A stretch of 64,000 nt of DNA, from assembly GCF_015291645.1 (NCBI RefSeq), contig NZ_CP030055.1, positions 3,844,001-3,908,000 on the forward strand. The letters run 5' to 3'. Of this stretch, positions 1 through 64,000 are shown in pieces (the stretch's first letter is position 1; the number at the start of each line of letters is the position of its first letter). Below the pieces are notes generated by a model that was given only the letters and a program-made list of their open reading frames with translations, made no database searches and was not told where the DNA came from. The position numbers were made by a program, and so were the translations under genes. The DNA is from Bradyrhizobium sp. CCBAU 53340 (GTDB lineage Bacteria; Pseudomonadota; Alphaproteobacteria; Rhizobiales; Xanthobacteraceae).

Positions 1-127
1 GGTCGGTGTCGGCCTGATCTGGGCCTCGCCGTTCGGACCGCTGCGCTTCGACTACGCGGTGCCGCTGACCAAGGGCAAGTATGACCGCGTGCAGGAGTTC
101 CGGTTCGGCGGCGGCACGACGTTCTAG
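1..127 (+). CDS. bamA: Outer membrane assembly factor BamA, C-terminal end (partial)
   Basis: Only the last 41 codons are in the window, read in the frame beginning at base 2 and ending at TAG 125-127. They encode a final beta-barrel strand pattern with [11 protein letters not shown] and a terminal phenylalanine (GGTTF), the usual C-terminal signature of BamA/Omp85 barrels. BamA inserts beta-barrel proteins into the outer membrane. The following genes lpxD-fabZ-lpxA match the conserved alphaproteobacterial order bamA-lpxD-fabZ-lpxA, which supports the call despite the short fragment. Confidence 0.85.
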
Positions 128-276
128 TTCGATCAGCAGGACATGATCCGGCCGCCTCGGCATTCCCGTCGGGAATTCCCTGGGGCCGGCGACCAAAAAG
201 ATCGTGCTCAATCCGTGAGATAAGGCATGATGCGGCGGAGCCGCTTCATGCCGAAGCCGGACCGCGACGGGGTGGA
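128..276 (+). other. bamA-lpxD spacer with two hairpins
   Basis: This spacer holds no gene. Two inverted repeats are visible: TTCCCG-t-CGGGAA at 163-175, and GGCATGA/TCATGCC at 224-252, whose inner CGGC-gga-GCCG stem is separated from the outer arms by a 2-nt mismatch on each side. Neither is followed by a T run, so attenuation or mRNA processing between bamA and lpxD is possible but unproven. Confidence 0.5.
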
Positions 277-1344
277 ATGGCGCAGCCGACCTTCTTCACA
301 AAACCGCCGGCCTCAACGCTGGCTGACATTGCCGCGCTGACCAAGGCGCAACTGGTCGACCCGACCAGGGGCGATCATGTCATCACGGGTCTGGCTTCGC
401 TCGACGAAGCCGGCCCGATGCATTTGGCTTTCTTCGACAACCTCAAATACAAGCGCGAGCTCAAGGCCACCAGAGCCGGGGCCTGCCTGGTGAGCCCGCG
501 CTTCGAGGCGGAGGTGCCCGCGCATGTGGCGGTGCTGCGGGCGTCGCAGCCGTTTCGCGCTTTCGTCCGGATTGCCCGGGAATGGCACGGCGATGCGCTC
601 AGGCCGCAATCCTCGGTCGGCAATGACGGTATCGCCCCGTCGGCCATCATCGATCCCTCGGCCCGTCTGGAGGACGGCGTCATCGTCGATCCGCTCGCGG
701 TAATCGGCCCGTATGCCGAGATCGGCAGCGGCACGGTGGTCGGCGTCGGCGCGGTGATCGGCCCGAACGTCAAGATCGGCCGCGACTGCAATGTGGGCGC
801 CCGCACGGTGATCCAGTGCGCGCTGATCGGGAACAATGTCTTGATCCATCCCGGCTGCTCGATCGGCCAGGACGGCTACGGCTTCATCTTTTTCGGCCCT
901 GAGGGCCACCTGAAGGTCCCGCAGACGGGGCGGGTGCTGATCCAGAACGATGTCGAGGTAGGTGCCGGCACGACCATCGACCGCGGCTCCCTGCGCGATA
1001 CCGTGATCGGTGAGGGCACCAAAATCGACAATCAGGTCCAGATCGGCCACAATGTGACGATCGGTCGGCACTGTCTGCTGGCGGCCCAGATCGGGCTCGC
1101 GGGCAGCCTGACCATCGGCGACAACGTGGCGCTGGGAGCGAAGGTTGGCATCAACAATCACCTCAAGATCGGCGATGGAGCCCAGGTGACGGCGATGAGC
1201 GCGGTCAAGGACGACATCCCGCCGGGGGGACGCTGGGGCGGCCATTTCGCCAAGCCGACCAAACAATGGTTCAAGGAGATCATCGCGGTGGAGCGTCTGG
1301 TGCGCGACAGCAAGACCGATCCGAAGGATGAGGGACGGGAATGA
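277..1344 (+). CDS. lpxD: UDP-3-O-acylglucosamine N-acyltransferase LpxD
   Basis: LpxD catalyses the third step of lipid A synthesis, transferring a 3-hydroxyacyl chain from acyl-ACP to the glucosamine nitrogen in the cytoplasm. The 355-residue protein has the family's usual length. An N-terminal uridine-binding region is followed by a left-handed parallel beta-helix of hexapeptide repeats from about residue 110 to 325. The motif IGHNVTIG places the expected catalytic histidine at about residue 258. The ATG is preceded by a purine-rich GGGGTGGA. The stop overlaps the fabZ start by 4 nt, indicating translational coupling. Confidence 0.97.
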
Positions 1345-1802
1345 CTGAGGAATCTCCTGTTAAGTTCGAACTGGTGGATATCAACGCGATCCTCCAGACA
1401 CTGCCGCACCGGTTTCCGATGCTGCTGATCGACCGGGTGATCAACATCCGGGCCGATTACAGCGGTATCGGCATCAAGAACGTCACCTTCAACGAGCCGG
1501 CCTTCCAGGGCCATTTCCCCGAACGTCCGGTCTATCCCGGCGTCATGATGATCGAGGCGATGGCGCAGACCGCCGGCGTCATCGGCATCAAGTCGGTCGA
1601 AGGCACCGAGAAGCCGCGGGCGGTGTATTTCCTCACCATCGACAAGTGCAAGTTCCGCAAGCCGGTGCTGCCAGGCGATACCATCGAGTATCACATGCGC
1701 TCGCTCGGCCGGCGCAAGGCGATGTGGTGGTTTCACGGTGACGCCAAGGTCAACGGTCAGATCGTCGCCGAAGCCGACGTCGGAGCCATGTTGACCGACT
1801 AA
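1341..1802 (+). CDS. fabZ: 3-hydroxyacyl-ACP dehydratase FabZ
   Basis: FabZ dehydrates 3-hydroxyacyl-ACP in fatty acid elongation, using the same acyl-ACP pool as LpxD and LpxA. The 153-residue hotdog-fold protein has [13 protein letters not shown] near the N-terminus and the active-site segment [11 protein letters not shown] followed by MMIEAMAQ. This gives the His58/Glu72 pair typical of the family. It begins in an ATGA overlap with lpxD. Confidence 0.97.
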
Positions 1803-1989
1803 GGACAGCGGGCTGCCCGTTCAAGTGTTGGATGAAGTCGTTGATGTAGCGGCGCGTCCTGTTTAGCTGGCGTCTGAAACATGCCGAGATCATACGTCAC
1901 TGGACAGATCGGACGCAGTCGCGCTAACAGGCGGAAAGCCTAGCAAGTTCAACACATAGTCAGACCTTGTTGATAAGTAAGATCGCTTG
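1803..1989 (+). other. fabZ-lpxA spacer with start-region tandem repeat
   Basis: No gene is seen in this spacer of under 200 nt. It ends with the first unit of a 17-bp tandem repeat: TTGATAAGTAAGATCGC at 1970-1986, then TTGATGAGTAAGATCGA at 1987-2003. The second copy contains the lpxA ATG at 1990. The first copy has ATA at the equivalent position, so it cannot serve as an ATG start. Confidence 0.7.
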
Positions 1990-2781
1990 ATGAGTAAGAT
2001 CGATCCCACCGCGCGGGTGGAAGACGGCGCCGTGATCGGCGAGGGCACCGAGATCGGGCCCTTTTGCATCATTGGTCGCAACGCCCGGATCGGGGCCAAT
2101 TGCAAGCTGATCGGACAGGTCACAATCATCGGCCACACCACGGTTGGCGACGGCTGTGTGATCTCGCCGTTTGCGGTGCTCGGCGGCGCCCCGCAGGACC
2201 TCAGCTACAAGGGCGAGCCGACCACGCTCGACATCGGCTCCGGCAACGTCATTCGCGAAGGTACGACGATGAATGTCGGCACCCTCAAGGGCGGCGGCAA
2301 GACGCGCGTCGGCAACGACGGCTACTTCATGAACAACAGCCATGTTGGCCATGACTGCGTGGTCGGCAACAACGCGATCTTCGCGACCTCGGCGACGCTC
2401 GGCGGCCATTGCGAGATCGGCGATGCCGTCTATATCGGCGGGCTGTCGGCGGTGCATCAGTTCACCCGCATCGGCTCTTACGTCATGGTCGGCGGCCTCT
2501 CGGGTGTGCGCGACGACATCATCCCGTACGGGCTTGCCAACGGCCAATATGCGGTGCTGGAGAGCCTCAATTTGATCGGGATGAAGCGCCGCAAGTTCAC
2601 CAAGCAGCGGCTTGCGACCGTGCGGGCGTTCTACCAGAAGCTCTTCCATGGCCCGGGCACCTTCGCTGAACGGCTTGAGTCCGTGCGGCCCCTCGAGAGC
2701 GAAGACCCCGCGATCGCCGAGATCCTCGGCTTCATCGGCAAGGGCAAGCGCCCGCTCTGTCTGCCCACCATCGAGAAGTGA
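1990..2781 (+). CDS. lpxA: Acyl-ACP--UDP-N-acetylglucosamine O-acyltransferase LpxA
   Basis: LpxA carries out the first committed step of lipid A synthesis, O-acylating UDP-GlcNAc from 3-hydroxyacyl-ACP. The 263-residue protein begins MSKIDPTARVEDGAVIGEG. Hexapeptide repeats fill the first two thirds, and the NNSHVGHDCVVGNN segment carries the catalytic histidine. The C-terminal helical domain includes the IGMKRRKF region. ATG 1990 is preferred to the TTG immediately before it. The stop abuts the lpxI gene. Confidence 0.97.
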   Translation: MSKIDPTARVEDGAVIGEGTEIGPFCIIGRNARIGANCKLIGQVTIIGHTTVGDGCVISPFAVLGGAPQDLSYKGEPTTLDIGSGNVIREGTTMNVGTLKGGGKTRVGNDGYFMNNSHVGHDCVVGNNAIFATSATLGGHCEIGDAVYIGGLSAVHQFTRIGSYVMVGGLSGVRDDIIPYGLANGQYAVLESLNLIGMKRRKFTKQRLATVRAFYQKLFHGPGTFAERLESVRPLESEDPAIAEILGFIGKGKRPLCLPTIEK

Positions 2782-2788
2782 TGCTGCA

Positions 2789-3658
2789 ATGGCCGCGGAC
2801 ATGACATCGGCGGCTTCCGAGATTTCATCGCCGGTCGGCGTGGTCGCGGGCGGCGGCGCGATGCCGTTTGCGGTCGCCGAGTCGCTCGCCGCGCGCGGCA
2901 TCACGCCGGTGCTGTTTCCCCTGCGCGGGGCCTGCGATCCGGACCTCGTGGAGAAATTTCGCCACCGCTGGATCTCGGTCGGCCAGCTCGGCCGCGCCAT
3001 GCGCCTGTTCCGCGAGGAGGGCTGTCGCGACCTGATCTTCATCGGCACCTTGGTGCGGCCCTCGCTCACCGAGATCCGTTTCGACTTCAAGACGCTGCGA
3101 TTGCTCGGCAACGTCATCCGTGCCTTTCGCGGCGGTGACGACCATCTGCTCTCCGGCGTTGGACGGATCCTCGAGCAGGACGGCTTTCGTATGGTCGGCA
3201 TCAGAGATGTCGCGCCCGACCTCTTGATGCCCGAGGGCTGCATCAGCCGCGCCTGGCCGGCCGACAATGCCAAGAGCGACATCGAGCGCGGGCGCGCGGT
3301 GCTCGCCGCGCTCGGGCCGTTCGACATCGGTCAGGCTGCCGTGGTGATCGATGGCCACGTCGTGGCGGTCGAGGACATCGAGGGCACCGATGCGCTGCTG
3401 GCGCGCGTCGCGCGCCTGCGCGAGGAGGGGCGCATCCGCGCCGCCACGGGCCGGGGCGTGCTGGTGAAGATGCCGAAGAGCGGCCAGGACCTGCGCTTCG
3501 ACCTGCCGACGATCGGTCCGCGCACCATCGAGGGGGTCGCCAAGGCAGGCCTGGCGGGCATCGCCGTCGTCGCCGGCAACACCATTGCGGCCGAGCCGCA
3601 GGCAATGATCGCGCTCGCCGACGCCAAATATCTCTTCATCATCGGTCTGCCGGCGTGA
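2789..3658 (+). CDS. lpxI: UDP-2,3-diacylglucosamine pyrophosphatase LpxI (DUF1009)
   Basis: LpxI hydrolyses UDP-2,3-diacylglucosamine to lipid X and UMP. It replaces LpxH in most alphaproteobacteria. The 289-residue protein shows the family N-terminus PVGVVAGGGAMPFAVAE and the C-terminal TIEGVAKAGLAGIAVVAG and YLFIIGLPA segments. The ATG at 2789 follows the lpxA stop by 7 nt. The first ATG (2781) is in another frame. The position between lpxA and lpxB fits the pathway. Confidence 0.93.
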   Translation: MAADMTSAASEISSPVGVVAGGGAMPFAVAESLAARGITPVLFPLRGACDPDLVEKFRHRWISVGQLGRAMRLFREEGCRDLIFIGTLVRPSLTEIRFDFKTLRLLGNVIRAFRGGDDHLLSGVGRILEQDGFRMVGIRDVAPDLLMPEGCISRAWPADNAKSDIERGRAVLAALGPFDIGQAAVVIDGHVVAVEDIEGTDALLARVARLREEGRIRAATGRGVLVKMPKSGQDLRFDLPTIGPRTIEGVAKAGLAGIAVVAGNTIAAEPQAMIALADAKYLFIIGLPA

Positions 3659-4836
3659 TGCAGGTGCGCGATCCCATCAGGAAGATATTCCTGATCGCCA
3701 CGGAGGAGTCCGGCGACCGGCTCGGCTCTGCGCTGATGAAGGTGCTGCGCCAGCGCCTCGGCGACGGCGTGCAGTTCGTAGGCGTCGGCGGCCGTACCAT
3801 GGCGCGGGAGGGCCTCGAAACACTGTTTCCGATCGAGGAGCTGTCGATCGTCGGATTCGCGGCGGTGGTGCAGCAGTTGCCGAAGATCCTGCGCTTGATC
3901 CGGGAGACTGCGGACGCGGTGACGGAAGCCGCGCCGGATGCGCTCGTCATCATCGACAGCCCCGATTTCACCCATCGCGTCGCCCGCCGTGTGCGCGCGA
4001 AGAACCCGGAAATTCCCGTGATCGACTACGTCTCGCCCTCGGTCTGGGCCTGGCGGCCGGGCCGGGCGCGCGCCATGCTCGACTATGTAGACCATGTACT
4101 CGGGCTGCTGCCGTTCGAGCCGGAGGAATACCGCAAGCTGAAGGGGCCGCCCTGCAGCTATGTCGGCCATCCCCTGATCGAGCAATTGTCTTCGCTGCGG
4201 CCTGATGCGAACGAACAGAAGCGCCGCGACAGCGAGCCCCCGGTGCTGCTGGTGCTGCCGGGCAGCCGCCGCAGCGAAATCCGTCATCATCTGGACCTGT
4301 TCGGTGCGGCGCTCGGCCGGTTGCAGGCCGCGGGCGTCGCGTTCGAACTGATGCTGCCGACCATGTCGCATCTCGAAGCCACCGTCCGCGCGGGCGTGGC
4401 GCGTTGGCCAGTCAAGCCGCAGATCGTGGTCGGCGAAACCGAGAAGCGCGCAGCGTTCCGGATCGCGCGCGCGGCGCTGGCGAAGTCCGGCACGGTGACG
4501 CTGGAGCTGGCGCTGTCGGGCATCCCGATGGTGACGGCCTATCGCGTCGGCGCGATGGAGGCCTTCATCCTGCGCCGGGCGATCCAGGTGTCCTCGGTGA
4601 TCCTGGCAAATCTCGTGATTGGCAAGGACGTCATCCCCGAATTCTTGCAGGAAGACTGCACGCCGGAGAAGCTTGCCGGCGCGCTGTCCGAGGTGCTGAC
4701 GGATACGCCGATGCGCCGGCAACAGGTCGAGGCCTTCGCGCGGCTCGACACCATCATGTCGACGGGTAACAAATCGCCGAGCGTGCTCGCCGCCGACATC
4801 GTGCTCGCGACGATGCGGAAGCGACGCGCGAGCTAG
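3658..4836 (+). CDS. lpxB: Lipid-A-disaccharide synthase LpxB
   Basis: LpxB is a GT-B glycosyltransferase (family GT19) that joins lipid X and UDP-diacylglucosamine into the lipid A disaccharide at the inner membrane. The 392-residue protein begins MQVRDPIRKIFLIATEESGD. It contains family motifs such as DSPDFTHRVARRV, YVSPSVWAWRPGRA, LPGSRRSEI and KSGTVTLELAL. A GTG at 3655 would add one residue and make a 4-nt overlap with lpxI. This is the last gene of the forward lipid A cluster and converges with the SDR gene. Confidence 0.96.
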   Translation: MQVRDPIRKIFLIATEESGDRLGSALMKVLRQRLGDGVQFVGVGGRTMAREGLETLFPIEELSIVGFAAVVQQLPKILRLIRETADAVTEAAPDALVIIDSPDFTHRVARRVRAKNPEIPVIDYVSPSVWAWRPGRARAMLDYVDHVLGLLPFEPEEYRKLKGPPCSYVGHPLIEQLSSLRPDANEQKRRDSEPPVLLVLPGSRRSEIRHHLDLFGAALGRLQAAGVAFELMLPTMSHLEATVRAGVARWPVKPQIVVGETEKRAAFRIARAALAKSGTVTLELALSGIPMVTAYRVGAMEAFILRRAIQVSSVILANLVIGKDVIPEFLQEDCTPEKLAGALSEVLTDTPMRRQQVEAFARLDTIMSTGNKSPSVLAADIVLATMRKRRAS

Positions 4837-5600
4837 GCGAGCCCGCCGTCGACCCGGAAACACTGGCACGTAATCCGCTGACTTGCGTCCGACGCAAGAT
4901 AGAGGGCCATGTCGGCGATGTCCTCGGGCGTCACCGCATCGGGAATGGCTTGGCGCGTGCGCAGCTCGGCAATCTGCCGCTCGTCCGGATACCACAGCTT
5001 GCGCTGCCGCTCGGTGATCACCATCCCCGGCGCAATCGCGTTGACACGGATGCGGTCGGCGCCGAACCGGCGGCCCAGCGAGTTGGTGAAGCCGACGATT
5101 GCAGCCTTCGCTGCGGCATAGACCGGCAGCGCCGGCGCGCCGCGCATCCAGGCCACCGATGACATGTTGATGATCGAGCCGCCGCCCCGCGCCTGCATCT
5201 GCGGCACCACGGCTTGCGCGGCAAAGAAGACGTGCTTCAGATTGACGCCAATCGTCCAGTCGAAGTCCGCCGGCGTCACGTCTGCCAGCACCTGGCGCTG
5301 GTCGTTGGCGGCGTTGTTGACAAGCACCGCGGTATCGCCGAGTGATGCGTGAATCTTCGCCAGCGCAGCGCGCAAGGCATCGATGTCCATGAGGTCGCAG
5401 GGCACGAATAGCGGCGCGGCAGGCGAGGTCTTCGCGACGTCCTGCGCCAGCGCTCCGCCAGCCTGCGCATCGATGTCGAGGAAGGCGACGTGGGATCCCT
5501 GAGCGGCGAAGGCGCGCACGAAGGCTGCGCCGATGCCGCTGGCGCCTCCGGTGATCAGCACCACGCGATCCCTAAGGCCGGCATAGGTCGTCTTGGTCAT
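4833..5600 (-). CDS. SDR oxidoreductase resembling NAD-dependent xylose/aldose 1-dehydrogenase
   Basis: This 255-residue classical short-chain dehydrogenase has the cofactor motif GGASGIG, NNAAND in place of NNAG, an SSVAW serine segment and the catalytic YAAAK. NNAAND, LADVT, VNLKH, QAV and RGGGSIIN resemble the SDR-type xylose dehydrogenase of Caulobacter. Oxidation of an aldopentose imported by the adjacent transporter is therefore a reasonable inference, not a demonstrated activity. The start ATG 5598-5600 overlaps the stop of the upstream ATPase gene by 4 nt, so it is the last gene of the operon. It converges with lpxB, sharing 4 nt of 3' end. Confidence 0.85.
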   Translation of the reverse strand: MTKTTYAGLRDRVVLITGGASGIGAAFVRAFAAQGSHVAFLDIDAQAGGALAQDVAKTSPAAPLFVPCDLMDIDALRAALAKIHASLGDTAVLVNNAANDQRQVLADVTPADFDWTIGVNLKHVFFAAQAVVPQMQARGGGSIINMSSVAWMRGAPALPVYAAAKAAIVGFTNSLGRRFGADRIRVNAIAPGMVITERQRKLWYPDERQIAELRTRQAIPDAVTPEDIADMALYLASDASQRITCQCFRVDGGLA

Positions 5601-6712
5601 GCGATCAGTCGCTCCGTCTCGGGGTCGAACAGGCAGATACGGCGCGTGTCCAGCGCAAAGGAAGCGGTGGCGCCGGGTGTGGGCCGGATGTCCGGCGAGA
5701 TGCGTGCCTGTGCCGGCTCGCCGCCGAGCCGCAGCAGGACGATGGTCTCGGCGCCCGTGGGCTCGACCAGTTCGACCGGCGCGGTGACGATGACAGGCGT
5801 GCCTACGGCGCCGGAGAACACGCGGTCGCCCTCGGCGATGCACTCCGGCCGGATTCCGAGCACCACCTCGCGGCCGACATAGGATGCCGCCGCCTCATAG
5901 CCCTGCAGGCGCAGGCGTACCTCGTCCGGCCGGCCTGCGCCGATCACCACAACAGGCCCGCTCGTGTCGGACTCGAGCCTTGCCGGCATTGTGTTCATCG
6001 GCGGCGAGCCCATGAAGCGGGCGACGAACAGATTGGCAGGATAGCGGTACACGGTGTCGGGGTCGGCGAATTGCTGCACGACGCCGCGATGCATCACTGC
6101 GATCCGCGTCGCCATCGTCATCGCCTCGATCTGGTCGTGGGTGACATAGATGATGGTGGCACCGATGCGTTGGTGCAGCCGCTTGATTTCCATGCGCATC
6201 TCGACGCGCAGCTTGGCGTCGAGATTGGAGAGCGGCTCGTCGAACAGGAAGAGCAGGGGATCACGCACCAGCGCCCGCCCCATCGCCACGCGCTGGCGCT
6301 GTCCGCCGGATAGTTGCGATGGCTTGCGACCGAGCAGCGGTTCGATCTGGAGCAGCTTGGCAACATTTGCCAGGGCCTTCTCTTGCTCGGCTTTCGGGAC
6401 GTGGCGGCATTCCATGCCGAAGGTGATGTTCTGGCGCACCGTCATCGAGGGATACAGCGCATAGGACTGGAACACCATGGCGATGTCGCGGTCCTTGGGC
6501 GGGACGTCGTTGACCACGCGCCCGCCGATCTCGACGGTGCCGTCGCTGGCGTGATCGAGCCCGGCGACGATGTTGAGCAGCGTGGACTTGCCGCAGCCGG
6601 ACGGACCGACCAGGACGGTGAATTCGCCACTCTCGATGTCGAGGTCGACGCCTTTCAGCACCTCCAGATTGGCGTAGCGCTTGGACAAGGCGCGAATGCT
6701 CAGGGCTGTCAT
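5597..6712 (-). CDS. Sugar ABC transporter ATP-binding protein (UgpC/MalK type)
   Basis: This is the ATPase of a CUT1-type carbohydrate importer. The 371-residue protein carries Walker A GPSGCGKST, signature LSGGQRQRVAMGRAL, Walker B LLFLFDEPLSNLDAKLR and the switch region YVTHDQIEAM. A C-terminal OB-fold (TOBE) regulatory domain runs from about residue 235. It sits 10 nt after the second permease gene and overlaps the SDR gene by 4 nt. Confidence 0.95.
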   Translation of the reverse strand: MTALSIRALSKRYANLEVLKGVDLDIESGEFTVLVGPSGCGKSTLLNIVAGLDHASDGTVEIGGRVVNDVPPKDRDIAMVFQSYALYPSMTVRQNITFGMECRHVPKAEQEKALANVAKLLQIEPLLGRKPSQLSGGQRQRVAMGRALVRDPLLFLFDEPLSNLDAKLRVEMRMEIKRLHQRIGATIIYVTHDQIEAMTMATRIAVMHRGVVQQFADPDTVYRYPANLFVARFMGSPPMNTMPARLESDTSGPVVVIGAGRPDEVRLRLQGYEAAASYVGREVVLGIRPECIAEGDRVFSGAVGTPVIVTAPVELVEPTGAETIVLLRLGGEPAQARISPDIRPTPGATASFALDTRRICLFDPETERLIA

Positions 6713-6722
6713 GGCAAATCCA

Positions 6723-7580
6723 TCATTTTACGGCGCCGGCGGTCAGGCCACGAACAAAGTACCTGCCGCCGAAGAGGTAGATCAGCAGGGTCGGCAGGGC
6801 GGCGATGATCACCGCGGCGCTCTGCACGCCATGCTGAGGAATGTCTGCGACCGCGGCCGACAGCGCGATCAGCGCAGCCGTGACCGGCTGCTGCTGGCCG
6901 GTCGTGAAGGTCACGCCATAGAGAAACTCGTTCCAGATGTGCGTGAACTGCCAGACCACGGTGACAACCAGGATCGGCGGGGAAAGCGGCAGGATGATGC
7001 GCCAGAAGACGCGGAAGAAGCCGGCGCCATCGATGCGTGCGGCCCTGATCAGCTCATGAGGGATGGCGACATAGTAGTTCCGGCAGAACAGGGTGGTGAA
7101 GGAGAGTCCCTGGATCGTGTGGATCAGGACCAGGCCTGTGAGCGTGTTCATCAGGCCTGTATCGCGCAGCACGATGGTCCAGGGCAGCAAACGCATCTGC
7201 TGCGGAAGGAAGATGCCGAGCGTGACGATCCCGTAGATCCAACTGTCGCCGCGAAAGCGCCAGAGCGACACGGCGTAACCGGCGACAGCACCAAGCAGGG
7301 TGGAGAAGATGGTCGCGGGGATGGTCACCAGTGCGGAGTTCAACATATAGGGCCGGATGCCGGCGCAGGTCTCGGCGACGCAGAAGCCGCTCCAGGCGGC
7401 GGCATAATTGCTCCAGGCGAAGTGCTGCGGCCAGCCGATCATCGAACCTTGCGCGATCTCCTCGTTGGTGCGGAGCGAGTTCAGCACGACGACAGCCAAT
7501 GGCGCGAGCCATGCTGCAGCGATCAGCGAAACGACGAGATAGATCAGAATCCGGCTCGGGGCGTAGGTTCGCTCACGCAT
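6723..7580 (-). CDS. Carbohydrate ABC transporter permease (MalG type)
   Basis: This inner-membrane permease has about six membrane segments, starting with ILIYLVVSLIAAAWLAPLAV. A cytoplasmic EAA-like loop is visible around ELIRAARIDGAGFFRVFWR. From ATG 7578-7580 it is 285 residues long. An in-frame ATG 24 nt upstream (7604) would add eight residues. The chosen start overlaps the upstream permease gene by 8 nt. It pairs with that permease to form the transmembrane channel. Confidence 0.9.
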   Translation of the reverse strand: MRERTYAPSRILIYLVVSLIAAAWLAPLAVVVLNSLRTNEEIAQGSMIGWPQHFAWSNYAAAWSGFCVAETCAGIRPYMLNSALVTIPATIFSTLLGAVAGYAVSLWRFRGDSWIYGIVTLGIFLPQQMRLLPWTIVLRDTGLMNTLTGLVLIHTIQGLSFTTLFCRNYYVAIPHELIRAARIDGAGFFRVFWRIILPLSPPILVVTVVWQFTHIWNEFLYGVTFTTGQQQPVTAALIALSAAVADIPQHGVQSAAVIIAALPTLLIYLFGGRYFVRGLTAGAVK

Positions 7581-8502
7581 GGATTGTTCGCCGCCGCTGG
7601 ACATAACGCCATGCCGCGTAGGGCAGCAGCACCCCCAGAAGAATGAGCAGCATAAGGACTGCCGCCGCCGCTCCCCGACCGAGCAGGCTGCGCTGGAACA
7701 TCAGGTCATAAACGACGAGCGCCGGCAGCTGGGTCGCAATTCCTGGCCCGCCATTGGTGAGCGCGCGGACGAGATCGAAGGTCGAAATCGCGAATTGCAG
7801 CTGGATGACGATGACGGTGACGGTGATCGGCCACAGCGTCGGCAGGATGACACGCCGGTACATCCTGACAGGTCCGGCGCCGTCGATCTGCGCGGCCCTG
7901 ATCAGGTCGGCGTCGACAGACCGAAGGCCGGCCAGGAAGAGCGCCATGGCAAAGCCAGATGATTGCCAGATCGCAGCGATCACGATGGTCCAAATCGCCA
8001 TGTCGCGGTCGATCAGCCAGTCGAACCGGAAGGAGGACCAGCCGAGGTCGTGGACCAGCTTCTGGATTCCGAGGCCGGGATTGAGCAGCCAGCTCCAGAC
8101 CGTGCCGGTGACCACGAACGACACCGCCAGGGGATAGAGAAAGATGGAGCGCAGCACGTTCTCGCCGCGAATGCGCTGATCGAGCAGGATTGCGAGGATG
8201 AGGCCGGTTGCCAAGCTCAGCACCACGAAGGTGCTGCCAAACAGCAGCAGATTGTCGAGGGCGATCTGCCAGTTCCGCGATGCCGCAACAGCGGAGTAGT
8301 TGCGCAAACCGACCCAGCCCGTAACCGGGACCAGCGTGGAGGGGGTGAACGAGATCCAGATCGTCCACAGCGAAAACGCAATGAGGTGCGCCGCCGACAA
8401 CAGCAGCGGGACCCAGATCATCAGATATTCGGGCAGCCGGCGGACCATGTCGGAGGTCGCCGGCCGGCCCGGATGCATTGGTGTCGAGATGGCGTCGGTC
8501 AA
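7573..8502 (-). CDS. Sugar ABC transporter permease (MalF/UgpA type)
   Basis: This 309-residue inner-membrane permease has six predicted helices, the first at about residues 28-48. The conserved loop reads DLIRAAQIDGAGPVRMYRR. It is the first of two permeases, and its start overlaps the stop of the substrate-binding protein gene by 4 nt. The overlaps indicate one transcript running from 9785 down to 4833. Confidence 0.92.
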   Translation of the reverse strand: MTDAISTPMHPGRPATSDMVRRLPEYLMIWVPLLLSAAHLIAFSLWTIWISFTPSTLVPVTGWVGLRNYSAVAASRNWQIALDNLLLFGSTFVVLSLATGLILAILLDQRIRGENVLRSIFLYPLAVSFVVTGTVWSWLLNPGLGIQKLVHDLGWSSFRFDWLIDRDMAIWTIVIAAIWQSSGFAMALFLAGLRSVDADLIRAAQIDGAGPVRMYRRVILPTLWPITVTVIVIQLQFAISTFDLVRALTNGGPGIATQLPALVVYDLMFQRSLLGRGAAAAVLMLLILLGVLLPYAAWRYVQRRRTIHA

Positions 8503-9785
8503 CGTGCGCTCTCGACGGCGTCTGCAAGGCGTGTGGCCGCTTGCTCCGGCTTGATCGTCTTGTTCTTCACATATTCGGTGATCACGTCGATCATCGACGC
8601 GGTCATTCCGTTTTCCTGCGCCATGTTGTGCGCGAGACTGAGCACGGCCTGGTTGCTGGCGATCGCGTCTTTCAGGGCCGCTGCGGTCGTCCGTTGACCA
8701 TCCGACCAGCCTTCGCCGGACAGATCGACGTCGGTGCGCACGGGGATTGACCCTGTGATCTGCGAATACATGGTCTGGATCGCCGGATCCATCACGAGCT
8801 GGGCCATCAGCTTCTGGCCGGCTTGCAGGTCCGCCTCCTTGCGTTGCCAGAAGATGAAGGCATCGGCATTCAACAGGAAAACAGGCTTGCCGTTATCGCT
8901 AGGGCCGGGGGCGATCATGAAGTCTTCGAACTTGAAGCCGGCGTTGCGCAAGACGCCTTGTGCCCAGCCGCCCATGATCATCATGCCCATGTCGCCATCG
9001 ACGAAGCGCTTCAAATTGGTCGAGAAATGCTGCGCGCCGACATTGGGGTCCATCCAATCGGCGATCTTGCGGACCTGCGTGAACGCAGCCTTGATCTCAG
9101 GGCCCTCCAACGCCTTCTTGTCGAGATCCATGATGGCCGCGCGGTACGAAGCGGGGCTGATTCCCGCCAAGGCGGCCTCGAATTTCTGACCATCATCGGG
9201 CCGGGTGCCGCCGTTGGCAACGGGATAGGCGACGCCCGCGGATTTCATCTTCTCGGCGAGATCGTTGAACTCGGCCCAGGTGACGGGGGCCTTGTCGGCC
9301 TTGGCCTTGTCCATCGCGCGCTTGGAGAGGAACAGCATATTGGTGCTGTAGATCTGCAGCGGCAGCGCGATCCACTTGCCGCCCGGCTTGTGCAGTTTTG
9401 CAAGATCGGGTGCGACCACCTTCTCGTAGCCGGCGGCCGCGACGACGGCGTCGAGATCGACGGTCGGGGCGATCTTGGACCAGGCCGCGATCTCCGGACC
9501 CTTGAGCTGCGAGCAGGCGGGCGGATCGCCGGCGATGATCTGCGCGCGCAGCTTGTTCATCATCTCGGTGGTGAAGCCGGGCACGGGCGAGTGCTGCCAG
9601 ATGCCGCCCTTCTCCTCGAATTTCTTGCCGAGCGCGGTGATTGCCGCGCCGTCGCTGCCTGCGGACCATTGCGAGATCGCGGTCAGGCGCGGCGTGACCG
9701 CGCCTTGCGCGCGGGCAAAGGCGGGCAAAGCGAGGGCGGCAGCCGAACCAGCGAGCAGACGGCGCCTTGTTACTGTGATCGTCAT
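8499..9785 (-). CDS. Sugar ABC transporter substrate-binding protein, Tat-like signal
   Basis: This is a periplasmic binding protein of the extracellular solute-binding family 1 type, 428 residues long. It begins MTITVTRRRLLAGSAAALA, a twin-arginine-like signal, with probable cleavage after AFARAQG. The start is fixed by a strong Shine-Dalgarno (GGGAGGAA on the minus strand) 7-10 nt upstream. Sequences such as SQWSAGSDGAAI and MIMGGWAQGVLRNAG fit sugar-binding relatives. It is the promoter-proximal gene of the transport operon, 84 nt after the ROK gene. The ligand cannot be read from sequence. Confidence 0.9.
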   Translation of the reverse strand: MTITVTRRRLLAGSAAALALPAFARAQGAVTPRLTAISQWSAGSDGAAITALGKKFEEKGGIWQHSPVPGFTTEMMNKLRAQIIAGDPPACSQLKGPEIAAWSKIAPTVDLDAVVAAAGYEKVVAPDLAKLHKPGGKWIALPLQIYSTNMLFLSKRAMDKAKADKAPVTWAEFNDLAEKMKSAGVAYPVANGGTRPDDGQKFEAALAGISPASYRAAIMDLDKKALEGPEIKAAFTQVRKIADWMDPNVGAQHFSTNLKRFVDGDMGMMIMGGWAQGVLRNAGFKFEDFMIAPGPSDNGKPVFLLNADAFIFWQRKEADLQAGQKLMAQLVMDPAIQTMYSQITGSIPVRTDVDLSGEGWSDGQRTTAAALKDAIASNQAVLSLAHNMAQENGMTASMIDVITEYVKNKTIKPEQAATRLADAVESAR

Positions 9786-9869
9786 GGCAAGTTCCTCCCG
9801 GGTGTGAAGTTGTTTGCGCCATTTGGCGCTATTGTTGGAGTGCGCGAGCCGCACGCTGCCTAGCTCATC
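9786..9869 (-). promoter_or_regulatory. Spacer between ROK gene and ABC operon with small palindrome
   Basis: This 84-nt spacer contains the inverted repeat GCGCC-attt-GGCGC at 9816-9829 and the strong ribosome binding site of the binding-protein gene. The palindrome could be an operator or a minor hairpin. It does not match the AT-rich palindrome in front of the ROK gene, so the two are not obviously the same binding site. Confidence 0.35.
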
Positions 9870-11060
9870 TCAAGCGGCCTCCGTCGATGCGGCCGGCATG
9901 CCGCCGCTTCTGGCCAGGCAGAAGGCGGCAAAGGCAAGTGCCGATTGCGGATCGTTGCCGTTCGAGGGCGGCACGAAAGCGAGGTTCACCTGCGCCAGTT
10001 TCCGGCCACCGAGCAGACATGCATCGATCCCGTCGATGACGGCCTTGCGATCGTCATCAGCGAGCAGCGATGGCCAGCCGCTGACGGCAACGCCGCGACA
10101 GGGCTTCACGTTCAGCGTGTTGCCGATGGCAAGACCAAGCCTGAACAGCCGCTGGCGCAATTCCTGGCGCACGCGCGGTGTCAGCGAGATCGTGGTCACC
10201 CACTCGTTGCCAAGTTGGAGCAGTTCTGCCTCCGTGGTGCGCAGCAGCTCGGCCACTGCCGGCAGCGACGTATAGGCTTCGACGCAGCCATGGTGACCGC
10301 AGCGGCAGCGAGGGCCGCCGGCCTCGAACACCATATGACCGAGCTCGACCGGCTGCAGCGCTTCGTCCTCGCCCGGATTGTCCATCCAGGTCCCCGCGAC
10401 GCCCTGGCCGACGAAGACGAACAGATGCGCATCGCTGAAGGGATAGTTTTCCGTGCGGTAGCGATGAAAGGTGGCATGCGCCACTACCGAATTGGTGAAG
10501 GCGACGGGGAGGTCCGCGAACATGGCATCGAACATCTCGCCGATGCGGTCGACGTCACAGGGGATGATCGGATTGCCTGATACGCTGAGCCGGCCGAGCC
10601 CCGGAATGGTGACGCCGATCTGTGCGAGCCTGATGCGCCGCCGCCGCGTCCAGTCGCGCAGCAATGTCAGCGCTTCACGAAACACAAGGCCGACCGCCTC
10701 GGTCGTCGGCTCCGTCGGCAGCGGTACACGCTCAGTGTAGCGCAGTTCACCCGAGAAGTTGCCGACCCCGACGCTGAGCCACTGACCGGTCAGCTCAACG
10801 GCTCCGAGCGCCACCGAACCATCAAGCGAGACGAGACCCGTCGGACCGCCGACATAGGGGGCGGGGCGCCTGATCTCCTCGATCAAGCCTTCGGCCTTCA
10901 GGTCGAACAGGATGCGCGACAGGCTCGCTTCGGACAGCCGCACGGCTTTCGCCAGCGGCGGCCGGAACGAGCCGCCCGACTGAAGCAGATGAGTCAGAAT
11001 GGCAGCGCGCGTCTGCCGCCGACTTCTCGGCTGCTCTGGCATGTCCGTCCCTGTCGTCAT
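9870..11060 (-). CDS. ROK-family transcriptional regulator
   Basis: This 396-residue protein has an N-terminal winged helix-turn-helix (RQTRAAILTHLLQSGGSF onward, to about residue 80) and a ROK sugar-kinase-like domain. The ROK zinc motif is clear as CRCGHHGCVEAY. The catalytic ND of active ROK kinases appears as NS in FTNSVVAHA, and no DxGGT-type phosphate loop is evident. It is probably a sugar-sensing repressor, not a kinase. It lies directly upstream of the ABC operon on the same strand, and its start codon sits inside a perfect palindrome (11059-11079), suggesting autoregulation. Confidence 0.88.
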   Translation of the reverse strand: MTTGTDMPEQPRSRRQTRAAILTHLLQSGGSFRPPLAKAVRLSEASLSRILFDLKAEGLIEEIRRPAPYVGGPTGLVSLDGSVALGAVELTGQWLSVGVGNFSGELRYTERVPLPTEPTTEAVGLVFREALTLLRDWTRRRRIRLAQIGVTIPGLGRLSVSGNPIIPCDVDRIGEMFDAMFADLPVAFTNSVVAHATFHRYRTENYPFSDAHLFVFVGQGVAGTWMDNPGEDEALQPVELGHMVFEAGGPRCRCGHHGCVEAYTSLPAVAELLRTTEAELLQLGNEWVTTISLTPRVRQELRQRLFRLGLAIGNTLNVKPCRGVAVSGWPSLLADDDRKAVIDGIDACLLGGRKLAQVNLAFVPPSNGNDPQSALAFAAFCLARSGGMPAASTEAA

Positions 11061-11079
11061 TCTTACTTAGTGTAAGAAT
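11059..11079. promoter_or_regulatory. Perfect palindrome over the ROK gene start (operator candidate)
   Basis: ATTCTTAC at 11059-11066 and GTAAGAAT at 11072-11079 form 8-bp perfect arms around a 5-nt spacer. The arm nearest the gene shares two bases with the start codon. It is AT-rich against a GC-rich background. The position fits a repressor site controlling the ROK gene and the transporter genes behind it. Confidence 0.6.
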
Positions 11080-11155
11080 TTGCGCGCGGAGCGTTTCGCC
11101 TGTCAAGCGCTTGACGGCGCGATGCATGGGCTTGTTGTTGTGCGTGGCAACAAGG

Positions 11156-11857
11156 TCAGGACAGGCGCGCGACGTCGACGAGGATCCGTTTTCGATTGTC
11201 CGGGTCGACCAGAACAGGCAAGGCGACGCCGGGAGCGGTGCGGCTTTCGCGCCGACTTGCACTGCTGAACGACATGCGCGTGACAGCGTCCCAGTCCGGG
11301 CCGCCATTGGGATCGCTCACCCGCACGGTGATGTCCCACGTCCCGCCCGGTGCGCTGCTCGGTCCTGCCTCGCGCGCGCTCAAGACGGTCGCTATGGACG
11401 GGACGAGCCCCAGGGCTGCGGCGCCGCCGGCGAGCGCGATCTCCGTCTGCTGCGCCGTGAGGCCGTTGACCGCCGCTGACGATGCTGCGGCATATTCCAC
11501 CTCGCGCCAGACGAGGGGAAACGGGCGGCTCGGCGTGGCGGGCTGCACGTTGCCGCGCAATTGCTCCGCAAGCTGCTCGGCGGCTTCCCGCCCGGTCGGC
11601 ACCTGATCCCATTCGATCCTGAACCGCTGGGGATCGGCGAGGTCCACGGTGACAGGCAGCATCATCCGGGGGCGCGGCCATTTCGGCTTGGGGACGTCGT
11701 AACCGCCGTACCGCACGGCTGTCGCCGCGAGGCGCTCTGCCGTGATCACCCCGTCGATGACACAGCGCGGAACGAGCACGGTCTCTCCGGCCGCATCGGG
11801 GAAGGGCGAGCAGGACACCACCTGCAGCCATCCGTCCACCGGGTTCGTGATCCGCAT
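11156..11857 (-). CDS. Hypothetical protein
   Basis: The gene encodes 233 residues starting MRITNPVDGWLQVVSCSPF and ending in VDPDNRKRILVDVARLS. No family is recognised. No signal peptide, membrane segment or catalytic motif is evident. Composition is balanced, with acidic, hydrophobic and proline residues, whereas the longer overlapping frame at 11103-11900 is arginine-rich, so this frame is the likelier coding one. It lies between the ROK gene and the gltA terminator, on the same strand as both, with no evident operon link. Confidence 0.6.
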   Translation of the reverse strand: MRITNPVDGWLQVVSCSPFPDAAGETVLVPRCVIDGVITAERLAATAVRYGGYDVPKPKWPRPRMMLPVTVDLADPQRFRIEWDQVPTGREAAEQLAEQLRGNVQPATPSRPFPLVWREVEYAAASSAAVNGLTAQQTEIALAGGAAALGLVPSIATVLSAREAGPSSAPGGTWDITVRVSDPNGGPDWDAVTRMSFSSASRRESRTAPGVALPVLVDPDNRKRILVDVARLS

Positions 11858-11901
11858 CGGCTTGCCCTGTGCTTTGCTCGCTCTCTCTGTGTCTTGCCAA
11901 A

Positions 11902-11935
11902 CAAAAACGGCGCCATCGTGAGATGGCGCCGTCTT
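11902..11935 (-). terminator. Intrinsic terminator of gltA
   Basis: On the minus strand, ACGGCGCCATC (11932-11922), a 4-nt loop and GATGGCGCCGT (11917-11907) form a perfect 11-bp stem, followed directly by TTTTGTTT. It begins about 25 nt after the gltA stop, a canonical Rho-independent terminator for that gene. Confidence 0.92.
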
Positions 11936-11957
11936 GAAAGCCGTTTTGGCTGCAGAC

Positions 11958-13262
<1,305 letters not shown>

Positions 13263-13406
13263 CAGAGGTCCCCGATGTGTGGTGAAACGGGCCGGAGCCG
13301 GTGTCCCGCAAAGGAGATTATGGGGCAGCCGGATGTTCCAGAATGTGCGGCAAGATGGGTATATTATTGCTGTGTGCGCTGCAAGATGGCCACTTGCATA
13401 GCCTAC

Positions 13407-14834
13407 TTACGTCGTAGCCTGATCCTTAAGCCGGGCGAGGCTTTCCTGGCGTCCCAGCACGTCCAAAACCTCAAATATACCAGGCGACGTGGTCCGTCCG
13501 GTCAGCGCCGCCCGCAAAGGCTGGGCGACGGCGCCGAGCTTGAGACTATTTTTCTCGGCAAAGGCGCGCAGCGCGGCTTCCGTGGTGGCGCCGCTCCAGG
13601 TCTCGACATTCTCCAGCGCGGAATGAAGCTGGCCGATCAGCTTGCGGTTGTCAGGCGTCAGCAGGGCGGCTGCCTTGGGATCGAGCTGCAACGGCCGGTC
13701 GGCGAAGATGAAATAGGCGCCGTCGATCAGCTCGAGCAGCGTCTTGGCGCGCTCCTTCAGGGCCGGCATCGCCTTGAGGAGCTGCGCGCGCGTGATGTCG
13801 TTTAACTTGGCTTTAATCTCGTCGCGGGGGGGCACGACGTGGTCAAGCACGTCCTCGAACATCTTCAAGAGCGCTTGATCGTCGGCGTGGCGGATGTAGT
13901 GGCCGTTGAGGTTTTCCAGCTTGGCGAAGTCGAAGCGGGCGGCGGCGCGGCCGACACTGGCGAGATCGAAGGCGGCGATCATCTCCTCGGTCGAGAAGAT
14001 CTCCTGGTCGCCATGGCTCCAGCCGAGCCGGACGAGGTAATTGCGGAGCGCTGCCGGGAGGTATCCCATGGCCCGGTAGGCATCGACGCCCAGCGCGCCG
14101 TGGCGCTTGGAGAGCTTTGAGCCGTCCGGGCCGTGGATGAGGGGGATGTGGGACATGTTCGGCAGCGCCCAGCCCATGGCATCATAAATCTGCTTCTGGC
14201 GCGCGGCGTTGATCAGATGGTCGTCGCCGCGGATGACGTGGGTGACGCCCATGTCGTGGTCGTCCACCACCACCGCGAGCATGTAGGTCGGGTTGCCGTC
14301 GCCGCGCAGCAGGACGAGGTCGTCGAGATTCTCGTTCTGCCAGACCACGCGGCCCTGGACCTGGTCCTCGATCACGGTCTCGCCGGTCTGCGGCGCGCGC
14401 AGGCGGATTGTCGGCTTGACGTCAGCCGGCGCGGTTGCCGGATCGCGGTCGCGCCACATGCCGTCATAGAGGCGGGTGCGGCCCTCGCTGCGCGCCTTCT
14501 CGCGCATGGCGGCAAGCTCCTCGGCGGTGGCGTAGCAACGATAGGCCTTGCCGTCGGCGAGCAGCTGCTCGGCGACCTCGCGGTGGCGGGCGGCCCGGCT
14601 GAACTGGTAGATGACGTCGCCATCCCAGCCGAGCTCCAGCCATTTCAGCCCGTCCAGGATCGCGCCGATCGCGGCCTCGGTGGAGCGTTCCCGGTCGGTG
14701 TCCTCGATCCGGAGCAGCATCTTGCCGCCGTGCTTCTTCGCATAGAGCCAGTTGAACAGCGCCGTGCGGGCGCCTCCGATATGGAGGAAGCCGGTCGGAG
14801 AGGGCGCAAAGCGCGTGACGACGGAATCGGTCAT
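13407..14834 (-). CDS. gltX: Glutamate--tRNA ligase
   Basis: This class I aminoacyl-tRNA synthetase charges tRNA-Glu. The 475-residue protein opens with [15 protein letters not shown], a HIGH-type motif, and carries the KMSKS-type loop [10 protein letters not shown]. The C-terminal anticodon-binding domain follows from about residue 320. It is divergent from glnS with a 155-nt shared upstream region. Presence of a separate GlnRS suggests this enzyme need not charge tRNA-Gln, although that cannot be shown here. Confidence 0.96.
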
Positions 14835-14989
14835 TCTTGGCAGGGCCTATGCATTGGAAGCGGTGGTGTATAGCAGGAACGGGACATAACTAAAGCCCGT
14901 CAGCGGACCCGCGAGGCCTTGCCTAGGCCCTTGGCGCGGCCACGCGAATTTGGCAGAAGGACCGCTGATTTCCCTACAGGATTTTCGTA
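14835..14989. promoter_or_regulatory. Divergent gltX/glnS promoter region
   Basis: This 155-nt spacer separates two divergently transcribed tRNA synthetase genes and must hold both promoters. No confident -35/-10 pair, T-box or palindromic operator was picked out by eye. Confidence 0.4.
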
Positions 14990-16666
14990 ATGACAGAACC
15001 GGTGGCGACTGAGGTTGGGCGCGATTTCATTCGTGACATCATCCAGGCCGACCTCGATCAGGCCAAGTACAAGGAGATCGTGACCCGGTTCCCACCGGAG
15101 CCGAACGGCTACCTGCATATCGGCCACGCCAAGTCGATCGCGCTCAATTTCGGCATCGCCCAGGAGTTTCCGGGCCGCTGCCACTTACGCTTCGACGACA
15201 CCAACCCGGTCAAGGAAGAGCAGGAATATATCGATTCCATCCAGGCCGACGTGCATTGGCTCGGCTACGATTGGGGCAAGAACCTGTTCTATGCCTCGGA
15301 TTATTTCGACCGCCTGTACGAATGGGCGGAGAAGCTGATCCGCGACGGGCTCGCTTATGTCGACGACCAGTCCCAGGAAGAGATCCGCCTCTCGCGCGGC
15401 ACGCTGACCGAGCCTGGCAAGAACTCGCCGTTCCGCGACCGCAGCGTGGATGAGAACCTCGACCTGTTCCGCCGCATGAAGGCGGGCGAATTTCCCAACG
15501 GTGCGCGCGTGCTGCGAGCCAAGATCGACATGGCCTCGGGCAACATCAATCTGCGCGATCCCGTGCTGTACCGCATTCTGCATGCGCACCATCCGCGCAC
15601 CGGGACCAAGTGGTGCATCTATCCGAGCTACGACTATGCCCATGGCCAGTCCGACGCGATCGAGGGCATTACGCACTCGATCTGCACGCTGGAGTTCGAG
15701 GATCATCGGCCGCTCTACGACTGGTTCATCGAGAAATTGCCGGTGCCGTCCAAGCCGCACCAGTACGAAATGGCGCGGCTCAATCTGACCTACACGCTGC
15801 TCTCCAAGCGCGTGCTGACCCAGCTCGTCCGCGACGGCCATGTCGCGGGCTGGGACGACCCGCGCATGCCCACCATGGCGGGAATGCGCCGCCGCGGCGT
15901 GCCGCCGGCGGCCTTGCGCGAGTTCGTCAAGCGGATCGGTGTCGCCAAGGCCAACAGCGTGGTCGATGTCGGCATGCTCGAATTCTGTATCCGCGAGGAG
16001 CTGAACCGCACCGCGCAGCGCCGCATGGCGGTCTTGCGGCCGCTCAAGGTCGTGATCGAGAACTATCCGGTAGGGCAGACCGAGGAACTCGAGGCGATCA
16101 ACCATCCGGATGATCCCTCGGCAGGTACGCGAAAAATCACCTTCGGTCGCGAGCTCTATATCGAGCAGGATGACTTCATGGAGAACCCGCCGAAGAAGTT
16201 CTTCCGCCTGTCGCCGGGCAACGAGGTGCGGCTGCGCTATGCCTATTTCGTCAAGTGCACCGGTGTGATCAAGAACGACAAGGGCGAGGTGGTGGAGCTG
16301 CGCTGCACCTACGATCCCGCGACCAAGGGCGGCAATGCGCCCGACGGCCGCAAGGTCAAGGCGACCATGCACTGGCTGCCGGCGGCGACGTCCGTGCCCG
16401 CGGAAATCCGCATCTACAACCAGCTGTTCGCCAATCCGAGCCCCGACGCTTCGAATTTCGCTGCCGATCTCAATCCGAACTCGCTGGAGATCCTCAGTGA
16501 TGCGCGGGTCGAGGCATCTGTTGCCGAGAGCAATGCGACCGAGCCGATGCAGTTCGAACGCCAGGGCTATTTCGTGCGCGACAAGGACTCGACGCCCGGC
16601 AAGCCGGTGTTTTCGCGCACCATTGGCCTGCGCGATACGTTCGCGAAGGAAGTTGCCAAGGGCTGA
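14990..16666 (+). CDS. glnS: Glutamine--tRNA ligase
   Basis: The 558-residue class I synthetase charges tRNA-Gln directly. [17 protein letters not shown] contains the HIGH motif and LLSKRVL the KMSKS-type motif. [19 protein letters not shown] is typical of GlnRS and not of bacterial GltX. The C-terminal beta-barrel anticodon-binding region follows, and it lacks a YqeY-like C-terminal extension. GlnRS has patchy distribution in alphaproteobacteria and is considered a later acquisition in bacteria. The NTF2-like gene overlaps its stop by 1 nt. Confidence 0.95.
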
Positions 16667-17058
16667 TGACAGTGAGTAGTGAAGCCGACGCCATCGTTTC
16701 CGCCATCATCGCGAAATGGTGCTCCGGCTTCGCGACGCTCGATGCGGCGGCGCTGTCGTCGCTGTATTCGAACAACGCGTTCTTCTTCGGCTCCAACCCG
16801 AAGCTCTATCGGGGCAGGGACGGTGTCGCCGATTATTTCAACGGCCTGCCACGCTGGCGCAGGCCCAGCGCGGCGTTCTCGGAGGTGCAGGCGGCGCACG
16901 CGGGGCCGGATCTGATCAACATGGGCGCGACCATCACCTTCGATCTCGCCGGTGAGCGGCCTGATCTCGTCGTCAAGATGAGCTGGGTCATCATCCGCGA
17001 GGACGGCGACTGGAAGATCGTCAATCACCATGCGTCATCGAAGGCGCCGCTGATTTAA
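16666..17058 (+). CDS. NTF2-fold / SnoaL-like protein (DUF4440-type)
   Basis: This 130-residue protein has the pattern of the cystatin-like NTF2 fold: an N-terminal helix, ALSSLYSNNAFFFGS, a GRDGVADYF helix and a closing beta-sheet ending MSWVIIREDGDWKIVNHHAS. Such proteins serve as small enzymes or ligand-binding domains, and no catalytic role can be assigned. Its ATG overlaps the glnS stop (TGATG), so it is probably co-translated with glnS. Confidence 0.8.
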   Translation: MTVSSEADAIVSAIIAKWCSGFATLDAAALSSLYSNNAFFFGSNPKLYRGRDGVADYFNGLPRWRRPSAAFSEVQAAHAGPDLINMGATITFDLAGERPDLVVKMSWVIIREDGDWKIVNHHASSKAPLI

Positions 17059-17077
17059 TCGCAGCTCCATCGGCATG

Positions 17078-17117
17078 GTCATTCCGGGATGGCCCGAAGG
17101 GCCAGGCCCGGAATGAC
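17078..17117. repeat. GC-rich palindromic intergenic element (REP-like)
   Basis: GTCATTCCGGG at 17078-17088 and CCCGGAATGAC at 17107-17117 are perfect 11-bp arms. A nested GGCCC-gaa-GGGCC hairpin lies inside at 17091-17103. The layout resembles dispersed palindromic repeats seen between genes in Bradyrhizobium. It may also end transcription after the NTF2-like gene. Confidence 0.75.
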
Positions 17118-17178
17118 AGAAGAATACGAACCCAAACTCTCTGCGCGCGTTGAGACGGATCCAACCAAGGATCCCCCC

Positions 17179-17412
17179 ATGCAGAACATCGCAGAGCATA
17201 TGGAAGTCATCGGCGCCGACGGCGTCCATGTCGGCACCGTCGACAAGGTCGAGGGCAACCGCATCAAGCTGACCAAGAAAGACAGCGGCGAGGGCAGCCA
17301 CAAGGGCCACCATCATTTCGTCGACAAGGGCCTGGTCGCCGGGGTCGAGGGCAACAAGGTCCGGCTGTCGGCCAAGGCGGATGTTGCCGTGACGATGGAA
17401 CAGGAAAAGTAG
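17179..17412 (+). CDS. DUF2171 domain protein
   Basis: This 77-residue protein contains MEVIGADGVHVGTVD and VEGNRIKLTKKDS, the DUF2171 pattern resembling a PRC-barrel-like beta fold. HKGHHHFVDKGLV gives a histidine-rich loop, and DKVEGNRIKLT is echoed by GVEGNKVRLSAK. The ATG at 17179 is chosen because the upstream in-frame extension overlaps the palindromic repeat. Function is unknown. It is flanked by the REP-like element and comEC. Confidence 0.8.
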   Translation: MQNIAEHMEVIGADGVHVGTVDKVEGNRIKLTKKDSGEGSHKGHHHFVDKGLVAGVEGNKVRLSAKADVAVTMEQEK

Positions 17413-17507
17413 GGCTCGTCCCCTTCGTTCCCGATCCGTACCGCTATTCGGCGGCCTGCACGTTCCGGTAGCTTCTGCGTCCGTCGCGTATCGCAGGGTT
17501 GCAGGGA

Positions 17508-19790
17508 ATGGCGGAGCCGGGCCGGCCACAGCGTGCCTCGCAGGGGATCGCCGGCACTTGGCCGACCGGCAGGGCTGCCTCGGCCGGCGGCCTTGTGCCG
17601 GCAGGCTTTGACCTTTGGCCCGCGATCGTCGGGACGCTGCGCGAATGGGTCAAGGCTGAAGCCGGCGCCGGGCGATTGTTTCCCTGGGTGCCGATCGCCT
17701 TCGGCTGCGGCATCGCGCTCTACTTCGCCGCCGATCACGAGCCGGTGCTGTGGGTCACGGCTACGACAGCGGTCGCGCTTGCGATCGGTGCGATCCTGTT
17801 GCGGCGGAGCCGCCTGTTTGCGCCGGCCATCATGATTGCGGCGGTCGCGGCCGGGTTCGCCATGGCGACCTGGAAAACGGCACGCATCGCGCACACCGTG
17901 CTCGCCAAGCCGCTGTATTCGGTGTCGCTGTGGGGCTTCGTCGAGACCCGCGACATCCGCGAACGCACCGACCGTTTCATGCTGCGCGTCACCGCGATGG
18001 AGGCGCAGCGCAGCGACGTGAAGCTCGAACGCGTCCGCCTGTCCGTGCGGAAGGGCACGGCGCCCGATGTCGGCAGCTTCGTGCAGCTGAAGGCGCGGCT
18101 GATGCCGCCGCTGTCGCCGCTGCGACCCGGCAGTTACGATTTCTCGCGCGATATGTTCTTCCAGGGCATCGGTGCGTCCGGCTTTGCGATGGGGGCGATT
18201 ACCACCGTGACGCCGCCCGTGTCAGGCGGATTGCAGCTACGCTATGCCGCGATTATGCAGGGCCTGCGCGATGCGATCGACGCGCGCATCCGTGCCACGC
18301 TCGACGGCGACAACCGCGCGATCGCGACCGCGCTCCTCACCGGACGCCGCGATGCGATCACGACGCCCGTCAACGATGCGATGTTCATTTCCGGCCTCGG
18401 CCACGTCTTGTCGATCTCCGGCTATCACATGGCCGTCGTCGCCGGCGTCGTCTTCTTTGCGGTTCGCGCGCTGCTTGCGTTGATCCCCGGCCTAGCGGTC
18501 GGCTTTCCCATCAAGAAATGGTCGGCCGCTGCGGCGCTGGTGGCATCCGCGTTCTACCTGCTGCTCTCGGGCGCCGAAGTCGCAACGCAGAGATCGTTCT
18601 TCATGACCGCGGTCGTGCTGATTGCGGTTATCGTCGATCGCCGCGCCATTACGTTCCGCACCCTAGCCGTGGCCGCGCTGATCGTGCTCGCAGTGGCGCC
18701 GGAAGCGCTGGTGCATCCGAGCTTCCAGATGTCGTTTGCTGCAACGCTCGGGCTGGTCGCGATGGTGCAGATCGGCATGCCGAGCCTGTTGGCCTCGCCC
18801 GATCATTCGACGACGGCGCGCATCGCGCTGTGGGGCGGCCGCGAGATCGCGATGTTGTCCATGGCCTCGATGATCGCAGGGCTGGCGACCACGCCTTACG
18901 CCGCCTTCCATTTCCACCGCGTTACGCCCTACGGCGTGCTCGCCAATCTCGGCGCTATGCCCGTGGTCTCGGCGCTGGTGATGCCGGCGGGGCTGCTGGG
19001 ACTGCTCGCAGCGCCCTTCGGGCTCGACGGCGTGTTCTGGTGGTTGATGGGGATCGGCATCGACTGGATGATTTTGGTCACGCGCTGGGTGGCGGCGCTA
19101 CCGGGCGCTGTCGGCCATGTCGGCGCCTTCGGTACGGCGCCGCTGATCGCTGCGAGCTTGGGCCTGGTCCTGATGGGTCTGCTGCGCACACCGCTGCGTT
19201 GGTCGGGAGCGGTCGTGCTCGTGGCCGCGACCATCTGGGGTCTTTCCGTCCGGCAACCCGATATTCTCATCGCCGGTGACGGCCAGAACGTTGCGGTGCG
19301 AGGCAGGGACGGGCAGCTGCATCTGATCAGGACGAGGAAGGACAATTTCCTGCTCAAGGAGTGGCTTGCGGCGGACGCTGATCCGCGCGACGCGGCCAGC
19401 GGTTCGCTCGGTGACGGCGTTTCATGCGACGATGCCGGCTGCGTGACACCGCTTGCCGACGGCCGCATGGTTGCGCTGGCCCTGCGCATCGACGCGCTGG
19501 CCGATGATTGCAGCCGCGCGGCACTGGTGGTGACGACAAGGCCTGCGCCGCCGGATTGTCGCGCGATGGTGGTCAACCGGCCGCGTCTGGCGAGCCAGGG
19601 CGCGCTGACGCTAACACCCCGCGGCGATGGTTTTGCGATTGCGGCGGTGAGGGCGAGGGGCGCAAATCGCCCCTGGTCGCCGGCGGCGGCCGGCGATGGA
19701 GATTTCGAATTGACCCTCGTGCCACGGTCGACAGCTCCGCGCTCCAAGGACGCAACACCGTCCGAAGCCGACCTTCAGGCCGAGGATTAA
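17508..19790 (+). CDS. comEC: ComEC/Rec2 family DNA-uptake channel protein
   Basis: This 760-residue polytopic inner-membrane protein has a DUF4131-type N-terminal membrane region, then an extracytoplasmic segment. The Competence domain is marked by SISGYHMAVVAG at about residue 305 and by SGAEVATQRSF. In transformable bacteria ComEC moves single-stranded DNA across the inner membrane. The C-terminal part should hold a metallo-beta-lactamase domain, but no HxHxDH motif is present. The start may be TTG 17499. It is convergent with the 19801-20235 gene. Confidence 0.88.
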   Translation: MAEPGRPQRASQGIAGTWPTGRAASAGGLVPAGFDLWPAIVGTLREWVKAEAGAGRLFPWVPIAFGCGIALYFAADHEPVLWVTATTAVALAIGAILLRRSRLFAPAIMIAAVAAGFAMATWKTARIAHTVLAKPLYSVSLWGFVETRDIRERTDRFMLRVTAMEAQRSDVKLERVRLSVRKGTAPDVGSFVQLKARLMPPLSPLRPGSYDFSRDMFFQGIGASGFAMGAITTVTPPVSGGLQLRYAAIMQGLRDAIDARIRATLDGDNRAIATALLTGRRDAITTPVNDAMFISGLGHVLSISGYHMAVVAGVVFFAVRALLALIPGLAVGFPIKKWSAAAALVASAFYLLLSGAEVATQRSFFMTAVVLIAVIVDRRAITFRTLAVAALIVLAVAPEALVHPSFQMSFAATLGLVAMVQIGMPSLLASPDHSTTARIALWGGREIAMLSMASMIAGLATTPYAAFHFHRVTPYGVLANLGAMPVVSALVMPAGLLGLLAAPFGLDGVFWWLMGIGIDWMILVTRWVAALPGAVGHVGAFGTAPLIAASLGLVLMGLLRTPLRWSGAVVLVAATIWGLSVRQPDILIAGDGQNVAVRGRDGQLHLIRTRKDNFLLKEWLAADADPRDAASGSLGDGVSCDDAGCVTPLADGRMVALALRIDALADDCSRAALVVTTRPAPPDCRAMVVNRPRLASQGALTLTPRGDGFAIAAVRARGANRPWSPAAAGDGDFELTLVPRSTAPRSKDATPSEADLQAED

Positions 19791-19800
19791 AACCGACGGT

Positions 19801-20235
19801 TCAACCGATCGGCAGGCCCGGAGTTGTCGACTGTCTGTCGGCCACCACCTGCGGCTTGTGCTCGCGCTCGCCGAGCGGCTGGGTCACAGGCAGTTGCAGC
19901 ACGGTTGCGCGCTGGCCTTCGACGAGCTGCGTCACCAGCACGTACTTGCCGTCGGGGAATTCGATCGCGTCGTGATGACGATCGGGAATGTGCGGATCGA
20001 TCTTGCCGAACTTGCCGACGCGGGAATTGACGGTGCGCGTCCAGATCCAGCGGTTGTCGTAGCGGACGTTGTCGGCGAAGGCGAGCTCCGTTCCCGGCAG
20101 CAGGCAGACCGCGACCGACATGTCGGCTTCGGAGGCGAAGCCGCGCGTCGAGGTGCCGCGGAACGTTGTCGTGACGATGGTCTCGCCAACTTCTGCGGGA
20201 CGTGTCGCGACGGCATGCAGGCTATAGTCACACAT
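19801..20235 (-). CDS. Conserved hypothetical protein
   Basis: This 144-residue protein begins MCDYSLHAVATRPAEVGE and contains FRGTSTRGFAS and IPDRHHDAIEFPDGKYVLVTQL. It appears to be a soluble beta-rich protein without a signal sequence. I recognise it only as a conserved type in Bradyrhizobium-like genomes and assign no function. It converges with comEC, with 10 nt between the stops. Confidence 0.7.
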   Translation of the reverse strand: MCDYSLHAVATRPAEVGETIVTTTFRGTSTRGFASEADMSVAVCLLPGTELAFADNVRYDNRWIWTRTVNSRVGKFGKIDPHIPDRHHDAIEFPDGKYVLVTQLVEGQRATVLQLPVTQPLGEREHKPQVVADRQSTTPGLPIG

Positions 20236-20427
20236 CGGGTGCTCCTCATGCAGGGATAGCGACCCACGTCCCTTATCGAGGCGCAGGCCTCTACCAGAGT
20301 GTAAGCATGAAAGCTCCGCTCGGTTGTAGGCAAATCTGCGGCTTGGATCCGCAAGCTACAATCACAATATCTTTCCCGAATTCGCTAGGAACAAAGCCTG
20401 CGTCCGCGCATTCGGCAAGCTTCTCCG

Positions 20428-20631
20428 TCAGCGTCCGGCCGGCGCCGACCAGCCCGAATATTGCCAGGCAGGCTGCGCCCGCTGATCCATGGCGTTGCGG
20501 GCATCGCGGAATTGCGCGCTGGCTGCCTGCGGCGCCTTGCGCGCGTGATGCTGGGGCTGCTTGGCAAAGGCCTGCGACGCAGATGCTGCGATCAGCATAA
20601 GCGTGACGGTGCTCAAGATGGTCTTGCGCAT
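20428..20631 (-). CDS. Small secreted protein
   Basis: This 67-residue protein has a clear Sec signal peptide, MRKTILSTVTLMLIAASASQ, with probable cleavage after AFA. The mature peptide is short, basic and Gln/His-rich (KQPQHHARKAPQAA). The start is supported by GGAGA about 6 nt upstream of the ATG. Function is unknown. A weak 5-bp hairpin (TGCGG/CCGCA, 20336-20352) lies about 75 nt past the stop and could be its terminator. Confidence 0.7.
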   Translation of the reverse strand: MRKTILSTVTLMLIAASASQAFAKQPQHHARKAPQAASAQFRDARNAMDQRAQPAWQYSGWSAPAGR

Positions 20632-20817
20632 GGTTGTCTCCTCGGTCTCCTGATGGGCCTCGCGAAGCGATAACGCTTCGTTGCGGCGTGCCGAGGATGT
20701 AGCGCTGAAGAGGTGGCCGGATAATCTGTGCAAAACCAGAAAGACTATCCAGCCGGAGCGGACAATCGTCCGCTCCATCAGTCGATGGCGATCACCGATC
20801 GCGCGAGAGCGAGGCGC

Positions 20818-21519
20818 TCAGTATTTCCGGTACAGGCCGATCAGCTTGCCCTGGATCTTGACCCGGTTGGGCGGAAGGATGCGGACCTCATAGGCGGCAT
20901 TCGCTGGCTCCAGCGCGATCGAGGCACCGCGGCGGCGGAAGCGCTTCAAGGTCGCCTCCTCATCGTCGATCAGGGCGACCACGATATCGCCGGTGTCGCA
21001 GCTCTCGTTGCGCTGGATCAGTGCCATGTCGCCGTCGAGAATACCGGCGTCGACCATCGAATCGCCGCGCACCTCGAGTGCGTAGTGCTCGCCCGCACCC
21101 AGCATGTCCGGTGGGACGCTGATGGTGTGGCTGCGGGTCTGCAAGGCCTCTATCGGTGTACCGGCCGCGATCCGGCCCATCACGGGCACCGCGACGGGAC
21201 GCTCGCCCTCGTCGGCGGGCGGGCTCGACGTCGTGCGCAGCTTGCCGAGATTGCCCTCGATGACGCTCGGCGTGAAGCCGCGGCGATTGCCGGCGGCGGC
21301 CTGCAGCTCGGGCAGCTTGATCACTTCGATGGCGCGGGCGCGGTTCGGAAGGCGGCGGATGAAGCCGCGCTCCTCGAGCGCCGTGATCAGGCGATGGATG
21401 CCTGACTTCGAGCGCAGATCGAGCGCGTCCTTCATCTCGTCGAAGGAGGGCGGTACGCCGCTTTCCTTCAGCCGCTCGCTGATGAACCGCAGGAGCTCGT
21501 ATTGTTTGCGCGTTAACAT
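20818..21519 (-). CDS. lexA: LexA repressor
   Basis: LexA represses the SOS regulon and self-cleaves when RecA-ssDNA forms. The 233-residue protein has the winged-helix domain ([13 protein letters not shown] to about residue 70). The cleavage site is Ala119-Gly120 in [11 protein letters not shown], and the catalytic dyad is Ser154 ([10 protein letters not shown]) and Lys192 (EATLKRF). ATG 21517-21519 is preferred to the TTG three codons upstream because alphaproteobacterial LexA proteins start MLTRKQ. A GTTC-N7-GTTC box lies 101 nt upstream, indicating autoregulation. Confidence 0.97.
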
Positions 21520-21619
21520 CTCGACCAAAATCCCCCTGACGATGTCGTTCGATTCCGAGACGCTGGATTCAGCGATAAGCCGCTACATGCTCGAAACAAA
21601 TCATGAACGGACACTATAT

Positions 21620-21634
21620 GTTCGATACATGTTC
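21620..21634. promoter_or_regulatory. Alphaproteobacterial LexA (SOS) box
   Basis: GTTC-gatacat-GTTC is an exact match to the alphaproteobacterial LexA site GTTC-N7-GTTC. It lies between lexA and moeA, about 100 nt upstream of the lexA start. Confidence 0.85.
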
Positions 21635-21695
21635 CGCAACTGCTTAATTTACCGTGAACGCCACAAAGTTCGCGGAACGCACGCGAACGAAGCGG

Positions 21696-22907
21696 TCAGG
21701 CGGGCAGTCGCAATACCTCGCAGGGCATGCCGGCCTCGGCCTTCGGCGCAAACGGCGCGCGCACGAGAAGTGCCTGTGCCGCAGCGAGATTCGCAAGCAG
21801 CGAGGAATCCTGGTGATTGACGGGAACGGCGACGAGCGTGCCGTCGTCACGTGTGTCGAGGCGCGCGCGCAAATAGTCCTCGCGCTGGTCGTTGGCGCCG
21901 ACGTCGCGGCCGAGCACGGCGCGTTCGCGGCGGTGATGAATCACCGAGCGGCCTGATAACGCGCGAATCAGCGGCACCATGAACAGGAAGCCGCAGACGT
22001 AAGATGACACCGGATTGCCGGGCAGGCCGATCACCCGCATTGCCCCGAGCTGCCCGTTCATCATCGGCTTGCCCGGCCGCATCGCGATCTTCCAGAACGC
22101 CATCGCGGTGCCTTCATCGCGGAGCGCCTGCTGCACCAGATCGTGGTCGCCGACCGAGGCTCCGCCGGTCGTGACCAGGATGTCGGCGCCGCTCTCGCGC
22201 GCGCAGCGGATGCCGGCGGTGGTGGCGGCAAGCGTGTCGGCGGCAACGCCGAGATCGATGGTGTCGGCGCCCTCGCTGCGGGCAAGCGCATGCAGGGCGT
22301 AGCCGTTGGAATAGACGATCTGGCCGGGGCCGGGCGTGGTGCCCGGCATCACCAGCTCGTCGCCGGTGGCCAGGATCGCGACTTTCGGACGGCGGCGAAC
22401 GGCAAGCTGCGGGCGGTTCATGCCGGCAGCGAGGGCCAGGTCGCGCTCGGTCAGCCGCGCGCCCTGGCGCAGCAGCACGTCGCCCTCGCGAAAATCGATG
22501 CCGGCAGGGCGGATGTGCCGGCCGGTCATGGCGGCTTCCTTGATCGTGATGCGCCCGCCGTCGGCAACGGTATCCTCCTGGATGATGACCGCGTCGGCGC
22601 CGTCGGGAACGACACCGCCGGTGAAGATCCGCACGGCTTCGCCGGCGCCAACGGTTCCTGCGAAGGGACGGCCGGCTGCAACCTCGCCGATGACAGCGAG
22701 CTGTGTGTCGACCTTCGCCGCATCGGCCGCGCGGACGGCATAGCCATCCATCGCCGACATGGCCTGCGGCGGCTGCGTCCGCAGCGCCGCGACGTCGCGC
22801 GCCAGCACACGGTGAAACGCCTGGTCGAGAGCGACCGCTTCTTCAGCCAACGGCTCTGCGCCCGCAAGCACGGCGGCAAGCGCATCGGATACCGGCATCA
22901 GGGCCAC
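21696..22907 (-). CDS. moeA: Molybdopterin molybdotransferase MoeA
   Basis: MoeA inserts molybdate into adenylated molybdopterin. The 403-residue protein carries AMSAMDGYAVRA near the N-terminus, the nucleotide-fold motif VTTGGASVGDHD and LPGNPVSS. I chose the GTG at 22905-22907 because GGGAG stands 6 nt before it. An ATG eight codons earlier gives a less typical extension. It is upstream of lexA on the same strand. Relatives often have moaC directly before moeA, but here moaC is about 7.6 kb away. Confidence 0.94.
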   Translation of the reverse strand: MALMPVSDALAAVLAGAEPLAEEAVALDQAFHRVLARDVAALRTQPPQAMSAMDGYAVRAADAAKVDTQLAVIGEVAAGRPFAGTVGAGEAVRIFTGGVVPDGADAVIIQEDTVADGGRITIKEAAMTGRHIRPAGIDFREGDVLLRQGARLTERDLALAAGMNRPQLAVRRRPKVAILATGDELVMPGTTPGPGQIVYSNGYALHALARSEGADTIDLGVAADTLAATTAGIRCARESGADILVTTGGASVGDHDLVQQALRDEGTAMAFWKIAMRPGKPMMNGQLGAMRVIGLPGNPVSSYVCGFLFMVPLIRALSGRSVIHHRRERAVLGRDVGANDQREDYLRARLDTRDDGTLVAVPVNHQDSSLLANLAAAQALLVRAPFAPKAEAGMPCEVLRLPA

Positions 22908-22984
22908 GGCGAACTCCCGCAACATCAGCAAAAGACTCGGTCGGCAAGGTTTCTAGCCGAGCGGCGAGGCCGACGCAAAAGGCC

Positions 22985-23370
22985 AGGGGATGATCTGCAA
23001 TGCGCGCGGGATTCTCTGCGGCGTGCTGGCGGCCGCCGCCCTTGACGATCTCCAGCGCAAAGGCGGCTTCTGCCCGGGTGAGGCCGCCATAGCGCTAGCG
23101 CAAGGCCTCGAATTGCGCCCTGGCGCCGAGCTCGGGGTCGGTGATGAGCACCATCGCGCTCGATCGCCAGCCGGAGGCGAGAGGTATGGCATTCTCAGTC
23201 CATTCGCTGCCGGCTGGTGTCGCCTGCACGTGCAATGGCACGCGGCCAGGCGGTCGATGCAGGCGCATCTCGCCGCCGATGCGATCCGGATTGTCGAGGC
23301 TGCAGGAGCCGATCAGTGCGCGCAGACGATGGCCGTCCTCGACGTTGACGGCTCGAACGTCACGACCGCG
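22985..23370 (-). pseudogene. Decayed LuxR-type regulator (C-terminal part)
   Basis: One minus-strand frame is open from 23370 to 23098. It is cut by TAG at 23095-23097 (a LR-stop-RYGG context) and continues open beyond. Before the stop it reads as a regulator core (SAMVLITDPELGARAQFEAL). After it comes RYGGLTRAEAAFALEIVKGG, the first half of a LuxR-type helix-turn-helix of the kind common in Bradyrhizobium. The second half of the helix-turn-helix is missing, and an upstream TAA (23371-23373) removes the N-terminus. A remnant is the best reading. The family call rests on motif memory. Confidence 0.6.
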
Positions 23371-23575
23371 TTATGGGATTGCTTCTCGACGAATTGCCAT
23401 CTTCCGCGACATCAGGCGCCTGGAGCCCCTGGTCCTTGTCGGGCATCGGATCGGCCTGGGCCTTCAAATCGGCTGCCTTGCTGATCAGCTTTGCGGAAAG
23501 CTCAGAATCCGAGGTGGATCTGGCGAATTTCATCAGCAGAGAGGCCTGCTTGGTGAGGTAGGTTTTGCCCAACAC
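23360..23575 (-). CDS. Small conserved hypothetical protein
   Basis: This 71-residue protein begins (GTG) MLGKTYLTKQASLLMKFARS and continues with a charged helix (ELSAKLISKAADLKAQA) and a polar tail. The pattern matches a small helical protein that recurs in Bradyrhizobium, of unknown function. It abuts the 5' end of the decayed LuxR remnant and may have lost its original neighbour. The start is uncertain because the ribosome binding site is weak. Confidence 0.55.
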   Translation of the reverse strand: MLGKTYLTKQASLLMKFARSTSDSELSAKLISKAADLKAQADPMPDKDQGLQAPDVAEDGNSSRSNPITRS

Positions 23576-23742
23576 GTCGATACGTCCAGTTCCGATGTAG
23601 AATTCCCAACGGACTCAAGAGTCCGAAGGCGGGCATTCCGTTCCCGGAACTTCGTATAAAAATGCACAGAGCGATTTGGTTCCTGGTTCCAGGCGGAAAT
23701 TGTTCCCGACCGGCCGGGCCGGGGCCGTCCGCATCCGTCGGA
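23576..23742. other. Spacer with short palindrome
   Basis: No gene is seen here. A 6-bp perfect palindrome, GGACTC-aa-GAGTCC, lies at 23611-23624 and could be a hairpin or a protein site. Confidence 0.4.
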
Positions 23743-24369
23743 TCAGATCCCCAGCGCCCTCAGTGCATTCCCGACCGCGGTCGGCGAGGTCACATGCACG
23801 GCGGTCAACCCGCGGGCGCGGGCACCCTCGACGTTCTCGGCCAGATCGTCGAAGAACACGATACGGTCGGCCGGCACCCCGATCGCGGCAACAACATGGT
23901 CGAAGGCTTCCGCATCCGGTTTGCGCAGCCCGATGCTGGAGGACAGGTACAGCTCGCGGAAATGGCCAAGCAGCTCGGCATATTCCTTCGAAAAATGGTC
24001 CACATGCGGTCGATTGGTATTTGAGAACGCGTAGAGCGGCATCCGCTTCGCCGCGCGCTGCAGCAGCTCCGCGATGTCGGGCATCTCGCCGGCGAAGATC
24101 GCGTTCCAGCCCTCGAGGAACTGTGCATCCGAAATGCCGATGCCGAGCGAGGCGCGCAGCGACTGGAAATAATCCGCGTCGCTGATCTTGCCGACCTCGT
24201 GCAAGCGGTAGGCCTCGCTGTCGCGCACGTAGCGTGCGACGATCGCCTCAGGCTGGCACCCGGCATGTCCCGCCCAGCAGGCGATCGCCTTGGAGAAATC
24301 GATGTCGAGCACCACGCGCCCGAGATCGAACAGGAGCGCATCCGCGCTGCCGGGAGAGAGCGATGTCAT
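23743..24369 (-). CDS. HAD-superfamily hydrolase (phosphatase)
   Basis: This 208-residue protein has the four HAD motifs: LLFDLGRVVLDID (nucleophile Asp), YAFSNTN, the lysine in GLRKPDAEAF and VFFDDLAENVEGA. A helical cap lies between motifs I and II, as in YihX-like and haloacid-dehalogenase-like phosphatases. It follows the hydroxy-acid dehydrogenase gene by 15 nt and is probably co-transcribed. Substrate is unknown. A sugar-phosphate or phosphoglycolate-type substrate would suit the neighbour, as speculation. Confidence 0.85.
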   Translation of the reverse strand: MTSLSPGSADALLFDLGRVVLDIDFSKAIACWAGHAGCQPEAIVARYVRDSEAYRLHEVGKISDADYFQSLRASLGIGISDAQFLEGWNAIFAGEMPDIAELLQRAAKRMPLYAFSNTNRPHVDHFSKEYAELLGHFRELYLSSSIGLRKPDAEAFDHVVAAIGVPADRIVFFDDLAENVEGARARGLTAVHVTSPTAVGNALRALGI

Positions 24370-24384
24370 TGCGTCGATTTCTCG

Positions 24385-25512
24385 TCAGTAACGATATGGT
24401 TCGTGATCGAACAGCGGGAATGCGCTGAACACGCTCGGCGGGTTGGTTGCAGTGGCCGGGTGCAGGCAGGATTTGTCGATATCGGCGAACGAGGTAGCGC
24501 CCAAAAGACCGAGGCAGCGCAGCACCTCGTCCTCGAGCAGCTCCAGCATCCGCGCCACGCCTGTCTCGCCGGCCGCGGCGAGCGCCCAGCATTGCAGCCG
24601 ACCGATGCCGACCAGATCGGCGCCCGCGGCGATCGCCTTGACGATGTCGGTGCCGCGGCAGATGCCGCCATCGACCATGATCTTCGCGCGGCCCTTCACC
24701 GCGTCGACGATCTCGGGCAGCACGTGCATGGCGCCGCGGCCGTGGTCGAGCTGGCGGCCGCCATGGTTGGAGACATAGATCCACTCGACGCCGTGATCGA
24801 TTGCGATCTGCGCATCCTCGGCCGTGGCGATGCCTTTGATGATGAGCGGTATCCTGAACTTGTCCTTGATCATCTTCACGGTCCGCCACTCCAGTCCCTT
24901 CTGGAAATCGCCCCCGGTGGCGCGCAGGCGGCTCTCGCGGACGTAACGCTTGGCAATGTCGCGCTCGCGGCGGCTGTAGTGGGCGGTGTCGACGGTCAGG
25001 CAGAAGGCGGCATAGTTGGCTTTCTCGGCGCGGCTGACGACGTCGGCGACAAAGGCGTCATCGCCGCGGACATAGAGCTGGTACATGCGCAGCGCATCGG
25101 GGGCGGCTTCGGCGGTCTTTTCCAGACCCGGCTCGGAGACCGAGCTCAGCATATGCGAGGCACCGAAGGTGCCGGCGGCGCGGGCGACGCTGGCGGCGCC
25201 GAAGGGATCGAAGATCTCCAGCGCACCGACTGGGGCGAGCACCACGGGCAGGCGCATCTTGCGCCCGAACTGCTCAACGGAGCCGTCGACCTTACGCACA
25301 TCGCGCAGCACGCGCGGGCGGAAAGCGATCTCGTCCAGCGCCATGCGGTTGCGGCGCATCGTGGTCTCGGTTTCGGCGGCGCCGACGATGTAGTCCCAGG
25401 CGTTCTGGTTGAGGTTGGAACGGGCCTTCCGGATGAATTCGTGCAGGTTCTGGAACGGCTCGTTGCTGGCGCCGAGCTCGACGTTCCGTTCCGGCCGGAG
25501 TGCTTCGTTCAT
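24385..25512 (-). CDS. FMN-dependent alpha-hydroxy-acid dehydrogenase (LldD-like)
   Basis: This 375-residue TIM-barrel flavoenzyme belongs to the L-lactate dehydrogenase/glycolate oxidase family. It carries LPVVLAPVGAL near the N-terminus, the catalytic signature YVSNHGGRQLDHG, IMVDGGICRGTDIVKAIAAGADLVGIGR for phosphate binding, and LIIKGIATAEDA. Members oxidise L-lactate, glycolate or mandelate to 2-oxo acids, and sequence alone does not decide which. A very good ribosome binding site (GGGAGGA) precedes the ATG. It heads a two-gene operon with the HAD phosphatase. Confidence 0.9.
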   Translation of the reverse strand: MNEALRPERNVELGASNEPFQNLHEFIRKARSNLNQNAWDYIVGAAETETTMRRNRMALDEIAFRPRVLRDVRKVDGSVEQFGRKMRLPVVLAPVGALEIFDPFGAASVARAAGTFGASHMLSSVSEPGLEKTAEAAPDALRMYQLYVRGDDAFVADVVSRAEKANYAAFCLTVDTAHYSRRERDIAKRYVRESRLRATGGDFQKGLEWRTVKMIKDKFRIPLIIKGIATAEDAQIAIDHGVEWIYVSNHGGRQLDHGRGAMHVLPEIVDAVKGRAKIMVDGGICRGTDIVKAIAAGADLVGIGRLQCWALAAAGETGVARMLELLEDEVLRCLGLLGATSFADIDKSCLHPATATNPPSVFSAFPLFDHEPYRY

Positions 25513-25819
25513 TTGTTATCCTCCCGAGAATTTGAAGCCTTATGCCATCGCCTATCCCGTCCGGCCCTCCAAAACCATCCTAAAATCGCATAGCTGCGAG
25601 GCGTGACGTGGCGGCCGATTCTCGCTCCGCGGGAGCCGGTCTTCCGAACGTTGCCAAATGTTTAGGTCGAGGCGAAGAGGTTTCTGCGGTATACCCGCCG
25701 GTGTGGCGTGCCGGCCTTGAAGAAACCAGAATGATATTGTGAGAACCGGGTTGGATCGCCATTTGCATGGCGGCTGCCAAGCCTCAAAAGAACCGCTAAG
25801 CGAAAAGGCTACCCATTCC
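25513..25819. other. Divergent spacer between hydroxy-acid dehydrogenase and S41 protease genes
   Basis: This region of about 300 nt contains no convincing gene. It must hold the promoters of both flanking genes. A palindrome, CGCCAT-ttgc-ATGGCG, is present at 25757-25772, about 50 nt before the protease start. No reliable -35/-10 pair was identified. Confidence 0.4.
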
Positions 25820-27157
25820 ATGCGGAAAACCCTGCTGTTCCCCTTGGGCGCGCTCACTGGAGCATGCCTGACCCTCCTCGTATCCGGTCCGCAGGGCGGA
25901 CTCTGGGCGGCACGGGCGGCGGCGGGCGCAGATAGCGCCTATTCCCAGCTCAATCTGTTCGGGGAGGTTTTCGAGCGGGTGAAGGCGAGCTATGTCGAGA
26001 AGCCCGACAATTCCAAGCTGATCGAAGGTGCGATCACGGGCATGGTCACCTCGCTCGATCCGCATTCGCGTTACATGAACGACAAGGCCTGGACCGAGAT
26101 GCAGGAGACCACCTCCGGCGAGTTCGGCGGCCTCGGCATCGAGGTCACGATGGAGGAGGGCTTGGTCAAGGTCGTCTCCCCGATCGACGACACGCCGGCG
26201 TCCAAGGCCGGCATCATGTCCGGCGACCTCATCAGCAAGATCGACGGCGAGGCCGTGCAGGGCATGACGCTCGAGCAGGCCGTCAACAAGATGAAGGGGC
26301 CGGTCGACACCCAGACCAAGCTCACCATCGTGCGCAAGGGCGCCGATGCCCCGCTCGATGTCGCGATCAAGCGCGAGATCATCCATGTGCGCCCGGTGCG
26401 CTTCCACGTCGAGAACGGCGACATCGGCTATATCCGCATCACCTCATTCAACGAGCAGACCACCGACGGGCTGAAGAAGGCGATCGCCTCGATCTCCAAG
26501 GATGTCCCGCAGGAGAAGCTCGTCGGCTATGTGGTGGATCTGCGCAACAATCCGGGCGGCTTGCTCGACCAGGCCGTGTCGGTCTCGAGCGCGTTCCTCC
26601 AGCGTGGCGAGGTCGTCTCGACCCGCGGCCGCAATCCCGAAGAGACCCAGCGCTTCACCGCCCATGGCGGCGACCTCATCAAGGGCAAGCCGCTGGTGGT
26701 CCTGATCAACGGCGGCTCGGCCTCGGCCTCGGAGATCGTGTCGGGCGCGCTGCATGACCACAAGCGCGCGACGCTGATCGGTACGCGCTCGTTCGGCAAG
26801 GGCTCGGTGCAGACCATCATTCCGCTCGGCACCGGCAACGGTGCGCTGGCCCTCACCACGGCGCGCTACTACACGCCGTCGGGCCGCTCGATCCAGGCCC
26901 AGGGCATCGCGCCCGACATCGAGATCCTTCAGGACGTCCCGGCCGAGCTGAAGGGCCGGGTCGACACCATGGCGGAGTCGCAGATGCGCGGGCATCTCTC
27001 GGCCGCCGACGGCACCGAGCAGACCGGATCGCAGTCCTACGTCCCGCCGGAAGAGAAGGACGACAAGGCGCTGCACGCGGCCTACGACTTCCTGCACGGC
27101 GTCACCGTGAATGCGGCCGCCGCGAAGCCGGCGCCCAAGACGACTGTGCCGAACTAG
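25820..27157 (+). CDS. Carboxy-terminal processing protease (S41 family, CtpA type)
   Basis: This 445-residue periplasmic serine protease begins MRKTLLFPLGALTGACLTLL, an export signal or anchor. A PDZ domain (GGLGIEVTMEEGLVKVVSPI to about residue 165) precedes the S41 catalytic domain. The Ser-Lys dyad sits in NGGSASASEIVSGAL and GTRSFGKGSVQT. Such proteases trim C-termini of envelope proteins and control peptidoglycan hydrolases. ATG 25820 is chosen because the upstream in-frame extension lacks a signal. It ends at a strong shared terminator. Confidence 0.92.
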   Translation: MRKTLLFPLGALTGACLTLLVSGPQGGLWAARAAAGADSAYSQLNLFGEVFERVKASYVEKPDNSKLIEGAITGMVTSLDPHSRYMNDKAWTEMQETTSGEFGGLGIEVTMEEGLVKVVSPIDDTPASKAGIMSGDLISKIDGEAVQGMTLEQAVNKMKGPVDTQTKLTIVRKGADAPLDVAIKREIIHVRPVRFHVENGDIGYIRITSFNEQTTDGLKKAIASISKDVPQEKLVGYVVDLRNNPGGLLDQAVSVSSAFLQRGEVVSTRGRNPEETQRFTAHGGDLIKGKPLVVLINGGSASASEIVSGALHDHKRATLIGTRSFGKGSVQTIIPLGTGNGALALTTARYYTPSGRSIQAQGIAPDIEILQDVPAELKGRVDTMAESQMRGHLSAADGTEQTGSQSYVPPEEKDDKALHAAYDFLHGVTVNAAAAKPAPKTTVPN

Positions 27158-27185
27158 ACTGTCCGGTCCCTGCGACCTGCAAAAG

Positions 27186-27221
27186 ATTCGCCCGGGCGTG
27201 GATGGCCACGCCCGGGCGAAT
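27186..27221. terminator. Bidirectional hairpin terminator
   Basis: ATTCGCCCGGGCGTGG at 27186-27201 pairs perfectly with 27206-27221 across a 4-nt loop, giving a 16-bp stem. It lies between the convergent S41 protease and GGDEF-EAL genes. An AAAAG tract precedes it on the plus strand, giving CTTTT after the stem in minus-strand transcripts. Confidence 0.85.
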
Positions 27222-27262
27222 TCGTTTCAGTCGCGCCGTTCGGGCGCGGCGTTTGAGAGGTC

Positions 27263-29992
27263 CTAGCTCGCCTCGCGGCGACGGGCCTCGCTGCCGTCGC
27301 GCTGAGCCAGACGGCTGCGATGGAGCGCGAACAGCTCCATGATCTTGTCGGCCGGCTTTGCGGCGCTGAACAGATAGCCCTGCATCTCGGTGCAGCCGAG
27401 CGTGCGGAGCAGGCGCTGCTGCTCTTCGGTCTCGACGCCCTCGGCCGTGGTCGCCATGCGGCGGGCGCTGGCGAGGTTGACCACGGCTTGCACGATGCTG
27501 GCGGAACCGTCGGGACCGGCGATGTCGTTGACGAAGCAGCGGTCGATCTTGATCTTGTCGAACGGGAAGCGATGCAGATAGCTCAGCGACGAGTAGCCGG
27601 TGCCGAAATCGTCGAGTGCGATGCGCACACCAATGGCGCGGAGCTGGTGCAGGATCGCAAGTGCGGTGTCGTCGTCGCGGATCAGCACGGCCTCGGTGAT
27701 CTCGAGCTCCAGCCGGCTCGCCGGCAGATTTGAGGCGGCCAGCGCCGCCATGATCTTCAGCGCCAGCGTGCTGCTCTTGAACTGCACCGGGGAGACGTTG
27801 ACGGCGAGGCGGATGTCGTCGGGCCAGCCGGCCGCATCGCGGCAGGCGGTCGCGAGTACCCATTCGCCGATCTCGTTGATCAGCCCGGTATCCTCCGCAA
27901 TCGGGATGAACTCGGCGGGCGAGACCATGCCGCGTTCGGGGTGACGCCAGCGCACCAGCGCCTCGCAGCCGGTGATGCGGTCGTCCTTCAGGCTGAGGCA
28001 GGGCTGGTAGTAGACCTCGAGCCCGCCTTCGCGCCCGCCTTGGGCGATGGCGTGGCGCAGATCGATCTCGAGCTGGCGCCGCTCGCGCACCTTGGCATCC
28101 ATCTCCGGCTCGAAGAAGCGATAGGTGCGACGGCCGGCGGACTTTGCGGCGTACATCGCCATGTCCGCGTTCTTCAGGATCTGGTCCAGCGCGGTACCGT
28201 GTTCCGGCGCCATTGCGATGCCGATGCTGGCGTCGGTGGTGAGATGATGGCCCATGCAATCGAACGGTGCGCGGATCGCGGCGAAGACCCGCGCCACGAG
28301 CGCGTTGACCTGGTCCTGCGAGCTCACTGCGTTCTGCACGATCGCGAATTCGTCGCCGCCGAGCCGCGCCACGAAGTCGGCCGGACCGGCGCAGTCGCGC
28401 AGGCTCTTGGCCACCGACTTCAACAGTTCGTCACCGACGAGATGACCGAGTGCGTCATTGACGCCCTTGAATTCGTCGATGTCGATGTAGTGCACCGCGA
28501 GCTCTTCGCCGTCGACGATGGCGGTGAGCTCGTCGCGCAGGTGTTCGTGGAACATGGCGCGGTTGGGCAGGTCCGTCAGCGCATCATAATGGGCGAGGTG
28601 GGTGATGCGCTCCTCGATGCGACGACGTTCGGTGATGTCCTCATGGGTCGCGACCCAGCCGCCATCGCCGAGCGGTTCGTTGACGATCTGGACCGAGCGG
28701 CCGTCGCTGGTGTCCACGACCATGGAGTTGCGCACATGGATGTCGCGCAGCACGCGCGCGACGTACAGGTCCACGTCGCCCGCGAACGAGCCCGTCGCCT
28801 TGCGGTGCACGATGATGTCGCGGAAGCTGCAGCCGGGCTTCACGGTCTCCGCCGACAAGCCGTACATTTCGATGTAGCGATGGTTGCAGACCACGAGCCG
28901 CCGCTCAGCATCGAACAGCAGCAGGCCCTGGGTCATGTTGTTGACGGCACGGTCGAGGCGCTGTTTCTCGAGCGTCATCCGCTCGCGGGACAGGCGGTGC
29001 TGCTCCAGGAGCTTGCGCACGATCGCGATCAGCACGCCCGCGATCGCGAGCGCCGAGGCGCCGGCGACCGAAATCAGGATGCCGATCTGCTCGCGCCAAT
29101 CGGCAAGCGCTGCCGCGCGCGTGGTCGTCGCCATCATCAGGATCGGGAAGTGGGGCAAAGCCCGCGCCGAGATCAGTCGGTCTTCGCCGTCGATCGGGCT
29201 CACGACACGTCCGGCGAAGTGGTCGAGCGTGAAGATCTTCTGCTGCTCGTACGAACCGTTCCTGAAGTTGCGTCCCATCATCTCACTGGAAGAGGGATAG
29301 CGGGCAAGCAGCGTGCCGTCCCGGTGCAGCATCGAGATCGTCGCGCCGTCGCCGAGCCTGACGGTCTCGAAGAATTTCTCGAAATTGGCCGGCTCGATGC
29401 CGCGCCCGACGATACCCATGAATTCCCCGTGCGCTCCCATGATCCTGCGCACGATCAGGATGGTCCAGGCGCCGGAGATGCGGCTGTGAACCGGTTCGAT
29501 CAGCACGTCGGGCGCCTGCGGATCGTATCGGAAGGCGCGGAAGTAGGCGCGGTCGGCGACGTTGACCTTCGGAGCCGGCCATGCCGTCGAGGAATTGATC
29601 ACATTGCCGTCGGCGTCGATGATGTTGACGCCGCCCATGTACGGAAGCGCCTCGATCTTCGAGCGTAGCATCCGGTGCACGTCCTGGCCCGAGAGGCGCT
29701 TGCGGAAGTCCTCTGCGGTGGCAATGCCGGTCACGCGCACGTGGTCGACAAGATCCTTCTGGATGACCGCGAAGTCCTGCAATTGCTGGTCGAAATGATG
29801 GGCGAGCAGCAAGACGGTGTTTTCCAGCTCGCGGCTGGAGTTGCGCAGCGCGCGTTCGCGAAAGTTCTGTGCCATCAGCACCGCGCCGACGGCGATCGCA
29901 GCGATCAGGAGCGTGCCGCCCACCACGAGCCAGCGGATGGGTCCGCTACGCACGAAGGCCTGGTCAAGCCGAGTTCCGTATCTCGTCATCAT
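27263..29992 (-). CDS. Membrane sensor diguanylate cyclase/phosphodiesterase (Cache-PAS-GGDEF-EAL)
   Basis: This 909-residue cyclic-di-GMP enzyme has a membrane segment at about residues 19-41 (WLVVGGTLLIAAIAVGAVL), a periplasmic Cache-type sensor to about residue 290, a second membrane segment and a PAS domain. A GGDEF domain follows with intact RLGGDEFAIV, then an EAL domain with intact GCEALVRWRHPE and DDFGTGYSSLSYLHRF. Both active sites look complete, so either or both activities are possible. ATG 29990-29992 is preferred; a GTG at 30040 would add 16 residues. It is divergent from the Flp pilin gene. Confidence 0.93.
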   Translation of the reverse strand: MMTRYGTRLDQAFVRSGPIRWLVVGGTLLIAAIAVGAVLMAQNFRERALRNSSRELENTVLLLAHHFDQQLQDFAVIQKDLVDHVRVTGIATAEDFRKRLSGQDVHRMLRSKIEALPYMGGVNIIDADGNVINSSTAWPAPKVNVADRAYFRAFRYDPQAPDVLIEPVHSRISGAWTILIVRRIMGAHGEFMGIVGRGIEPANFEKFFETVRLGDGATISMLHRDGTLLARYPSSSEMMGRNFRNGSYEQQKIFTLDHFAGRVVSPIDGEDRLISARALPHFPILMMATTTRAAALADWREQIGILISVAGASALAIAGVLIAIVRKLLEQHRLSRERMTLEKQRLDRAVNNMTQGLLLFDAERRLVVCNHRYIEMYGLSAETVKPGCSFRDIIVHRKATGSFAGDVDLYVARVLRDIHVRNSMVVDTSDGRSVQIVNEPLGDGGWVATHEDITERRRIEERITHLAHYDALTDLPNRAMFHEHLRDELTAIVDGEELAVHYIDIDEFKGVNDALGHLVGDELLKSVAKSLRDCAGPADFVARLGGDEFAIVQNAVSSQDQVNALVARVFAAIRAPFDCMGHHLTTDASIGIAMAPEHGTALDQILKNADMAMYAAKSAGRRTYRFFEPEMDAKVRERRQLEIDLRHAIAQGGREGGLEVYYQPCLSLKDDRITGCEALVRWRHPERGMVSPAEFIPIAEDTGLINEIGEWVLATACRDAAGWPDDIRLAVNVSPVQFKSSTLALKIMAALAASNLPASRLELEITEAVLIRDDDTALAILHQLRAIGVRIALDDFGTGYSSLSYLHRFPFDKIKIDRCFVNDIAGPDGSASIVQAVVNLASARRMATTAEGVETEEQQRLLRTLGCTEMQGYLFSAAKPADKIMELFALHRSRLAQRDGSEARRREAS

Positions 29993-30301
29993 GCCGATCG
30001 TTGCCGTGCACACGTCTGGGTCATTCGCGATCCCCGTCACATCCGTCGGTTTACGGGATCGATGTGGAGGCGACGTTAGGAATCGCGGTTAATGCGACAT
30101 GAACCGCGATGCGCAAATGCAATCGATGCGGATGGCGAGAGCCGTGCAGATTTTGCCTGCATGGTCGAGATGACCATCCGTCCTTGCCGGTCCCAGCGAC
30201 GTCAACCAGCGCTTAACCAACTAACGTGCTGGCGATGCTCGATGTCGCGATGGCGCGCGGTTTGCAAACCAGGTTCGCTACCACGCAGAGAGGACGCGAT
30301 C
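29993..30301. other. Divergent spacer between GGDEF-EAL and pilin genes
   Basis: About 300 nt without a convincing gene. It must contain two divergent promoters, but none could be assigned by eye. The pilin side ends in an AGAGGA ribosome binding site. Confidence 0.4.
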
Positions 30302-30466
30302 ATGAAAAAGACTTTGAAGAATTTTTGGGCCGACCAATCCGGCGCGACCGCAATCGAATACGGCCTGATCGCGGCCGGCATTTCGCTCGCCATCATCACC
30401 GTCGTGAACGGCCTGGGCAGCAAGCTCAACACCAAGTTCGGATCGATCAGCGCGGCGCTGAGATAA
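30302..30466 (+). CDS. Flp-type pilin (Flp/Fap)
   Basis: This 54-residue pilin has a short basic leader (MKKTLKNFWADQSG), the prepilin-peptidase region and the conserved ATAIEYGLIAAGISLAI hydrophobic helix, with the Glu-Tyr pair of Flp pilins. Cleavage by a TadV/CpaA-type peptidase is expected before ATAIEYG. No tad assembly genes lie in the window, so this is an orphan pilin gene relying on a distant tad locus. An AGAGGA ribosome binding site sits 8 nt before the ATG. Confidence 0.92.
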   Translation: MKKTLKNFWADQSGATAIEYGLIAAGISLAIITVVNGLGSKLNTKFGSISAALR

Positions 30467-30474
30467 TCGCGAGA

Positions 30475-31005
30475 TCAGGCGCGATAGTGGCCCGATTTGC
30501 CGCCGAGCTTCTCGACGAGATGGATGCCCTCGATGCGCACGCCGCGCTCCACCGCCTTGATCATGTCGTAGATGGTGAGGCAGGCGACCGAGACCGCTGT
30601 CAGCGCTTCCATTTCGACGCCGGTGGGGCCGGTCACCTTGACGCTGGCGCGCACCATGCAGCCCGGCAGCTTCGCATCGGGTTCGATGTCGACCGTGACC
30701 TTCGACAGTGCGAGCGGATGACAGAGCGGGATCAGCTCCGCGGTGCGCTTGGCCGCCATGATTCCGGCGATGCGCGCGGTGCCGAGCACGTCGCCCTTCT
30801 TGGCATTGCCTGAGAGGATCAGGTCGAGCGTCGCCTTCTCCATGACGACGCGACCTTCGGCGACGGCGAGCCGCTCGGTTGCGGCCTTGTCCGAGACGTC
30901 GACCATCCGCGCTTCACCCGAAGCGCCGATATGGGTGAGGGCAGGGCCCGCCGTCTTCGATGGCCTGGTTTTCGCAGGCTTGCGCACCATGTCCTTGCGC
31001 GCCAT
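30475..31005 (-). CDS. moaC: Cyclic pyranopterin monophosphate synthase MoaC
   Basis: MoaC converts the MoaA product into cyclic pyranopterin monophosphate in molybdenum cofactor synthesis. The 176-residue protein has a short basic N-terminal extension. It carries [43 protein letters not shown] and YDMIKA, containing the conserved catalytic residues. The ATG overlaps the trpC stop by 1 nt (TGATG), making it the last gene of ppiD-trpD-trpC-moaC. Confidence 0.96.
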
Positions 31006-31826
31006 CAGCGCGTGCCCGTGGCGCGGGCCCTGGTTTCGCGCGCGAGCAGCGTGCGCGTGGCCGCGGCGACGTCGGCCTGCCGCATCAGGCTTTCGCCGAC
31101 CAGGAAGGTCGACATGCCGACGCGCGCGAGCCTGGCGAGGTCATCGGGCGTGAAGATGCCGCTCTCGCCGACCATCAGCCGCTCGCCGGGGATCAACGGC
31201 GCCAGTGTCTCGCTGGTCGCCAGCGTCGTCTCGAAGGTGCGCAGATTGCGATTGTTGACCCCGATCATCGGCGAACGCAGCTTCAGCGCCCGGTCGAGCT
31301 CGGCGCGATCGTGGATCTCGATCAGCACGTCCATGCCGTAGGCGATCGCGGCGTCCTCGAGGTCCTTGGCCGTGGCGTCGTCGAGCGCAGCCATGATGAT
31401 GAGGATGCAATCGGCGCCATGCGCGCGCGCCTCGACGACCTGATAGGTGTCGAACAGAAAATCCTTGCGCAGCACAGGCAACGAGGTCGCCGCGCGCGCC
31501 GCCACCATGAAGTCGAGATGGCCCTGGAATGAGGGCGCATCAGTCAGCACCGACAGGCAGGCCGCGCCGCCCGCTTCATAGGCCTTGGCAAGCACCGGCG
31601 GATCGAAATCGGCGCGGATCAGTCCCTTGGAGGGCGAGGCCTTCTTCACTTCCGCGATCAGCGCGTAGTCGCCATTGGCGTGCTTGGCCTTGATCGCGTG
31701 CACGAAGCCGCGCGGCGCGGCTTGCGCCTTGGCCTGTGCTTCGATCGCCGAGAGCGGCTGGGCGCGCTTGGCGGCTGCAATCTCCTCGCGCTTGTAGGCT
31801 TCGATCTTGGTCAGGATATCGGACAT
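31005..31826 (-). CDS. trpC: Indole-3-glycerol phosphate synthase
   Basis: TrpC closes the indole ring in tryptophan synthesis. This 273-residue TIM barrel has the signature [21 protein letters not shown], split here as [11 protein letters not shown] and LIRADFDP, then [24 protein letters not shown] and [12 protein letters not shown]. It is monofunctional with no TrpF fusion. It starts 7 nt after trpD and overlaps moaC by 1 nt. Confidence 0.97.
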
Positions 31827-31833
31827 GACAGGC

Positions 31834-32847
31834 TCAGCTGTTCGAGACCGCGATCAGATGCTTCAGGCGGGCGTTCGCCGCGCCGCTGTCGAGCGATTTC
31901 GCGCCGATCGCGACGCCTTCCTTGAGGTCCTTGGCGCGTCCGGCGACGATGAACGCGGCGGCGGCATTCAGCAGCGCGACGTCGCGATAGGGGCTCGGCT
32001 TGCCGTCGAGCACGCTTTGCAGCGCGATCGCATTGGCATCGGCATCGCCGCCCTTGAGCGCGCCGGGCTCACAGCGAGACAGGCCGGCATCCTCGGGCGT
32101 CACCTCGAAATTCCTGATGTCGCCATTGTGGAGCGCGGAGACGAAGGTCGGACCGGTGAGGGTGATCTCGTCGAGGCCATCGGAGCCGTGCACCACCCAG
32201 GCGGATTCGGAGCCTAGATTCTTCAGCACCTGAGCCAGCGGCTGCACCCATTGCCTGGAGAATACGCCGACCATCTGCCGCTTCACGCCGGCGGGGTTGG
32301 ATAGCGGCCCGAGCAGGTTGAAGATCGTGCGGGTGGCGAGCTCGACCCGGGTCGGGCCGACGTTCTTCATCGCCGGGTGATGAGCGGGAGCGAACATGAA
32401 GCCGATGCCGCATTCGCGGACGCAGCGACCGACCTGCTCGGGTCTGAGGTCGATCTTCACGCCGAGCGAGGCCAGCACGTCGGCAGCGCCCGAGCGCGAC
32501 GACAGCGCGCGGTTGCCGTGCTTGGCGACCGGCAGGCCGGCGCCCGAAACGATGAACGAGGCGCAGGTCGAGACGTTGACCGAGCCGGAGCCGTCGCCGC
32601 CGGTGCCGACGATGTCGACGGCGTCCGCAGGCGCATCGACCGTGAGCATCTTCGAGCGCATCGCGGTGACCGCGCCGGTGATCTCCTCCACGGTCTCGCC
32701 ACGCACGCGCAGCGCCATCAACAGGCCACCCATCTGCGATGGCGTGGCCTCGCCGGACATCACGGCGTCGAAGGCGGATGCGGCTTCCTCACGCGACAGG
32801 CTGGCGCCGGTCGCCACTTTTCCAATGATCGATTTCAGGTCGTCCAT
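31834..32847 (-). CDS. trpD: Anthranilate phosphoribosyltransferase
   Basis: TrpD attaches phosphoribose from PRPP to anthranilate. The 337-residue protein has the nucleoside-phosphorylase-like helical N-terminus, the PRPP-binding [18 protein letters not shown], the [17 protein letters not shown] segment and the [14 protein letters not shown] anthranilate-site loop. It is preceded by ppiD (14-nt gap) and followed by trpC. No trpG fusion is present. Confidence 0.97.
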
Positions 32848-32861
32848 CGCGTGCTTTCAAC

Positions 32862-34769
32862 TCACTGGTTCGCGCCGGTCACTTGCGCGAAGGCGGCCTG
32901 ATTAATGCTGGTCCCGATGTCCGTTTCAAGCTTGTTGACGTAGGAGGCGACCTGCTCGTCGGTCAGCGAGCGGTCGATGCTGTCCTTCAGCTTCTTGACG
33001 GCGTCGGAGGCGGTGTCGACGGTGGGATCGACGATGTCGGTGACACGGTAGACGATCACTTCGGTGCCGCCGGTGACCGGTGCCTGTCCGGCGCCGTCCT
33101 TGGCGGCACGGAAGGCGGCCGCAACGATGTTCGCGGGCACGCCGGCCGGCTGATCATCACGCTTGAAGCCGCTGGCGGTCTCGACCTTGGCGTTGATCGC
33201 AGACGCCTCGTCGGCGAGCTTGCCGCCCTGTTCGAGCTTCTGCACCATCTCGGTCGCCTTCGTCTTCAGCTTGGTGGCGATCTGCTCCTGGCGCCAGCGC
33301 GCCTCGACCTGGTCGCGGACCTCGTCGAGATTGCGGTCGCGCGACGGCGTGATGGCGAGCACGTCGTACCAGACATAGCCGCCCTTGTACGAGATCGGGT
33401 CGTTGTCGACGCCGACATCGCTGTTGAAGGCTTGCGAGACCACGTCGAGGCCTTGCGGAATGTTATCGACCGGCTGCCCGCTCGGAGCGCGGCCGGAGCG
33501 GTCGACGGCATCGACGGTCACGGCAGTGAGCCCGAGCTTCTGCGCGGCATCAGCGACGCTGGTGCCGGCACCGCGTTCGTCCTCCATCTTGTCGCGGAGC
33601 TCGCCGACCTTCGCGCGCGCGCGGCCAATGGCGATCTCGCGCTTGATGGCGGGGGCGAGGGTCGCGTAGTTCGCCTCGGCGCCCGGCTCGATCTTGTCGA
33701 CCTTGACGATCGAGACGCCAATCGGTCCCTGGATCGGCTGGCTGATTTCGCCGACGGGAAGCGCGAAGGCGGCATTGCCGACCGCCGCTTCGAGCGAGGA
33801 TTTGGCGACGAGGCCGAGATCGACGTCGGAGGCGCTCAGCCCGCGCTCCTTGCCGAGGTCCTCGAAGGAGAGCCCGCCGACCAGACGCTCGCGCGCGGCC
33901 TGCGCCTCGGCGACATTTGGAAACACGATCTGGTGGATCTGGCGCTTCTCCGGCGTGCCGAGCTGATCCTTGCGCTGGTCGAACAGCTTCTTCGCCTCGT
34001 CGTCGGAGACGTCGGTCCACTTGGCGATGTCATCAGGCGAGATCACGGCGAAGACGATCTTGCGGTATTCGGGCGCGCGGAACTGGACCTTGTGGTCCTC
34101 GAAATAGGCGGCGAGCGCCTCGGGCGAGGGGGCCTCGATGGTGCCCGCTTGCGCGGCGTCGAGCCTGACGAATTCGATCGCGCGCTGCTCGTTCTGGAAG
34201 CGCGTTGCGACGTCGAGCATGGCCTTCGGCGGCTCGAGGCCCGCACCGATCGTGCCGGTGATCTGCCGGCGCAGCGCCACCTTGCGCTGTTCGGCGACGT
34301 AACGCTGCTCGGTGTAGCCGAAATTGCGGATCAGGGCCTGGAAGCGGTTCGCATCGAATTTGCCGTCGACGCCCTTGAAGTTCGGGTCGTTCATGATGAG
34401 CTGGCGGATCTGCTCGTCGGACTGGCCGAGCCCGAGCTGGCGCGTGTTTTCGTCGAGCGCGGCCTCCGCGATCGTCTGCTGCAGCACCTGGCGATCAAGG
34501 CCGAAGGCGCGCGCCTGGTCCGGCGTCAGCGGGCGGCCGAACTGGCGGCTGATCTGCTGGAGGCGGTCGGTGTAGGTCTGGCGGAACTCGTTCAGCGAGA
34601 TCTCGGTGCGGCCGACCTTGGCCAGCGTGGACTGCCCGAAGCCCCGGAAAATGTCGGCAATGCCCCAAATGCCGAAGCTGATGATCAACACGCCCATCAC
34701 GACGGCCATGATGGTCTTGCCGACCCAGTTTGATGAGGCCTTGCGCATTCCTCGAAGCATTTGGTCCAA
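32862..34769 (-). CDS. ppiD: Periplasmic peptidyl-prolyl isomerase/chaperone (PpiD/SurA-N type)
   Basis: This 635-residue protein has an N-terminal anchor (TIMAVVMGVLIISFGIWGIA), a SurA-like chaperone segment with FRQTYTDRLQQISRQF, one parvulin rotamase domain at about residues 265-365 (RQIHQIVFPNVAEAQ through PIQGPIGVSIVKVDKIEPG) and a long C-terminal chaperone region. It helps fold exported proteins at the inner membrane. It is the first gene of a minus-strand operon with trpD, trpC and moaC. It is divergent from tpiA. Confidence 0.9.
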   Translation of the reverse strand: MDQMLRGMRKASSNWVGKTIMAVVMGVLIISFGIWGIADIFRGFGQSTLAKVGRTEISLNEFRQTYTDRLQQISRQFGRPLTPDQARAFGLDRQVLQQTIAEAALDENTRQLGLGQSDEQIRQLIMNDPNFKGVDGKFDANRFQALIRNFGYTEQRYVAEQRKVALRRQITGTIGAGLEPPKAMLDVATRFQNEQRAIEFVRLDAAQAGTIEAPSPEALAAYFEDHKVQFRAPEYRKIVFAVISPDDIAKWTDVSDDEAKKLFDQRKDQLGTPEKRQIHQIVFPNVAEAQAARERLVGGLSFEDLGKERGLSASDVDLGLVAKSSLEAAVGNAAFALPVGEISQPIQGPIGVSIVKVDKIEPGAEANYATLAPAIKREIAIGRARAKVGELRDKMEDERGAGTSVADAAQKLGLTAVTVDAVDRSGRAPSGQPVDNIPQGLDVVSQAFNSDVGVDNDPISYKGGYVWYDVLAITPSRDRNLDEVRDQVEARWRQEQIATKLKTKATEMVQKLEQGGKLADEASAINAKVETASGFKRDDQPAGVPANIVAAAFRAAKDGAGQAPVTGGTEVIVYRVTDIVDPTVDTASDAVKKLKDSIDRSLTDEQVASYVNKLETDIGTSINQAAFAQVTGANQ

Positions 34770-34983
34770 CTTGTCTGAAAGGAGGGGAACGGGAGCGCGT
34801 CTTAATGCAGATTCCGCAAAAGCGCGTCACCAAATTGATATGCCATCATAAAGTGGCGGCTTTCCCCCCGCAACCTTGGCTCAACCGGGTCCGCGAAGCT
34901 GCGCCCAAAGGGGCTCTGGTCTCTGGAACTGCCACGACACCTCTGCTAGCGCATGCACAAACCTCAATTTGCTGGACATTGAC
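34770..34983. promoter_or_regulatory. Divergent ppiD/tpiA promoter region
   Basis: This 214-nt spacer has no gene and must contain promoters for both directions. No palindrome of note was seen. Confidence 0.4.
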
Positions 34984-35739
34984 ATGACCGATGCCATCCG
35001 CCCGCTGATCGCCGGCAACTGGAAAATGAATGGCCTGAAGGCCCAGGAAGCCGAATTCGACGCCATGCTCAATGGCGCGGCAGACGTCGCAGGTAAGGCC
35101 GATCTGCTGGTCTGCCCGCCGGCGACCCTGATCGCGGCCTTTGCCGACAAGGCGCGCGGCCAGAAGGTCGCTGTCGGGGCCCAGGATTGCCATCCCAAGG
35201 CCTCCGGCGCCCATACCGGGGATATCGCTGCTGAAATGCTGGCTGACGCGGGGGCGAGCGCCATCATCGTCGGCCATTCCGAGCGCCGCGCCGACCACGG
35301 TGAGGGCGACGCCCTGATCAGGCAGAAGGCGGAAGCGGCCTGGCGGGCCGGGGTGGTGGCGATCGTCTGCATCGGCGAGACGCAGGCCCAGCGCGATGCC
35401 GGCCAGACCCTGGATATCCTGCGCGGCCAGCTCGATGGCTCCCTACCGGACGGCGCGACCGCGGCCAACTTGGTCGTCGCCTATGAGCCGGTTTGGGCGA
35501 TCGGCACGGGCCTCACGCCTACGGCCAAGGATGTTGAGCAGATTCATGGGTTTATCCGGGAGTTCCTGACCTCCCGGTTCAAGGCCGACGGTGCGAAGAT
35601 GCGAATCCTCTATGGCGGCTCGGTGAAGCCCTCGAATGCGGCCGAGCTGATGGCCGTGAAGAACGTCAATGGCGGCTTGGTCGGCGGCGCCAGCCTGAAA
35701 GCGGCCGATTTCCTTGCGATCGCCAAGGGCTGCCCCTAG
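34984..35739 (+). CDS. tpiA: Triosephosphate isomerase
   Basis: TpiA interconverts dihydroxyacetone phosphate and glyceraldehyde 3-phosphate. The 251-residue protein shows the active-site lysine in AGNWKMNG, histidine in IVGHSERR, glutamate in [12 protein letters not shown] and the phosphate loop [12 protein letters not shown] 34984 is chosen because the family starts just before the [10 protein letters not shown] segment. It is followed by a stem-loop and secG. Confidence 0.97.
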
Positions 35740-35763
35740 CTAAGCGTAAAGCGCGGACCGGGC

Positions 35764-35794
35764 CGATCGGGGGTGGCAATGCCCCTTCCGATCG
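35764..35794 (+). other. Hairpin between tpiA and secG
   Basis: CGATCGG at 35764-35770 pairs with CCGATCG at 35788-35794. Further GGG/CCC pairing is possible inside. It has no T tract, so partial termination or mRNA processing is possible. Confidence 0.5.
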
Positions 35795-35877
35795 TGTAAC
35801 ACCGCGCAACTTCAGGAAAACCCGCGAAGCGCGATCGGCCGCCGTCAGGCGCCGCCCGCTTGTGACGGAAGGATACT

Positions 35878-36270
35878 ATGCAGACCGTTGTCATCGTCAT
35901 CCACCTCATGATCGTTGCCGTCATGATCGGTGCCGTCCTGCTCCAGAAGTCGGAGGGCGGTGGCCTCGGCATGGGCGGAGGCGCGGGCTTCATGTCGAGC
36001 CGCGGCACCGCGAATCTGTTGTCGCGCACCACGGCGATCCTCGCCGCCGGCTTCTTCCTGACCAGCCTGTTTCTGTCCTGGTACGCTGGCTACAACCGCG
36101 CGCCGTCCTCGATCATCGGCCAGCCGGCGTCGCAGACGCAGCCGGCCGGTGGTGGTCCGATCGCCCCGCCGACTTCGGGCGGTATTCTGGACACGTTGAA
36201 GAAGGCGGACGAGCAGCAGCAGCAGGCCCCGGCAGCGCCGAGCGGCCCGCAGGTGCCTCGCTCGCAATAA
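35878..36270 (+). CDS. secG: Protein translocase subunit SecG
   Basis: SecG is the small third subunit of the SecYEG translocon. The 130-residue protein begins MQTVVIVIHLMIVAVMIGAVLLQ, shortened here to MQTVVIVIHLMIVAVMIG, then KSEGGGLGMGGGAGFMSSRG and a second membrane helix (AAGFFLTSLFLSW). A Pro/Gln-rich tail extends beyond the usual length and ends GPQVPRSQ, as in other alphaproteobacteria. tpiA-secG-pyrG is a conserved order in this group. Confidence 0.94.
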   Translation: MQTVVIVIHLMIVAVMIGAVLLQKSEGGGLGMGGGAGFMSSRGTANLLSRTTAILAAGFFLTSLFLSWYAGYNRAPSSIIGQPASQTQPAGGGPIAPPTSGGILDTLKKADEQQQQAPAAPSGPQVPRSQ

Positions 36271-36282
36271 AGCAGGGGGGCC

Positions 36283-36310
36283 ATGCAGGACGATGGCTAG
36301 CGTCCTGCAT
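36283..36310 (+). terminator. Perfect 10-bp hairpin after secG
   Basis: ATGCAGGACG at 36283-36292 and CGTCCTGCAT at 36301-36310 flank an 8-nt loop just after the secG stop. No T run follows, so it is a weak terminator or a transcript-stabilising hairpin before pyrG. Confidence 0.55.
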
Positions 36311-36424
36311 CAACAATCCCCATCAAGGCACTGTCACCATTCTTCGTTTTGGCTCACCCACAGGCCCGCAGATTCTTTGGGGCTGAATACGAATCGTTTT
36401 GGCGAATCGGGTTCGAGGGATTAG

Positions 36425-38068
<1,644 letters not shown>

Positions 38069-38148
38069 TTGCTCAGCCGCCTTTGACGATCGCGCATTTT
38101 GTTGCGACAAGCACCCTGCAAGAACAACAATGCAGGGAGTGAGCTCCG

Positions 38149-38475
38149 ATGATCTACGAAATGCGCCAGTATCGCTGTGTGCCCGGTCGCCTGCCGGCCC
38201 TGCTGAAGCGCTTTGACACGATCACGCTGAAGATCTGGGAGAAGCATGGCATCAAGCAGGCCGGGTTCTTCACCACGCTGATCGGGGAATCCAATCAGGA
38301 ACTGACCTATTTCCTGGCCTGGGAGTCGCTGGCCGAGCGCGAGAAGAAGTGGGGCGCGTTCATGACCGATCCGGAATGGCTCGAGGCGCGCGCCAAGACA
38401 GAAGCGGACGGCCAGATCGTCGCCAACATCGTCAGCCAGATCCTGGCACCGACGGCTTTCTCGTCGGTCAAATAG
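38149..38475 (+). CDS. NIPSNAP-family protein
   Basis: This 108-residue protein starts MIYEMRQYRCVPGRLPALL and includes ELTYFLAWESLAEREKKW, matching the dimeric alpha/beta-barrel NIPSNAP family. Its function is undefined. It lies 80 nt after pyrG and is followed by a 15-bp tandem repeat and a strong hairpin. Confidence 0.87.
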   Translation: MIYEMRQYRCVPGRLPALLKRFDTITLKIWEKHGIKQAGFFTTLIGESNQELTYFLAWESLAEREKKWGAFMTDPEWLEARAKTEADGQIVANIVSQILAPTAFSSVK

Positions 38476-38511
38476 CGGTCTTTCCAGCGAGAGAGGCTGC
38501 GGCGCAACCCT

Positions 38512-38541
38512 GATATTCGAAGGTCAGATATTCGAAGGTCT
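38512..38541 (+). repeat. 15-bp tandem repeat
   Basis: GATATTCGAAGGTCA at 38512-38526 is followed directly by GATATTCGAAGGTCT at 38527-38541, a 14 of 15 match. It sits between the NIPSNAP gene and the hairpin before kdsA. Confidence 0.8.
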
Positions 38542-38542
38542 T

Positions 38543-38574
38543 GGCCGAATGGGGTTGATCCCACCCATTCGGCC
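38543..38574 (+). terminator. 11-bp hairpin before kdsA
   Basis: GGCCGAATGGG at 38543-38553 pairs with CCCATTCGGCC at 38564-38574 around a 10-nt loop. It may end the NIPSNAP transcript, though it lacks a T run. Its position immediately before ATG 38578 argues against that codon as the kdsA start. Confidence 0.55.
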
Positions 38575-38607
38575 GCTATGGTCGCGCCGAAACAGGGATT
38601 TTGCGCC

Positions 38608-39459
38608 GTGAGCACCAGTCAATCAGCAGCGCCGGTCGTCACCGTCGGGTCGGTTAAATTCGGCAATGATCTGCCGATCTCGATCATTGCAGGTCCCTGC
38701 CAGCTCGAAAGTCGCCAGCATGCGCTGGAGGTCGCCTCTGCGCTGAAGGAGATCACCACGCGGCTGAAGATTGGCCTCGTCTACAAGACTTCCTTCGACA
38801 AGGCCAACCGCACCAGCGCCTCGGCGGCGCGCGGCCTTGGTCTGGCGCAGTCGCTGCCGATCTTCGCCGAGATCCGTTCCTCGCTCGGCCTGCCCGTGTT
38901 GACCGACGTGCACGACGCCGCGCAATGCGCCGAGGTGGCGCAAGCCGTCGACGTCCTGCAGATCCCGGCCTTCCTGTGCCGGCAGACCGATCTGCTGCTG
39001 GCTGCAGCCGCAACCGGCAAGGTCGTCAACGTCAAGAAGGGGCAGTTCCTCGCGCCCTGGGACATGGCGAATGTCGTCGCCAAGATCACCAGCGCCGGCA
39101 ATCCCAACGTGCTGGTCACCGAGCGCGGCGCCTCCTTTGGTTACAACACGCTGGTCTCGGACATGCGGTCGCTGCCGATCATGGCGCGCACCACTGGCGC
39201 GCCCGTGATCTTCGATGCGACCCATTCGGTGCAGCAACCGGGCGGGAAGGGCGCGTCGTCCGGCGGCGAGCGCGAGTTCGTGCCGGTGCTGGCGCGCGCG
39301 GCCGTGGCCGTCGGTGTCGCCGGGCTCTTCATTGAAACCCATCCTGATCCGGATCGCGCGCCGTCCGACGGACCGAACATGGTGCCGCTGCATCAGTTCG
39401 AAGGGCTGATTCGCACGTTGATGGCGTTCGATACAGTGACCAAGAGCATCACGCGCTGA
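38608..39459 (+). CDS. kdsA: 3-deoxy-8-phosphooctulonate (KDO-8-P) synthase
   Basis: KdsA condenses arabinose 5-phosphate and phosphoenolpyruvate to KDO-8-P for the lipopolysaccharide core. From GTG 38608 the protein is 283 residues, the usual length. Key segments are [50 protein letters not shown] and [19 protein letters not shown] is preferred because CAGGGA stands about 9 nt upstream. ATG 38578 would add ten residues but follows directly on a hairpin. Confidence 0.94.
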
Positions 39460-40670
39460 TGCACCAGCCTGTGACGAGGCCATCCTCCGAGCAGAAGTTT
39501 CCACCCGCGATCAACATCATCGCGCTTGCCGGCTTCTCGGCGGCGCTGTCGACGCGGGCGCTCGATCCCGTGCTGCCACATGTGGCGGAGGATTTTGCGA
39601 TCAGCATCACCACGGCCGCGAGCATCGCGGCCGGCTTTGCCCTGATCTATGCGCTGGTGCAGCCGGCGATCGGCGCGGCCGCCGATCTGTTCGGCAAGGC
39701 GCGATTGATGACGATGTGCCTGGCGCTGCTCGGCGTCGCCTGCATTCTCGGCGCGCTGACGAGTACGTTCTCGGCCCTGTTCGCCACCCGCATCCTGGCC
39801 GGCATCGCCTCCGGCGGGGTGTTTCCCGTCGCGCTCGGCCTGACCGCCGACCTCGTTGCACCCGCCAAGCGACAGGTCGCGATCGGGCGCACGATGGCGG
39901 GATCGATGACCGGCAATCTGCTCGGCGCATCCGCCTCCGGCATCATCGGCGATTTCATCGGCTGGCGCGGCGTGCTCGTGATCCTCGGCGCGCTTGGCCT
40001 GATCGCGGCCCTGGCGGTCGCGGCGGGTTTTCGCGGCGCTGCGCTGACGCCGCCGCCGAAGACCGACCTGAAGACGCTGAGGCAGGGTTACCGCACCATC
40101 TTCGCCAATCCCAACACGCGCTACTGCTACTCGGCCGTCTTCGTCGAGGGCTGCTGCGTGTTCGGCCTGTTTCCTTTCATCGCCGCGTTCCTGTTTGATC
40201 TCGGCGAAAAATCATTGTCGATCGCGGGCATCGTGATCGCAGGATTTGCGGTCGGCGGCTTGCTCTACACCTTGACTGTATCGCGCATGCTGCCGTGGCT
40301 TGGCGTCAAGGGCATGATGATCGCCGGCGGCTGCCTTGTAGCGTTGCAGCTCGGCGCGCTCGCCTTCGGTCCCGGCTGGAAGCTGCAATTCGCCAGCATG
40401 CTGGCGATGGGCTGGGGCTTCTACATGATCCACGGCTGCCTGCAGGTGTTCGCCAGCGAATTGTCGATCGGGGCGCGGGCGACCGCGATGTCGCTGCATT
40501 CGTTCTTTTTCTTCATGGGGCAGACCGTCGGACCGCTGGCCTACGGCCTTGGCCTCCAGCACGGCGGCAAGCTACCGGCGCTGCTTGCGAGCGCGGTGAT
40601 CATGGTGGTGCTGGGTCTGGTCTGCGCACAGATGCTCAAGCCGCGTGCGCCGTCTGACGCGCGGGCCTGA
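39459..40670 (+). CDS. Major facilitator superfamily transporter
   Basis: This 403-residue inner-membrane protein has about twelve hydrophobic helices and the MFS loop GAAADLFGKARLMT between helices 2 and 3. The fifth helix region GNLLGASASGIIGDFIGWR fits drug:H+ antiporter-like members. Substrate is unknown. It starts within the kdsA stop (TGATG), so the two are probably co-translated, though a shared role is not evident. Confidence 0.88.
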   Translation: MHQPVTRPSSEQKFPPAINIIALAGFSAALSTRALDPVLPHVAEDFAISITTAASIAAGFALIYALVQPAIGAAADLFGKARLMTMCLALLGVACILGALTSTFSALFATRILAGIASGGVFPVALGLTADLVAPAKRQVAIGRTMAGSMTGNLLGASASGIIGDFIGWRGVLVILGALGLIAALAVAAGFRGAALTPPPKTDLKTLRQGYRTIFANPNTRYCYSAVFVEGCCVFGLFPFIAAFLFDLGEKSLSIAGIVIAGFAVGGLLYTLTVSRMLPWLGVKGMMIAGGCLVALQLGALAFGPGWKLQFASMLAMGWGFYMIHGCLQVFASELSIGARATAMSLHSFFFFMGQTVGPLAYGLGLQHGGKLPALLASAVIMVVLGLVCAQMLKPRAPSDARA

Positions 40671-40673
40671 TAG

Positions 40674-42575
<1,902 letters not shown>

Positions 42576-42625
42576 GCCAGCGTCACCGCGCGAAAGCGCG
42601 AACAAGAGGACAGGGGAGGATCGAC

Positions 42626-43765
42626 ATGAGCGATGGCAAGACCGGACTGCAACTGCGTTCGCTGATCAGGAAGAGCGGTGAACTTGAAATCTCGCTTGTC
42701 GATGTGCCGACCCCCGAGCCTGCGGACGACGAGGTCGTCGTCCGCATCGAGGCGGCGCCGATCAACCCCTCCGACCTTGGCCTGCTCGTCGGCGCCGCCG
42801 ACATGAGCACGGCCAAGGCATCAGGCACGAAGGATGCGCCGGTCATCACCGCGAAGGTGCCTGATGGTGCGATGCGCGCGATGGGGGCGCGGATCGACCA
42901 GTCCCTGCCTGTCGGCAATGAGGGCGCCGGCGTCGTCATCAAGACCGGCTCCTCGGACGCCGCGAAGGCGCTGATGGGCAAGACGGTGTCGATGATCGGC
43001 GGCGCTATGTATTCGCAGTACCGCACCTTGAAGGCGAGGGACTGCCAGGTGCTGCCCGACGGCACGAGTGCGGCCGAGGGCGCCTCCTGGTTCGTCAACC
43101 CGCTCACCGCACTCGGCATGACCGAGACGATGCGGCGCGAAGGTCACAAGGCCTTGGTGCACACCGCAGCCGCCTCCAATCTCGGCCAGATGCTGAACAA
43201 GATCTGCATCAAGGACGGCATTCCGCTGGTCAACATCGTGCGCAGCAAGGAGCAGGCGGAGATTCTGCACAAGATCGGCGCAAAATACGTGGTCGATTCC
43301 AGCGCGCCAAGCTTCCTCGACGACCTCACCAATGCGCTGGTCGAGACCGGCGCCACCATCGCTTTCGACGCCATCGGCGGCGGCAAGCTTGCCGGCGACA
43401 TTCTCAACTGCATGGAAATCGCGATCAACAAGACCGCGAAGGAATACAGCCGCTACGGCTCCAGCGTGCACAAGCAGGTCTATGTCTACGGCGCGCTCGA
43501 CATTCGTCCCATCGAGCTGCCGCGCGGCTTCGGCATGGCCTGGGGCGTTGGCGGCTGGCTGCTCACTCCGTTCCTGCAGAAGATCGGGCCTGCCGACATC
43601 GCGCGGCTGCGTCAGCGCGTCGTGAACGAACTGAAGACGACCTTTGCCAGCCACTACACCAAGGTGGTGTCGCTGCAGGAGACGCTCGAACCCGCCAACA
43701 TCGCGGTGTACGCCAAACGTGCCACCGGCGAAAAATTCCTCATCAACCCAAATAAATCTTCGTGA
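42626..43765 (+). CDS. Medium-chain (zinc-type) dehydrogenase/quinone-oxidoreductase-like protein
   Basis: This 379-residue MDR-superfamily protein has an N-terminal GroES-like fold (VVVRIEAAPINPSDLG, LPVGNEGAGVVI) and a Rossmann domain. The Rossmann region reads ALVHTAAASNLGQMLNKIC and IAFDAIGGGKLAG. The zinc-ligand Cys residues of alcohol dehydrogenases are not evident, so it resembles quinone-oxidoreductase or enoyl-reductase-like members. A GGGGAGGA ribosome binding site precedes the ATG. It starts 50 nt after eno. Confidence 0.85.
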   Translation: MSDGKTGLQLRSLIRKSGELEISLVDVPTPEPADDEVVVRIEAAPINPSDLGLLVGAADMSTAKASGTKDAPVITAKVPDGAMRAMGARIDQSLPVGNEGAGVVIKTGSSDAAKALMGKTVSMIGGAMYSQYRTLKARDCQVLPDGTSAAEGASWFVNPLTALGMTETMRREGHKALVHTAAASNLGQMLNKICIKDGIPLVNIVRSKEQAEILHKIGAKYVVDSSAPSFLDDLTNALVETGATIAFDAIGGGKLAGDILNCMEIAINKTAKEYSRYGSSVHKQVYVYGALDIRPIELPRGFGMAWGVGGWLLTPFLQKIGPADIARLRQRVVNELKTTFASHYTKVVSLQETLEPANIAVYAKRATGEKFLINPNKSS

Positions 43766-43798
43766 TCTGCGACGGCGGGTGATCAAAAAGAGGTCTTG

Positions 43799-43868
43799 CC
43801 TTCTGAGCGAAGCGGAAGATTATTCCGCCGCGTTGAAAGCGGAAAAACCGCAACGCGCGCTCAGAAGG
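43799..43868 (+). ncRNA. Putative structured 5' leader: three-way junction covering a Shine-Dalgarno
   Basis: An 11-bp outer stem (43799-43809 with 43858-43868, CCTTCTGAGCG/CGCTCAGAAGG) encloses two hairpins. The first is GCGGAA-gatta-TTCCGC at 43812-43828. The second is CGCGTT/AACGCG at 43829-43857, topped by GCGG-aaaaa-CCGC with a GAAA bulge on its 5' side. Only two bases (43810-43811) are unpaired at the junction. The 3' arm includes part of AGAAGGGG, the ribosome binding site of the ATG at 43879. This is the layout of a translation-controlling RNA. I do not recognise a known class. Confidence 0.55.
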
Positions 43869-43878
43869 GGACATCTTC

Positions 43879-44873
43879 ATGATCGATCTCAATCGCCGTC
43901 ATCTGCTCGCAGGCGCGGCCGCCATCAGTGCGGCTGCCGCGACCGGCCTCCGGCCGTCCACCGCCAATGCCGCAGTGCCGCAAGCCGGCGCTCAGGCACC
44001 GGGCTTCTACGTTACAAGGTCGGCAGCTTCGAGTGCACCTCGATAAATGACGGTGCACGCAGCTTTCCGATGCCGGACAAGTTCGTCACGAACATCCCAA
44101 AGGACGAGGCGCTTGCCGCCGCCGATGCCGCCTACATGCCGAAGGGGATGGTCACTGTCCCGTTCAATCCGCAGCTGATCAACACCGGCTCCAAGCTCGT
44201 GCTGATCGATACCGGCAACGGCGTCGCCAACCTGGAGCCCAGCAAGGGCGCAGTCGGCCGTACCCTGCAAAACCTGCAGGCCGCCGGCATCGACCCGAAG
44301 AGCATCGACGTCGTGCTGCTCTCGCATCTGCATCCGGACCACACCAACGGCATCCGCCTGGCCGACGGCTCGATGGCCTTCCCGAACGCCGAGATCATGG
44401 TGCCGCTGAAGGATTGGGAGTTCTGGGCCAGCGAGGAGAACGCGGGCAAGGCCTCCAGCGACATGATGAAGAACTACTTCGCCAACGTGAAGAAGACCTT
44501 CGCCGGCATCGAGTCCAAGGTGACGAAGTACGAATGGGGCAAAGAGGTCGTATCCGGCATCACCTCGATCGGAACGCCCGGCCACACGCCCGGCCATACT
44601 TCATTCGCGGTCGCCTCGGGCGACAAGAAGGTGTTGATCCAGTCGGACGTCACCAACATTCCGGAACTGTTCCTCCGCAATCCGGACTGGCACGTCGCCT
44701 TCGACACCGACGGCGCGATGGCGCAGGAGACCCGTCACAAATTCTACGACATGGCAGCGGCGGAGAAGGCGACCGTCATCGGTTTCCACTTCACCTTCCC
44801 CTCGGTTGGCCATGTCGAGAAGGATGGCGCGAAGTATCGCCTGATCCCGTCGGCCTGGAATCCGACGATCTGA
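43879..44873 (+). pseudogene. MBL-fold metallohydrolase with N-terminal signal, frameshifted
   Basis: ATG 43879 opens a frame encoding a twin-arginine-like signal (LNRRHLLAGAAAISAAAATG, then AAVPQAGAQAPGFY). It runs out of frame after the TTCTAC ending at 44010. The rest continues in the -1 register to TGA 44873: YKVGSFECTSINDGARSFPM, LINTGSKLVLIDTGNG, the zinc motif LLSHLHPDHTNG, GTPGHTPGHTSF and VIGFHFTFPSVGHVE. Inserting one base near 44010 restores an uninterrupted, exported metallo-beta-lactamase-fold hydrolase of about 331 residues. Either the gene is broken, or the deletion is a sequencing error. The complete 3' part argues for a recent event. Confidence 0.8.
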
Positions 44874-45011
44874 TCCGATCTTCAGATTTGCGCGAAACGT
44901 CGGGCCGCCGTCTGGCGGCCTGATTGTTTGAGTGACCATCTGCTTTCGCGAAACGCAGCGTTTCCAAATCGGACCGGTTCATGCACTTGCATCCATTGGC
45001 CCACATCGCTT

Positions 45012-45029
45012 AAGTGCCATCAGGCACTT
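45012..45029 (+). promoter_or_regulatory. Palindrome upstream of FMN reductase gene
   Basis: AAGTGCC-atca-GGCACTT has perfect 7-bp arms and lies 25 nt before the start codon. It could be an operator or a leader hairpin. Confidence 0.45.
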
Positions 45030-45053
45030 CCGCTCAAGCCTCAAGGACACCCA

Positions 45054-45605
45054 ATGGCCTACAATATCGTCGTGATCGCCGGCAGTCTGCGCAAGGACAG
45101 CTTCTCGCTGAAGATCGCCAACGCGCTCGCCGAGCTCGCGCCGGCATCGCTCAAGCTCGACGTCATCACGCCGGCGGGCATCTCGTTCTTCAACCAGGAT
45201 CTCGAGGGCGCGCCGCCCGCCGACTGGCTCGCCTTCCGCGAAAAACTCCAGAAGTCCGACGGCGTCATCTTCGTGACGCCGGAATACAACCGCGCCATCC
45301 CGGGCGTGCTCAAGAACGCCATCGACGTCGCCTCGCGGCCCTATGGCAAGAGCTCGTTCAACGGCAAGCCGGTCGGCATCATCTCCAATTCGCCGGGCGC
45401 GCTCGGTGGCGTCAGCGCCGCCAAGACGCTGCAGAACATCCTGCCCGGCATCTCTGGCCCGATCATGCAGCAGCCCGAGACCTATCTGAATGCGGTCGGC
45501 GATGCCTTCGATGCCGAGGGCAACCTGACCAAGGACTCGCTGAAGGGCGTGCTCCGGGCCTATCTCGACGCTTTTGCTGCGCACGTCGCCAAGCACCACG
45601 GCTGA
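45054..45605 (+). CDS. NADPH-dependent FMN reductase family protein
   Basis: This 183-residue flavodoxin-fold protein has the FMN phosphate loop VIAGSLRKDSFS and the ring-binding FVTPEYNRAIPGVLKNAID and NSPGALGG. It belongs to the NAD(P)H quinone/chromate/azo-reductase-like group (ChrR/YieF type). These enzymes reduce quinones and act in oxidative defence. The ATG has AAGGA about 10 nt upstream. It is followed by a palindromic repeat and ftsB. Confidence 0.92.
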   Translation: MAYNIVVIAGSLRKDSFSLKIANALAELAPASLKLDVITPAGISFFNQDLEGAPPADWLAFREKLQKSDGVIFVTPEYNRAIPGVLKNAIDVASRPYGKSSFNGKPVGIISNSPGALGGVSAAKTLQNILPGISGPIMQQPETYLNAVGDAFDAEGNLTKDSLKGVLRAYLDAFAAHVAKHHG

Positions 45606-45634
45606 GGTTTCTCAGCCGAGGTTGCCCAGCTCTC

Positions 45635-45665
45635 CGTCATGGCCGGGACAAGCCCGGGCATGACG
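45635..45665. repeat. GC-rich palindromic intergenic element
   Basis: CGTCATGGCCGGG at 45635-45647 and CCCGGGCATGACG at 45653-45665 are near-complementary, with one mismatch in 13. The element resembles the one at 17078-17117 in layout and in its GTCAT...ATGAC outer ends. Confidence 0.7.
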
Positions 45666-45719
45666 ACTGCGGTCGGCGCAATTAGCACTCCCTTAACCAA
45701 GCTGGCCCATCTTGCCAAA

Positions 45720-46037
45720 ATGGTCTCCCGCGCCCGCCTCAAATCGATCCTGACCGGTCTTGCCCTCTATGCGATGGCGGCCGCCATCGTCGGCTATTTC
45801 GGCGTCAACGCCTACACCGGCAAATACGGCCTCAACGCCCGCCAGGAGCTCGACCAGGAGATCATCGCGCTGACCAGCGAGCTCGCCCAGCTCAAGCGCG
45901 AGCGCGCCCGGAGCGAGCAGCGCGTGTCGCTGTTGCGCACCGAGAGGATCGATCCTGACATGCTGGACGAGCGAGCCCGGTTCCAGCTCGACTACGTCAA
46001 TCCGCACGATCTCGTTCGGATGATCCCGCAGAACTAG
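45720..46037 (+). CDS. ftsB: Septum formation initiator, FtsB/DivIC family
   Basis: This 105-residue bitopic membrane protein has a short cytoplasmic N-terminus, one helix (ILTGLALYAMAAAIVGYFGV) and a coiled coil (LDQEIIALTSELAQLKRERA), then a conserved DPDMLDERAR motif. FtsB links FtsL and FtsQ in the divisome. In many proteobacteria it lies directly after eno; here three genes intervene. A hairpin at 46129-46155 follows. Confidence 0.9.
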   Translation: MVSRARLKSILTGLALYAMAAAIVGYFGVNAYTGKYGLNARQELDQEIIALTSELAQLKRERARSEQRVSLLRTERIDPDMLDERARFQLDYVNPHDLVRMIPQN

Positions 46038-46128
46038 CGCTTTCCGCGCCATTCGAAACGGGCCGCGAAAGCGCCCGTTCATCGTTCCGGAATTCGTACT
46101 TCGAACCGCCACCTTGACGCCGGCGCGG

Positions 46129-46155
46129 CGCGCCGGGCACTCCTAGCCCGGCGCG
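46129..46155 (+). terminator. Hairpin downstream of ftsB
   Basis: CGCGCCGGGC at 46129-46138 and GCCCGGCGCG at 46146-46155 form a perfect 10-bp GC-rich stem with a 7-nt loop. There is no T run. It separates ftsB from the GAF/FIS regulator gene. Confidence 0.55.
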
Positions 46156-46230
46156 ATGCCGCCAAAGGTTGACGGAGATCAATCGGGGTGTGCAAGGCGC
46201 CGCTTAGACTGCTTCCCGGAGGAAACGGTG

Positions 46231-47190
46231 ATGGATGGGTCAATGCCCCGGCATCACGCGGCTCGTGTCGAGGCCGCTATTGCATCAGGCCAGGCGGCTC
46301 GTTCCGCGCTCGTGGCCTCGTGGCGCCGTTCCTCCCGATTGCATCATCTCGATCCCTGCGGCCGCAGCGCGCCGTTGCGTCTGAGCGACCCTGAGCTGCG
46401 ACAGGCGCGCGAGCGCGTCGCGCCACTGCTGGCCGCCGCGCAAGGCGCCATGGACCGGCTCTATCAGGCGGTCGGCGCAAGCGGCTGTTGTGTGCTGCTC
46501 GCCGACGGCGAGGGGGTGCCGGTCGACCGGCGGGGCACGTCGGCCGACGACACGACGTTTCAATCCTGGGGCCTCTGGACCGGTGCGCTCTGGAGCGAGG
46601 AGCACGAGGGCACCAACGGCATCGGCACCTGCGTTGTCGAGCAGCGGCCGCTGACGATCGATCGCGACCAGCATTTCTTCACCCGCAACACGCTGCTGAG
46701 CTGCACCGCCGTTCCGATCTACGACCATGAGGCGGCCTTTGTCGGCGTGCTCGACGTCTCCTCCTGCCGTGCCGACCGCACCGATGCCTTCTCCAGCCTG
46801 ATCGCGCTGGCGGCCGGTGAGGCGGCGAGGCGGATCGAAGCTGACCTGTTTCGCCGCGCCTTCGCTGAAGCCCGTATCGTGCTGACGCCGGGACCGGACG
46901 GCCAATCCATTGGCCTCGTCGCGGTCGACGCGGATGATCTCGTGATTGGTGCGAGCCGGTCGGCGAGGGCGGGATTCGGGATCGCGCCGGGCCGGGCGCT
47001 GCAACCGGTTCCCGCGGCAGATCTGCTCGGCGGCGATGCCGCGCGGGATCATCTGGCTGGCGGCCAGCGCGCAGTGGTGCAGCGGGCGCTGCTCCGTGCC
47101 GGTGGCAACGTTTCGGCAGCTGCCAAGGCTCTCGGCATCAGCCGCGCCACGCTGCACAGGAAGCTGAAGCAGTTCGAGCTGAAGCACTGA
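46231..47190 (+). CDS. GAF-FIS transcriptional regulator (AcoR-like, lacking AAA+ domain)
   Basis: This 319-residue protein has an AcoR-type N-terminus (SWRRSSRLHHLDP), a GAF domain at about residues 75-205 (GTSADDTTFQSWGLWTG, EEHEGTNGIGTC) and a C-terminal FIS helix-turn-helix (ALLRAGGNVSAAAKALGISRATLHRKLK). The sigma-54-interacting AAA+ module (GAFTGA, Walker A) that normally lies between them is missing, so direct sigma-54 activation is unlikely. ATG 46231 has an excellent GGAGGA ribosome binding site. It precedes the aldehyde dehydrogenase gene it probably controls. Confidence 0.88.
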   Translation: MDGSMPRHHAARVEAAIASGQAARSALVASWRRSSRLHHLDPCGRSAPLRLSDPELRQARERVAPLLAAAQGAMDRLYQAVGASGCCVLLADGEGVPVDRRGTSADDTTFQSWGLWTGALWSEEHEGTNGIGTCVVEQRPLTIDRDQHFFTRNTLLSCTAVPIYDHEAAFVGVLDVSSCRADRTDAFSSLIALAAGEAARRIEADLFRRAFAEARIVLTPGPDGQSIGLVAVDADDLVIGASRSARAGFGIAPGRALQPVPAADLLGGDAARDHLAGGQRAVVQRALLRAGGNVSAAAKALGISRATLHRKLKQFELKH

Positions 47191-47207
47191 GTGCTATTGC
47201 CTTGCGA

Positions 47208-47227
47208 CTGTCGCAGTTCTGCGACAG
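47208..47227. promoter_or_regulatory. Perfect palindrome before aldehyde dehydrogenase gene (operator candidate)
   Basis: CTGTCGCA-gttc-TGCGACAG has 8-bp perfect arms around 4 nt. It lies 17 nt after the regulator stop and 114 nt before the dehydrogenase start. FIS-type regulators bind dyad sites of this kind, so it is a likely target of the neighbouring GAF-FIS protein. Confidence 0.6.
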
Positions 47228-47341
47228 GTCCGCACCTACATCGCATCCACCCGGGCTGACAGAAATCACCTTCCGCGAGATCGTTGGCGCAAGTCGTGAG
47301 CACACGACGATTTGCGCAAACATCAACATCGGGAGTGATCA

Positions 47342-48859
<1,518 letters not shown>

Positions 48860-48917
48860 TCGGGCAGTCCGGGCAGGGCAGTGCAATTCTCCCGTTGCGC
48901 TGCCCTGTGCCGGTGAG

Positions 48918-49271
48918 ATGGCAGCCATGAATGACAAGGTCAGCGCCACTGAGGCTGCACTCGAGCTCCTGGCCGAGATCTGCAAGGATCACGGCCCGGT
49001 GCTGTTTCATCAGTCGGGAGGCTGTTGCGATGGCTCATCGCCGATGTGCTACCCGGCCGGCGAATTCGCCGTCGGCGAGAGCGATGTGCTGCTCGGCCAT
49101 ATTGGTGGCATGCCCTTCTATATCGGGGGGCAGCAATACGAGATTTGGAAGCACACCGACCTCATCATTGACGTCGTTCCCGGGCGCGGCGGGATGTTTT
49201 CATTGGACAACGGGACGGAGAGGAGGTTCTTGACCCGGTCGCGAATCTGTTCAGCCGACCGCAGCGGTTAG
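48918..49271 (+). CDS. DUF779 protein (aldehyde dehydrogenase associated)
   Basis: This 117-residue protein carries the DUF779 core VLFHQSGGCCDGSSPMC with three cysteines, then HTDLIIDVVPGRGGMFSLD. The C-terminus RRFLTRSRICSADRSG departs from what I recall of relatives. DUF779 genes commonly follow acetaldehyde-type dehydrogenase genes, but their function is unknown. It starts 58 nt after the dehydrogenase stop and is probably co-transcribed. Confidence 0.9.
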   Translation: MAAMNDKVSATEAALELLAEICKDHGPVLFHQSGGCCDGSSPMCYPAGEFAVGESDVLLGHIGGMPFYIGGQQYEIWKHTDLIIDVVPGRGGMFSLDNGTERRFLTRSRICSADRSG

Positions 49272-49288
49272 ATTTGTTACGCAATCAG

Positions 49289-49304
49289 TGCAAAAGATTT
49301 TGCA
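49289..49304. promoter_or_regulatory. AT-rich perfect palindrome upstream of pdhA
   Basis: TGCAAAA-ga-TTTTGCA has 7-bp perfect arms. It stands four bases before the candidate -35 at 49308 of the pdhA promoter, a place suited to a regulator of the PDH operon. Confidence 0.55.
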
Positions 49305-49307
49305 ATA

Positions 49308-49336
49308 TTTCCACCCACGTTGCAGTGCGGCATAAT
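49308..49336 (+). promoter_or_regulatory. Candidate sigma-70 promoter of the PDH operon
   Basis: TTTCCA at 49308-49313 (4 of 6 to TTGACA), a 17-nt spacer and CATAAT at 49331-49336 (5 of 6 to TATAAT) lie about 90 nt before the pdhA start. This is the best match in the 152-nt gap, judged by eye. Confidence 0.4.
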
Positions 49337-49423
49337 GAAAATCGCGTCGCGGCGCTGCGGTGCTTTCCAAGGGCGTTTGAGTTGGGTTAGAGAGGGCTTA
49401 GTTTTCTCTGACCCGGAATTCTC

Positions 49424-50446
49424 ATGGCCGCCCCCAAGAAAGCCGCCGCAAGCAGCCCACACGACAAAACCGACGGCGCTTCGCCTCCGGAATTCACAAG
49501 AGAGCAGGAGCTGAAAGCGCTCCGCGACATGCTTCTGATCCGGCGATTCGAGGAAAAAGCGGGCCAGCTCTACGGCATGGGCGCGATCGGCGGCTTCTGC
49601 CATCTCTATATCGGCCAGGAGGCCGTGGTAGTTGGTATGCAGATGGCCCTGAAAGAGGGCGATCAGGTCATCACCGGCTATCGCGACCATGGCCACATGT
49701 TGGCCACCGGCATGGACGCCAACGGCGTCATGGCCGAGCTCACGGGCCGCCGCGGCGGTTATTCCAAGGGCAAGGGCGGCTCCATGCACATGTTCAGCAA
49801 GGAGAAGCACTTTTACGGCGGCCACGGCATCGTCGGTGCGCAGGTCTCGCTCGGCACTGGTCTTGCCTTTGCCAACAATTATCGCAGCAATGGCAATGTC
49901 AGCGTCACCTATTTCGGCGATGGCGCGGCCAACCAGGGCCAGGTCTATGAGAGCTTCAATATGGCGGAGCTCTGGAAGCTGCCGGTGATCTACGTCATCG
50001 AGAACAACCGCTACGCGATGGGCACCGCGGTCTCGCGCGCATCGGCGCAGCAGGATTTCTCCAAGCGCGGCGTGTCGTTCAACATCCCCGGCAAGCAGGT
50101 CGACGGCATGGATGTCCGCGCCGTCAAGGCCGCGGGCGACGAGGCTGCGGCCTGGTGCCGTGCCGGCAAGGGCCCCTTCATCCTGGAGATGCAGACCTAC
50201 CGCTATCGCGGTCACTCGATGTCCGATCCCGCCAAATACCGCACGCGCGAGGAGGTCGAGAAGGTTCGCCACGACCAGGATCCGATCGAGCAGGTGCGCA
50301 ACCGCCTGCTTGCGGCCAAGGTGAGCGAGGCTGACCTCAAGGCGATCGACGCTGAGGTGCGTGACATCGTCAACGCCTCCGCCGACTTTGCCCAACATGA
50401 TCCCGAGCCGGATGCCGCCGAGCTCTGGACCGACGTTTACCGCTAA
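49424..50446 (+). CDS. pdhA: Pyruvate dehydrogenase E1 component, alpha subunit
   Basis: PdhA, with PdhB, decarboxylates pyruvate using thiamine diphosphate. The 340-residue protein has an alanine/lysine-rich N-terminus, [18 protein letters not shown] and the thiamine diphosphate motif [17 protein letters not shown] ending in NNRYAMGT. The phosphorylation-loop-like [13 protein letters not shown] is also present. It is the first gene of pdhA-pdhB-DUF5076-deaminase-pdhC-orf-lpdA. Confidence 0.97.
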
Positions 50447-50475
50447 ACGCGCGCAAGCTTTCTTTTGGAGTCGAT

Positions 50476-51858
50476 ATGCCAATTCAAGTGCTGATGCCCG
50501 CGTTGTCGCCCACGATGGAAAAGGGCAACCTCGCCAAATGGCTTAAAAAAGAGGGCGAGACGATCAAGTCCGGCGACGTGATCGCCGAGATCGAGACCGA
50601 CAAGGCCACCATGGAGGTCGAGGCGACCGATGAGGGCACGCTCGGCAAGATCCTGATTCCGGAAGGGACCGCCGACGTCGCCGTGAACACGCCGATCGCG
50701 ACCATCCTCGCCGATGGCGAGAGTGCCGCCGATCTTGCGAAAGCACCTGCGCCGGCCGCGAAGGCTGCTGAATCCGCGCCGCCCGCGGCTGCCAAGGCCG
50801 AGGCGCCCGCGCCCAAGGCCGCGCCCGCACCGCAGGCCGTCGCCGAGCCTGATCCCGAAGTGCCCGCCGGCACCGAGATGGTCACCCAGACCATCCGCGA
50901 AGCGCTGCGCGACGCGATGGCCGAAGAGATGCGCCACGACCCCGACGTGTTCGTGATGGGCGAGGAGGTCGCCGAATATCAGGGCGCCTACAAGGTGACG
51001 CAGGGCCTGCTGCAGGAGTTCGGCGCGAGGCGCGTGATCGACACCCCGATCACCGAGCACGGCTTTGCCGGCGTCGGCGTCGGTGCCGCCATGACCGGGT
51101 TGAAGCCGGTGGTCGAGTTCATGACCTTCAATTTCGCCATGCAGGCGATCGACCAGATCATCAACTCCGCGGCCAAGACGCTGTACATGTCCGGCGGTCA
51201 GATGGGCTGCTCGATCGTGTTCCGCGGCCCCAACGGCGCAGCCGCGCGCGTCGCCGCCCAGCATAGCCAGGACTATTCGGCCTGGTATTCAAACGTCCCG
51301 GGTCTCAAGGTCGTCGCACCGTTCTCGGCCGCCGACTACAAGGGCCTGCTCAAGGCCGCGATCCGCGATCCCAATCCGGTGATCTTCCTCGAGAACGAGG
51401 TGCTCTACGGTCACACCGGCGAAGTGCCGAAGCTCGACGATTTCATCGTCCCGATCGGCAAGGCGCGCATCGTTCGTTCCGGCAGCCACGTCAGTATCAT
51501 CTCCTGGTCGAACGGCATGACCTATGCCCTGAAGGCCGCCGACGAGCTCGCCAAGGAGGGCATCGAGGCCGAGGTGATCGACCTGCGCACGCTGCGTCCG
51601 ATGGACACCGAGACCATCGTCAACTCGGTCAAGAAAACGGGGCGTGCCGTCACGGTGGAAGAGGGCTGGGCCCAAAGTGGCGTCGGCGCCGAGATCGCCG
51701 CGCGCATCATGGAGAACGCCTTCGACTATCTGGATGCGCCGGTTGCGCGCGTTGCAGGCAAGGACGTGCCGATGCCTTACGCCGCGAACCTGGAGAAGCT
51801 CGCGCTGCCCTCGGCGGCAGAAGTCGTCGAGGCCGCAAAAGCCGTCTGCTACAGGTAG
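50476..51858 (+). CDS. pdhB: Pyruvate dehydrogenase E1 component, beta subunit with lipoyl domain
   Basis: The 460-residue protein fuses an N-terminal lipoyl domain (lysine in [13 protein letters not shown], about residues 1-80) through an Ala/Pro linker to a transketolase-like E1-beta. The E1-beta part reads [32 protein letters not shown] and [17 protein letters not shown] lipoyl domain on E1-beta is characteristic of alphaproteobacterial PDH complexes. It starts 29 nt after pdhA. Confidence 0.97.
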
Positions 51859-51861
51859 ACC

Positions 51862-52164
51862 ATGGCGGGCCCCAAGGAACAGCCACTGCCGCCCGACGTC
51901 ATGACCCGCGACGATGCGGTCGAGATCCTGCGCGTGTTCGTGCTGGATGGCGGGCTGTCGATGGCGTTCCAGCGCGCCTTCGAGGAGCCCGACATGTGGG
52001 GCCTGCTGCTAGTCGATCTCGCCCGCCACGCCGCGCGCGCCTATGCGCGCGAGAGCGAATACACCGAGGAGGACGCGTTGAACCGGATCCTCGACATGTT
52101 CCAGGCCGAGATCGAACGTCCCACAGACGCCGGCACCACGACGCCGCGCGGGAAGGGACACTGA
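51862..52164 (+). CDS. DUF5076 protein
   Basis: This 100-residue, mostly helical acidic protein contains VMTRDDAVEILRVFVLDGGL and WGLLLVDLARHAARAYARE. DUF5076 genes are typical companions of alphaproteobacterial PDH operons, with unknown function. It follows the pdhB stop by 3 nt, so coupled translation is likely. Confidence 0.85.
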   Translation: MAGPKEQPLPPDVMTRDDAVEILRVFVLDGGLSMAFQRAFEEPDMWGLLLVDLARHAARAYARESEYTEEDALNRILDMFQAEIERPTDAGTTTPRGKGH

Positions 52165-52167
52165 CCC

Positions 52168-52620
52168 GTGGCGATCGAAGCGCACCATTATGATTTCATG
52201 CTGGAGGCGATCCGCGAGGCCGAGGCCTCGATCGCGCAAGGCGGCCTGCCGATCGGCGCGGTGCTGACGCGCGGCGACAAGATCATCGCCCGCGGCCACA
52301 ACAACCGCGTGCAGGAGAACAATCCGATCCTGCACGGCGAGATGAGCTGCCTGCGCGAAGCCGGCGCGATCTCGTTCCACGACACCGTCATGTACACCAC
52401 GCTGTCGCCATGCTCGATGTGTGCCGGCGCGCTCGCTTTGTTCAAGGTCAAGCTCGTGGTGATCGGAGAATCCGTCACCTTCGAGGGCTCCAAGGACATT
52501 CTCGACAAGTTCGGGATTCCCTGGATCGACCTTGCCGACGACCGCTCCATCACCATGATGAAGAATTGGCGTTCCATCCCTGCCAATGAGCGCCTGTGGC
52601 AAGGCGACATCGGCAACTAA
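52168..52620 (+). CDS. Nucleoside/cytosine deaminase (yeast Fcy1-like)
   Basis: This 150-residue zinc deaminase has His56-Gly-Glu58 in ILHGEMSCL and Cys82/Cys85 in TLSPCSMCAGAL. GGLPIGAVL, VVIGESVTFEG and the end WQGDIGN resemble fungal cytosine deaminase (Fcy1), so cytosine-to-uracil deamination is the best guess. Guanine or other base deamination is possible. It has a GTG start 3 nt after the DUF5076 stop and sits inside the PDH operon between pdhB and pdhC, an unexpected place. Confidence 0.88.
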   Translation: MAIEAHHYDFMLEAIREAEASIAQGGLPIGAVLTRGDKIIARGHNNRVQENNPILHGEMSCLREAGAISFHDTVMYTTLSPCSMCAGALALFKVKLVVIGESVTFEGSKDILDKFGIPWIDLADDRSITMMKNWRSIPANERLWQGDIGN

Positions 52621-52682
52621 ACCCGGTCTGTTCGTCTTCATTGTCGGAGACGACGTTTTGAGAAGTTCTTCGTGAGGTCAGC

Positions 52683-54035
52683 ATGCCCATCAACATCCTG
52701 ATGCCAGCTCTTTCGCCGACGATGGAGAAGGGCAACCTCGCCAAGTGGCTGAAGAAGGAAGGCGACAAGGTCAAGTCAGGCGATGTCATCGCCGAGATCG
52801 AGACCGACAAGGCCACCATGGAGGTCGAGGCCATCGACGAGGGCACCATCGCCAAGATCCTCGTGCCCGAAGGCACGCAGGACGTCCCGGTCAACGATGT
52901 CATCGCGGTGCTCGCCGGCGAGGGCGAGGACGTGAAGGCTGCTGGCAGCGCCAAGCCCAGCGCCTCCGCCGCGCCTCCGAAAGCCGCCGAAGCTCCCGCT
53001 GCGGCACCGGCTCCTGCGCCTGCTGCGCCCAAGGCTGCACCGGCACCTGCTGCCGCTCCGGCGCCTCAGGCTGCTGCACCGGCCGCGCAGAGCAACGGCC
53101 ATGCCGGCCGTGTGTTCTCATCGCCGCTGGCGCGGCGTCTTGCCAAGGAAGCCGGCATCGACGTCGGCATGGTCACCGGCACCGGCCCGCACGGCCGCGT
53201 GGTGGCGCGCGACGTCGAGCAGGCCAAGTCAGGCAAGGGCCTCAAGGCGCCCGCCGCGGCGTCCTCCGCAGGCGCGTCCTCGATCGCGCCGACCATGTCG
53301 GACAAGCAGATCCTGTCGCTGTTCGAGCCCGGCTCTTACGACATCGTCCCGCATGACGGCATGCGCCGCACCATCGCGCAGCGCCTGACCGCGTCGATCC
53401 AGAACGTCCCGCACTTCTATCTCACAATCGACTGCGACATCGGCAAGCTGCTCGCCGCGCGCGAGGAGATCAATGCGGCCGCGCCGAAGGACAAGGAGAA
53501 GAAGCCGCTCTACAAGATCTCGGTCAACGACTTCGTCATCAAGGCGATGGCGGTGGCGCTGCAGAAGATCCCGAACTGCAATGTCAGCTGGACCGAGTCA
53601 GGCATGGTCAAGCATCACCATTCCGACGTCGGCGTTGCCGTGGCGATGCCGGGCGGCCTGATCACGCCGATCATCCGCAAGGCCGAGACCAAGACGCTCT
53701 CGACCATCTCCAACGAGATGAAGGATTTTGCCGCGCGCGCGCGTTCCCGCAAGCTGAAGCCTGAGGAATACCAGGGTGGCACCACGGCCGTCTCCAACCT
53801 CGGCATGTTCGGCATCAAGGACTTCACGGCGGTGATCAACCCGCCGCATGCCACGATCCTTGCTGTGGGCACCAGCGAGGAGCGGCCGGTGGTGCGGAGC
53901 GGCAAGATTGAGATCGCAACAATGATGAGCGTGACGTTGTCCTGCGATCACCGTGCCATCGACGGCGCGCTCGGCGCCGAGCTGATCGGCGCCTTCAAGC
54001 AGCTGATCGAAAACCCCGTCATGATGATGGTCTGA
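52683..54035 (+). CDS. pdhC: Dihydrolipoamide acetyltransferase, PDH E2 component
   Basis: E2 forms the PDH core and transfers the acetyl group to CoA. The 450-residue protein has one lipoyl domain (lysine in [13 protein letters not shown]), a long Ala/Pro linker, a peripheral-subunit-binding domain (SPLARRLAKEAGIDVGMVTG) and the catalytic domain ending in LSCDHRAIDGALGAEL with the active His and Asp. Its N-terminal lipoyl domain is nearly identical to that of PdhB. Confidence 0.97.
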   Translation: MPINILMPALSPTMEKGNLAKWLKKEGDKVKSGDVIAEIETDKATMEVEAIDEGTIAKILVPEGTQDVPVNDVIAVLAGEGEDVKAAGSAKPSASAAPPKAAEAPAAAPAPAPAAPKAAPAPAAAPAPQAAAPAAQSNGHAGRVFSSPLARRLAKEAGIDVGMVTGTGPHGRVVARDVEQAKSGKGLKAPAAASSAGASSIAPTMSDKQILSLFEPGSYDIVPHDGMRRTIAQRLTASIQNVPHFYLTIDCDIGKLLAAREEINAAAPKDKEKKPLYKISVNDFVIKAMAVALQKIPNCNVSWTESGMVKHHHSDVGVAVAMPGGLITPIIRKAETKTLSTISNEMKDFAARARSRKLKPEEYQGGTTAVSNLGMFGIKDFTAVINPPHATILAVGTSEERPVVRSGKIEIATMMSVTLSCDHRAIDGALGAELIGAFKQLIENPVMMMV

Positions 54036-54061
54036 AGCTGTCGCTGATAGGACCACGTTGA

Positions 54062-54292
54062 ATGCGAACGCGCTGGCCCTGGATTTCGATGTTGCTGTCG
54101 ATCATCGTTCTCGTCAGCCCGATCGGCACGGAAATCCTGCACGATGCATTCGTCAGCGGCGAGCAGCTCTCGCGCAGCATTGCGCAGCCGATCGCCCTGG
54201 TCGGGTTTGCGATTCTGATCTCGATCTGCATCGTCGAGTGGCTGGTCAGGTCGATTGTTTCAAAACGCCGCGCCCGCGGTGCAACGGTTTGA
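54062..54292 (+). CDS. Small two-helix membrane protein
   Basis: This 76-residue protein begins MRTRWPWISMLLSIIVLVSP and has a second hydrophobic stretch, IALVGFAILISICIVEWLV, with a basic C-terminal end. It lies between pdhC and lpdA on the same strand. No family is recognised. The hydrophobic design and spacing make it a likely real gene. Confidence 0.65.
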   Translation: MRTRWPWISMLLSIIVLVSPIGTEILHDAFVSGEQLSRSIAQPIALVGFAILISICIVEWLVRSIVSKRRARGATV

Positions 54293-54309
54293 GTTGAATG
54301 GGAGCCGCA

Positions 54310-55731
54310 ATGGCCGATACATCCTTCGACGTCATCATCATCGGCTCCGGCCCCGGCGGCTACGTCACCGCGATCCGCGCCGCTCAGCTCGGCTTCAAGA
54401 CCGCGATCGTCGAGAAATCCTATCTCGGCGGCATCTGCCTGAACTGGGGCTGCATTCCGACCAAGGCGCTGCTGCGCTCGGCCGAGATCTATCATTACAT
54501 GCAGCACGCCAAGGACTATGGCCTGTCGGCGGAGAAGGTCTCGTTCGATCCGAAGGCGGTGGTGCAGCGTTCGCGCGGCGTCTCCAAGCGGCTGAACGAC
54601 GGCGTCGGCTTCCTGATGAAGAAGAACAAGGTCAGCGTGATCTGGGGCGCGGCCTCGATCGACGCACCCGGCAAGATCACCGTGAAGAAGTCCGACGTCG
54701 AGGCGCCCAAGGGGACGCTAGGCGAGGGGACCTATCAGGCCAAGCACATCATCGTCGCGACCGGGGCGCGGCCGCGCGTGCTGCCGGGCCTCGAGCCCGA
54801 CAAGAAGCTGATCTGGACCTACTTTGAAGCGATGGTGCCCGAGCGGATGCCGAAGTCGCTCCTGGTGGTCGGCTCCGGCGCGATCGGCATCGAGTTCGCC
54901 TCGTTCTTCCATACCATGGGCAGCGACGTCACCGTGGTCGAGGTGCTGCCGCAGATCCTGCCCGTCGAGGACGCCGAGATCGCCGGCCTTGCGCGCAAGC
55001 GGCTGGAGAAGCAGGGCATCAAGATCATGTCCTCGACCAAGGTGACCAAGCTGGAGAAGAAGGCCGACAGCGTCATTGCCACCATCGACGACGGCAAGGG
55101 CAAGCCTGTGACGACTGAGTTCGAGCGCGTCATCTCAGCGGTCGGCGTCGTCGGCAATATCGAGAACCTCGGCCTCGAAAAGCTCGGCGTGAAGACTGAT
55201 CGCGGCTGCATCGTGATCGACGGCTACGGCAAGACCAACGTTCCCGGCATCTACGCCATCGGCGACGTCGCCGGTCCTCCGATGCTCGCTCACAAGGCCG
55301 AGCATGAGGGCGTGATCTGCATCGAGGCGATCAAGGGCCTGCATCCGCATCCCATGGATAAGAACATGATCCCGGGCTGCACCTATTGCCATCCGCAGGT
55401 CGCCTCGGTCGGTCTCACCGAAGCCAAGGCCAAGGAGAGTGGCCGCGAGATCCGCGTTGGCCGCTTCCCCTTCGTCGGCAACGGCAAGGCGATTGCGCTT
55501 GGCGAGGACCAGGGCCTGGTCAAGGTCATCTTCGACAAGAAGACTGGCCAGCTGCTCGGCGCCCACATGGTCGGCGCTGAGGTCACCGAGCTGATCCAGG
55601 GCTACGTCGTCGCCATGAACCTGGAGACGACGGAAGAAGAGCTGATGCACACCGTGTTCCCGCATCCGACGCTGTCGGAAATGATGAAGGAGGCCGTGCT
55701 GGATGCGTACGGGCGGGTGCTGAATATCTGA
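54310..55731 (+). CDS. lpdA: Dihydrolipoyl dehydrogenase, PDH E3 component
   Basis: E3 reoxidises dihydrolipoamide using FAD and NAD. The 473-residue protein has the FAD motif IIIGSGPGGYVTAIRAAQLG, the redox disulfide GGICLNWGCIPTKALLRS, a second nucleotide fold LLVVGSGAIGIEFASFF and the C-terminal HTVFPHPTLSEMM His-Glu pair. ATG 54310 is chosen because it has GGGAG about 8 nt upstream. It is the last PDH gene before a palindromic repeat. Confidence 0.97.
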   Translation: MADTSFDVIIIGSGPGGYVTAIRAAQLGFKTAIVEKSYLGGICLNWGCIPTKALLRSAEIYHYMQHAKDYGLSAEKVSFDPKAVVQRSRGVSKRLNDGVGFLMKKNKVSVIWGAASIDAPGKITVKKSDVEAPKGTLGEGTYQAKHIIVATGARPRVLPGLEPDKKLIWTYFEAMVPERMPKSLLVVGSGAIGIEFASFFHTMGSDVTVVEVLPQILPVEDAEIAGLARKRLEKQGIKIMSSTKVTKLEKKADSVIATIDDGKGKPVTTEFERVISAVGVVGNIENLGLEKLGVKTDRGCIVIDGYGKTNVPGIYAIGDVAGPPMLAHKAEHEGVICIEAIKGLHPHPMDKNMIPGCTYCHPQVASVGLTEAKAKESGREIRVGRFPFVGNGKAIALGEDQGLVKVIFDKKTGQLLGAHMVGAEVTELIQGYVVAMNLETTEEELMHTVFPHPTLSEMMKEAVLDAYGRVLNI

Positions 55732-55738
55732 GGTCAGA

Positions 55739-55874
55739 CCCGTCATCCTGAGGTGCGAGGCCAGCGGTGCAAAGCACCGTTGGCAGAGCCTCGAAGGATG
55801 AGCGGCCGAGATGCAGCAGTCGGGCCGTCGCCCTTCGAGGCCTCCGCTTCGCTCCGGCACCTCAGGGTGACGGG
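55739..55874. repeat. 136-bp palindromic repeat element
   Basis: The outer arms CCCGTCATCCTGAGGTGC (55739-55756) and its complement at 55857-55874 match at 17 of 18 positions. Inner GCCTCGAAGG and CCTTCGAGGC arms nest inside. The long nested palindrome has no coding capacity and looks like one of the dispersed Bradyrhizobium intergenic repeats. It lies between lpdA and the threonine-synthase-like gene. Confidence 0.8.
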
Positions 55875-55916
55875 ACCAACACTGGAAAAGCCAAAACAAG
55901 AAGAGGGAATGAACCC

Positions 55917-57158
55917 ATGCACGACAACGACAACCTGACCATCGAACGCCCGACCTTCGTCACGCATCTCGAATGCGCCATGGAAGGCGATCATTACGCC
56001 GCCGACCAGGTCCACAACCTATCGAAAGCCGGCAAGCCGCTGCTCGTGCGCTACGACCTTGCCGGCGTCAAGAAGGCGCTGACCAAGGATGCGCTCGCCC
56101 AACGTCCCGGCGACATGTGGCGCTACCGCGAGCTGCTGCCGGTGCGCAAATGCAAGGACATCGTCTCGCTCGGCGAGGTCACGACGCCGCTGATCCGGCT
56201 GCCCAAGCTTGGCAAGAAGCTCGGCGGCGGCGAGATCATCGTCAAGGACGAGGGACGGCTGCCGACCGGCTCGTTCAAGGCGCGCGGCTTGGTCATGGCG
56301 GTGTCGATGGGCAAGGCGCTCGGCATCAAGCACATGGCGATGCCGACCAACGGCAATGCCGGCGCAGCGCTCGCGGCCTACGCGACGAGCTGCGGCATCA
56401 AGACCACGATCTTCTGCCCGGCCGATACGCCGGAGGTGAATGTCAGCGAGATCGAGCTTCAGGGCGCGACCGTCTACCGCGTCAATGGCTATATCGATGA
56501 TTGCGGCAAGATCGTCGGCGAGGGCAAGGCCAAGGTCGGCTGGTTCGATACCTCCACGCTGAAGGAGCCGTACCGTATCGAAGGCAAGAAGACGATGGGC
56601 CTCGAGCTTGCCGAGCAGCTCGGCTGGGACGTGCCCGACGTGATCTTCTATCCGACCGGCGGCGGCACCGGCCTGATCGGCATGTGGAAGGCGTTCGACG
56701 AGCTCGAGAAGATCGGCTTCATCGGCTCCAAGCGTCCGCGCATGGTCGCGGTGCAGGCCTCCGGCTGCGCGCCGATGGTGCGCGCCTATGAGGCCGGCAC
56801 CGAGCATGCCACGCGCTGGGAGGACGCCCACACCATCGCCTCCGGCATCCGCGTCCCACAGGCGATCGGCGATTTTCTCATTCTGCGCGCGGTGCGCGAG
56901 AGCAAGGGTTTTGCCATTGCCGTCGACGACGACAAGATCTCCGCGGCGCTGAACGAGGTCGCGCGCGAGGAGGGGCTGCTGCTATGCCCCGAGGGCGCTG
57001 CGACCTACGCTGCCTACAAGGAGAGCCTCGCCGACGGCCGCGTCTCGAAGACCGACCGCGTCATGCTGTTCAATTGCGCGACCGGCCTGAAATATCCGCT
57101 GCCGCCGGTCACCCGCACGCTCGATCGCCACAAGCCGATCGATTACGCGCAGTTCTGA
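55917..57158 (+). CDS. Threonine synthase-like PLP-dependent enzyme
   Basis: This 413-residue protein belongs to the fold-type II pyridoxal-phosphate group. The cofactor lysine lies in GSFKARGLVMAVSM, the phosphate-binding glycine loop in FYPTGGGTGLIGMW, and substrate residues in PTNGNAGAALAAYA. It ends in LLCPEGAATYAAYK. Threonine synthase converts phosphohomoserine to threonine; a threonine dehydratase-like role is possible. ATG 55917 has AGAGGGA upstream. It lies after the palindromic repeat and probably forms a separate unit from the PDH operon. Confidence 0.85.
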   Translation: MHDNDNLTIERPTFVTHLECAMEGDHYAADQVHNLSKAGKPLLVRYDLAGVKKALTKDALAQRPGDMWRYRELLPVRKCKDIVSLGEVTTPLIRLPKLGKKLGGGEIIVKDEGRLPTGSFKARGLVMAVSMGKALGIKHMAMPTNGNAGAALAAYATSCGIKTTIFCPADTPEVNVSEIELQGATVYRVNGYIDDCGKIVGEGKAKVGWFDTSTLKEPYRIEGKKTMGLELAEQLGWDVPDVIFYPTGGGTGLIGMWKAFDELEKIGFIGSKRPRMVAVQASGCAPMVRAYEAGTEHATRWEDAHTIASGIRVPQAIGDFLILRAVRESKGFAIAVDDDKISAALNEVAREEGLLLCPEGAATYAAYKESLADGRVSKTDRVMLFNCATGLKYPLPPVTRTLDRHKPIDYAQF

Positions 57159-57161
57159 CTT

Positions 57162-57301
57162 GCTTCTCCCTCGCCCCGCTTGCGGGGAGAGGGTCGGGAT
57201 GAGGGGGACTCTCCGCGGGGACGGTAACAGCTGAATTTGCGGAGGCTGCCCTTCACCCGAATTGAGGCGCAATTCGACCTCTTCCCGCAAGTGGGGAGAG
57301 G
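57162..57301. repeat. GC-rich palindromic repeat
   Basis: CCCCGC-tt-GCGGGG (57174-57187) lies within a longer stem, CCCTCgCCCCGC...GCGGGGaGAGGG. A related CCCGCAAGTGGGG-type segment stands near 57285-57297. The layout resembles a bipartite intergenic element of Bradyrhizobium genomes. It lies between the threonine-synthase-like and tctC genes. Confidence 0.65.
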
Positions 57302-57331
57302 TAAAAAACAAGAATCCTCGGGGAGATCACA

Positions 57332-58303
57332 ATGAAGAAGGCCGTCTGGGCCGGGCTGATCGGATTTCTCGCCCTCACCGCCACCGCGCGCGCCGACGAT
57401 TATCCCTCGCATCCCATCACCATCGTCGTTCCCTTCGCGGCCGGCGGCCCGTCGGATGCGATGGCGCGGGTGCTCGCCGAGCGGATGCGTCAGTCGCTAG
57501 GCCAGCCGCTGGTGATCGAGAACGTCACCGGCGCCGGCGGTTCGATCGGGGTGGGGCGCGCCGTCCACGCGCCGCCCGATGGCTACACCATCTCGTTCGG
57601 TCATCTCGGTACACACGTGGCCAACGGCGCGGTCTACAAGCTCAATTACGATCTCGTCGCCGATCTCGAACCGGTGGTGCTCTTGCCGAGCAATCCGATG
57701 ATCGTGGTCAGCAAGAACGCGGTGCCGGCGACCTCGCTCAAAGAGCTGGTGGAATGGTTGAAGTCGCGGCCGACGCCGCCGACCGCAGGCACCGCGGGCG
57801 CCGGCTCCGGCAGCCACATCGCCGGCGTCTATTTCGAAAGCGTCTCCGGCATCAAGCTGCAATATGTGCCGTATCGCGGCACCGCGCCGGCGCTGAACGA
57901 TCTCATCGCCGGCCAGATCGACATCATTGTCGACCAGACCTCGAACTCCATCAACCAGGTTCGCGCCGGCACCATCCGCGCCTACGCCGTCACCGACGAC
58001 AAGCGCCTCGCCTCGGCGCCCGAGATTCCGACCGCCGACGAGGCGGGTCTGAAAGGCTTCAACATGACGCTGTGGTCGGGAATGTGGGTGCCGAAGGGCA
58101 CGCCAAAGGAGATCATTGCCAAGCTGAACGCCGCCGCCGTAGACGCGCTGAACGATCCCGCCGTGAGGAAGCAGCTCGAAAGCCAGGGTCTGGAGATGAC
58201 GCCGAAGGATCAACTCACGCCGGAGGCGCTCGGCGTCAGGCAGAAGGCCGAGATCGCAAAGTGGTGGCCGATGATCAAGGCGGCGAACATCAAGGTGGAT
58301 TGA
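57332..58303 (+). CDS. Tripartite tricarboxylate transporter substrate-binding protein (TctC/Bug)
   Basis: This 323-residue periplasmic protein has a Sec signal (MKKAVWAGLIGFLALTATARA) and the Bug-family markers YPSHPITIVVPFAAGGPSDA, GAGGSIGVGRA, PPDGYTIS and YRGTAPALNDLIAGQID. Its ligand is probably a carboxylate. No tctA or tctB membrane genes are in the window, so it is an orphan binding protein, common in this group. It starts after the repeat with a GGGGA ribosome binding site. Confidence 0.92.
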   Translation: MKKAVWAGLIGFLALTATARADDYPSHPITIVVPFAAGGPSDAMARVLAERMRQSLGQPLVIENVTGAGGSIGVGRAVHAPPDGYTISFGHLGTHVANGAVYKLNYDLVADLEPVVLLPSNPMIVVSKNAVPATSLKELVEWLKSRPTPPTAGTAGAGSGSHIAGVYFESVSGIKLQYVPYRGTAPALNDLIAGQIDIIVDQTSNSINQVRAGTIRAYAVTDDKRLASAPEIPTADEAGLKGFNMTLWSGMWVPKGTPKEIIAKLNAAAVDALNDPAVRKQLESQGLEMTPKDQLTPEALGVRQKAEIAKWWPMIKAANIKVD

Positions 58304-58312
58304 GGCGGGACG

Positions 58313-58699
58313 TCACTTCGTGACGTCGTCACCTGCTGCCAGCGCCCTCTGCAGGCATTGCATCAGATCCGCGGGGCGGAACGGCTTCCCGAGAAAACAG
58401 ACTGCCCCGGCTTCGAGCGCCCGGATGCGAAGCCCCTCATCCGGGAAACCTGTGATCAAGATGAACGGCGTAGCCGAACCCTGCGCGCGCATCTCCGTCA
58501 ACAAATCGATTCCGGTCATGGACGGCATGTGCACGTCGGCGACGACGCAGGAGGTACGGTTGGAATCGCTGGAGCCCAAGAATTCTTCGGCCGAGGCGAA
58601 TGTGTGGACGATATACCCGCGCGACCGCAAGAGATTGTTGATCGCCGCCCGCACGTAGGGGTCGTCATCGAGCACCGAAATGACCGAAGCCGCTGACAA
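58313..58699 (-). CDS. Single-domain response regulator
   Basis: This 128-residue receiver domain has acidic residues in VLDDDPYV, the phosphoacceptor Asp in VVADVHMPSMTG, threonine in LITGFPDEG and lysine in CFLGKPFRP. No output domain follows. I chose the TTG at 58697-58699 because GAGGAG stands 8 nt before it; no nearby in-frame ATG fits. It is 94 nt after the FixJ-type regulator gene on the same strand, with its own upstream motif at 58787-58805. Confidence 0.82.
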   Translation of the reverse strand: MSAASVISVLDDDPYVRAAINNLLRSRGYIVHTFASAEEFLGSSDSNRTSCVVADVHMPSMTGIDLLTEMRAQGSATPFILITGFPDEGLRIRALEAGAVCFLGKPFRPADLMQCLQRALAAGDDVTK

Positions 58700-58786
58700 G
58701 ACGTCCGCTCCTCGCCCGGGATTGCGCTTGCCGTCGCGCGGTCCAACCTGAACATGCAGGGTGGACCTGCCACTCACCGTTGCAAA

Positions 58787-58805
58787 CTCATACTTAGGTT
58801 TGTAC
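58787..58805 (-). promoter_or_regulatory. ACCTAAGTA motif before the single-domain regulator gene
   Basis: On the minus strand this reads GTACAAACCTAAGTATGAG. The plus-strand segment 61689-61707 reads GGACAAACCTACGTATAGC. The two share ACAAACCTA-x-GTAT. The motif lies about 90-105 nt before the TTG start of the receiver gene. Confidence 0.5.
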
Positions 58806-59465
58806 GTCGGACGGGCCGGGCCGAATGCCGAGCGCCTCACTCATTCTCACGAGGTCGGCCAGCGACTTCGCGCCCATTTTGCGCATGATCTGGCCGCGAT
58901 AAATCTTGACGGTGATTTCGGCCAACCCGAGTTGGGCAGCCACTTGCTTGTTCATCAGGCCGGACGTCACCAGAGCCAATACGTCCCGCTCGCGCGAACT
59001 GAGTGACTCGAAGCGCGATCTGACGTTCGAGACCGTCTTGTTGAGATCGCGGCGCTTGCGGTCTCGCTCGATCGCAGCCTGCACTGCGTCCAGGATGTCC
59101 TGGTCGCGGACCGGCTTGGTCAGGAAATCGATCGCGCCGCCTTTCATGGCTCGAACGGTCATGGGAATGTCAGCGTGGCCGGTAATGAAGATGATCGGGG
59201 TGTGGATGTTGGCCTTGGCCAGATCGGACTGCAGCTCAAGGCCGCTGACTCCGGGCAGGCGGATGTCCAGCACCAGGCAACTGGGGACTTCCGGCGGCTT
59301 GGCCTGGAGCAGTTGAGGGGCCGAGCCGAATGCTTCGACCTTGAGGCCGACCGACTCGAACAGATTGGTGAGCGCACGCCGCATGGACACGTCGTCGTCG
59401 ACGATGAAGACGATTGGCTGATCGCCGTTCTCCTGCCGCGCCGGAGGCTCCGCGTGCTCGGTCAC
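58794..59465 (-). CDS. FixJ-family response regulator
   Basis: This 223-residue transcription factor has a receiver domain ([11 protein letters not shown], phosphoacceptor in [17 protein letters not shown]). A LuxR/FixJ helix-turn-helix follows ([40 protein letters not shown]). GTG 59463-59465 overlaps the kinase stop as GTGA, with GGGGAA upstream, so the two are translationally coupled. Its target promoters may carry the ACCTACGTA-like boxes found on both sides of the locus. Confidence 0.93.
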
Positions 59466-61444
59466 GATGTTTCCCCACAATGGCGGGGCAGGGTGATCTG
59501 GAAGGTCGCGCCGCGCCCTTGGTTCGGTCCGGCGGAAAGTCGTCCGCCGTGAGCCTCGATGATGGAGCGACAGATCGATAGCCCCATACCCATGCCGGAG
59601 GACTTCGTCGTAAAGAACGGCATGAACAGGCGGTCTATCGCCTGTTCACAGATGCCCATGCCGCAGTCGCTGACGCTCACCAGCACCGCCTCGTCGTCAC
59701 CGGCCGCTGAGCGGATCGTCAGCTCGCGCGGGCGATCATGGACGCCTTCCATGGCCTCGATGCCGTTCATGATCAGGTTGATGAGGACCTGCTGCAATTG
59801 GATTCGATCGCCAAAGATCTTGGGCAGCGCGGACGACAGCTCCATCCGCACCGACACGGCATGGCTGGCCATCTCGCGCTGCACGAGCGCGACGGCCTCG
59901 CGCACGACCACGTTGGCGTCGAGCGGAACCATCTCGACGTCAGATCGCTTGGCAAGCGCCCGAACGCGACGGATGACGTCGCTGGCACGCGTGCCGTCCT
60001 CGATGATCCATTCCACGGAGCGGCGGGCCGCTGCGAAATCGGGCGGACTGCGCTGCAGCCAGGTGAGGCAGGCATCGGCATTTGCGATCACGGCGGCGAG
60101 CGGCTGATTGATTTCGTGGGCAATGGAGGCCGTCAGCTCCCCTAGCGTCGTGACGCGCGTCACATGGGCCAGCTCGGCTTGGGCCTTGCGCAGCGCGTCT
60201 TCGGCCTGATCGGCTCGGATCGCCGCAGTGATGTCGGTGCAGACGCCACGGTAACCCAGAAAGGCACCCTCGGCGTCAAAGAATGGTTTGCCGCTGGTGC
60301 GGACATAGATCGGCTGCCCGTTGCGGTCTTTGCTGCGATACACCAGGTCGCGGAATGGAACGTGGGCGTCGAGCGCCGCCCGGTGTTGCCGCCATTTTTC
60401 GGGTTCGAGATCCGCGTCCGGAGCGATGTCCCAACGGGTGAGCCCGATCAGGCCCGCCGGGGCGGTGGCGGTATCCGAATGCTCCGATATCAGGGTCACG
60501 CGGTGGTCTGGCCCCGTCTCCCAGAACCAGTCAGATGCGGTCTCGGCGTAGTCGCGAAAGCGCTGTTCGCTCTCGCGAAGCCGGCGCAGCGCCTCTTTGG
60601 TCGCCGTGATATCGCTCACCGATCCCACAAACTCAACCTGACCGGCGGAATCCCGCGTGGCCCGGGCCACCGCCCGGACGTACTTGATGGAGCCGTCGGC
60701 CATCACCAGCCGGTACTCGTGATCGTAATCTTTTCCCTCGCGCGCGGCCCGCCCCGTGGTCTGTTGCACCGCGAGCCGGTCCTCCGGATGGATCCGCTGG
60801 AGCATGACTGGGATCTTCGGCGTACTGCCCTCATCGCATTCGAAGATGCGATAGGTCTCCTTGGACCAGGTGATCTCGCCGGTTGCGGCCCGCCAGCCGA
60901 AACTGCCGGTGTGGCTCAATTCCTGCGCCTGGGCGAGATAAGCCTCGCTCTGTCGCAGCGCATTCTCCGCTTCCTTGCGCTCGGTGATGTTCTCGCACGC
61001 CACAAGCACGATTGGACCGCCATCGGCTCGCACCATGGTCTTGGCGTTCTCGCGCACCCACAGCACCGAGCCGTCCTTACGCACCTTCCGGATCTCCCAG
61101 GTGTGGGACTGATCGACGGTCTCGAGGCACAGCGCGACGCACGCGCGGACGAAATTGCGATCCTCTTCGAAGAAGACATCCAGCACGGATCGGCCGATCA
61201 ACTCTGCGGCCGTATAGCCCAGCTGCGCGGCGCCGAACGTGTTCACGTTGATCACGGTTCCGGTCGGATCGACCATGAAATACATGACCGGGTTATGCTC
61301 GAAGACCTGCTGCCACTGCTTGACCGCCTCGATCCAGCCGTCATCGGGATCGGTGTGCGGTTTCGTGGTAACAGCTTGCCTGACGCAGCCGGCGAGGAAT
61401 TGCGCGGCTGACTTCCCGAACGTTACTGCTCGGCGAGGCTTCAT
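59462..61444 (-). CDS. Soluble PAS-sensor histidine kinase (FixL-like HisKA)
   Basis: This 660-residue kinase has about three PAS domains, the first from about residue 40 ([15 protein letters not shown]). Then come a HisKA domain with [20 protein letters not shown] and an ATPase domain with [22 protein letters not shown] and [18 protein letters not shown]. No membrane segment is seen, so it senses a cytoplasmic or diffusible signal. No heme or flavin PAS signature could be verified. ATG 61442-61444 has AGGAG 8 nt upstream; an in-frame ATG further out would add 80 atypical residues. It is coupled to the FixJ-type gene. Confidence 0.92.
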
Positions 61445-61960
61445 CGCAGACGCTCCTGGCGCCCTCTGCGTGAAGACGAGTAGAGCACGTTGCCATGAGA
61501 GGAGCAAATCCGGCCAAAGTCGGATGAGGGGGGACGACCTTTCGCCTTCGACTTGACCGCCGCCGCCCTGGCCATCACGGCGCGTCAGGCACGCCACGCC
61601 GGCAAAGTCTTTCACGGTGCACGTGCAGCCGGAGCATCGTGCGCCGTCTCGTTGAGCGTGATCGAATGCGCCAGCTCCGGGCAATTACGGACAAACCTAC
61701 GTATAGCTCGTCCAATCCTAGTCATGTCGATCATTTACCTCCGTACAATTGAGCGCTTCGTACCCGGCGGACTACCCTCACGACCAATCGGCAGTGTCGA
61801 TCCGCCAATCGCGGCGAGCATATGAGAACCGGTCTGAAAGCATTTGGGCGAGGCCGCCGCTCTTCTCGACACGCAACCGCGATCGCCGCAATTCACGACC
61901 CGCGAGAGGTCGAAGAGAACGAACTGGCAAAAGCGCTAGCGACGACAGAGGGAGACAACA
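61445..61960. other. Divergent spacer with repeated ACCTACGTA-like boxes
   Basis: This 516-nt region separates the kinase gene from the small Cys-rich gene at 61961 and is less GC-rich than its surroundings. It holds ACCTACGTA at 61695-61703 and ACCTCCGTA at 61737-61745, exactly 42 bp (about four helical turns) apart. Open frames here have skewed composition and no ribosome binding site. A 33-codon frame from about 61724 cannot be excluded. Confidence 0.5.
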
Positions 61961-62170
61961 ATGTGCGATGCATCCGTACCCCTTGAGCGTGGCCCGTCCC
62001 AGTCCGAACGCTGCTCTTCAGCCAATGGCTGCGCGCTGTGTGGCAGCAAATTTGGTCTGATCCGCTACTACTCGTGGCGCACCGCGCTCTGCTCCAAGAC
62101 GTGCGTCGATCGCTTCCGCACACGCCGCGAGCGCGACCGTCGGTGGTTGTTTCGGGCTCAGTTCGCGTGA
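61961..62170 (+). CDS. Small Cys-rich zinc-ribbon-like protein
   Basis: This 69-residue protein carries CALCGSKFGLIRYYSWRTAL followed by CSKTCVDRF, giving paired C-x2-C and C-x3-C clusters suited to one zinc site, and ends in a basic RTRRERDRRWLFR tail. GGGAG about 9 nt upstream supports the ATG. No family is recognised with confidence. It begins a row of small genes at 61961-63155 and shares Cys-pair layout with the genes at 62614 and 62799. Confidence 0.65.
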   Translation: MCDASVPLERGPSQSERCSSANGCALCGSKFGLIRYYSWRTALCSKTCVDRFRTRRERDRRWLFRAQFA

Positions 62171-62224
62171 GGCTGAATTAGAGAGCTGAGATCGTCGCGC
62201 AGGTCTGATCCGGGAGTCCGTGTC

Positions 62225-62617
62225 TTGAATCGCCGTTGCAAGCTCATGTGCTCGATCGTTCTCCTCTGCTCCGCCACGATTGTCCAGGCGCAGGAAGCGG
62301 AACACGGTGCTGCCCATCGCCAGCACCCACCCCAGGACCAGGCGCTGCACGAAAAGTTCTATTCGACCTGGCACATGCCGGATAACCCGAGCCTCAGTTG
62401 CTGCAACAGCGCCGATTGCTACCCGACCGAGATCAAGTACGTCGACGGCCATATCTATGCACGGCGTAGGGAGGACGGGAGATACATTCTGATCCCGCCG
62501 CAAAAAGTGGAGCGAAACAGGGATAATCCAGACGGCCGAAACCACCTTTGCGCTCCACCGCCCGCACTCTCTCCGCTCGACAGCGTTTACTGCTTCGCCT
62601 TGGGAGGTGCCACATGA
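62225..62617 (+). CDS. Small secreted Cys/His-rich protein
   Basis: This 130-residue protein starts at TTG 62225, with GGGAG 8 nt upstream. It has a signal peptide (MNRRCKLMCSIVLLCSATIV, cleavage probably after VQA). The mature part is His-rich (HGAAHRQHPPQDQALH), then contains WHMPDNPSLSCCNSADCYPT, the repeated pattern ARRREDGRYILIPPQK and GRNHLCAPPP. The cysteines could form disulfides or bind metal in the periplasm. Function is unknown. Its stop overlaps the next gene by 4 nt. Confidence 0.75.
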   Translation: MNRRCKLMCSIVLLCSATIVQAQEAEHGAAHRQHPPQDQALHEKFYSTWHMPDNPSLSCCNSADCYPTEIKYVDGHIYARRREDGRYILIPPQKVERNRDNPDGRNHLCAPPPALSPLDSVYCFALGGAT

Positions 62618-62802
62618 GATTCGCGTTCGTGCTCGTGAACGACCGGACTCCGTTCCGGCAAACCTGGTGCATGCAGTGCTGCGAGACCATCAGCGGCAGC
62701 TATCTTCGTGAGATTGCGACCCGTCTGCCTTACTGCGACCATCAGTGCTACGCGTTGTTCTGCGAGGCCCTGGCGCAAGACCGCGTGAGGGCGGCTTCAT
62801 GA
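62614..62802 (+). CDS. Small Cys-rich protein, paralogue of the next gene
   Basis: This 62-residue protein starts MRFAFVLVNDRTPFRQTWCM. It has a CMQCCETISGSYLRE cluster and a LPYCDHQCYALF cluster, a likely treble-clef-like zinc site. Its ATG overlaps the previous stop (ATGA), with GGGAGG upstream, and its own stop overlaps the next gene in the same way. The layout FVLVN...C-x2-C...GxYxR...YCDxxCY is shared with the downstream protein. Confidence 0.75.
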   Translation: MRFAFVLVNDRTPFRQTWCMQCCETISGSYLREIATRLPYCDHQCYALFCEALAQDRVRAAS

Positions 62803-63155
62803 AATTCGTGCTGGTCAATCACGAACCTCCGTTGCGCACGGCCGCGTGCAGCGCATGCTCGCGGCCGATCCAGTCCGGTTACGTCCGGCACGTGCGGACG
62901 CAGCTGCGTTACTGTGACTACGACTGCTACCGGCGAGGCGAGCTCGCCACGCTGTTGATGCAATGGCCGATGCCCGCAGAGCTTGCTGCCGGGAATATCG
63001 AGGCCGCCGCTCGCAGCATGATGGAGATGTTTGCGGTCCTGAGTGCCGTCTCGTGCTGGAGCTGCACGATACAGATCTGGACCGTCGCGAGAGCCTTGAC
63101 CGGCGCATTCCTGGACGGTCGCGACCTGATCACGACGGAAGGAGGTGACACCTAG
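62799..63155 (+). CDS. Cys-rich protein with helical extension
   Basis: This 118-residue protein starts MKFVLVNHEPPLRTAACSAC, then has RPIQSGYVRHV and LRYCDYDCYRRG, the same Cys framework as the preceding 62-residue protein. A C-terminal extension of about 60 residues contains a hydrophobic helix (MEMFAVLSAVSCWSCTIQIW). The ATGA overlap with the preceding gene indicates coupled translation. Function unknown; a tandem duplication followed by extension is the simplest origin. Confidence 0.75.
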   Translation: MKFVLVNHEPPLRTAACSACSRPIQSGYVRHVRTQLRYCDYDCYRRGELATLLMQWPMPAELAAGNIEAAARSMMEMFAVLSAVSCWSCTIQIWTVARALTGAFLDGRDLITTEGGDT

Positions 63156-63230
63156 CTGCGCGGCCGCAGTCGCGTGGAAGCCGCAGCAACGTAACCTCGC
63201 AGGCGCGCCATCCAGCCCCGGCGGCGTCGA

Positions 63231-64000
63231 CTAGGGAGCGGGTGCTGCGGCCGCCACGGGGGCGGCTGCACCGGTCTGGTCCGTCACCACGCGCTGATCG
63301 CTCTTGCCGGCCACCGCGCCGCTGCTCTCGAACCGTGCGCGGTAGACCAGCACGTTCTCCATCACGCGCTGGACGTAATTGCGGGTTTCCGAGAGCGGGA
63401 TGCGCTCGACCCAGTCGACCGGATCGACATTGGGGTCTCTGGGGTCGCCATGCGCCTGCACCCATTCGCGCACGCGGCCGCGACCGGCATTGTAGCCGGC
63501 GAAGGTCATGATCTGGTTGCCGCGATATTCCGACAGGAGCGCGCTGAGCTCGGCGGCGCCCATCTGCGTGTTGTAGACGGGATCGGAGACCATCTTGTCC
63601 CAATCATAGGTCAGGCCGAACCGCTTTGCGGTGTCACGGCCGGCTTCCGGCGTCACCTGCATCAGGCCGACCGCATTGGCTGACGACTTGTCGCGCTGGT
63701 CGAACGAGCTCTCGGTGCGCGCCACCGAATAGATCACGCTGGTCTCGATCGCGGGCGCGACCTGCTTGTGTTCGGGGATGCCGATCGTGGGGAAGGCGTA
63801 ATGGTCGAGCGCGAGGCCGTGGGCAAGCGCCGACTTGCCGACCTCCAGCATCACGCGCGCGTCGTTGCGCTGGCCGGCGAGCTCGCCAAGCGCCCCGAGC
63901 GCCGCGACGTCGGTGCTCTCCTTGGCGAAATCCTCGGCGTAGTAGAGCACCACGTCGCGCTCGCCGATGGCATAGAGCATGTCGGCGGCGTGCACGCGTT
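63231..64000 (-). CDS. Soluble lytic murein transglycosylase (partial, C-terminal part)
   Basis: The gene runs off the right edge, leaving 256 codons of C-terminal sequence in the window. The SLT domain is clear: VARTESSFDQRDKSSANAVG with the catalytic Glu, GLMQVTPEAG, YNTQMGAAEL and TFAGYNAGRGRVREWVQ, then ETRNYVQRVMENVLVYR. Upstream helices fit the Slt70-like superhelix. An Ala/Pro-rich tail ends the protein. It cleaves peptidoglycan in the periplasm with formation of anhydro-muropeptides. It converges with the Cys-rich gene, with 75 nt between stops. Confidence 0.93.
   Translation of the reverse strand, partial: RVHAADMLYAIGERDVVLYYAEDFAKESTDVAALGALGELAGQRNDARVMLEVGKSALAHGLALDHYAFPTIGIPEHKQVAPAIETSVIYSVARTESSFDQRDKSSANAVGLMQVTPEAGRDTAKRFGLTYDWDKMVSDPVYNTQMGAAELSALLSEYRGNQIMTFAGYNAGRGRVREWVQAHGDPRDPNVDPVDWVERIPLSETRNYVQRVMENVLVYRARFESSGAVAGKSDQRVVTDQTGAAAPVAAAAPAP

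Follow-up and report, generated by a model that had tools for sequence, protein, structure and literature searches.

The 70-nt element at 43799-43868 of the window (the whole 64,000-nucleotide stretch analyzed here) is real, conserved, and present at a single locus, where it folds over the Shine-Dalgarno (SD) sequence of an MBL-fold metallo-hydrolase gene. Since its 5' half resembles a promoter of that MBL gene, the fold may silence just the long messages coming in from upstream, rather than sense a signal. We therefore propose a promoter-choice translational gate, in the style of phage T4 I-TevI, that would mute read-through from the eno-qor genes, and we give this explanation an even chance of being correct.

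RNA folding of 43799-43868 returned a minimum free energy structure identical to the centroid, at -39.2 kcal/mol (z = -7.2). The mean of 200 shuffles of the same stretch was -18.57 kcal/mol (sd 2.86), and 0 of the 200 were as low as the native sequence, which bears out the idea of the initial annotation that the SD is masked by a real structure. Its outline of three nested, perfectly paired stems of 11, 6, and 6+4 bp with two junction bases was reproduced as well: all pairs in the three stems are matched, and the unpaired bases at the junction are two A residues. The 3' arm does lie over the ribosome binding site, as had been noted, but the distance given, 8 nt before the start codon, needs correction, as we found a gap of 9 nt between the SD (43863-43870) and the ATG at 43880. 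In a 105-row alignment, the upper 4 bp of hairpin B (GCGG/CCGC) are nearly invariant, with 98.3% of cells paired; alignment of the lower 6 bp is poor, and the pairing count omits them. The coordinates of all features are collected in the table.

Table. Features at the element locus and in its flanks, in window coordinates.
Feature	Position	Strand	Remarks
qor-like gene (zinc-type dehydrogenase / quinone-oxidoreductase-like)	42626..43765	+	379 aa, from the ORF list; upstream neighbor
Hairpin at the qor-like stop codon	43765..43780 (region 43763-43785)	+	ATCTGC-GACG-GCGGGT; 6 bp in the window; relatives reach 9-10 bp
Predicted -35 element CTTGCC (hexamer TTGCCT 43796-43801)	43795..43800	+	conserved block; 0-1 parsimony steps per column in 103 leaders
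Outer stem	43799-43809/43858-43868	+	11 bp; arms form the 100% complementary inverted repeat I3
Outer stem, 5' arm CCTTCTGAGCG	43799..43809	+	overlaps the predicted -35 element and the spacer
Hairpin A	43812-43817/43823-43828 (43812..43828)	+	6 bp; overlaps the predicted -10; 91.9% of cells paired
Predicted -10 element GATTAT	43818..43823	+	16 bp after TTGCCT; relatives have GAACAT, GACAAT, GAAGAT, or other variants
Hairpin B	43829-43834/43852-43857 plus 43839-43842/43848-43851 (43829..43857)	+	6+4 bp, 4-nt bulge
Putative transcription start	43830 (plus or minus 2)	+	placed from the -10 position only, about 7 nt past it
Outer stem, 3' arm CGCTCAGAAGG	43858..43868	+	takes in most of the SD
SD AGAAGGGG	43863-43870	+	overlapped by the outer-stem 3' arm; 1.1 parsimony steps per column
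MBL-fold metallo-hydrolase gene with Tat signal	43880..44873	+	ATG at 43880; downstream of the element

A DNA search of 265 same-genus genomes gave a match in 123, and 111 of these matches cover the element at the same place (rows L002-L111 plus G105, whose leader is absent from the leader comparisons). Within the source genome, both the DNA search and a covariance model (E up to 10) placed the element at one position, the second covariance-model row being the same place on the opposite strand. When the model was run on 149 family genomes, strong matches (94 bits or more) occurred only in four genus members, and 13 genomes of other genera had weak matches (E 3.4e-4 to 0.09, at most 25.3 bits). 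Among the named ortholog loci, 80 of 108 were kept, 73 of which bear the name Bradyrhizobium. The DNA search of a plasmid collection yielded just a 25-base match (E 0.4). None of 4227 Rfam families reached its gathering score in the window; for the element itself, relaxed thresholds gave weak matches only, far under the gathering scores, and in 11 relatives they gave one sub-threshold GA-cis match (L120) and nothing usable. As such, with a single place and with strong matches limited to the genus, the element is no dispersed repeat, and the searches turned up no RNA family of wide range. The main alternative in the initial annotation, a mobile palindromic repeat, is thereby excluded for the source genome, where sequence and covariance model agree on one place. 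Its failure to recognize a class agrees with the lack of an Rfam family match, and the link to one downstream family that it raised is present, with the element at one locus before one gene family in the genus.

In six relatives (L112, L113, L114, L115, L116, and L117), the match breaks off inside the 5' half of the element or directly past it. Five of these six genomes (G033, G176, G031, G032, and G243) lack an MBL match at E 1e-60, and the sixth, G121 (L117), has a partial one. The deletions in L112-L117 appear to end near the promoter-like block described below.

The block that overlaps the 5' arm follows the pattern CTTGC[C/G]TT-N15-GANNAT. Allowing up to two mismatches, it recurs at fixed spacing, 77-109 nt ahead of the ATG, in 119 of 125 resolved ortholog leaders: 112 match exactly, 6 differ at one position, and 1 differs at two. 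Shuffles give 0.39 of 125. For this count, 125 of 141 loci were resolved and 16 failed the start-codon rule, 6 loci without an intact leader having been excluded beforehand. The leaders that lack the block are L010, L119, L132, L137, L138, and L139, with near variants in L010 and L132. The block is also kept in lineages without the stem, and divergent orthologs, which lack the stem, mostly keep it. In 23 divergent block-bearing leaders (chosen by the same pattern), CTTGC, TT, and the final AT show no variation, and 10 of the 15 spacer positions have a top base below 0.8. In addition, the block persists next to a different upstream gene in L143 (two mismatches) and L147, and in G204 (L146 reverse complement, positions 16 and 1416) it stands before both an apparent qor-like start and the MBL gene, an arrangement that suggests, from the sequence, co-regulation of the two genes. 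This persistence beside another neighbor, together with the G204 copy, is how a promoter would behave, and we take the block as the MBL gene's probable promoter.

By hand count, TTGCCT-16-GATTAT has 8 of 12 matches to an E. coli-style consensus, for which the scanner threshold is 9; the scan with that consensus reported no site at the block, which is no textbook promoter. Nor does the block resemble the EcfF consensus or the ecfQ promoter of B. japonicum as given in the available portion of that report (PMC3420878). The implied leader of roughly 50 nt is compatible with the typical B. japonicum 5' UTR, which the accessible text of another study puts at 20-40 nt (PMC4842269). In the source genome, the block pattern has one exact match (the element locus), 2 matches with one mismatch, and 51 with two, a total of 54 compared with 16 for the reversed pattern. 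A second exact pattern gave 43 hits in 42 of the 265 genomes. By their coordinates, 28 of these hits fall at MBL genes, the qor-like gene of G204 accounts for one, and the remaining 14 are elsewhere; the second pattern misses the element locus because its tail is incompatible with the TTCCGC of the window group. We claim no regulon sharing the block. In the divergent leaders L133, L140, L141, L145, L148, and L120, the block spacer is palindromic, such as GTTCTCCCG-GCAA-CGGGAGAAC; the arms differ between some lineages and are still complementary, and may form an operator or an RNA hairpin.

If transcription starts near 43830, the MBL gene's own mRNA would lack the 5' arm and would carry hairpin B at its 5' end. 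We compared the predicted cost of opening the SD in read-through RNA and in own-promoter RNA, which is 15.8 versus 5.6 kcal/mol in the window. For the 103 window-group leaders, the median costs are 11.0 (read-through) versus 5.0 kcal/mol (own start), while for the 22 divergent leaders they are 3.7 versus 3.4 kcal/mol; the two costs differ by at least 5 kcal/mol in 66 of the 103 and in 2 of the 22. The median probability that the SD is unpaired follows the same order, at 0.04 (read-through) versus 0.37 (own) in the 103 leaders and 0.325 versus 0.42 in the divergent ones. The difference, small in the divergent leaders, is thus a property of the stem-bearing group. Under a strict cut (read-through below 0.2, own above 0.5), just 11 of 103 leaders pass, since the short mRNA retains local pairing; the SD of the own-promoter mRNA is thus predicted to be partly open only (5.0 kcal/mol).

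We next consider how the outer stem has evolved. Alignment A1 holds 105 distinct leaders, with identical ones counted once and L111 and L118 excluded. There, the outer helix is 95.5% paired and nearly invariant, and its sole change on both sides is at column pair 20/78 (C-G for G-C, 8 rows). For the whole structure, the number of pairs changed on both sides (2 versus 2.1 in shuffles) and the number of further pair types (11 versus 12.2) are at the shuffled level, whereas the cells changed on both sides (11 versus 4.3) and the covariation score (0.051 versus 0.042) are both above all 500 shuffles. RNAalifold did not choose the outer stem on A1, so covariance model R1, built on the RNAalifold structure, is without it, and R2 was given the structure explicitly. 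L111 (genome G047) has a 12-bp stem, CCTTCTCGGTCC/GGACCGAGAAGG, whose distal half is rewritten on both sides and fully compensated; the MBL gene tree places L111 inside the stem-bearing group, closest to L082 (11 bp) and L060 (6 bp). The covariation test put forward in the initial annotation therefore has a divided outcome, with the near invariance of the outer stem and its single doubly changed pair on one side and the compensated stem of L111 on the other.

Of the 103 window-group leaders, 90 have a stem of 9 bp or longer, compared with 0 of the 22 divergent ones. Stem scoring resolved 125 of 147 loci; the other 22 failed the pattern or the start-codon rule. Of these, 7 are near relatives whose block or start is variant, 6 lack an intact leader, and 9 are divergent or partial. 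In the 90 leaders that reach 9 bp, a match that long arises in 0-2.5% of 200 shuffles of the 3' segment. On the MBL tree of 127 rows (3 divergent loci unplaced), the stem state, again at 9 bp or more, switches 8 times or more. The 93 rows with a stem are all contained in a single group of 108 rows, whose support (88/72) is not strong, and 0 of 19 rows outside it have the stem. Within the group, the stem was lost in several lineages that kept gene and block (15 of 108 rows). A qor-like neighbor was detected for 73 of the 90 stem-bearing leaders and 27 of the 35 others, so the link between stem and neighbor is weak; some of the misses are search failures, one example being L100, whose match to the DNA query begins at base 8 and takes in the qor end.

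Parsimony counted column by column (103 of the 105 A1 rows) gave 0, 2, 0, and 0 steps for GAGC, the part of the 5' arm outside the -35, and 3, 2, 3, and 6 for its partner GCTC, outside the SD. The comparison columns gave 13 and 14 steps right after the 5' arm, 11, 15, and 8 ahead of the 3' arm, and 3, 6, 23, 11, 11, 11, 11, and 4 from the SD to the ATG; GAGC and GCTC thus change less than most surrounding columns in these 103 leaders. The 11th outer-stem pair varies freely (16 and 14 steps). CGCCG, the right arm of hairpin A and outside the outer stem, took 0, 0, 0, 2, and 0 steps and is as slow as GAGC; therefore, a slow rate alone is no proof of pairing. In divergent leaders, the GAGC positions vary (top base 0.39-0.74). 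In leaders whose 3' arm has lost its full-length pairing (L096, L100-L102, L105-L109), the 5' arm is unchanged, and members of the group without the stem retain the 5' GAGC unpaired. Altogether, the slowness of GAGC/GCTC and the L111 stem, as sequence comparisons, favor selection on pairing; the unpaired GAGC, the free 11th pair, the slow CGCCG, and the repeated loss of the stem argue against it.

Upstream of the element, the enolase ORF, so named from its sequence, ends at 42575, and 50 bp separate it from the qor-like gene, whose product scores below the Pfam cut-offs for ADH_zinc_N (25.2 bits; cut-off 31.8) and ADH_N (22.8; cut-off 23.5) and under that of NCBIfam quinone_pig3 (62.8 bits; cut-off 296.8). 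The promoter/terminator consensus scan found no intrinsic terminator before the MBL gene and no terminator-type T-run after the hairpin at the qor-like stop codon. A raw count puts perfect pairing of 6 bp or more at this hairpin in 82 of 115 relatives, mostly with the same layout, and its arms often differ among relatives yet remain complementary; it is possibly an mRNA 3' end or a partial block to read-through.

Downstream, the MBL ortholog L004 matches Pfam Lactamase_B (71.9 bits, above the cut-off of 22.7) and TAT_signal_seq in NCBIfam (21, above 16.7), where lactonase_AidB reaches 168.5 bits, less than its cut-off of 360. The MBL gene of the source genome has a frameshift near codon 40, with a homolog match from residue 39 of 332 and stops in the ATG frame, so that the copy at 43880-44873 is either a pseudogene or the product of a sequencing error. 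Most listed MBL orthologs have no comparable break. Among MBL rows of at least 70% identity, internal stops are shown in two (G030 and G121), and matches start well past the start codon in G104, G105, G246, and G121, the first two at contig ends. Four family genomes (G305, G362, G378, and G393) have arrays of at least three adjacent paralogs of the MBL-fold hydrolase. In the available extracts on strain USDA 110, bll4793 is numbered next to the enolase gene bll4794 (PMC6320959) and belongs to a list of 68 genes whose expression follows a reciprocal symbiosis pattern (PMC6321122); we tie bll4793 to the region 42626-43765 / 43880-44873 by presumed analogy only.

Taken together, these elements would work as follows under the proposed gate. 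The outer stem is predicted to sequester the SD in every transcript that holds the whole element. MBL transcription would start near 43830 from the block, giving an mRNA with hairpin B and a more exposed SD, whereas eno-qor read-through RNA would include the 5' arm, fold into the three-way junction, and support poor MBL translation. The MBL enzyme would consequently be made from its own promoter and be insulated from the upstream unit, with the promoter strand doubling as the anti-SD arm. The broader statement, that in much of one genus the promoter DNA serves as anti-SD and only transcripts from that promoter are translated, is one that we advance tentatively.

The main rival of this gate is an inherited by-product, in which the promoter motif CCTTCT and the SD motif AGAAGG are conserved separately and are complementary by chance, the longer stem being inherited and without a role. 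We consider it somewhat unlikely. It can account for the 6-7 bp match that survives without the long stem and consists largely of these motifs (L043, L060, L061, and L101), for a stem repeatedly lost while the gene is retained, for the thin covariation, and for a GAGC that is retained even where unpaired. However, it does not predict that GAGC and GCTC, outside both motifs, are slow on both sides, that the rewritten L111 stem is still perfect over 12 bp, or that shuffles of the 3' segment so seldom reach the stem length of the 90 leaders. The strong, long stem with the SD within one arm would also fit a regulated read-through leader, whose junction is opened or cut by RNase III, a helicase, an sRNA, or a translating ribosome to make MBL expression conditional, and the second hairpin at the qor stop codon, with its differing but complementary arms, points the same way. 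Against such a leader, there is no conserved leader reading frame, one-base indels shifting the frame between relatives, and an own-promoter route would make the switch unnecessary; we regard it as improbable. A leader peptide from the TTG codon at the 5' arm was dropped, its frame being broken by those indels.

The initial annotation had likened the layout, with its masked SD, to a riboswitch or an RNA thermometer, and an unknown class of either now seems very improbable to us. The conserved bases are mostly those of the promoter-like block, the helices (helix B and the CGCCG right arm of hairpin A), and the SD, with no aptamer-like core or recognizable ligand pocket seen, and Rfam matches none. 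Warming from 30 to 42 C lowers the predicted opening cost from 16.7 to just 15.1 kcal/mol, which is nearly flat, and the SD pairing is perfect, unlike that of ROSE elements. Moreover, if the promoter is placed as it seems, the gene's own mRNA would be without the structure. Palindromic repeats are common in bacterial genomes, and the element is palindromic in make-up, but a dispersed repeat inserted at this locus has next to no probability given its single place in the source genome and the restriction of strong family matches to four genus members.

If the promoter-choice gate is correct, self-insulating promoters of this kind would let closely spaced genes stay independent with no terminator between them, as a general strategy, and promoter sequence by itself could insulate neighbors in compact genomes from one another at the translational level. 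It would also mean that a perfect SD-masking leader may be mistaken for a riboswitch although the native mRNA never holds the structure.

Our literature searches found no paper on this leader, which is no proof of absence. A parallel is given by the transposase leaders of IS10 and IS50, which are protected from outside transcription in that read-through RNA folds and hides the ribosome binding site; unlike those leaders, the Bradyrhizobium locus shows no mobile element and is a single orthologous site. The ROSE thermometer, whose first member came from Bradyrhizobium, pairs its SD imperfectly with a U(U/C)GCU motif, according to the available part of PMC3669281. The element resembles it in having the SD within the 3' arm of a multi-hairpin leader and differs from it, as there described, in its perfect 11-bp stem, the lack of predicted melting, and a downstream gene that does not encode a small heat-shock protein. 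Gating of a ribosome binding site by promoter choice has already been described for phage genes: in the accessible sections of PMC2988022, the sites of T4 I-TevI, I-TevII, I-TevIII, and segB and of phage Aeh1 mobE are sequestered in upstream-initiated transcripts and freed by an internal promoter. As with T4 I-TevI, a stable structure is predicted here to hide the site in long transcripts, and a gene-close promoter would give short ones open to translation. The Bradyrhizobium leader, for which no temporal promoter switch is known and whose start site is deduced, departs from I-TevI in belonging to a chromosomal bacterial gene and in that the host-type promoter block is itself the anti-SD arm.
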